A stretch of 32,712 bases of DNA from Acidobacteriaceae bacterium (lineage in GTDB: Bacteria > Acidobacteriota > Terriglobia > Terriglobales > Acidobacteriaceae), in contig PKUV01000154.1 in assembly GCA_003131315.1 (NCBI GenBank), positions 137,171 to 169,882 of the forward strand. The letters run 5' to 3'. Shown in pieces: positions 1 through 32,712 of this stretch. Each line of letters starts with the position of its first letter. The stretch's first letter is position 1. Below the pieces are notes generated by a model. That model saw only the letters and a program-made list of their open reading frames with translations. It was not told the DNA's origin and searched no databases. The position numbers were made by a program, and so were the translations under genes.

Positions 1-1112
1 TGGCTCGACTCCAGCGCCGGAATGATGCCCTCATAGTGGCACAGATCGTGAAACGCCTTGAGCGCCTCATCGTCGGTAATGGTGACGTACTCGGCGCGGC
101 CCGTGTCCTTCAGCCAGGCATGCTCCGGACCCACGCCCGGGTAATCGAGGCCGGCGGAAATCGAATGTGTCTCGGTGATCTGGCCGTGCTCGTCCTGCAA
201 TAGGTAGGTGCGGTTGCCATGCAGCACCCCGGGCCGGCCGGCAGTCAAGGAGGCAGCGTGTTTGCCGCTGGCAAGCCCGTGCCCAGCCGCCTCTACGCCG
301 ATCAGGCGCACGCCGTCGACCGGGATATAGGAATAAAAAATACCCATCGCATTGGAGCCACCGCCGACGCAGGCGATGACCGCATCGGGCTGGCGCCCGA
401 CGAGTTCCGGCATCTGCTGCAGGCATTCCTCGCCGATCACCGACTGGAAATCGCGCACCATCATCGGGTACGGGTGCGGCCCTGCCACCGTGCCGATGAT
501 GTAATAGGTGTTGTGGATATTGGTGACCCAGTCGCGCATGGCTTCGTTGATCGCGTCTTTCAAAGTACGCGAACCGGAATCGACGCCGCGAACTTCAGCG
601 CCCAGCAGCCTCATGCGGAAGACGTTGAGTTCCTGGCGGCGCATGTCCTCGGTGCCCATGTAAACCACGCACTCGAAGCCGAGCAGGGCGCAGACAGTGG
701 CGGTGGCGACGCCGTGCTGGCCGGCGCCGGTTTCCGCGATCACGCGGTGCTTGCCCATGCGTTCGACGAGCAAGCCTTGGCCCAGGCAGTTGTTAATTTT
801 GTGCGCGCCGGTGTGGAGAAGGTCCTCGCGCTTGAGATAAATTTTCGCGCCGCCAAGTTTGGCGGTCAGTCGGCGGGCGAAGAACAGCGGCGTAGGGCGT
901 CCGGCGTACGTCTTCAGCAATTCGTCGAGGCGTTGCTGGAATTTGCGATCGCGCTTGGCTTTTTCGTATTCGCGCTCCAGTTCATCGAGCGCGGCCATCA
1001 GCGTTTCCGGAACGTAGCGTCCGCCGTAAACGCCGAAACGGCCGGCAACGGCGGCTTTTGGCGAAAGTTTTCCGGCTATTTGGTTGCGGGCCTTTTTGGT
1101 TGCGGTCGCCAT
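1..1112 (-). CDS. trpB: tryptophan synthase beta chain (partial, C-terminus outside window)
   Basis: TrpB joins indole and L-serine to make L-tryptophan with pyridoxal phosphate, in a cytoplasmic alpha2-beta2 complex with TrpA. About 370 codons are visible from an ATG at 1112. The translation shows [16 protein letters not shown] near residue 25, the PLP lysine in HTGAHKINN (K105), the phosphate-binding GGGSNAMG, and runs out at [10 protein letters not shown], the normal sequence about 40-50 residues before the end. The start lies 2 nt after the trpF stop, which suggests translational coupling. trpA probably follows outside the window, but that is not visible. The identification is secure. Confidence 0.97.
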
Positions 1113-1114
1113 CG

Positions 1115-1900
1115 TCAACTTGCCTCTTCCATGGCCCGCACAGCGTGGACAAAGGCGCGGACTCTTCGGGGATCTTTTTTGCCGGGTTCGCTTTCGACGC
1201 CGGAGGAAACGTCCACGCCCCAGGGATGGAGGAGGTGAATCGCCTCCTGCACATTGCCGGGACGCAAGCCGCCGGCAACGATCAGCTTGCTGATGCTGTT
1301 GATGATTCCGGCCCAGGGTTGAACGCGTTCCCAGTCGAAAGCCTGTCCCGTGCCGCCGCGTTTTTCCGCGGTCGAGGAATCGAGCAGGACGCCCGAGATC
1401 ACGCCGGGGCGGAAGCCGTGGGTTTCGAGGAAGAGGTCGCCGTTTTTGGCGACATGGATTTTGTGCACGCGTTTGCCCTTGTAGGCCTCGTCGGGTTCTA
1501 CCAGTCCGGCCGCGACCGGATCCCATCCGACGGTTTGTTCAGCGGGCGCGTCGAAAATCTTCGCGGGCCAGGTGCGGAAAATCATGGGGCGGCGGGATCC
1601 GTTGGCGAGTCCATGGAAGAGCGCGCGACTGAATTCCGTGCTCTCGTCGCCATGCAATTGCACGGCTGTGAGACCTACCTCTTTGACGGCGTCACGCACG
1701 TGATCCGCAGTCTCGTTGACGAAAACGCCGACTTTTTCCATTTGCTGCGGTACCTTGGCGACGATCGAGCGCGCGGTTTCTAAAGTGACGTGGCGCGGAC
1801 TCGTCGGATAGAAGACGAAGCCTAACGCGTTCGCGCCCGCATCGGTGGCGTCGAGGGCGTCGTCGAGGTTCGTGATTCCGCAGATTTTGATCCAAGTCAT
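1115..1900 (-). CDS. trpF: phosphoribosylanthranilate isomerase, unusually long
   Basis: TrpF isomerises phosphoribosylanthranilate to CdRP, the step before TrpC. The N-terminus IKICGIT carries the catalytic cysteine (C7), QLHGDE follows at residue 81, the catalytic aspartate is in LLDSS (D174), and GGTGQAFDW plus LIVAGGL are the phosphate-binding end of the barrel. At 261 residues it exceeds the usual 200-220; the extra length lies between QLHGDE and LLDSS (roughly residues 98-165) and carries no obvious repeat. It sits between trpC and trpB on the same strand. No Shine-Dalgarno is visible; a short CTGA/CAGC repeat lies directly upstream, so expression may depend on read-through from trpC. 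Confidence 0.93.
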
Positions 1901-1906
1901 AAGAAC

Positions 1907-1937
1907 AGTTGTCAGCTATCAGCCGTCAGCCATCAGT
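1907..1937. repeat. short tandem-like CAGCTATCAGCC repeat between trpC and trpF
   Basis: The trpC-trpF gap holds iterated variants of GTCAGCYATCAG. A similar run (CTCAGCTTTCAGCTCTCAG) occurs after pilR at 32093-32125, so this is one of several dispersed short repeat families in the window. It may have disturbed the trpF ribosome binding site, since none is visible there. Confidence 0.55.
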
Positions 1938-1945
1938 GAAACCCT

Positions 1946-2758
1946 CTAGCCACTAACCACTATTTTCGCTTCTTCCATCAACTTTACCAGCGCTTCGCCG
2001 GGGCGCTCTGCTTTCATCAACGATTCGCCGATCAGGAACGCTTCGTAGCCGGCGGATCGCAGACGAGCTATGTCCGCGCCGGATTGGATTCCGCTCTCGG
2101 CGACGCGGACGCATGATGCCGGCATTTTTTCCGCGAGCCGGAATGCGGTTTCGAGATTGACTTCGAAGGTGCGCAGATTACGGCTGTTGATGCCGATCAG
2201 GTCACACCCGGCATCGAGCGCGCGTTGCAGTTCCGGCTCGTCATGCGCTTCGCACAAAACGTCGAGGCCCTGCGACCGGGCGATCCCGGCCAGCGATACC
2301 AGTTCTTTCTGATCGAGTGCGGCGACAATCAGCAGGATTGCGTCGGCGCGGTTTGCCCTGGCTTCCACGATCTGGAATTCATCGACGATGAAATCCTTGC
2401 GCAAGCAGGGAAGAGAACTGCTCAACGAGGCCGCGCGCAGATAGTCCAGCGAGCCCTGGAAGAATTGTTCGTCGGTCAAGACCGATAGTGCGGCGGCGCC
2501 TGCTTGCTCGAACTCCCGCGCGAGTTCGGGCGGTCTGAAATCGGCGCGAATCAAGCCTTTTGAGGGCGAGGCTTTTTTCAGTTCGGCAATAACGGCGATC
2601 GCGATTCCGTCTTGCGAGACTCGGCGTAGCTGCTTCCGAAATCCGCGCGGAGTGTGCCCGGCGGCCGCGCGTTCCAGCGCGCGCAGGTCGGAGTTTCGCC
2701 GGCTCAGAAATATGCGCTGGCGCGTGGCGGCGACAATGGAGTCAAGGGAGGCTGGCAT
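1946..2758 (-). CDS. trpC: indole-3-glycerol phosphate synthase
   Basis: TrpC closes CdRP to indole-3-glycerol phosphate, releasing CO2, as a single-domain TIM barrel in the cytoplasm. The 270-residue length is normal. Family residues are in place: AELKKASPSKG (E59, K61), LRKDF (K121), VLCEAHDE (E170), GINSRNL (N191) and the phosphate-binding VAESGI and FLIGESLM. It is the first visible gene of a minus-strand trpC-trpF-trpB run. The ATG is only 12 nt from a perfect TATAAT on the same strand, so the mRNA may be leaderless or nearly so, leaving no room for a trp leader peptide or attenuator. Confidence 0.97.
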   Translation of the reverse strand: MPASLDSIVAATRQRIFLSRRNSDLRALERAAAGHTPRGFRKQLRRVSQDGIAIAVIAELKKASPSKGLIRADFRPPELAREFEQAGAAALSVLTDEQFFQGSLDYLRAASLSSSLPCLRKDFIVDEFQIVEARANRADAILLIVAALDQKELVSLAGIARSQGLDVLCEAHDEPELQRALDAGCDLIGINSRNLRTFEVNLETAFRLAEKMPASCVRVAESGIQSGADIARLRSAGYEAFLIGESLMKAERPGEALVKLMEEAKIVVSG

Positions 2759-2770
2759 GACAGATGGTCA

Positions 2771-2776
2771 ATTATA
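2771..2776 (-). promoter_or_regulatory. -10 element (TATAAT) for trpC
   Basis: Read on the minus strand, a perfect TATAAT lies 12 nt before the trpC ATG. No good TTGACA is found 16-18 nt upstream. If transcription starts about 7 nt after the -10, the leader would be about 5 nt. This is inferred from the consensus match only. Confidence 0.5.
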
Positions 2777-2904
2777 CGGAAGCAGCCCGATTCAGGTGGG
2801 TCCGAGCACGGGTGATGCCCGTCATCGTCGTCGTTGTGCCCATCATGTGATTAGATAGGGGGTCAATTTTAGGAAACCGACCCAATACGGTGTGATGCCC
2901 ATCA

Positions 2905-2934
2905 TTGACCCGACTTCCGGCAAGGTGCTATAAA
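2905..2934 (+). promoter_or_regulatory. sigma-70-type promoter for the pyrophosphatase gene
   Basis: TTGACC at 2905-2910 and TATAAA at 2929-2934 are separated by 18 nt, a good housekeeping-type match. Transcription would start near 2941 and give a leader of about 230 nt before the hppA ATG. The trpC-hppA gap (2759-3170) is divergent and otherwise shows no gene; short repeats of the kind GATGCCCRTCAT occur at 2814-2850 and 2893-2904. Confidence 0.55.
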
Positions 2935-3170
2935 CGAGTGCTTTGTGCAGAGATGTGTAGTCTGATCGTGGGGCTAGATGCCGACGGCACAAGTTTTCCG
3001 ACGCGGCCAAATCGGCACTCCTCTTTATCGTTATGCCTGGCGGTGGAAGCGTGTTCGGAACTTCGGTGGCGGCCGTACCCGTGGCGGATGGAATCCTCCA
3101 GCGGGCCGTTAACGTGCCGGAGCAAAATCACACGTCGTGACCCCTGAATAGGATTTCTAGGAGGATTTTG

Positions 3171-5654
<2,484 letters not shown>

Positions 5655-5672
5655 GCGAATTGCTCGTGTGGG

Positions 5673-5694
5673 GACGGGCGCCCTCGCCCGTCCA
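5673..5694. repeat. GGACGGGCG hairpin after hppA
   Basis: GGACGGGCG and CGCCCGTCC form a perfect 9-bp stem with a 4-nt loop. No T-run follows, so it is not a classical terminator. Near-identical hairpins occur in the three composite repeats near rho (about 7066, 7308 and 8309), so it is more likely a dispersed palindromic element that may also stop or protect the hppA transcript. Confidence 0.55.
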
Positions 5695-5716
5695 GCGGCG
5701 CGAAGAGCCGCAATCG

Positions 5717-5785
5717 CTTTTGGGTGGCGCAGCGGTTTACCGCTGCGATCTAGGCACTCAACTCCGACGGCTTTAGCCGCTGAGG
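5717..5785. repeat. paired-palindrome repeat, copy 1 (GCAGCGG...CCGCTGC / GGCTTTAGCC)
   Basis: Two small palindromes, GCAGCGGTTTACCGCTGC and CGGCTTTAGCCG, are separated by about 20 nt. The same arrangement occurs at 15748-15815 after corC, so it is a dispersed repeat family. The gap from hppA to higB1 (5655-6182) contains this, the hairpin at 5673, an orphan open frame and one arm of a direct repeat. Confidence 0.7.
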
Positions 5786-5788
5786 TAA

Positions 5789-5941
5789 CACAGCTTAACG
5801 GCGGGTAACTTCGGCATACTCCAAGTCGAAAGAGGCTACGAGGGCGTTGTCATCGGCGGGGATAGGATCTTTGTGCCCGCCGCATGCAGTTTTCGCGCCT
5901 ACTTCCTGGGCGAGGCAGATCTGGTAAGGGTGAATGAGTAG
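5789..5941 (+). other. orphan open frame, possible gene remnant
   Basis: After an in-frame TAA at 5786, 50 sense codons run to TAG at 5939-5941 without an ATG near the beginning. The translation contains stretches such as FGILQVERGYEGVVIGGDRI and reads like a protein C-terminus rather than random sequence, with codons similar to the neighbours. It begins right after a palindromic repeat, a situation similar to the duplicated 3' ends of rho and corC. I do not recognise the family, and it may be chance. Confidence 0.25.
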
Positions 5942-5944
5942 GGA

Positions 5945-6072
5945 ATGCTTACGATGAAGATCTAGCCTCCGGCCGCGTAAAGCGGAGTCGAACGGTGTCG
6001 GCGGTTCGGCAGGCCACCCTTCGGCTATCGCTCAGGGCAAGCTTTCTCGAAAAGCGCGAGAAGTGGCGCACC
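5945..6072. repeat. left direct repeat flanking HigBA module 1
   Basis: This shares with 6833-6920 the run AAAGCGGAGTCGAACGGTGT (one mismatch), then GCGGTTCGGCAGGCCAC and TTCTCGAAAAGCGCGAGAAG. The left copy has about 26 extra nt (6017-6042) between the last two blocks. The two copies enclose exactly one toxin-antitoxin operon. Confidence 0.75.
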
Positions 6073-6145
6073 CCCAGTTATTTCGGTCAACGCTGAAAGA
6101 CAAACCCGCGTTATACTTCCCCGTTGTGTGGTCCACCCGCCAACC

Positions 6146-6178
6146 TTGACAAGTGACAATGTACACTTTACGGTGTAC
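6146..6178 (+). promoter_or_regulatory. promoter and palindromic operator of HigBA module 1
   Basis: TTGACA (6146-6151) is followed after 17 nt by a weak TACGGT (6169-6174). A perfect inverted repeat GTACAC-N6-GTGTAC (6161-6178) covers the spacer and -10, as expected for an operator bound by the antitoxin HigA. The toxin ATG is only 8 nt after the -10, so the toxin message may be leaderless. The same layout is found at module 2. Confidence 0.6.
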
Positions 6179-6182
6179 CATA

Positions 6183-6461
6183 ATGATTAGGAGCATCAAG
6201 CATCGCGGCCTCAAACGACTTTATGAGCGCGACGACCGTAGCGGGATACGTCCCGACCTGGTCGACACAGTTGAAGACATTCTCGCCCGGCTCGACGAAG
6301 CCGAGGCGCCGCAGGCCATGAACCTTCCCGGTTATCGCCTGCACCCGTTGAAAGGCGGACTGAAGGGCTTTTGGTCGGTTACTGTGCGGGCGAACTGGCG
6401 TATTATCTTCCGCTTTGAAGGCGCGGACGCGTTTGACGTTGCACTGACCGACTACCACTAG
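6183..6461 (+). CDS. higB: HigB-type toxin (RelE superfamily mRNA interferase), module 1
   Basis: HigB toxins cut mRNA on the translating ribosome. This 92-residue protein has the family pattern: [11 protein letters not shown] at the start, [27 protein letters not shown] and a final ALTDYH. An upstream ATG at 6153 is also in frame, but it overlaps the promoter/operator and the family starts at IRSIKHRG, so 6183 is preferred. The antitoxin gene follows after 28 nt, the toxin-first order typical of HigBA. The pair lies between two direct repeats. The N-terminus resembles module 2 (GFRHKGVERFF), but overall the two toxins are clearly diverged. Confidence 0.9.
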
Positions 6462-6489
6462 GCGAGCAAGAGTTAAGGAGCAAAACACC

Positions 6490-6795
6490 ATGCCGATGAA
6501 AAATCCGCCGCACCCCGGACGCAGTATCCGAACCGCGTGTCTTGAACCCTTGAGCCTGTCCGTCACCGAGGGAGCGGAGGTCCTCGGCGTCAGCCGGCAA
6601 ACGCTCAACAACGTCGTCAACGGCAAGTCGGGGATCAGCCCCGAGATGGCGATCCGGCTCTCGAAGGCGTTTGGCAGCACGCCGGAAACCTGGTTACGGA
6701 TGCAGCTTGCCTATGATCTCGCACGGGCCCGAAAAGACGAGAGCAAAATCAAGGTCCGCCGTCAGCATGTGCTCCAGGAACTGCACGCACAGTGA
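6490..6795 (+). CDS. higA: HigA-type antitoxin (XRE helix-turn-helix), module 1
   Basis: HigA binds and neutralises HigB and represses its own operon. The 101-residue protein begins with the typical PPHPGRSIR, followed by a helix-turn-helix ([20 protein letters not shown]) and [21 protein letters not shown]. The C-terminus ([14 protein letters not shown]) looks complete. AAGGAG at 6475-6480 sits 9 nt before the ATG. Its likely operator is the inverted repeat upstream of higB. Length and features are normal, so this module looks intact. Confidence 0.92.
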
Positions 6796-6832
6796 CGAGG
6801 CCCGCGCCCTTCACGAGTGGGATGTTGTTAAG

Positions 6833-6920
6833 ATGAAGATCCGACCTCCGGCGGCGTAAGGCGGAGTCGAACGGTGTCGGCGGTTCGGCAGGCCACTTCT
6901 CGAAAAGCGCGAGAAGCGGC
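6833..6920. repeat. right direct repeat flanking HigBA module 1
   Basis: Second copy of the repeat at 5945-6072, lacking the 26-nt internal block. It is immediately followed by the first composite palindromic element, so 6833-7344 consists almost entirely of repeats and rho fragments. Confidence 0.75.
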
Positions 6921-6925
6921 GCGGC

Positions 6926-7094
6926 GGTGGCCCAGCCTTCCGCATGGCACAACCATGCAGTGGGTGCCCCATCCTTCGCGCGCTTTTCGCGAAGGGTGGG
7001 TGGCAGTCTGATCGCACTATGGGGCTCGCCCTTCACGCCGCGCGGCTGTCCCGGTGTGAGCTTGGACGGGCGAGGGCGCCCGTCTCTCCACCGG
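6926..7094. repeat. composite palindromic element, copy A
   Basis: The element runs GGTGGCCCAGCC ... GCAGTGGGTGCCCCATCC, then a CTTCGCG/CGCGAAG hairpin, GGGTGGGTGGCAGTCT, a TTCACGCCGCGCGGCTGTCC block, and a GACGGGCG hairpin. Copies B (7175-7344) and C (8165-8339) follow the same order at high identity. On the minus strand each copy starts right after a rho stop codon. Confidence 0.85.
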
Positions 7095-7171
7095 CTACAA
7101 CTGGCTCATCTTAGCCAAAAATTCGCTGTTCGACCCCGCCTTCGCAAGCCGCTCGATCAACAACTCCATAG
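7095..7171 (-). pseudogene. rho 3'-end fragment, copy 3 (77 bp)
   Basis: On the minus strand this encodes [17 protein letters not shown] followed by LAKMSQL and a stop, identical in protein to the end of the intact rho. The DNA differs from the intact gene at several third positions (for example CTT GCG for TTG GCC, TAG for TAA), all synonymous. It cannot be expressed as Rho. Homology to rho starts at CTATGGAG, with no upstream coding sequence. Confidence 0.88.
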
Positions 7172-7174
7172 GCT

Positions 7175-7344
7175 GGTGGCCCAGCCTTCCGCAGACACAA
7201 CCAACACAGTGGGTGCCCCATCCTTCGCGCGCTTTTCGCGAAGGGTGGGTGGCAGTCTCATCGCACTATGGGACTCGCCCTTCACGCCGCGCGGCTGTCC
7301 CTACGTAGGATCGGGCGGACGAGGGCGTCCGCCCCTACGCGATC
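7175..7344. repeat. composite palindromic element, copy B
   Basis: Same block order as copies A and C. The final hairpin is CGGGCGGACGAGGGCGTCCGCCC, a variant of the GACGGGCG hairpin in the other copies. It lies between rho fragments 3 and 2. Confidence 0.85.
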
Positions 7345-7536
7345 TTACAACTGGCTCATCTTGGCCAGGAATTCGCTGTTTGACCCCGCCTTGGCCAGCC
7401 GCTCGATCAGCAGCTCCATGGCTTCGACCGGCGATAGCGGGTTCAGCACCTTGCGCAGCACCCAGATGCGCTGCAAATCCTCTTTCGGAATCAGCAGCTC
7501 TTCCTTGCGCCTGCCCGAGCGCTGGATAGCAATGGC
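7345..7536 (-). pseudogene. rho 3'-end fragment, copy 2 (192 bp)
   Basis: This encodes the last 63 residues of Rho. Two residues differ close to the break (AIAIQRSGRR versus [10 protein letters not shown]); the next 54 codons are identical in protein but carry 12 synonymous nucleotide changes. Homology stops near 7536, where the HigBA module 2 sequence begins. The higA2 frame runs into this fragment out of phase. No rho start or body is attached, so it is a relic. Confidence 0.92.
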
Positions 7537-7820
7537 GGGCGCCCTGCTCCCACGAAGAGCGGCTTCACTCTTTTGCGGCGGTGCTGGGATGCTCGCCACA
7601 GATCGTACTGTGTCTGCATGCCGATCCATAGCTCGGGGCTGGTGCCAAGGGCATCCGCCAGCTTCAGCGCCATGTCCGCCGAAATTCCCGCGCTGCCATT
7701 CAAGATGCGTGACAGGGCGACCCGAGTCACCCCAAGGTGCTTGGCGGTGTCTGTGACCGACCTCGTTCCCAAATACTCTCGTAGAACTCTTCCCGGATGT
7801 GGCGGATTGTGCATGCGCAT
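7491..7820 (-). CDS. higA: HigA-type antitoxin, module 2, with altered C-terminus
   Basis: An XRE antitoxin with MHNPPHPGRVLREYLG, helix-turn-helix VTDTAKHLGVTRVALSRILN, GISADMALKLADALGTSPELW and MQTQYDLWRASQHRRKRVKPL. Family members generally end soon after this KPL. Here the frame continues about 20 residues (GRPPLLSSARAGARKSC), with the last 15 codons lying inside rho fragment 2 in another reading frame, so the natural end seems to have been replaced at the junction. The ATG at 7820 is chosen because GAGAGG ends 5 nt before it; an in-frame GTG at 7826 overlaps that site. The toxin gene is immediately upstream. Confidence 0.88.
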   Translation of the reverse strand: MRMHNPPHPGRVLREYLGTRSVTDTAKHLGVTRVALSRILNGSAGISADMALKLADALGTSPELWIGMQTQYDLWRASQHRRKRVKPLFVGAGRPPLLSSARAGARKSC

Positions 7821-7829
7821 AAACACCTC

Positions 7830-8108
7830 TCAGTGGTAATCCCGATAGTCCACCAACACGGCATCTTCCCCTTCAAAGGTAAACGTCAGACGCCAGTTGC
7901 CGCTGACATCCACCGACCAGTGGTTTTGCAGATCGCCGCGCAAGGGATGCAGCCTCCAGCCGGGCGCGTTCATGTCCTTCTCGGATTTGGCGTTGTCCAG
8001 CGCGGCCAGCTGCAGTTTCAATTTGTCGGCATGATGCGGCTGGATTTTTGCCTTCGATCCGGTTTTGAAGAACCGCTCGACACCCTTATGCCGGAAGCCC
8101 TTGATCAT
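7830..8108 (-). CDS. higB: HigB-type toxin (RelE superfamily), module 2
   Basis: A 92-residue HigB: FRHKGVERFFKTGSKAKIQ, then PGWRLHPLRGD, WSVDVSGNWRLTFTFEG and VLVDYRDYH. All the hallmarks of the ribosome-dependent mRNA interferase are present with no frameshift. The antitoxin start lies within 10 nt of the stop, so the two are coupled. The module lies between the intact rho and its second 3'-end copy, reads in the same direction as rho, and has its own promoter. It converges on module 1. Confidence 0.92.
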   Translation of the reverse strand: MIKGFRHKGVERFFKTGSKAKIQPHHADKLKLQLAALDNAKSEKDMNAPGWRLHPLRGDLQNHWSVDVSGNWRLTFTFEGEDAVLVDYRDYH

Positions 8109-8110
8109 CG

Positions 8111-8145
8111 TGTATAGTGTATATTTATACTATACAGATTGTCAA
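8111..8145 (-). promoter_or_regulatory. promoter and palindromic operator of HigBA module 2
   Basis: On the minus strand, TTGACA (8145-8140) and TATACA (8123-8118) are 16 nt apart, and the toxin ATG follows 9 nt later. TGTATAGT (8111-8118) and ACTATACA (8129-8136) form an inverted repeat over the -10, suited to autoregulation by HigA. The AT-rich sequence stands out from the GC-rich surroundings. Confidence 0.65.
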
Positions 8146-8164
8146 ACGCCGATTTTTCAACCAC

Positions 8165-8339
8165 CCAGGGTGGGTGGCAGTCTGCCGCTGGCACAACCAT
8201 GCAGTGGGTGCCCCATCCTTCGCGCGCTTTCCGCGAAGGGTGGGTGGCAGTCTGATCGCACCATGGGACTCGCCCTTCACGCCGCGCGGCTGTCCCTATG
8301 TGGGCGTGGACGGGCGAGGACGCCCGTCTCTCCACGAAC
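8165..8339. repeat. composite palindromic element, copy C
   Basis: Same element as copies A and B, lying between the stop of the intact rho and the HigBA module 2 promoter. The CTTCGCGCG hairpin and the GGACGGGCGAGGACGCCCGTC hairpin are both present. Hairpins here could serve as 3'-end structure for rho mRNA, though no T-run is present. Confidence 0.85.
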
Positions 8340-9590
8340 TTACAGCTGGCTCATCTTGGCCAAAAATTCGCTGTTCGACCCCGCCTTGGCCAACCGCTCG
8401 ATCAACAACTCCATAGCTTCGACCGGTGACAGCGGGTTCAGCACTTTGCGCAGCACCCAGATGCGCTGCAAATCCTCTTTCGGGATCAGCAGCTCTTCCT
8501 TACGGGTGCCGGAGCGCTGGATATCAATTGCTGGGAAGGTCCGCTTATCCACCAGCTTGCGATCCAGGATGATTTCCGAATTGCCCGTGCCCTTAAATTC
8601 TTCGAAGATCACGTCGTCCATGCGGGAACCGGTGTCGATGAGGGCCGTGGCGATGATGGTGAGCGAGCCGCCTTCTTCGATGTTGCGCGCCGATCCAAAG
8701 AAGCGCTTCGGGCGCTGCAACGCGTTCGAATCGACGCCGCCCGAGAGCACCTTGCCCGAGGGCGGAACGATGGTGTTGTAAGCCCGCGCCAGGCGCGTGA
8801 TGGAATCGAGCAGGATGACCACGTCGCGTTTGTGCTCGACCAATCGTTTAGCCTTTTCGATCACCATTTCCGCAACCTGCACGTGGCGGGCAGCGGGCTC
8901 GTCGAAGGTCGAGGAGATGACTTCGCCCTTGACCGACCGCTGCATGTCGGTGACTTCTTCTGGGCGCTCGTCGATCAGCAGCACCATCAGCACGACTTCG
9001 GGATGGTTCGCGGTGATCGAGTTCGCCACGTTCTGCAACAGCATGGTTTTGCCGGCGCGGGGAGGTGAAACGATGAGGCCGCGCTGTCCCTTGCCGAGCG
9101 GGGTGAGCAGGTCCATGACGCGGGCGCTGATGTTCTCGCGCGTGGTCTCGAGCTTCAGCCGCTCCTGCGGATACAGCGGCGTCAGGTTGTCGAACAGGAT
9201 CTTGTTGCGGGCCTCGTCGGGCGACTCGAAATTGACCGCCTCGATCTTGACCAGCGCGAAATATTTTTCGCCCTCATGGGGCGGGCGCACCTGGCCGCTG
9301 ATGGTGTCGCCGGTTTTCAAGTCGAACTTGCGGATTTGCGATGGCGACACGTAAATGTCGTCGGGCCCGGGCAGGTAGTTGTAGTCGGGCGAGCGCAGGA
9401 AGCCGTAGCCGTCAGGGAGGATCTCCAGCACACCTTCCGCGAAGATGTGTCCTTCTTTTTCACTTTGCGCCTGCAGGATCTTGAAGATGAGATCCTGTTT
9501 GCGGAGTCCGCTGGCGCCGGGCAGCTCCAAAGATCGGGCGATCTTGGTTAGCTCGGTAATGTTTTTTTCTTTCAGTTCTGCAATGGTCAT
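8340..9590 (-). CDS. rho: transcription termination factor Rho
   Basis: Rho is a hexameric RNA-dependent ATPase that releases transcripts. The 416-residue protein has the N-terminal helical Rho_N ([20 protein letters not shown]), a cold-shock-like RNA-binding domain with [20 protein letters not shown] (residues 60-79), Walker A SPPRAGKT near 175-182, Walker [17 protein letters not shown], and the Q/R-loop regions [21 protein letters not shown] and [11 protein letters not shown]. Nothing is missing. The 3' end is the part duplicated twice downstream; the intact copy is the first of the three in transcription order. Only a weak GTAGGT precedes the start. Confidence 0.98.
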
Positions 9591-9645
9591 ATTTACCTAC
9601 GTGGATTTTCTTCGGGAGGGATTCTCTCGGGATGGGATTGCTTTG

Positions 9646-9667
9646 CCGCCGTGCGGGCACACGGCGG
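9646..9667. promoter_or_regulatory. hairpin between the omega-like gene and rho
   Basis: CCGCCGTG and CACGGCGG form an 8-bp stem with a 6-nt loop, between the stop of the omega-like gene and the rho start on the minus strand. No U-run follows on the transcribed strand, so it is at most an attenuating or stabilising structure in the rho leader. Confidence 0.35.
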
Positions 9668-9674
9668 AGCCGCT

Positions 9675-9890
9675 TTAAGCAGCTCGCCGTTGTGCTTCGG
9701 CAAAGTTCTCGGGTTCGCTCAGGATGTCATGACGTTCCGCATCGGCGATCTTGTCAAACACCTGATTCATGGTTTCCTGGATGCGGGTGTTCGGCTTATG
9801 GAACCTGCGCGTTGCCTTGGAGGCAAGCTGGCAGAGCATATACCGGTTCCGCAAAGTGTGTAGAGCGTCAAATACACGATCAGAGCGCAT
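9675..9890 (-). CDS. rpoZ: probable RNA polymerase omega subunit-like protein
   Basis: A 71-residue protein beginning MRSDRVFDALHTLRNRYMLC and continuing QLASKATRRFHKPNTRIQET. The pattern of a short N-terminal helix, NRY, then LASKATR resembles the conserved N-terminal part of omega (RF..V...AKRARQL), and the length suits the family. A good AAGGAGA precedes the ATG by about 10 nt, supporting a real gene. It lies between rpsT and rho on the same strand, among transcription and translation genes. The assignment is by resemblance, and a lineage-specific small protein remains possible. Confidence 0.6.
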   Translation of the reverse strand: MRSDRVFDALHTLRNRYMLCQLASKATRRFHKPNTRIQETMNQVFDKIADAERHDILSEPENFAEAQRRAA

Positions 9891-10215
9891 GTTAGGTCGT
9901 TCTCCTTCAATAGGAATAATTTAGGCCGCTAATCCCATCGTCCCCAGCTGGGTGATGGTCGCCTACGGCTAGCCAAGCTGCAATTCGGGCTAGGTGCAAA
10001 GGGATTTGCCAGAATTACCCAAATAGATGCCCCGCCCAACCCGAAAGTTGCTCAATTCTTTAAAGGAGTTGCCACAACGCGGGCGGAGGTTCGTCGGGAC
10101 CGTCCGAAAGCTGCTCACATGTCCAGAGAACTGGCTAAGTATAACAAACCGCTGGGGAAGGTCAAGAAGAATTTGCAGCCCGGCGGATAACCTTCCCGGC
10201 ACCTAATTTCAGCGC
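9891..10215. other. gap between omega-like gene and rpsT; unexplained open frame on plus strand
   Basis: No recognised gene. On the plus strand a frame stays open from 9933 to the TAA at 10188-10190 (85 sense codons). The only usual start is an ATG at 10119, giving the 23-residue MSRELAKYNKPLGKVKKNLQ plus PGG. The lysine-rich tail looks protein-like, but no ribosome binding site or recognisable family supports it. It may be a remnant or chance. Confidence 0.3.
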
Positions 10216-10479
10216 CTACTTCAGCGCGTTCAGCCGCGTCGACAGGCGGGATTTATAGCGCGAGGCCGTATTCTCGTGCAGTATGCCCTTCTGGATTGCC
10301 TTGTCGAGCGCCGACACGGTCTGCCGGTAGGTCTGGCCGGCGGCGGCTTTGTCGCCTTTTTCCAGGCTCTCGCGCAGGCTCCGCAGAGCGGTGCGCAGTT
10401 GCGAAGTGTTGGCCCGGTTGCGGGCGGTTCGCTTCTCTGTTTGACGGGCGCGTTTCAGCGCCGAAAAATGATCGGCCAT
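10216..10479 (-). CDS. rpsT: 30S ribosomal protein S20
   Basis: S20 binds 16S rRNA at the bottom of the small subunit. The 87-residue protein shows the family start [20 protein letters not shown], the central basic helix, and the ending [20 protein letters not shown]. Length and charge are typical. AAAGGT upstream is a weak ribosome binding site. The gene is monocistronic or leads the omega-rho group on the minus strand, and is divergent from the AAA ATPase gene. Confidence 0.97.
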
Positions 10480-10619
10480 GCGGCTTGATTACCTTTGTTT
10501 GTCCTAGATTGCGCTAGGAAGATATTCCGGTGGGAACCGAAGCTAGTATTGTACGGGAGCAAGTTGCCTTGGGTCAAATACCAGCCGTTTCGCTCAACCC
10601 GTGGAGTACGCTATCGCTC

Positions 10620-10701
10620 CAGCCGCGAAGCGGCGACACAGGAAAGCCCGGCACGTCAGTGCCGGGTAGGGAAGTGGAAAAGCCCGAGTCCCGCAAGGGA
10701 C
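10620..10701. repeat. cluster of three small palindromes upstream of the AAA ATPase gene
   Basis: GCCGCGAAGCGGC, then a perfect CCCGGCAC-GTCA-GTGCCGGG hairpin (10647-10666), and GTCCC-GCAA-GGGAC (10688-10701) follow one another in the divergent rpsT/AAA gap. They look like REP-type elements and would all be in the 5' leader of the AAA gene if its promoter lies upstream. No clear promoter was found. Confidence 0.55.
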
Positions 10702-10747
10702 GGCACACTAGTTGCAACACAGACTTTGGAACTGAATTTCAGAAAAC

Positions 10748-12451
10748 ATGGACCCACTTGCGCGCTTAAAGATTCTCATCAACTCCTCCACCCCGATCGT
10801 CGTGATGGAGACGGTCGAGGAAGTACGCGCGCTTTCGCTGGTGCGCACGGCCTGCTCGGAGCTGAGTTTAGCGGTCTTCGAATGGACTATCGCCGACGGC
10901 CTCGTCCGATCCGGCAGCGGTGTCGCCGCTCCCCAGCCTCTTGTTCAGGCCCATGTCGAAAAGACGACGATGTGGTCCAACCGAGACCCGGTAGTGCGTT
11001 CGGAAACTCGAGTAGGCACGTTTCCGCAGGGCAGCAGCGAAGCGGATCGGTTGGCGCGAGCGGTGCTGTCGGCGGTTGGTTCCGATGCCGGCGCCGGTCC
11101 GAAGACGGCTATGTACAACACCGCCGACCCGGTGCAGGCCTTGGCCAACATGGAGTCCATGACGATCGAGGCCGTGTTCGTGCTGAAGGATTTCCACCGC
11201 CACATGGATAACCCCGTAGTGGTGCGACGGCTGCGCGACGTGGGGCAGAAATTCTCCACGAACCGGAGGACCCTGGTGCTCACCGCCCCCGCCATCGAGA
11301 TGCCACCCGAACTGGCCAGCCTTGTGGAATTTCTCGATCTGCCGCTACCCGACCGCGACCGGCTGCGCGAGATTATTCGTGAAACGTACACCCGCCTGGC
11401 CGGTATCCACACCCTGAAACTCCAGCTCGATTCGAACGGCGTGGACGCGATGGCCGCGAATCTCCGCGGGTTGACGGAAGAAGCCGCCGAACGCGCCATC
11501 TCGCAAACCGTAGTCGGACGCCTGGCGCTTTCGCCCGAGTGCATCACGGATGTGCTCGACGCCAAAAAGGCCCTGCTGAAGCGGTCGGAAATGTTGGAGT
11601 TCGTGGACGCGACCGACAACATGGCGAGCGTCGGCGGCCTCGACCATCTGAAGCGCTGGCTGGAGCAGCGCCGGGGCGCCTGGGACGACGGCGCCCTCAA
11701 GTTCGGCCTCGATCCGCCGAAGGGCGTCATCATTCTCGGCGTGCAAGGATGCGGCAAGAGCCTCTGCGCGCGCGCCGTCGCCGGAGAATGGAAACTGCCG
11801 CTGGTGAAGTTCGATACCGCCGCGGTGTACGACAAATTCATTGGCGAGACGGAAAAGCGGATTCAGAAAGTGTTCAGAGTTGCCGAGGGTCTAGCGCCCT
11901 GCGTGTTGTGGATTGATGAATTGGAGAAAGTTTTTGCCGGAAGCGGCCCCGATTCCGCCTCCGCCGACGCAGGCGTTTCGTCGCGCCTGCTGGCGTCGTT
12001 TCTTTCCTGGATGCAGGAGCGCAAGCCGGCTGTGTTCGTAGCCGCCACCTGCAACAACATCACCGTGCTGCCTCCGGAGTTGATTCGCAAGGGACGCTTC
12101 GATGAACTCTTCTTCGTAGACCTGCCCAGCGTGGCCGAGCGCAAACGGATATTTTCCATCCAACTGACAAAGCGTAAACGCAATCCCGCCGACTACGACC
12201 TGGATAGAGTTGCAGCCGCAGCCAAAGGCTTTTCCGGAGCGGAAATTGAATCCGCCGTGCAAACCGCCCTCTACGCCGCGTTCTCTCGCAAGGAGGAACT
12301 GAGCAACGAGGACCTGCTCACCGCGCTCTCGTCCACCGTGCCGCTCTCCGTTACACGCGCTGAGGAGATTGCTCAGCTGCGGGCATGGGCTCAGCAGCGC
12401 GCCGTCTGGGCATCGGGTGCGGAGACAAAAGGAGAAGGGGCAAACATTTAG
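10748..12451 (+). CDS. AAA family ATPase, Ycf46-like
   Basis: A 567-residue cytoplasmic AAA protein. The N-terminal 280 residues (PIVVMETVEEVRALSLVR, then VFVLKDFHRHMDNP) match the architecture of the cyanobacterial/plastid Ycf46 family, a degenerate first ATPase-like domain. The C-terminal AAA domain has Walker A GVQGCGKS (331-338), Walker B VLWIDE (386-391), the polar SATCNN-like sensor ATCNNI, and the arginine-finger region RKGRFDELFFVDLP. The exact role of this family in bacteria is poorly known. No Shine-Dalgarno is visible before the ATG. It precedes phoH on the same strand by 266 nt, so shared transcription is possible but unproven. Confidence 0.85.
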   Translation: MDPLARLKILINSSTPIVVMETVEEVRALSLVRTACSELSLAVFEWTIADGLVRSGSGVAAPQPLVQAHVEKTTMWSNRDPVVRSETRVGTFPQGSSEADRLARAVLSAVGSDAGAGPKTAMYNTADPVQALANMESMTIEAVFVLKDFHRHMDNPVVVRRLRDVGQKFSTNRRTLVLTAPAIEMPPELASLVEFLDLPLPDRDRLREIIRETYTRLAGIHTLKLQLDSNGVDAMAANLRGLTEEAAERAISQTVVGRLALSPECITDVLDAKKALLKRSEMLEFVDATDNMASVGGLDHLKRWLEQRRGAWDDGALKFGLDPPKGVIILGVQGCGKSLCARAVAGEWKLPLVKFDTAAVYDKFIGETEKRIQKVFRVAEGLAPCVLWIDELEKVFAGSGPDSASADAGVSSRLLASFLSWMQERKPAVFVAATCNNITVLPPELIRKGRFDELFFVDLPSVAERKRIFSIQLTKRKRNPADYDLDRVAAAAKGFSGAEIESAVQTALYAAFSRKEELSNEDLLTALSSTVPLSVTRAEEIAQLRAWAQQRAVWASGAETKGEGANI

Positions 12452-12614
12452 GTCCGCAGCGGGAGGTCATCGGTTTTCCTCCCATGTGTTCCTCCCATTG
12501 ACTCCCCCGCCCGCCCGCGCTACGCTGAATTCAAATGGTTGGGAACCGCCCCGTCGTCGGGGTGCGCAATCCGGTTTGCTCCGCTTCCACATCCAGCTAT
12601 TTGCGTGCAAAAAA

Positions 12615-12643
12615 CGCCGGCTCGGGTTCGCCCGAATCCGGCG
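12615..12643 (+). promoter_or_regulatory. strong two-part hairpin in the phoH leader
   Basis: CGCCGG/CCGGCG encloses TCGGG-TTCG-CCCGA, a stable stem with a UUCG-type loop, in the 266-nt gap upstream of phoH. With only a distant GGAGG (12696-12700, 17 nt before the ATG), phoH start selection may involve structure. No terminator-type T-run follows. A 60-codon frame at 12535-12717 spans the hairpin and is probably not a gene. Confidence 0.4.
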
Positions 12644-12717
12644 GTAAACCACATCCCGGTCAACCACATCGAACAGTGAGCCCTGTCCGGCTGCTGGAGG
12701 CGGCGCCACATCCCTGA

Positions 12718-13737
12718 ATGAAAAAAAATATTGAACTCACCCCTGACATCGAGACCCTGTTCGGCACGCGCGATGAAAATCTCCACGTGCTCGAAGACGG
12801 CCTGAACATCAATATCGATCTGCGCTCGGATCGCATTGAACTGGAAGGCGCGCCGCGCGACGTGGCACGCGCTGAACAATTGTTCGCCGATTATGAGCAT
12901 TTGCGAAAATCCGGCCACCAGTTCGTGAACGGCGACCTGAGCAGCATGTTGCGCGTGGTCGTCGGCGACCCGCACGCGACTCTGCGTGGACTGGCCGAGG
13001 CCGGACGCCAGCGTTCTTTTGGACGCCGCACCGTCCAGCCGAAAAGCCCCAATCAGCGCCGCTACCTCGAAGCCATCGAGCAGCACGACATGGTGTTTGG
13101 CGTGGGCCCCGCCGGCACCGGCAAGACCTATCTCGCCGTGGCCATGGCGATCTCGGCCCTGCTGAACAAGCAGGTCAACCGCATTATTCTGGCGCGGCCG
13201 GCGGTCGAGGCGGGCGAACGTCTCGGCTTTCTGCCCGGCACCCTGCAGGAGAAGATCGATCCCTATCTGCGGCCCCTGTATGACGCGCTCTTTGACATGC
13301 TGGAGCCCGAGCGCGTCGAACGCTATCTCGAAAAAAATATCATCGAGATCGCGCCCATCGCCTTCATGCGCGGACGCACGCTGAACGATTCGTTCGTGAT
13401 CCTGGACGAGGCGCAGAACACAACTTCAGAGCAGATGAAGATGTTCGTCACCCGCCTGGGATTTGGTTCCAAGGCGGTGATCACCGGCGACGTCACGCAA
13501 ATCGACTTGCCCAACGCGCGCCGCAGCGGCCTGATCGAAGCGGTCGATATTCTGCAAGGCGTAAACGGGCTGGCCTTCGTGCACTTCGACGAAAGCGACG
13601 TGGTGCGTCATCACCTGGTGCAGAGGATCGTTCGCGCGTACGACGAGCACAAAACGCGGCTGGCGGAGCAGCAGTTGTCGCTGCTGGAACCGAAGTCTGG
13701 CGCGCCGCCGACCGGCGAACCGCACGTGCGCAATTAG
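12718..13737 (+). CDS. phoH: PhoH-family ATPase
   Basis: PhoH-like (PhoL/YbeZ type) proteins are ATPases/putative RNA helicases that work with YbeY in rRNA and RNA metabolism. The 339-residue protein has an N-terminal small alpha/beta domain (IELTPDIETLFGTRDENLHV), Walker A GPAGTGKT (130-137), ILARPAVEAGERLGFLPG, and Walker B FVILDEAQNT (226-235). It sits directly upstream of ybeY and the CorC-like gene, the classic arrangement. The coding sequence opens with eight consecutive A residues (ATGAAAAAAAAT), a possible slippage site. The ATG immediately follows a TGA in another frame. Confidence 0.96.
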   Translation: MKKNIELTPDIETLFGTRDENLHVLEDGLNINIDLRSDRIELEGAPRDVARAEQLFADYEHLRKSGHQFVNGDLSSMLRVVVGDPHATLRGLAEAGRQRSFGRRTVQPKSPNQRRYLEAIEQHDMVFGVGPAGTGKTYLAVAMAISALLNKQVNRIILARPAVEAGERLGFLPGTLQEKIDPYLRPLYDALFDMLEPERVERYLEKNIIEIAPIAFMRGRTLNDSFVILDEAQNTTSEQMKMFVTRLGFGSKAVITGDVTQIDLPNARRSGLIEAVDILQGVNGLAFVHFDESDVVRHHLVQRIVRAYDEHKTRLAEQQLSLLEPKSGAPPTGEPHVRN

Positions 13738-13738
13738 G

Positions 13739-13814
13739 GTGTGGCGCGGACACTCTTGTCCGCGAGAAGTCGGGGCAAATTCAAAGGCCGCGGACAAGAG
13801 TGTCCGCGCCACAC
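13739..13814. repeat. 26-bp perfect inverted repeat after phoH
   Basis: Arms at 13739-13764 and 13789-13814 are exact reverse complements, built on GTGTGGCGCGGACACTC with CTTGTCCGCG, separated by 24 nt. The stem would be very stable right after the phoH stop. It lacks a T-run, so it looks like a mobile palindrome (MITE- or REP-like) that may also end or protect the phoH transcript. Confidence 0.8.
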
Positions 13815-13885
13815 AGGAGGGAGCCTAGCCGCTACCCTCCTTTTCGCTTTGGTTGAGGTCTAAAGCAGGCTGCGGGGAAACCAGG

Positions 13886-13953
13886 GCTTCGTGTCAGGGC
13901 ATCGCTTTAGCGATGCCGTAAGTCTTCGGAATAAACAGCCCCTTTAGGGGCTG
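13886..13953. repeat. GCATCGC/CCCCTTTAGGGGC paired-palindrome repeat, copy 1
   Basis: A TCAGGGCATCGCTTTAGCGAT palindrome (first 20 bases shown in shortened form: GCATCGCTTTAGCGATGC) is followed about 22 nt later by GCCCCTTTAGGGGC. The same pair recurs at 17491-17563 and, inverted, at 19701-19767. Here it sits just before the ybeY ribosome binding site. Confidence 0.8.
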
Positions 13954-13973
13954 GGCGTGGGAGAGAAGCGAAC

Positions 13974-14444
13974 TTGGTCATCTTTCAAAAGCGCGTCGCG
14001 GATCTGACCGAGTTGGCGCTCGACCGTTTCGTGGCTCGCGCCCGGCGCGCCGCGGGATTGAAGGCGTTGGTCAACGTGCTGCTGACCTCGAGCGCCGAGA
14101 TGAAGTCTCTGAACCGGCGTTTCCGCGGGAAAGACAAGCCGACCGACGTGCTTTCATTTCCCGCCGAGCCCGACGCTCAAAAACAATTCGCCGGCGAAAT
14201 CGCCATTTCGGCGGAGATCGCATCGCAAAATGCGCGGGCGCTCGGACACTCGCCGGCCGAGGAAGTTAAGATTCTCGTGTTGCACGGCGTCTTGCATCTG
14301 CGGGGCTACGATCACGCGTGCGACAATGGACAGATGGCTCGGCGCGAAAAACACTTGCGCGCGAAACTCCACCTTCCGCTGGGGCTGATCGAAAGGGTGA
14401 CGACCGAGAGAGCGACGACTTCCGTCGCTCGGAGGAAGCACTAG
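13974..14444 (+). CDS. ybeY: endoribonuclease YbeY (rRNA maturation factor)
   Basis: YbeY is a zinc-dependent RNase needed for 16S rRNA 3'-end processing and ribosome quality control. The 156-residue protein has the metal-binding motif HGVLHLRGYDH (H104, H108, H114) preceded by the conserved NRRFRGKDKPTDVLSFP. The start is TTG, with GGGAGAG about 8 nt upstream; no ATG fits the family N-terminus. Past LGLIER, the C-terminal tail is encoded partly by a small palindrome (AGCGACG-ACTTC-CGTCGCT, near 14411-14429), so the last 15 residues may be repeat-derived. The corC start follows the stop by 2 nt. Confidence 0.95.
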   Translation: MVIFQKRVADLTELALDRFVARARRAAGLKALVNVLLTSSAEMKSLNRRFRGKDKPTDVLSFPAEPDAQKQFAGEIAISAEIASQNARALGHSPAEEVKILVLHGVLHLRGYDHACDNGQMARREKHLRAKLHLPLGLIERVTTERATTSVARRKH

Positions 14445-14446
14445 CC

Positions 14447-15709
14447 ATGATCGGTGTCGGCATTGCTCTCGCGCTCCTGTTCGGCCTGCTGACGCTGGTC
14501 TCCTACGTTGATCGTCTTTACCAGGAGATTGGCAAATTCCTCTCGCGCGATTTCCAGGACAACATCGACGCCTTCGAGCAGATCGTGGAGCCGCGGCTCG
14601 GTGTGACGCGCGCGCGGGCCTCGCTCTCCATGGCCATTCTGACGCAACTGGTCACGGCTGCCATCGCCATGATCGTCGGTTTCACCGTGTTTCGCGACCG
14701 CGCCTGGAGCATTTACGAAGTCCTCGAAGCCACGCTCAGCCTGGTGCTGATCATCATCGTTTTTAACCGCCTGCTGCCGTTCGTCTTTTTTTCGCGAACC
14801 CGGGGACGCTGGCTGGCCGACTGGACGCTGCTCTTGCGCGTGCTGATCTACTTGGTTCTGCCGGTGACGCTGGTGCTCGGCTTCTGCCAGTCCGTCGCCG
14901 CGCTCACCCGCGAGCACACCGACGCACAACCGGAAACTTCCTCTGAAGCCGTCGACGCCTTGATTGAGGCGGGACAGGAAGAAGGCATCATCCAGGAAGG
15001 CGACCGCGACCTGATCCAATCGGTGGTCGAGTTCAGCGGCAAGACGGTTCGCGAGGCGATGAAGCCCCGGCCGGAGATGGTCGCAGTCCCGGCGGACTAC
15101 ACCGTAGAGCAGGTAGTCGAGTTACTCAGGGGCAAGCATTTCTCGCGCATCCCCGTGTACGAAGGTTCGATTCACCATATCAAAGGCATTCTCCACACCC
15201 AGGATGTGCTGCAAGTCCCCGACTCCGAAGCGCACACGCGGACGGTCGCGAGCCTGATGAGAAAAGACGTTTACTTTGTCCCGGAAAGCAAGTTAGTAAG
15301 TGATCTGCTGCGCGAGATGCAGCGCAGTAACATCCGCATGGCGATAGTAGTAGACGAATACGGAGGCGTAGCTGGCCTCGTAACCATCGAAGACCTGGTC
15401 GAAGAGATCGTAGGCGAAATCGGCGATGAGCACGAGAAAGCGCAGGTCGTGCAGGAAAACGACCACTCCTACATCGTCCCCGGCAACATGGATGTGGACC
15501 GCCTCGATGAACTCTTCGGTATGAGGCCCGAAGGCCACGAGTCCTCCACCATAGCCGGCCTGGTAAGCGAACTCGCCGGACGAATTCCAAAAAAGGGCGA
15601 AGTCATCGAAGACGAAGGCCTGAAGTTCGAAGTCCTCGACTCAACCGATCGCCGGGTAGAGCGCGTGCGCATCACAACCGCCGAGCCAAAGCAGATGAAG
15701 TTGATTTAA
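14447..15709 (+). CDS. CorC/HlyC-type transporter-associated CBS protein (DUF21-like membrane domain)
   Basis: A 420-residue membrane protein: N-terminal membrane region with hydrophobic segments near 3-20, 60-80, 95-115 and 130-152; a CBS pair (about 205-330, with [15 protein letters not shown] and [30 protein letters not shown]); and a C-terminal CorC_HlyC domain (about 345-415). Relatives are linked to Mg2+/Co2+ efflux or resistance; older 'hemolysin' names are not informative. The ATG at 14447 is preferred over an in-frame ATG at 14318 because it follows the ybeY stop by 2 nt, has GGAGG upstream, and starts directly with the membrane segment. Its last 40-odd nt are duplicated about 156 bp downstream. 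Confidence 0.92.
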
Positions 15710-15747
15710 GAACAGGCGGGCGACGGATGCGGCAAGACGGTTTTGAG

Positions 15748-15815
15748 CTTTTGGGTGGCGCAGCGGTTCACCGCTGCGATTCAGGCGCTAATTTCGACGG
15801 CTTTAGCCGCTGAGG
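15748..15815. repeat. paired-palindrome repeat, copy 2
   Basis: Second copy of the element at 5717-5785 (GCAGCGGTTCACCGCTGC and CGGCTTTAGCCG). It lies precisely between the true 3' end of the CorC-like gene and the duplicated 3' end. Confidence 0.75.
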
Positions 15816-15823
15816 GACTGCAC

Positions 15824-15875
15824 CGCATCACAACCGCCGCGCCCAAGCAGGTGAAGTTGATCTAAGAAAAAGCGG
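15824..15875 (+). pseudogene. duplicated 3' end of the CorC-like gene
   Basis: A 52-bp stretch matches 15668-15719 at 46 of 52 positions, including the stop codon and about 10 nt beyond. It reads RITTAAPKQVKLI and a stop, against [13 protein letters not shown] in the gene. No upstream coding sequence is attached. Like the rho fragments, it is a gene tail left behind on the far side of a palindromic repeat. Confidence 0.85.
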
Positions 15876-16518
15876 CTGCTCGCGCGAGCAACAAAGGCGC
15901 GGGGGGGCACTTCGCCAATCTGACTCCCGGCTTCTGCAATGTCCGCCCCACCGCGATGTGCATCCGGTGGGATTGCTTTCCCCAGTGCTCCCCTGTGCCC
16001 TCTGTGGTCATGTTTTTTGGTTTCACGGGGCGGCGGGTGCCGCACGTCTCGGTTTTCGAGACGTGGGATGCTGTGCGCATTTTCAACTTCTCTGCCCGAC
16101 TCCTGCTTTTTTTCATCACAAATGTCCGGGCCATCCGTCACAGACATCCAACCCGCCGTGCGCGACAATGGTGATCTGATTGGGGCAGTTAAGAGGTGTG
16201 CCCGTCTCCCAAGACGGCCCTCGAAGCTGCCCCAAACCCATTTTCAGCGCTCTTTGACAACCTAAGTCCTTATTTCGAAATACTTTGCCTATAAGTCCTT
16301 TAAACCCAAATACTTGGCGGGAATTCCCTCCTAACCCCATGATTCCAAAAGACCGGGGGGAGGGGGGGTACCCATACCCTTGGCAATCTTTGCCAACGGG
16401 AATCGTGGCATCGGTCCATAGATAAGGTCTGGCGCGACGTCGAACGGTCCATGCCCGGGAAAAAGCCCGGGCGCCGGTTTACTAGCAACCAGGAGCCAGA
16501 AGCTAGTAGCCTATTCCC
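15876..16518. other. long non-coding stretch upstream of era
   Basis: No convincing gene. It holds a CCCCAGTGCTCC...CCTCTGTGGT repeat (15979-16008, also at 24238-24268), a CACGTCTCG/CGAGACGTG palindrome (about 16041-16062), a foldable element at 16180-16235, two AAGTCCTT half-repeats (16264-16313), a G-rich block (16354-16369) and a GCCCGGG-AAAAAG-CCCGGGC hairpin (16453-16472). No clear era promoter was found. Confidence 0.6.
16180..16235 (+). ncRNA. candidate structured RNA element
   Basis: TTGGGGCAG (16180-16188) pairs perfectly with CTGCCCCAA (16227-16235); inside, GAGG (16193-16196) pairs with CCTC (16219-16222), and CCGTCT (16202-16207) with AGACGG (16212-16217) over a 4-nt loop. Three consecutive helices in 56 nt suggest a folded RNA or a composite palindrome. 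Function and strand are unknown. Confidence 0.35.
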
Positions 16519-17463
16519 ATGTCCTTTCACTCCGGATTCGTTTGCATTCTCGGCCGGCCCAATGCGGGCAAGAGCACGCTGCTGAATGCGCTGGTCGGCG
16601 AGAAGCTGGCCATCATTTCGCCGAAGCCCCAGACCACGCGCAACCGCATTCTTGGAATCATCAACGTCCCCAAGCAAAAGGGACGCGAGGCGGGGCAAAT
16701 CGTACTTATCGACACGCCCGGAGTTCACCGTTCCAGCTCCTCGCTCGGACGCAAGATGATGTCTGAGATACGCGAGGCGCTCGAAGGTTGCGAACTGATT
16801 CTGATGATCGTCGATGCCAAAAAGAAGTGGGATCGCGAAGACGGCTACGTCCTCGACCTGGCGAAAAAGGCTGGCACTCCGGTCTTCCTGCTGCTCAATA
16901 AAATTGATTTGCTCGCCGATAAGAGCAAACTGCTTCCGCTGATCGCACAGTTTCAAACGCTGCACGATTTCAAGGAGATCGTCCCCATCTCCGCCCTCAA
17001 AAAGAAGGGCCTCGACGAATTGCTGGCATGCGTTCTGAAGGCTCTGCCCAACGGCCCGCGTTATTTTCCCGAAGATCAGATTACCGATCAGCCAGTGCGC
17101 TTCATGGCGGCGGAGTTGATCCGCGAGCATGTTCTTATGCAGACGCATGAAGAGGTGCCGCACGCGGTCTCAGTACTGATCGAGCAGTTCGAGGAGAGTC
17201 CAAGGCTGACGCGAATTGCCGCTGTGATTTTCTGCGAGCGCGACGGACAAAAGGCCATCCTGCTCGGCAAAGGCGGACAGATGCTCAAGAAGATTGGAAC
17301 CGACGCCCGCCTCGACATCGAGAAGATGGTAGGGACCAAAGTTTTTCTCGAGCTCTTCGTCAAAATCAAGGCGGGCTGGCGAGATTCGCGAAACTTCGTG
17401 GAAGAACTCGATTGGCGGCGTCAACTGCAGCAGATCGGTGGCCCGCCGGATCCGGAGTCGTGA
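16519..17463 (+). CDS. era: GTPase Era
   Basis: Era is an essential GTPase that binds the 3' end of 16S rRNA during 30S assembly. The 314-residue protein has G1 GRPNAGKS (12-19), the switch region PQTTRNRI, G3 DTPG (65-68), G4 NKID (127-130), G5 SALKKKG, and a C-terminal KH domain with ILLGKGGQMLKKIG. Length and motifs are standard. It lies in the phoH-ybeY-corC-era neighbourhood but is separated from the CorC-like gene by about 800 nt of non-coding repeats, so it probably has its own promoter. The nearest AGGAG (16491) is too far from the ATG to be a normal ribosome binding site. Confidence 0.97.
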   Translation: MSFHSGFVCILGRPNAGKSTLLNALVGEKLAIISPKPQTTRNRILGIINVPKQKGREAGQIVLIDTPGVHRSSSSLGRKMMSEIREALEGCELILMIVDAKKKWDREDGYVLDLAKKAGTPVFLLLNKIDLLADKSKLLPLIAQFQTLHDFKEIVPISALKKKGLDELLACVLKALPNGPRYFPEDQITDQPVRFMAAELIREHVLMQTHEEVPHAVSVLIEQFEESPRLTRIAAVIFCERDGQKAILLGKGGQMLKKIGTDARLDIEKMVGTKVFLELFVKIKAGWRDSRNFVEELDWRRQLQQIGGPPDPES

Positions 17464-17490
17464 ACCTGGGCTCCATCTGGCTGCCGAAAA

Positions 17491-17563
17491 GCTCGTGTTT
17501 CGTATCAGGGCATCGCTTCAGCGATGCCAAAATCTTGTCTTTAGAACGCCCCTTTAGGGGCTG
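17491..17563. repeat. GCATCGC/CCCCTTTAGGGGC paired-palindrome repeat, copy 2
   Basis: Same pair as at 13886-13953, with GCATCGCTTCAGCGATGC and GCCCCTTTAGGGGC. It occupies much of the era to RsbW-like gap (17464-17772); the rest of that gap shows no gene or clear promoter. Confidence 0.8.
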
Positions 17564-17772
17564 CCGCGGTGATTTCGACTGTAAGTTTGCAAGCCATACG
17601 TTTCAGGCCATTAGGCGGCCAACTCACCATGGTAACCCGCCGACGTAATGCGCTAACGGTTGCCTGCGATCCAAATAAAGTTGCATCTCGGGCCCTTAAG
17701 TCCCTAGAATCTCTCAGCGCCTTTCTGCATCCTAGTTAAAGGAAAGGCTGGAACCGAAGCCCACAGCCGTTT

Positions 17773-18237
17773 ATGGAAGATTCTTCCCCATCCTCAGAGC
17801 AGCCGCCGCAGTCGTGTAACTTCGACGCGGAGAAGCTCGATCTCAAGCTCAGCGTGACGCTTTCCGCCGACCGCAATGCCGTGGACCCGGTCGTGAGAAG
17901 CGTTATGAATGTGGTGCGGGAAATGAAATGCGCTCCGGGACACGAAGACGACATCGAACTCGCGTTGACCGAAGCCCTGGCCAATGCCGTCGTGCATGGA
18001 GCGAAAAACGATCCGTCCAAAATTATCGAATGCGACGTGGCCTGCGACGACGAGCGGGGCATCCTGATCGTGGTGCGCGATCCCGGCACCGGTTTTGATC
18101 CCGCCAAGATTGCCGATCCCTGCCATGGTGAGAACATCTATTCAAATCACGGCCGTGGCATTTACCTGATCAATCAGTTGATGGACGAAGTCCAGTTTCA
18201 CAAGAACGGGACTGAGATTCACATGCTGAAACGCTGA
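17773..18237 (+). CDS. RsbW-like anti-sigma factor / histidine-kinase-type ATPase
   Basis: A 154-residue single-domain GHKL ATPase. It has the N-box ELALTEALANAVVHG (62-76), the G1 box DPGTGF (103-108) and the GRGIYLINQL lid region (127-136), with no histidine phosphoacceptor domain. RsbW/SpoIIAB-type proteins hold a sigma factor or phosphorylate an antagonist; neither an anti-anti-sigma gene nor a sigma gene lies next to it, so its partner is unknown. It stands alone between era and the convergent ntrX. No Shine-Dalgarno is visible at the ATG; the assignment of family is secure, the partner is not. Confidence 0.85.
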   Translation: MEDSSPSSEQPPQSCNFDAEKLDLKLSVTLSADRNAVDPVVRSVMNVVREMKCAPGHEDDIELALTEALANAVVHGAKNDPSKIIECDVACDDERGILIVVRDPGTGFDPAKIADPCHGENIYSNHGRGIYLINQLMDEVQFHKNGTEIHMLKR

Positions 18238-18242
18238 TCTCT

Positions 18243-18279
18243 GTTCGCTGTTCGCCTTTCTGTTTTGCGAACAGCGAAC
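18243..18279. terminator. 13-bp inverted repeat between convergent genes (GTTCGC family)
   Basis: GTTCGCTGTTCGC (18243-18255) and GCGAACAGCGAAC (18267-18279) are exact reverse complements around an 11-nt loop, placed between the stops of the RsbW-like gene and ntrX. Position suits a bidirectional terminator, although T-runs are short. It belongs to the GTTCGCTATTCGC family, also found at 22074, 26241 and 28868. Confidence 0.55.
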
Positions 18280-18308
18280 GACGAATAGCGAAGGACGAAC
18301 AGCGAGCC

Positions 18309-19664
18309 CTACTCCTTCGCCGCAATTCCCAAACTCTTCATCTTGCGATACAGGTGGCTGCGCTCCAGCCCGAGAACTTCCGCGGTGCGGCTGACGTTGC
18401 CATGATTCTCGTCCAGCTTTTTGAGAATGTAGTCGCGCTCATAGGCCGCCCGCGCCTGGTGCAGCGTGGAACCCTCGCTGCCCGCGACCCTTCGACTGCC
18501 GTCACGGTGCACCAGTGGCGGAAGATGCTTGCGTTCAAATCGTGAGGTGGTGGGATTCATGATCACGATGCGCTCGATCACATTGCGCAACTCGCGGACG
18601 TTCCCCGGCCAGGCATAGCGCATCAGGACGTCGATCGCATCGTCGGTGATCTCTCTTGGACGCCGGCCGTAGGCCGAGGCAAATTCTTTCAGAAAATGTC
18701 GCGCAAACAACGGGATGTCTTCCTTGCGTTCGCGCAGCGGTGGCACCACAAACGGAATCACATTCAGACGGTAAAAAAGATCCTCGCGGAAATTGCCCTT
18801 AGCGATTTCTTCCTCCAGGTCTTTATTAGTGGAAGCAATCACGCGCACGTCCACGGTGACGGGGTCGTCGCTTCCCACCGGGATGAACCGCTGTTGTTCC
18901 AGGGTGCGCAAGACTTTGGACTGCGTCTTCAGACTCATGTCGCCGACTTCATCCAGAAACAAAGTTCCGCGGTCGGCCTTCTGAAACTTGCCTTCCTTGT
19001 CGGTCGTCGCTCCCGGGAACGACGATTTCCGATGCCCGAACAGTTCGCTGTCGATCAGGTCTTCGGGAATCGCGGCGCAGTTCATCTCGACGAACATTTC
19101 ATCTTTGCGAAGGCTTTGCATGTGGATGGCATGCGCGACCAGCTCTTTGCCAGTACCCGATTCGCCGTAGATCAGCACGCGTCCGTTGGTGGGCGCCATC
19201 AGACCAATCTGCTGGCGCAGCGCCTTCATGGGAACGCTGTCGCCGACGATCACGCTCTTCGCCTGCAGTTGCTTCCGCAGATCGAGATTCTCATGACGCA
19301 GCCGCCGTGCGTCGATCGCATTTTTTACCAGGATGAGCGTCTTTTCCAGCGATAGAGGTTTTTCTGCAAAATCGTAGGCGCCCAGCTTGGTGGCGCGCAC
19401 CGCCGTCTCGATCGTCCCGTGGCCCGAGATCATGATGACCTCCGGCGGATCGTCCATCTCGCGGATCCTCTCCAGCACTTCCAACCCATCGATCCCGGTC
19501 AGCCACACATCCAGCAGGATCAGGTCGAAGCTGCTCTTGCGCAACAATTCGAGGCAGTCTTCGCCGCTCGGGCTGACGCTGGTCTTGTAGCCCTCGTCCT
19601 CGAGGATGCCCTGCAAGGATTCGCGGATACTGGATTCGTCATCGACGATGAGGATGTGTGCCAT
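18309..19664 (-). CDS. NtrX-type response regulator with non-canonical sigma-54 loop
   Basis: A 451-residue regulator: receiver domain (VDDE at 8-11, phospho-acceptor D52, K102), AAA+ domain with Walker A GESGTGKE (167-174), Walker B GTLFLDEVGDM, sensor IASTNKDLEE and PWPGNVREL-type motif, and a C-terminal Fis helix-turn-helix (SRTAEVLGLERSHLYRKM). The loop that contacts sigma-54, normally GAFTGA, reads SSFPGA (214-219). This suggests reduced or absent sigma-54 activation and perhaps a repressor or sigma-70-type role, as known for some NtrC relatives. It follows the ntrY-like kinase gene by 121 nt on the same strand and is its likely partner. Confidence 0.9.
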   Translation of the reverse strand: MAHILIVDDESSIRESLQGILEDEGYKTSVSPSGEDCLELLRKSSFDLILLDVWLTGIDGLEVLERIREMDDPPEVIMISGHGTIETAVRATKLGAYDFAEKPLSLEKTLILVKNAIDARRLRHENLDLRKQLQAKSVIVGDSVPMKALRQQIGLMAPTNGRVLIYGESGTGKELVAHAIHMQSLRKDEMFVEMNCAAIPEDLIDSELFGHRKSSFPGATTDKEGKFQKADRGTLFLDEVGDMSLKTQSKVLRTLEQQRFIPVGSDDPVTVDVRVIASTNKDLEEEIAKGNFREDLFYRLNVIPFVVPPLRERKEDIPLFARHFLKEFASAYGRRPREITDDAIDVLMRYAWPGNVRELRNVIERIVIMNPTTSRFERKHLPPLVHRDGSRRVAGSEGSTLHQARAAYERDYILKKLDENHGNVSRTAEVLGLERSHLYRKMKSLGIAAKE

Positions 19665-19700
19665 TGTTTAGCTTGCCTGCGGAGATCGATATTCAATGCC

Positions 19701-19767
19701 CAGCCCCTAAAGGGGCGTTTGATTTCGACGAGCTTACGGTATCGCTAAAGCGATACCCTGATACGAA
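19701..19767. repeat. GCATCGC/CCCCTTTAGGGGC paired-palindrome repeat, copy 3 (inverted)
   Basis: Inverse orientation relative to the copies at 13886 and 17491: GCCCCTAAAGGGGC first, then TATCGCTAAAGCGATA. It fills most of the gap between the ntrY-like and ntrX-like genes and could shape the polycistronic message. Confidence 0.8.
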
Positions 19768-19785
19768 TCACTTGCACACAGGCAG

Positions 19786-22026
19786 CTAGCTTGCCGCCGG
19801 AGTGCTGATAGTTTCAACGGCTACGGGCAGCTCGATAACGAAGCGGCTGCCCACCGGCTTGTTTTCTTCCACGCGGATCGAACCACGATGGTCTTCCACA
19901 ATTCTGCTCACAATGGCCAGACCCAACCCCGTGCCGCGTTGCTTGGTCGAAAAGTACGGCAGGAACAGTCGTTCCTTCAGGTCGCGCGAAACTCCCTGCC
20001 CGGTGTCGGAGACAACCAGTTCGACGGCATCGCGGCTGGCCACCAGCGAAGTTGAAATCGTGATCTCTTTCAGGATCGCGTCCTGCATCGCCTCCGCGGC
20101 GTTATCCACCAGGTTCGCGACCGCGCGCTTGATCGCTTCCGGATCGGCCATCACGGCCGGCAGGTCGTGCGCCAGCTCCGTATGCACCCGAATGCCCTCC
20201 AGCCGTCCGTTGAACATAATGAGCGCTCCTTCCACCAGCGTATTCAAGCTGGCGGGTTGGGGACGGGAGGCGGGAAAACGCGCCAGCACCGAAAATTCGT
20301 CCACCAGCGTGCGCACGGTTTCGACGGCATTCCGGATGGTTTCCGCGCAACTGCGGATCACCTCGAGTGAGGTCGCATCGGGCGCGGTGCTCCGCGTCAA
20401 ATGGCGATGAATGCGCTCGGCGGAAAGCGCGATCGGGGTCAGCGGGTTCTTGATCTCATGCGCCACGCGCCGCGCCACCTCGCGCCAGGCTGCCTGTTTC
20501 TGCGCTCGCAGCAGATCCGACAGGTCTTCGAATACCAGCACGTATCCCAGCCCCTCGGCGGCGTGCCTCAGCGCGGACACGGTTACGGCGACATTCAGCT
20601 GGGATCGGGGCAGGGCAAGCTCCATGTTGGCTGCCGTGATGCCCATACGATCCGCGCGGCGGAGCAGCGGTTCCAGGTCCGCGAGCACATCGGCGGGCAT
20701 CACGTCCCGCAGTGGCAGGTTCACCAAAGACGCCGGGCTCACGTACTCGCTCCGCTCCAGGTAAAACATGCGGGAGAAAGCGGCGTTCGCCAGCGTCACA
20801 CGGCGCGCTGCGTCAATCGAAATCACTCCGGTCGGAATGCTCTCCAGGACCGTTTCGATGTACCGGCGTCTTCTTTCCAGCGCCTCGTTGGCGGCGCCCA
20901 CATCGCGACTGGAGGCTTCGATCTGGTACCGGCTGGATTCGAGCTGTTCCGCCATGCTGTTGAAAGACTGCACCAGTTCGGCCAGTTCGTCGGTGGCGCG
21001 AATATCGACGCGGTAGTCCAGTTGCCCTTTGGAGATGGCCTCCGTACCCGCCGCCAGCGCCGCCACGGGACGGTTGACCAACTTCGAAAGCAGGAGCGCG
21101 AGCCAGGTCGAAGCGAACAGCACTACCACCGTTAGCAGCAGCAGAAATCCGATATAAGTCCGCCGAAACAGCTTTCTTTTTGCGGCCAGTTCGATGTAGC
21201 GCCGCTGGCTGTCCTGAATCTGCTTGGCCGTTTCGGCGAATTTTGGCGGAAGAGGCATGGCGACGAGCACAGCACCGTCTTGGAGCGGGGCCGCCGCGAC
21301 AATGTAGTCCGTCTGGCCCCACTGAAAATGGGGGTGCTCTCCGCGCAGGGCCGACTGCACCGGGAACCGATTCTTCATGTCGGTCCACAGCGCTGGAGGG
21401 TTCAGACTGGCTGCCACGTTGCCGTCCACCAGGGCCAGAACGAATCCGCCCTGCAGTGTCGGGATGTGTTCCTGAAGTTCTTCAGTCGTTTCAGAGAAAT
21501 TCTTGCTGGCAAAAGCTCTTCGAAATTCGTCCGACTGTGCGATGGATTGTGCTTCCGAGGCCGCATTCTGGCCCGCGTAATCGTAGAGCAGAGCCGACAT
21601 CGCCGCGGTATCCGCACGCACTTCCTCGACCGGTTGGGAAAACCACTTGTCGATCGAGCGGTTCATCAGCCCGTACGAGAACCAGAACATCGCAATCACG
21701 GGCAAAAACGACAGCAGCAGGCTCACCACTACCAGGCGCGTGCGGAACTTTGAACCGGCCACGCCTTGCCGCCGTTCGGCGTAGAGTTTCAGCAGGTTGC
21801 GTCCGAGAACGACCGTCAGCGCCACGAAGGCAAAGAAGATCAGGCCGCTCAGTCCGGCAAAAAACAGAAGCTCCTGATTGCTGTCGGGGCTGATGAACTT
21901 CAAATTGAACGAGGCCTGCAACACCAGGATCGCGAGCAGCAGAAAGGCGCCGATCGCCAGCGCGATCACGGCCTTCCGGCGGCCGGAGGTCTTGGTTTCG
22001 TCGCGAATTGGATTCGGTGCGGCCAA
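19786..22026 (-). CDS. NtrY-type membrane sensor histidine kinase
   Basis: A 746-residue kinase. Membrane segments lie near 18-40, 52-75, 97-119 and 290-315; an extracytoplasmic sensor region (about 120-288) sits between the third and fourth. A HAMP domain follows (about 315-368), then PAS (about 385-500), the phospho-acceptor H523 in RRVAHEIKNPLTPIALSAER, and the ATPase domain with N-box LVDNAAEAM, G1 DTGQGV and G2 GTGLGLAIV. This is the NtrY architecture. The start is TTG at 22026, 11 nt after a TATAAT on the same strand; no Shine-Dalgarno is seen, suggesting a leaderless message. Partner: the regulator gene downstream. Confidence 0.92.
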   Translation of the reverse strand: MAAPNPIRDETKTSGRRKAVIALAIGAFLLLAILVLQASFNLKFISPDSNQELLFFAGLSGLIFFAFVALTVVLGRNLLKLYAERRQGVAGSKFRTRLVVVSLLLSFLPVIAMFWFSYGLMNRSIDKWFSQPVEEVRADTAAMSALLYDYAGQNAASEAQSIAQSDEFRRAFASKNFSETTEELQEHIPTLQGGFVLALVDGNVAASLNPPALWTDMKNRFPVQSALRGEHPHFQWGQTDYIVAAAPLQDGAVLVAMPLPPKFAETAKQIQDSQRRYIELAAKRKLFRRTYIGFLLLLTVVVLFASTWLALLLSKLVNRPVAALAAGTEAISKGQLDYRVDIRATDELAELVQSFNSMAEQLESSRYQIEASSRDVGAANEALERRRRYIETVLESIPTGVISIDAARRVTLANAAFSRMFYLERSEYVSPASLVNLPLRDVMPADVLADLEPLLRRADRMGITAANMELALPRSQLNVAVTVSALRHAAEGLGYVLVFEDLSDLLRAQKQAAWREVARRVAHEIKNPLTPIALSAERIHRHLTRSTAPDATSLEVIRSCAETIRNAVETVRTLVDEFSVLARFPASRPQPASLNTLVEGALIMFNGRLEGIRVHTELAHDLPAVMADPEAIKRAVANLVDNAAEAMQDAILKEITISTSLVASRDAVELVVSDTGQGVSRDLKERLFLPYFSTKQRGTGLGLAIVSRIVEDHRGSIRVEENKPVGSRFVIELPVAVETISTPAAS

Positions 22027-22037
22027 GGCGTGATCAC

Positions 22038-22043
22038 ATTATA
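22038..22043 (-). promoter_or_regulatory. -10 element (TATAAT) for the ntrY-like gene
   Basis: A perfect TATAAT on the minus strand, 11 nt from the TTG start. No convincing -35 is present. This resembles the trpC and the two higB starts, where the -10 also lies 8-12 nt from the start codon. Confidence 0.45.
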
Positions 22044-22073
22044 GAACCGTAAGGGAGAGAGTCGTTGGTCGCT

Positions 22074-22130
22074 GTTCGCTATTCGTCGTTCGCTTTTCGC
22101 GGTTTGCCTGGCGGACGACGAATAGCGAAC
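22074..22130. repeat. GTTCGC-family inverted repeat between xylanase and ntrY genes
   Basis: GTTCGCTATTCGTCGTTCGC (22074-22093) pairs with 22111-22130 with one mismatch. Transcription of the xylanase gene from the right would run through it, so it may mark that transcript's end. Confidence 0.65.
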
Positions 22131-22132
22131 GA

Positions 22133-23284
22133 CTAACGCCGTCCTGCCTCCAGTGCATTCCGCAGCGCCTCATACGCAGGCTTGGCCCGATAGTTCCGGT
22201 CAAACGGGAGCGCCGCGCCTTGCGTCTTCTTCGAGTGCGATCCGATCCAAGAATACTTGTCCGTGAAACCCCAGGTCTGGATCGCCGTGCATCCGGGATG
22301 GGACAGACAAGCGGTGGCAATCTGGCGATAGATGTCCGCCTGCAGTTGCAGGTCCACGGCGCGAGGATTGCCGTTCGGATCGACCGGCAGGGCGACGTCC
22401 ATCTCGGTGATGTGGACCTGAACTCCCAGAGCAGTGAAGCGGTTGATATTGGCAGAAATGGACGCGACATCGGCGTGCAGGTTCGCGATGTGCAGCTGAA
22501 ATCCCACGCCATCGATGGGGACGCCGCGCTGCCGGAAATCGCGAACCATGGCATAGATCGCGTCCGACTTGGGGTTCACGGTCTCCGCCTCGGCTTCGTT
22601 GTAAAACAACAGAGCCTGCGGATCGGTTTCATGCGCCCAGCCGAAACAGCGCTCAATATAAGAGAACATCTGCTTCGAGCTTCGAGCTTCGAGCTTCGAG
22701 CCAACATGGTTACTCGAAGCTCGCGGCTCGTAGCCCGCAGCTATGCCGTTTCCCGCGAGGCCGATTCCGGGCTGGTCCCGCCAAATCGTGCTGCGCAGTT
22801 TTCCCGGCTGCAACTCGTCGAACGCCTCATTGACCACGTCCCACGCGAATACCTTCCCCCGGTAATGTCCGACCACGGTCTTAATGTGTTGCTCAAGAAT
22901 CTGAGCAAGCTCCTTGGAAGTGTATTTTCCTTCCGTCAGCCATTTTGGATTCTGCCGGTGCCAGACCAGCGTGTGGCCGCGAACCCTCATGCCGTGCCGG
23001 GTCGCAAAATCCACAATCTGGTCCGCTTGAGAAAAATCGAAAGACTGCCGCTCCGGATGCACCACCTCCCACTTGAGGGCGTCTTCCGGCTCCAGCATGT
23101 TGAACTCGCGAGCGAGCGTGGACGCATATGCCGCCTCGGAAAGTTGCGCCGGCCTCACCGCAGTGCCGATGAGCATTCCAGAACCCTGTGCAGCCTCACG
23201 CAACGACTGCTCTCGGACGCCGGCGCCAAATCCCAGGCAAAAGGCTGCGGTCGCCAAAACAAAAACCAGCGCTCGCCATTTCAT
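22133..23284 (-). CDS. secreted GH10 endo-1,4-beta-xylanase with an in-frame repeat insert
   Basis: GH10 enzymes cut xylan backbones with retention. The 383-residue protein has a signal peptide (about 1-22), HGMRVRGHTLVWHRQNP, the acid/base glutamate in WDVVNEAF (E153), the nucleophile in HITEMDVA (E294), and TWGFTDKYSW near the end. Between GLAGNGIA and YIERCFGWAHETDP there are about 26 extra residues (183-208) encoded by a palindromic CTTCGAGCTTCGAG repeat; the frame is kept. GGGAGGGA lies 5 nt before the ATG. The gene starts 18 nt after the glycosylase gene and may be co-transcribed with it. It is probably functional if the insert forms a surface loop. Confidence 0.93.
   Translation of the reverse strand: MKWRALVFVLATAAFCLGFGAGVREQSLREAAQGSGMLIGTAVRPAQLSEAAYASTLAREFNMLEPEDALKWEVVHPERQSFDFSQADQIVDFATRHGMRVRGHTLVWHRQNPKWLTEGKYTSKELAQILEQHIKTVVGHYRGKVFAWDVVNEAFDELQPGKLRSTIWRDQPGIGLAGNGIAAGYEPRASSNHVGSKLEARSSKQMFSYIERCFGWAHETDPQALLFYNEAEAETVNPKSDAIYAMVRDFRQRGVPIDGVGFQLHIANLHADVASISANINRFTALGVQVHITEMDVALPVDPNGNPRAVDLQLQADIYRQIATACLSHPGCTAIQTWGFTDKYSWIGSHSKKTQGAALPFDRNYRAKPAYEALRNALEAGRR
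22672..22741. repeat. CTTCGAG repeat/palindrome inside the xylanase gene
   Basis: Four tandem CTTCGAG-type units are followed by a 12-nt spacer and the reverse complement CTCGAAGC, then GCGGCTCGTAGCCCGCAGC. The layout matches intergenic palindromes rather than coding DNA, yet it is read in frame in the xylanase. Confidence 0.8.
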
Positions 23285-23302
23285 GTTGTCCCTCCCGCCG
23301 AT

Positions 23303-24118
23303 TCACTTTGCCTCAGGAAGGAACTTCTGCAAAGGACATTGCTCACACCGCGATTGTGACTTTAGGCAGTAAGTCTTGCCTACTCCGACGATCAGCCCGT
23401 GCATTTCGTTGAACACCTGGACCAGCGCAGTGCGCTCGGCTGTGCTCACGCGCGAAGGCCGATGACACGAGCCCCTCGGCCCCACCGCAGTCTTCGCTCC
23501 CCCAGACTCGGTTTCGATTCCCGGGATTCCCTCCGCAGTGGGTGCCCCGTCCAAGCTTTGCTTGGGCGGGGGTGTTCCGGCCAGTGCCTGCTCGAACAGT
23601 TGTCGAATTTCGTCATAGCCGGCCGCGCTGGAAACAATCTGGTGCCGTTCCAGAATGCGCCTTGTGTAAGCGTCCACAACAAAGGCCGGATGATTGCCGG
23701 CATACAACAGAATCGAGTCCGCTGTCTCCGGCCCTACACCATTGAGCGCGAGCAGTTCGGCGCGGAGTTCCGCCGTTGGCCGCGCGAACATCCGCGCCAA
23801 CGACCCGCCATAACGATCGTCGAGAAAACTCACAAATGTTTTCAGCCGCTGCGCTTTTTGCCGGAAGTAGCCCGCCGGGCGAATCAATTGCTCAAGCTCA
23901 GGCTGAGGCGCGCGGCGTATCCCGCGGATCGTCAGAAGCCGCGCTTTCCGAAGGTTGCCGAACGCCTTCTCCACGTTCGTCCACGAAGTGTTCTGCGTTA
24001 AATATGCCCCAACAATCACCTCAAAGCGCGATTGTGCCGGCCACCAGTGCTGGCGTCCCCAGGCGGAAAACAACGTGTGGTAGTAAGCGCGGATCGCGTC
24101 GTGTTTGTTTTCGCTCAT
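23303..24118 (-). CDS. endonuclease III-related HhH-GPD DNA glycosylase
   Basis: A base-excision glycosylase of the endonuclease III superfamily. Visible are VGAYLTQNTSWTNVEKA, the helix-hairpin-helix LNGVGPETADSILLYA (125-140), and the catalytic aspartate in FVVDAYTRRI (D149). The lysine of true EndoIII (GVGRKTA) is replaced by Glu (E131), as in the MagIII-like 'endonuclease III-related' branch, so a monofunctional glycosylase is more likely than an AP lyase. The iron-sulfur motif has only three cysteines (C251, C258, C261); the fourth position is Leu. About 50 residues (182-231) between FEQALAG and LVQVFNEMHGLIV look inserted and include a GCAGTGGGTGCCCC-type repeat. The xylanase gene follows after 18 nt. 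Confidence 0.85.
   Translation of the reverse strand: MSENKHDAIRAYYHTLFSAWGRQHWWPAQSRFEVIVGAYLTQNTSWTNVEKAFGNLRKARLLTIRGIRRAPQPELEQLIRPAGYFRQKAQRLKTFVSFLDDRYGGSLARMFARPTAELRAELLALNGVGPETADSILLYAGNHPAFVVDAYTRRILERHQIVSSAAGYDEIRQLFEQALAGTPPPKQSLDGAPTAEGIPGIETESGGAKTAVGPRGSCHRPSRVSTAERTALVQVFNEMHGLIVGVGKTYCLKSQSRCEQCPLQKFLPEAK
23535..23575. repeat. GCAGTGGGTGCCCC palindromic element inside the glycosylase gene
   Basis: GCAGTGGGTGCCCC followed by an imperfect CCGTCCAAGC-TTT-GCTTGGGCGG hairpin matches the layout of the core of the composite elements near rho (GCAGTGGGTGCCCCATCC plus hairpin plus GGGTGGG). Here it lies within coding sequence and keeps the frame. Confidence 0.7.
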
Positions 24119-24173
24119 GGCGCGCGCAGGTTGGAGACCATTGCCACCATTCTAGCCGCGAGCCCAGAACCTA

Positions 24174-24268
24174 AACCACAGAGGGCACAGGGGTGCACAG
24201 GGGAATTCTTTTTCAATTTAAGCCCGGAACCAAGGGTTCCCCAGTGCTCCTCCGTGTCCTCTGTGGTT
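24174..24268. repeat. inverted CCACAGAGG...CCTCTGTGG repeat upstream of pilB
   Basis: CCACAGAGGGCACAGG (24174-) and CCTCTGTGG (about 24258-24266) are inverted copies of the CCTCTGTGGT family, also found at 15979-16008. They lie in the 398-nt divergent gap between the glycosylase and pilB genes. Confidence 0.6.
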
Positions 24269-24332
24269 AGAGCAGTCGCGCACCGAAGAACATGGTCTGC
24301 CGCTTTGTGATCCTCGTCACAAGGCGATTTTC

Positions 24333-24474
24333 TGGCACAAATGCCGCCAATAGCGGGCACAAACCGGACCTCCCGCGAAGTACAGGTACCTAAGTTACTT
24401 TTTCGGAATGCCCATTGGGTTGACAATTTGTGTCAGTGCGGAAGCACCCTCGCTGATTCCCCCGGAAATCAGCG
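24333..24474 (+). promoter_or_regulatory. possible regulatory region of pilB
   Basis: TGGCACA (24333-24339) with GC at 24346-24347 gives the GG-N10-GC spacing of a sigma-54 promoter, but the -12 part reads CCGC rather than TTGC, so it is weak. Further on, TGACA-ATTTG-TGTCA (24421-24435) is a small operator-like palindrome, and CGCTGATT/AATCAGCG (24451-24458 with 24467-24474) is a leader hairpin. A link to the PilSR pair encoded downstream is only a suggestion. Confidence 0.3.
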
Positions 24475-24516
24475 GCTTCGCATTGACCCCGGAGTTCGCG
24501 GGAATACAGGAGAGAT

Positions 24517-26235
24517 ATGTCTCAGCGGCTGGGTGACCTGCTCGTCAAAGAAAAGGTCATCACCCCAGAGCAGTTGGAACAGGCGACCAAGCTCCAGAAG
24601 GATTCTCACTCCCGGCTCGCCTCCGCGCTGGTGAAGCTGGGTTTCCTCTCGGATGAGGATGTCACCAACTTTCTCTCGCGCCAGTACGGCGTGCCCGCCA
24701 TTAATCTTTCTTATTTTGAAATCGACCCCGCCGTCGTCAAGCTGATTCCCTTCGAAACCGCGAAACGCTATCAGATTTTGCCGCTCAGCCGCGTCGGCGC
24801 TTCGCTCACCATCGCCATGGTGGATCCCACCAACGTCTTTGCGATGGACGATATCAAGTTCATGACCGGCTTCAACATCGAACCGGTCGTCGCCTCGGAA
24901 AGCTCCATCGTCGAGGGCATCGATAAGGCCTACGGCACTTCCAAAGAAGCAGAGCTCGAGCAGGTCATGCAGTCGATGAACGACCTCGGCGAAGGCACCG
25001 ATATTGAGGTTCAGAACGAAGAGCAGGAGCTCGAACTCAAGGAGCTGGAGAAAGCGGCCGACGAAGCTCCCATCGTCAAGCTCGTGAACCTGGTGCTCAC
25101 CGATGCCGTGAAGCGCGGCGCCAGCGACATTCACATGGAGCCCTACGAAAAAGAATTTCGGGTCCGCTTCCGTATTGACGGAGTCCTGCAGTTGATCATG
25201 AATCCGCCGCTGAAACTGAAGGACGCCATCACTTCGCGCCTCAAGATCATGGCCAAGCTCGACATCAGCGAAAAGCGGCTGCCCCAGGACGGCCGCATCA
25301 TGCTGAAGATGCAGATCGGCGGCAAGAAAAAGCAACTCGATTTCCGCGTCTCCACTTTGCCCACACTCTGGGGCGAGAAGATCGTGCTCCGGCTGCTCGA
25401 CAAGGAAAATCTGCGCCTCGACATGACCAAGCTCGGCTTCGAGGCGGAGTCGCTGGTCAAGTTCGAGAAGGCCATCCTCAAGCCCTACGGCATGGTGCTG
25501 GTCACGGGGCCGACCGGCTCCGGCAAGACCAACACGCTCTACTCTGCCATCTCGCGGCTGAACCAACCCGATACCAACATCATGACCGCCGAAGACCCGG
25601 TTGAGTTCCAACTGGGAGGCGTGAACCAGGTGCAGATGAAGGAGCAGATCGGCCTGAATTTTGCGGCCGCCCTGCGCGCCTTCCTGCGGCAGGACCCCAA
25701 CATCATCCTGGTCGGCGAAATCCGCGACTTTGAAACCGCGGAAATCGCCATCAAGGCCGCACTCACCGGCCACCTCGTTTTGTCCACCCTGCACACCAAT
25801 GGCGCGCCGGAAACCATCACGCGTCTCATGAACATGGGGATCGAGCCCTTCCTGGTGGCGACTTCGGTTCATCTGATCTGTGCCCAGCGCCTGATCCGGC
25901 GGATCTGCAAAGACTGTTCCGAGCCGGTCGAAGTGCCTCCGCAGGCCCTGATCGATGAAGGTTACACGCCCGAAGAGGCCAAGACGGTGCAGATCATGAA
26001 GGGCAAAGGCTGCGCCACCTGCAACAAGACCGGCTACAAGGGCCGCACCGGTTTGTACGAAGTGATGGAAGTGGATGACGAGATCCGGGAACTGGTTCTG
26101 GTCGGCGCCTCGGCGCTCGAACTCAAGAAGAAAGCGATTGAACGCGGCATGATCACCCTGCGACGCAGCGGGCTGATCAAGGTCGCGCAAGGCTGGACCA
26201 CGCTCGAAGAAGTGGCTCGCGAAACGATCCACTAA
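24517..26235 (+). CDS. pilB: type IV pilus assembly ATPase PilB
   Basis: PilB is the hexameric cytoplasmic motor that drives pilus extension. The 572-residue protein starts with an MshEN-type domain, two similar halves (RLGDLLVKEKVITPEQLEQA at 4 and RLASALVKLGFLSDEDVTNF at 33), a fold known to bind c-di-GMP in relatives. A linker rich in Glu (about 145-185) follows, then the secretion ATPase: Walker A GPTGSGKT (331-338), Asp box, Walker B IILVGEIRDFETAEIA, His box TGHLVLSTLHTN, and a zinc-binding tetracysteine (CKDC near 467, CATC near 502). GGAGAG lies just before the ATG. pilT, pilC, pilS and pilR follow in the same direction. Confidence 0.97.
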   Translation: MSQRLGDLLVKEKVITPEQLEQATKLQKDSHSRLASALVKLGFLSDEDVTNFLSRQYGVPAINLSYFEIDPAVVKLIPFETAKRYQILPLSRVGASLTIAMVDPTNVFAMDDIKFMTGFNIEPVVASESSIVEGIDKAYGTSKEAELEQVMQSMNDLGEGTDIEVQNEEQELELKELEKAADEAPIVKLVNLVLTDAVKRGASDIHMEPYEKEFRVRFRIDGVLQLIMNPPLKLKDAITSRLKIMAKLDISEKRLPQDGRIMLKMQIGGKKKQLDFRVSTLPTLWGEKIVLRLLDKENLRLDMTKLGFEAESLVKFEKAILKPYGMVLVTGPTGSGKTNTLYSAISRLNQPDTNIMTAEDPVEFQLGGVNQVQMKEQIGLNFAAALRAFLRQDPNIILVGEIRDFETAEIAIKAALTGHLVLSTLHTNGAPETITRLMNMGIEPFLVATSVHLICAQRLIRRICKDCSEPVEVPPQALIDEGYTPEEAKTVQIMKGKGCATCNKTGYKGRTGLYEVMEVDDEIRELVLVGASALELKKKAIERGMITLRRSGLIKVAQGWTTLEEVARETIH

Positions 26236-26240
26236 GAACC

Positions 26241-26334
26241 GTCGTTCGCTGTTCGCTCTTCGCTTTTCGCCGGGCGAACGACGAACAGCGAATAGCGAAT
26301 AGCGAAGGGCGAATAGCGAACAGCGAAAGACGAG
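26241..26334. repeat. GTTCGC-family repeat array between pilB and pilT
   Basis: Iterated GCGAAYAGCGAA and the reverse GTTCGCTGTTCGC units, with imperfect inverted symmetry around CGCTTTTCGC. It occupies nearly the whole gap, leaving the pilT ribosome binding site (AAGGAAACGG) free. Confidence 0.7.
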
Positions 26335-26368
26335 CAGCTGAAACTAAAAAAGGAAACGGAAAGAACCT

Positions 26369-27499
26369 ATGGCACTCTCATTAAGCGATCTGCTCCGCCG
26401 CATGCTGGAGATGAGTGGAAGCGACCTCCACATCACCACCAACTCTCCACCACAAATCCGCGTGCACGGACATCTGGTGCCCCTCGACCTGCCCCAGTTG
26501 ACGCCCGCTGAGACCAAGCAACTGGCCTACAGCGTGATGACCGATTCGCAGAAGCACCGTTTCGAAGAAACCCTCGAACTGGATTTCTCGTTCGGTTTGA
26601 AGGGGCTGGCTCGCTTCCGCGCCAACGTTTTCAACCAGCGCGGCGCTTCGGCCTGCGTCTTTCGTCTGATTCCGTTTGAGATCAAATCATTCCACCAGCT
26701 GGGCCTGCCTCCGGTCGTCAGCAAGATGTGCGACAAACCGCGTGGGCTGGTGCTGGTGACGGGGCCGACCGGTTCGGGCAAGTCCACGACGCTGGCAGCC
26801 ATGATCGACAAGATCAATACCGAGCGCCACGAACACATCCTCACCATCGAGGACCCGATCGAGTTCGTGCACATGAACAAGAACTGCATTGTCAACCAGC
26901 GCGAATTGCATTCGGACACCAAAAGCTTTACCGACGCCCTGCGCGCCGCTCTTCGTGAAGACCCGGACGTGGTGCTGATCGGCGAAATGCGCGACCTCGA
27001 AACCATCGAGTCCGCGCTGCGTATCGCGGAAACCGGCCACCTCACCTTCGGTACTTTGCATACCAATTCGGCATCTTCCACCATCAACCGCATCATCGAC
27101 GTGTTCCCGGCGCACCAGCAATCCCAGATACGCGCCCAGCTTTCGCTGGTGCTCGAAGGCATCATGTGTCAAAGCCTGCTGCCGCGCGGCGACGGCAAAG
27201 GACGCGCCATGTGCATGGAAATCCTGGTGCCCAATGCGGCCGTGCGCAACCTGATCCGCGAAGACAAGATTCACCAGATCTACTCCTCCATGCAGTCCGG
27301 CCAGGAGAAGTACGGCATGCAGACGTTCAACCAGTCGCTCGCCTCCGCGTATTTCCAGAAGCAGATCACACTGGAAATGGCGCTGACGCGCTCCAGCAAT
27401 CAGGACGAACTGCAGGAAATGATCGCGCGCGGCGCCACCTTTGTGAACCGGGGCAATCCGGCTCCGATGGCCAAGGGTGCTGCGCCTATGAAGCGATGA
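26369..27499 (+). CDS. pilT: type IV pilus retraction ATPase PilT
   Basis: PilT powers pilus retraction and twitching. The 376-residue protein has the N-terminal PAS-like domain (SGSDLHITTNSPPQIRVHGH), Walker A GPTGSGKS (132-139), Asp box EDPIEFVH, Walker B VVLIGEMRDLETIESAL, His box TGHLTFGTLHTN and the PilT-specific AIRNLIRE motif as AVRNLIRE. This last motif separates it from PilB and PilU. The C-terminal tail (RGNPAPMAKGAAPMKR) is basic. It lies between pilB and pilC. Confidence 0.97.
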   Translation: MALSLSDLLRRMLEMSGSDLHITTNSPPQIRVHGHLVPLDLPQLTPAETKQLAYSVMTDSQKHRFEETLELDFSFGLKGLARFRANVFNQRGASACVFRLIPFEIKSFHQLGLPPVVSKMCDKPRGLVLVTGPTGSGKSTTLAAMIDKINTERHEHILTIEDPIEFVHMNKNCIVNQRELHSDTKSFTDALRAALREDPDVVLIGEMRDLETIESALRIAETGHLTFGTLHTNSASSTINRIIDVFPAHQQSQIRAQLSLVLEGIMCQSLLPRGDGKGRAMCMEILVPNAAVRNLIREDKIHQIYSSMQSGQEKYGMQTFNQSLASAYFQKQITLEMALTRSSNQDELQEMIARGATFVNRGNPAPMAKGAAPMKR

Positions 27500-27641
27500 C
27501 CTCGAAAATGCCCGGTAGCACACTGGGCCGCAAGACGAGCGAAGAGGCAAGAGAAGAGACGAGCGAAGAGACAAAAAGGCGCGGGCAGCCCGCAAAATCG
27601 GCAGCCCACGCCGGCGAAACACGGATAAGGAGAAAGCAACC

Positions 27642-28850
27642 ATGCCGGTTTTTACGTTTTCAGGAAAGACCGCTTCGGGCGAGAAAGTTCAGGGAGAGCG
27701 CGTAGCCTCCACCAAGGACGGGCTGGCCTCACAGCTGCGGAGGGAGCGCATCACCCCAGGCTCCATCCGGGAGAAGGGCAAGGAATTTTCCCTGCCCACT
27801 TTTGGCAGCGGCAAGGTCAAGGTCAAGGAAGTTGCGGTGTTCTTCCGCCAGTTCTCCGTCATGATTGACGCCGGCCTGCCGCTGGTGCAGTGTCTGGAGA
27901 TTCTCGGCGCCAACCAGGAGAACCCTGCCTTCCAGAAAACGCTGCTCGGTGTCCGGACCACCGTCGAAGGTGGCTCGACGCTGGCCAATGCCATGCGCCA
28001 GTTTCCGGTCATCTTCGACGACCTGACTACCAACATGATCGAGGCCGGCGAGACCGGCGGTATTCTCGACATCATCCTCCAGCGTCTGGCCATCTACGTG
28101 GAAAAGGCGGTCAAGCTGCGCGCGGCCATCAAGTCGGCGTTGATCTACCCGGTGGCCGTCGTCTCCCTCGCCGTGCTGATCGTGGGCGCGCTGCTCAAGT
28201 GGGTGGTGCCGATCTTCGCCAACCTCTTTGTCGGATTGGGAGTTGGACTTCCGCTGCCCACCCGCATTGTCATCGGCCTCAGTGCCTTCGTGGGTCATTT
28301 CTGGTGGTTCTTCATCGTGGGTGGCATCGGCGCCGTCTTCGGTGTCAAGCAGATTCGCAAGCACCCGCGTGGCCGCTATTACTTCGACGCCATGCTGCTC
28401 AAGCTGCCCATCATCGGCCTGCTGCTGCGCAAGATCGCAGTCGCCCGTTTCACCCGAACCCTGGGCACGCTCATTACCTCCGGCGTTCCTATTCTCGAAG
28501 GCTTGGCCATCACCGCCCGCACCTCGGGCAACGCCGTGCTCGAAGAAGCGCTGATGAAGGTGCGCAAGGCGATCGAAGAAGGCCGCACCATCGTCGATCC
28601 ACTGCGCGAATGCGGCGTCTTCCCCAACATGGTGACCCAGATGATCGGCGTTGGCGAAGCCACCGGCGCCATGGACTCCATGCTGCAGAAGATCGCGGAC
28701 TTCTACGAAGACGAAGTCGACTCGGCCACCAAAGACATGCTGGCCATGCTGGAGCCGATCATCATCGGTCTCCTCGGCATCAGCATCGGCGGCATCGTTA
28801 TTTCTCTGTACATGCCGTTGTTCGCGATGATCGCAAAACTGGCGGGATAG
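27642..28850 (+). CDS. pilC: type IV pilus inner-membrane platform protein PilC
   Basis: PilC is the platform that passes motor rotation to the pilin subunits. The 402-residue protein has two T2SF/GspF repeats (about 65-190 and 270-392), each starting with a FxRxLxxLIxSGVPLLxxL-like stretch (FFRQFSVMIDAGLPLVQCLE and FTRTLGTLITSGVPILEGLA). Three hydrophobic segments are near 168-190, 218-240 and 370-395. AAGGAGA lies about 8 nt before the ATG. It follows pilT after a 142-nt gap containing repeated GACGAGCGAAGAG and a GCGGGCAGCCCGC hairpin. Confidence 0.96.
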   Translation: MPVFTFSGKTASGEKVQGERVASTKDGLASQLRRERITPGSIREKGKEFSLPTFGSGKVKVKEVAVFFRQFSVMIDAGLPLVQCLEILGANQENPAFQKTLLGVRTTVEGGSTLANAMRQFPVIFDDLTTNMIEAGETGGILDIILQRLAIYVEKAVKLRAAIKSALIYPVAVVSLAVLIVGALLKWVVPIFANLFVGLGVGLPLPTRIVIGLSAFVGHFWWFFIVGGIGAVFGVKQIRKHPRGRYYFDAMLLKLPIIGLLLRKIAVARFTRTLGTLITSGVPILEGLAITARTSGNAVLEEALMKVRKAIEEGRTIVDPLRECGVFPNMVTQMIGVGEATGAMDSMLQKIADFYEDEVDSATKDMLAMLEPIIIGLLGISIGGIVISLYMPLFAMIAKLAG

Positions 28851-28867
28851 AAAAGCAAGCGCTGGTC

Positions 28868-28976
28868 GTCGTTCGCTATTCGCAGTTCGCTCTTCGTCGT
28901 CTGCCAGGCGAACAGCGAATAGCGAACGACCAACAGCGAACGACGAACGACCAACGACCAACGACCAACGACCGAA
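28868..28976. repeat. GTTCGC-family inverted repeat and GACCAAC tandem run before pilS
   Basis: GTCGTTCGCTATTCGC (28868-28883) is an exact inverted copy of 28915-28930. It is followed by tandem ACGACCA units up to the pilS start, so pilS has no visible Shine-Dalgarno. This is the most extended member of the family also seen at 18243, 22074 and 26241. Confidence 0.8.
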
Positions 28977-28979
28977 TTC

Positions 28980-30675
28980 ATGCATTCCATCTCCGATGAG
29001 CGGAACTGGCTGACCTGGCTGGTGAAGGTTCGCATCCTGATCCTGATGGTCCTGCTCGCCATCGAACTCGCCGTCATCCGCCTCACTCCCAGCCCGCTGC
29101 CCATCCTGCCCTTTCTCACCGGGATGGTGCTGTGGTTCGTGCTCTCGCTGTTTTTCCTCTTTCTGGTTTCGGTCTGGAGCGAACACCGCCTCCAGGCCAT
29201 TCTGCAAGTGCTCTCCGATCTGGCCATGGTCACGCTGGTCGTTCATGTCACAGGTGGCATCGACAGCTCGCTGAATTTTCTCTACCCCCTGGTCATCGTG
29301 GTCGCTTGCATGTTGCTGCCGCGAGCCTGGGGATATCTGAGCGCGGCTCTGGCTTTCATCCTGTTCGGAACCATCCTCGAGCTCGATTACTATTTGGTCA
29401 TTCCCTCGTATGCGAGCTCGCATCCCAAGCTGAAGGCGCTGCAGGTAGTGATCTTCGTCAACCTCTTTGCCTACTTCGCCATCGCCTATCTGGCCGGCTT
29501 GCTGATGAGCAAGCTCCGCCAGGTGGACGTGCAACTGAAGGATGCCAGCGGTGCGCTCGAAAATCTCCAGGCGCTCCACGAAAATATCGTGCAGTCCATG
29601 AGCGGCGGTGTCATCACCACCGGGCTCGACGGACGCATCACGCTGGTCAATCGAGCGGCCCAGCAACTGCTCGAGATCTCCGAAGCCGAGCTGCGCGGAC
29701 GCTCCGTGGCCGACCTCTTTCAGGATCCGTTGCCCCACTTCGGCGTGGCCCGGGGCGATGCCGAAGTCCGCTACTTGGCCGTCAATGGCTTCCGCAAGAC
29801 TTTTCGCGTGATGGTTTCCGCGCTCAACGTGAGCGCGCGTGGCGACTTGGGCTTTGTCTATTCCTTTGACGACCTCACCGAGATCCGCCGCCTGGAGCGC
29901 GAAGTGCGCATGCAGGATCGCCTGGCTGCCGTGGGCCGCCTGGCCGCCGCCATCGCTCACGAAATCCGCAATCCCCTAACCTCCATCGCCGGCTCGGTCA
30001 GCATGTTGTCGGATGCGCCCGCCTTGAATTCCGAAGAGCGGGCCCTTTTGCAGATTGTGATCCGCGAGTCGGATCGCCTCAACAACATCATCACCGATTT
30101 TCTGGCGTACTCCCGGGGCAAGCAATATCGCTTCGAGCGCGTGAATCTGATTCCGTTGCTGCAGGACACTCTTACTCTGCTCGAACACCGCCTCACCGCC
30201 GAGAACGCGGGCATCCAGCTCGAGCGCAGCTTTCCGAAGTCCGAAGCTTGGGTGCTGGCCGATGGCGACAAGCTCAAACAGGTGTTCTGGAACTTCTGCG
30301 AAAACGCGGTGCGCGCAATAAAAACGACGAAAAAAGGTGGAACGCTGACCGTGGCCCTGGCCGAGCGCGGCCCCGATTGGGAGATGAGCTTTGCCGACAC
30401 CGGTCCCGGCCTCAACCAGCAGCAGACGGAAAAAATCTTCGAGCCCTTCCAGTCGACCTTTGAAGGTGGAACCGGGCTGGGCCTGGCCATCGTGTACCAG
30501 ATCGTCCAGGCGCACGAAGGCAAAGTGTGGGCGCGTTCGGAAGTGGGCAAGGGCACCAGCTTCGTGGTGCGGTTGCGGCGTCTGGAGCAGGGCGCCACGG
30601 TTGGAACTTCCTCCGCATCGGCATCCGCCGGAGCTGCGCTGGCAGCCGCGGGAGCGGGAGCGGGAGGAGGTTCGC

Positions 30676-30683
<8 letters not shown>
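28980..30683 (+). CDS. pilS: PilS-type membrane sensor histidine kinase
   Basis: A 567-residue sensor kinase. Six hydrophobic segments in residues 13-175 form the membrane sensor, followed by a PAS domain (about 195-300), the phospho-acceptor H327 in AAIAHEIRNPLTSIAGS, N-box NFCENAVRAI, G1 DTGPGL and G2 GGTGLGLAIV. This is the PilS layout, and pilR overlaps its 3' end. The last 30 residues are low-complexity Ala/Ser/Gly (SASASAGAALAAAGAGAGGG); this purine-rich DNA supplies the GGGAGGAGG ribosome binding site of pilR. PilS in other bacteria senses pilin level in the membrane; no pilA is in view here. Confidence 0.93.
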
Positions 30684-32088
<1,405 letters not shown>

Positions 32089-32092
32089 GTTC

Positions 32093-32125
32093 GGCTCTCA
32101 GCTTTCAGCTCTCAGCTGTCAGTAA
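32093..32125. repeat. CTCAGCTTTCAGC repeat after pilR
   Basis: Iterated CTCAGCTTTCAGCTCTCAGC units just after the pilR stop, similar to the run between trpC and trpF at 1907-1937. Confidence 0.5.
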
Positions 32126-32216
32126 AACCAGTGACCTCATCCCCGCTGGTATTTACCGCACAATGCAAGTTAGAATCCTGTGTTCCTTCCCCGCAACCAT
32201 TTTTCACGCTACCAAT

Positions 32217-32712
32217 ATGTTCGAACAAGCCTTCAAAAACATCGATGACGTCCTCCGGAAAGAAGCCGGCTGCACCACCGAACTCGACTACACCGAGCAA
32301 ACCTCCTGGCTGCTCTTCCTGAAATATCTCGACGATCTAGAGCGTGACAAGACCGCCGAGGCCGCGCTGGACGGTAAGAAGTACACGAACATTCTCGACA
32401 AGTCCTACCAATGGGAAAGCTGGGCTGCGCCCAAGGGCAAGGACGGCAAGCTCGACCACAACAAAGCTATGACCGGCGACGACCTCCGCGACTTCGTGAA
32501 CGCGAAGCTCTTTCCCTACCTGCACAGCTTCAAGCAAAAGGCGACTGGCCCGAACACCCTCGAATACAAAATTGGAGAGATCTTCGGCGAGATCAAGAAC
32601 AAGATTCAAAGCGGCTACAACCTGCGCGAGATCCTCGACCACATTGACGAACTGCGCTTCCGCTCGCAGACCCAGAAGCACGAGCTCTCGCACCTCTACG
32701 AGGCCAAGATCA
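32217..32712 (+). CDS. hsdM: type I restriction-modification methyltransferase, N-terminal part (HsdM)
   Basis: About 165 codons of an HsdM subunit, cut by the window end. The visible part is the helical HsdM N-terminal domain: FEQAFKNIDDVLRKEAGCTT, then YTEQTSWLLFLKYLDDLE, and later IKNKIQSGYNLREILDHIDE. The methyltransferase catalytic motifs (NPPF and others) lie outside the window. HsdM methylates adenine in the host recognition sites and forms a complex with HsdS and HsdR, whose genes would be expected downstream. The gene begins about 130 nt after pilR and marks a switch from housekeeping genes to a defence system. No Shine-Dalgarno is obvious. Confidence 0.9.
   Translation, partial: MFEQAFKNIDDVLRKEAGCTTELDYTEQTSWLLFLKYLDDLERDKTAEAALDGKKYTNILDKSYQWESWAAPKGKDGKLDHNKAMTGDDLRDFVNAKLFPYLHSFKQKATGPNTLEYKIGEIFGEIKNKIQSGYNLREILDHIDELRFRSQTQKHELSHLYEAKI

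Follow-up and report, generated by a model that had tools for sequence, protein, structure and literature searches.

Predicted toxin–antitoxin genes between diverged 3′ ends of rho in an Acidobacteriaceae genome

Behind the intact rho gene of an Acidobacteriaceae bacterium (GenBank assembly GCA_003131315.1) there are two truncated copies of the rho 3′ end and two predicted HigBA toxin–antitoxin (TA) modules, one of which separates the gene from the nearer copy. The copies differ from the intact gene, and from each other, by changes that are almost exclusively synonymous. The material accreted at this locus consists of TA modules, and the same layout recurs at other genes in the genus. We consider it moderately probable that donor DNA carrying a rho 3′ end together with TA genes recombined into rho and that the resident end was left behind as a remnant.

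Organization of the region between rho and hppA

The window, by which we mean the whole analysed stretch of 32,712 nt, comes from contig PKUV01000154.1 of a draft genome (6.0 Mb, 194 contigs; coded G000 below), and the locus lies in the 173.7-kb contig about 28 kb from the contig end. Read along the rho strand, the order is the intact rho, the hairpin with composite element A, HigB1–HigA1, rho copy 2, composite element B, rho copy 3, composite element C, HigA2–HigB2, which are located on the opposite strand between two 69-bp direct repeats, and hppA, which is convergent with rho (Table 1). According to the Pfam assignments HigBA1 separates rho from copy 2 and HigBA2 lies beyond copy 3, and at both predicted loci a HigB-family toxin gene is followed by an HTH antitoxin gene, as expected of the type II TA system HigBA. 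The whole genome contains 7 HigB matches in 6.0 Mb, two of which are inside the 2.7-kb rho–hppA gap.

A search of the assembly at the DNA level with the last 195 bp of rho found three places only, namely the gene itself, copy 2 (90% identity over 195 bp, 7345–7539) and copy 3 (93% over 76 bp, 7096–7171). A composite element is present 3′ of all three rho ends, so that the full repeats extend to 365 bp (7175–7539 vs 8173–8534, 88% identity) and 247 bp (6926–7171 vs 8173–8416, 91%). Composite element C shares 95% identity with A and 82% with B. The two truncated copies and the element following each of them had been described in a first-pass annotation of this DNA, and both are confirmed. The annotation had also likened the arrangement to serial accretion at a gene 3′ end; the arrangement fits that description, but the cargo, i.e. 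the TA modules including HigB/HigA between rho and copy 2, had been missed. Its statement that no integrase is present agrees with the Pfam search, in which none of the 13 ORFs of at least 80 aa overlapping the rho–hppA gap in the window was assigned to an integrase or transposase family.

Table 1 Features of the rho–hppA region in the window
Feature	Position	Strand	Remarks
rho, intact; its 3′ end (8340–8534) is the left repeat copy	8340..9590	-	Pfam Rho_N, Rho RNA-binding and ATPase domains; one full match in the genome
Composite element A: hairpin directly after the rho stop plus dispersed repeat	8173..8339	.	
Putative HigBA1 promoter/operator region	8109..8150	-	TTGACA box and inverted repeat TGTATAGT...ACTATACA directly 5′ of higB, judged by eye
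HigB1 toxin, predicted	7830..8108	-	PF05015, 4.6e-22
HigA1 antitoxin, predicted	7491..7826	-	HTH_3, 3.2e-10; final ~16 codons run into the rho remnant (alignment)
rho 3′ remnant, copy 2	7345..7539	-	195 bp aligned
Composite element B, abuts copy 3	7175..7344	.	
rho 3′ remnant, copy 3	7096..7171	-	76–77 bp, TAG stop
Composite element C	6926..7095	.	
69-bp direct repeat of HigBA2, right copy	6828..6896	+	91% to 5949–6017
HigA2 antitoxin, predicted	6490..6795	+	HTH_3, 4.5e-12
HigB2 toxin, predicted	6153..6461	+	PF05015, 3.2e-17
69-bp direct repeat of HigBA2, left copy	5949..6017	+	
hppA (H+-pyrophosphatase), convergent neighbour closing the gap	3168..5654	+	PF03030, 1.8e-177

Comparison of the three rho 3′ ends

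Over the last 54 codons all 12 differences between copy 2 and the intact rho are synonymous (P = 1.4e-7 against random change, with an expected synonymous share of about a quarter in this and the following tests). When all 65 codons are taken, 17 of the 19 differences are synonymous, and both non-synonymous ones are found in the first ten codons, adjoining the junction. Copy 3 differs from the intact gene at six sites in the last 25 codons, each of them synonymous and one being TAG for TAA (P = 2e-4), and the nine differences between copies 3 and 2 are likewise all synonymous (P = 7e-6). The Rho protein is 97–100% identical in the 15 genus relatives matched over its whole length, so the copies fit functional alleles of the genus rather than dead copies. 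These data support the view that the three rho ends stem from different functional rho alleles. The first-pass annotation had counted the same synonymous differences and taken the copies for parts of once functional rho genes, which the comparison supports, and a random spread of changes over codon positions, which would have spoken against it, was not observed.

The remnants start at different distances before the rho end, namely about 195 bp in copy 2, 76 bp in copy 3 and 120 bp in the remnant of a related genome, G022, which is described below. A fixed att core is therefore lacking, and in this detail the analogy with integrative elements drawn in the first-pass annotation fails.

The last part of rho was compared with that of 15 relatives, G005 and G009 being left out as their rho is incomplete. 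Copy 2 is 94.4% identical to the rho of G001, slightly nearer than to the local rho (92.6%), whereas for copy 3 the local rho is the closest (92.2%) and none of the 15 relatives exceeds 87%; the expectation that the copies would be nearer to the rho of other lineages thus holds, by a small difference, for copy 2 and not for copy 3. Neither these identities nor the 3′ flanks nor an IQ-TREE tree of 162 bp of the rho end, in which 2 of the 14 inner branches are well supported, identified a donor of any copy. The nearest neighbours of rho shift along the gene, which suggests that rho segments have been exchanged within the genus; recombination with DNA from diverged relatives, offered as an alternative in the first-pass annotation, is likely.

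The last 64 residues of rho were also searched for in 398 genomes of the family (E ≤ 0.001), and a match was obtained in 353 of them. Outside the genus, the 8 genomes with two matches carry them on different contigs or, in one case, 460 kb apart.

Toxin–antitoxin genes behind rho in related genomes

TA genes are predicted behind rho in 7 of the 18 genus genomes in which the rho 3′ flank is available, the present one included, with G011 being the least certain case. In G023 the order is rho–HigBA1–hppA with no remnant, and the HigBA has 94% DNA identity. G001 has the order rho–...–HigBA2–...–hppA, with HigBA2 being 95% identical over 783 bp. Other TA types are represented by a nucleotidyltransferase and HepT in G020 and G022, the latter additionally possessing a HicB-family gene, by HicA and HicB in G019, and by a Gp49-family gene in G011, whose partner has no Pfam match and was taken by eye for the antitoxin. 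The gene hppA is located behind rho in 12 of 17 relatives, and the contents between the two genes vary among relatives.

In the 3 kb following rho there are 7 hits of HigB, HepT or HicA, compared to 0.06 expected from their density; some of the hits are shared between genomes, and when they are counted as four events the P value is about 5e-7. Both figures are flattering insofar as the three families were chosen partly after being seen at rho. HepT has four matches across the 24 genus genomes, and two of these are directly behind rho. These predicted genes mark the stretch behind rho as a TA hotspot of the genus. In the other genera, TA genes like those of the genus set were found behind rho in none of 20 family genomes, in which ~3–6.7 kb was searched (<1 kb in two) and other TA types would escape.

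Rho remnants are present in 2 of the 18 genus genomes with a rho 3′ region, again counting our own. A single rho 3′ end was found in 16 of 17 relatives, with 0.9–16 kb behind rho covered, and the exception is G022, where on contig JASHOU010000033 rho is followed by the nucleotidyltransferase/HepT pair and then by a rho 3′ remnant of ~120 bp with a frameshift. Since this remnant is close to the G022 rho itself and frameshifted, it is no clear case of import. G022 has this layout independently of the window.

The same layout at other genes

The sequences on both sides of HigB loci were aligned with each other. The genus sample comprised 74 hits, 60 of which were tested together with the two loci of the window, giving 62 loci, 61 of them with enough flank; the 12 hits left out were mostly weak, split or at contig ends and included the rho-linked HigBA1 of G023, which has no remnant. 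For 8 of the 61 loci the alignment of the two flanks reached or exceeded the 99% level of the null obtained from swapped flanks (binomial P = 2e-7). A coordinate-based control gave a weaker contrast, 6 of 60 HigB loci vs 4 of 160 random intervals (P = 0.027). For HicA, 39 of 50 hits were taken, and the 40 loci run consisted of these and one HepT locus; 1 of the 39 HicA loci reached the 99% level, which is no excess.

Two of the eight top cases (HigBA2 of the window and locus C98 of the same genome) are non-coding repeats. The longest repeat, 607 bp around HigBA at locus C44 of G016, was considered as the best parallel and rejected: the repeated gene pair belongs to a family present in many copies, at least 59 matches being spread over 15 of the 24 genomes, so that the locus was kept in the count of 8/61 and is not a clean case. 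This leaves as gene-end cases the rho of the window, a HIT-type gene in two genomes and two genes of G005. The HIT-type gene, which we take to be such from its motif, is followed by HigBA and then by a 3′ piece of the same gene in G017 (40 bp matched) and in G008 (27 bp only), and no matching TA was found behind it in the other 18 of the 20 genomes, two of which have <400 bp of flank. At locus C383 of G005 the end of a small gene is repeated at the HigA stop, and at C159 of the same genome the end of another small gene (Z) flanks HigBA in reversed orientation. In the gene-end cases the remnant is located on the far side of the TA module from the longer copy and lacks the 5′ part of the gene. 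The right-hand copy starts within about 40 bp of the antitoxin stop or overlaps the antitoxin tail in 5 of the 8 top cases.

Proposed mechanism and alternatives

In the reading we prefer, the region behind rho would be a hotspot at which small TA modules are acquired with no integrase involved. DNA of a related species, in which a rho 3′ end is joined to downstream TA genes, would recombine with the resident rho. The first crossover would be homologous and fall within rho upstream of the remnant boundary, and for that reason rho would remain whole with the 3′ end of the donor, i.e. the intact end would be the incoming one. The second joint, with little or no homology, would connect a point close behind the antitoxin gene with the interior of the resident rho 3′ end, so that the resident end with its hairpin and composite element would be displaced downstream as a remnant. 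An alternative vehicle could be a circle consisting of a rho 3′ end and TA genes, which would give the same product by one crossover. The HigA1 joint lies in the variable tail of the antitoxin and the HigA frame continues into the remnant; a short stretch of putative microhomology near the HigA1/rho joint, judged by eye, is at most suggestive. At least two such events would have occurred in the lineage of the window and similar ones in other members of the genus, involving a different TA type as well as different genes, and addiction to the TA genes plausibly guards the product against loss by recombination between the repeats. Going by the gene orders of G023 and G001, an end of the G023 type (rho–HigBA1) seems to have been stacked onto a locus of the G001 type (rho–composite–HigBA2–hppA). 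G023 itself was not the source of the intact end since its rho 3′ end is only 87–88% identical to that of G000. Several results speak against the preferred reading: none of the relatives emerged as a donor, copy 3 has its closest match in the local rho, composite element C is nearer to A than to B, G023 carries rho–HigBA1 with no remnant, rho remnants are confined to 2 of the 18 genus genomes, the HicA loci do not follow the pattern and the coordinate-based control is weaker.

A possible, if doubtful, alternative is that the rho 3′ end was duplicated in tandem in place, that the intact rho later took on alleles from relatives whereas the older ones were preserved in the copies, and that the TA genes settled separately. 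Such allele exchange is suggested by the shifting nearest neighbours of rho and would also result in synonymous-only differences, and the closeness of the G022 remnant to its own rho and of composite element C to A are in line with in-place duplication. However, since only synonymous changes separate copy 2 from copy 3 as well, two replacements would be needed, each of them stopping just short of the copies, and the position of TA genes between gene end and remnant would be unexplained at rho in G000 and G022, at the HIT-type gene in G017 and G008 and at C383 of G005. It is unlikely that the insertion of a TA module itself doubled tens to hundreds of bp of one target molecule: the order target–TA–target with long variable repeats does fit the descriptions given in passages of PMC3874152 and PMC3031569, and the position of the right-hand copy near the antitoxin stop in five of the top cases could mean that the unit ends at a set point, but copies of one molecule start identical, and decay of a dead copy would not yield 12 of 12 and 6 of 6 synonymous differences.

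The remaining explanations are less probable still. A rebuilt gene 3′ end is typical of the attachment sites of integrative elements, and it is such an end that is seen at rho, so that a site-specific element with rho as its attachment site might have lost its integrase; this is scarcely credible considering the differing start points of the repeats, the unrelated TA types, the recurrence of the layout at unrelated genes and the 13 gap ORFs with no integrase family among them. An assembly artefact from mixed strains, which the draft state of the genome with its 194 contigs and the origin of some relatives from metagenome assemblies could suggest, is very improbable, as the locus is well inside its contig of 173.7 kb (some 28 kb from the end), the copies are only 86–93% alike and the same layout is found in a second assembly, that of G022.

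A bolder version of the preferred reading would regard small TA modules as integrase-free mobile elements for which core-gene 3′ ends act as attachment sites that travel with them. A gene end with its TA genes would exit as a circle via the flanking gene-end repeats and enter another species through homologous recombination at the same gene, which would be rebuilt each time. Addiction would punish loss, and rho would be a preferred dock in this genus; taken as a whole we regard this as rather unlikely. No viral contig contained an exact match to the degenerate rho-end pattern that could point to a vehicle. HigA1 has relatives on 868 plasmid records, with at most about 73% identity among the five matches listed, and HigB1 has relatives in 5 phage records (40%), which say nothing about transfer at rho.

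Relation to known systems

To our knowledge, it is not settled how lone TA modules of the chromosome get from one genome to another when no carrier element is involved. The TA pairs have apparently been added behind rho repeatedly by recombination, so addiction genes may be able to spread although they bring no integrase, and an essential gene can offer them a safe landing place. The scars are readable at rho, with one allele in the remnant and another in the intact gene, and the synonymous-only differences show that two functional gene lineages came together there. This offers a simple genome-wide test, namely the succession of gene end, TA module and diverged gene-end remnant, which could distinguish homology-driven import from the doubling of one target. 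In the literature covered, mainly openly accessible papers by their titles and the openings of their abstracts, there was no report of a core gene whose diverged ends enclose TA modules.

Integrative elements at gene 3′ ends rebuild the end of the gene while the displaced end remains, and at rho too the gene end is rebuilt and the old end displaced; unlike those elements, the rho locus has neither an integrase nor a constant attachment core.

Insertion of restriction-modification systems with long (variable) target duplication was reportedly described by Nobusato et al. in 2000 and by Furuta et al. in 2010. Long target duplications are mentioned for these systems in passages of PMC3031569, PMC3874152 and PMC1643837, and a passage of PMC3874152 gives a size of the order of 100 bp. 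By analogy, the rho layout is much like such an insertion: an addiction module without its own transposase is located between long variable direct repeats of the target (the 365-bp repeat at rho; 8/61 HigB loci), and related genomes possess the site without the module, the target being single-copy in 16 of 17 relatives for rho and having no matching TA behind it in 18 of 20 genomes for the HIT-type gene. In contrast to restriction-modification insertions, the inserted units are TA pairs (HigBA; nucleotidyltransferase/HepT), a core gene that is kept whole provides its 3′ end as the target, and at rho the differences between the two copies of the target are synonymous, which points to import rather than duplication of one molecule.

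In homology-facilitated illegitimate recombination (PMC3240628), a homologous crossover and an illegitimate joint together add foreign DNA; the likeness at rho is one of sequence. A full-text search found no literature linking toxin–antitoxin genes with this process. The minimal mobile element is said to go back to Saunders and Snyder (2002). Under its definition, as worded in a passage of PMC8627216, the rho region resembles such an element in having variable content between conserved rho and hppA that would be exchanged by homologous recombination. The content differs among relatives, and none of the 13 gap ORFs of at least 80 aa in the window belongs to an integrase or transposase family by Pfam. 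Unlike in the minimal mobile element, the content behind rho is stacked, not merely swapped, and gene-end remnants are present as scars.

Allelic variation at the 3′ end of rho

In the genomes of the genus, the last 22 residues of Rho fall into two allele classes, one ending in an 11-residue sequence (not shown) or its like and the other, found in G006, G013, G016 and G019, ending in ...NSEFLSNMSSL. Because the nearest neighbours of the remaining part of rho disagree with this two-class split, the sequence comparison suggests segmental exchange at the 3′ end of the gene within the genus.

The composite element behind the rho 3′ ends of the window is made up of dispersed repeats of its own genome, where it has at least eight matches of at least 110 bp, three of which are the window copies themselves, while its parts give more than 30 short matches among the subset of candidates scored.

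Locations of the composite element and of additional HigB loci
Feature	Genome and contig	Position
Composite element, three copies	window	6926-7095, 7175-7344, 8173-8339
HIT-type gene and a HigB that follows it at a distance of about 2.3 kb	G000:C187	78286-78552 and 80853-81335
HigB1 relative with an internal stop and indels in the alignment	G002:C120	7171-7287

The rho-hppA interval in related genomes

A small gene is located behind rho in seven of 17 relatives (G003, G009, G013, G014, G016, G018 and G022), as well as in several other genera, and codes for a protein of about 125 residues with a conserved C-terminal ...KKAQEIQKLAKSVQDKMKNAY-like motif; it is absent from the rho-hppA gap of the window. 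The interval in G001 (contig C52; sequences L030 and L256) contains an additional uncharacterised gene, a HicB-like ORF judged by eye, and a gene resembling the antitoxin-like partner from G011 without its toxin. These additional genes are possibly relics of earlier toxin-antitoxin arrivals.

Other HigB loci and an HNH-linked gene family

In the window's own genome (G000), the HIT-type gene with another HigB behind it is the one to which HigBA is attached in G017 and G008.

A gene followed by an HNH endonuclease gene (sequence L134) belongs to a multicopy family whose copies are often fragmented. In the genus, at least 59 matches to it are spread over 15 of the 24 genomes, and several copies lie near HigBA modules (G016 C44, G023 C186, G002 C120, G019 C40 and G001 C80). 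Together with the HNH endonuclease gene, it may represent a mobile element in its own right.
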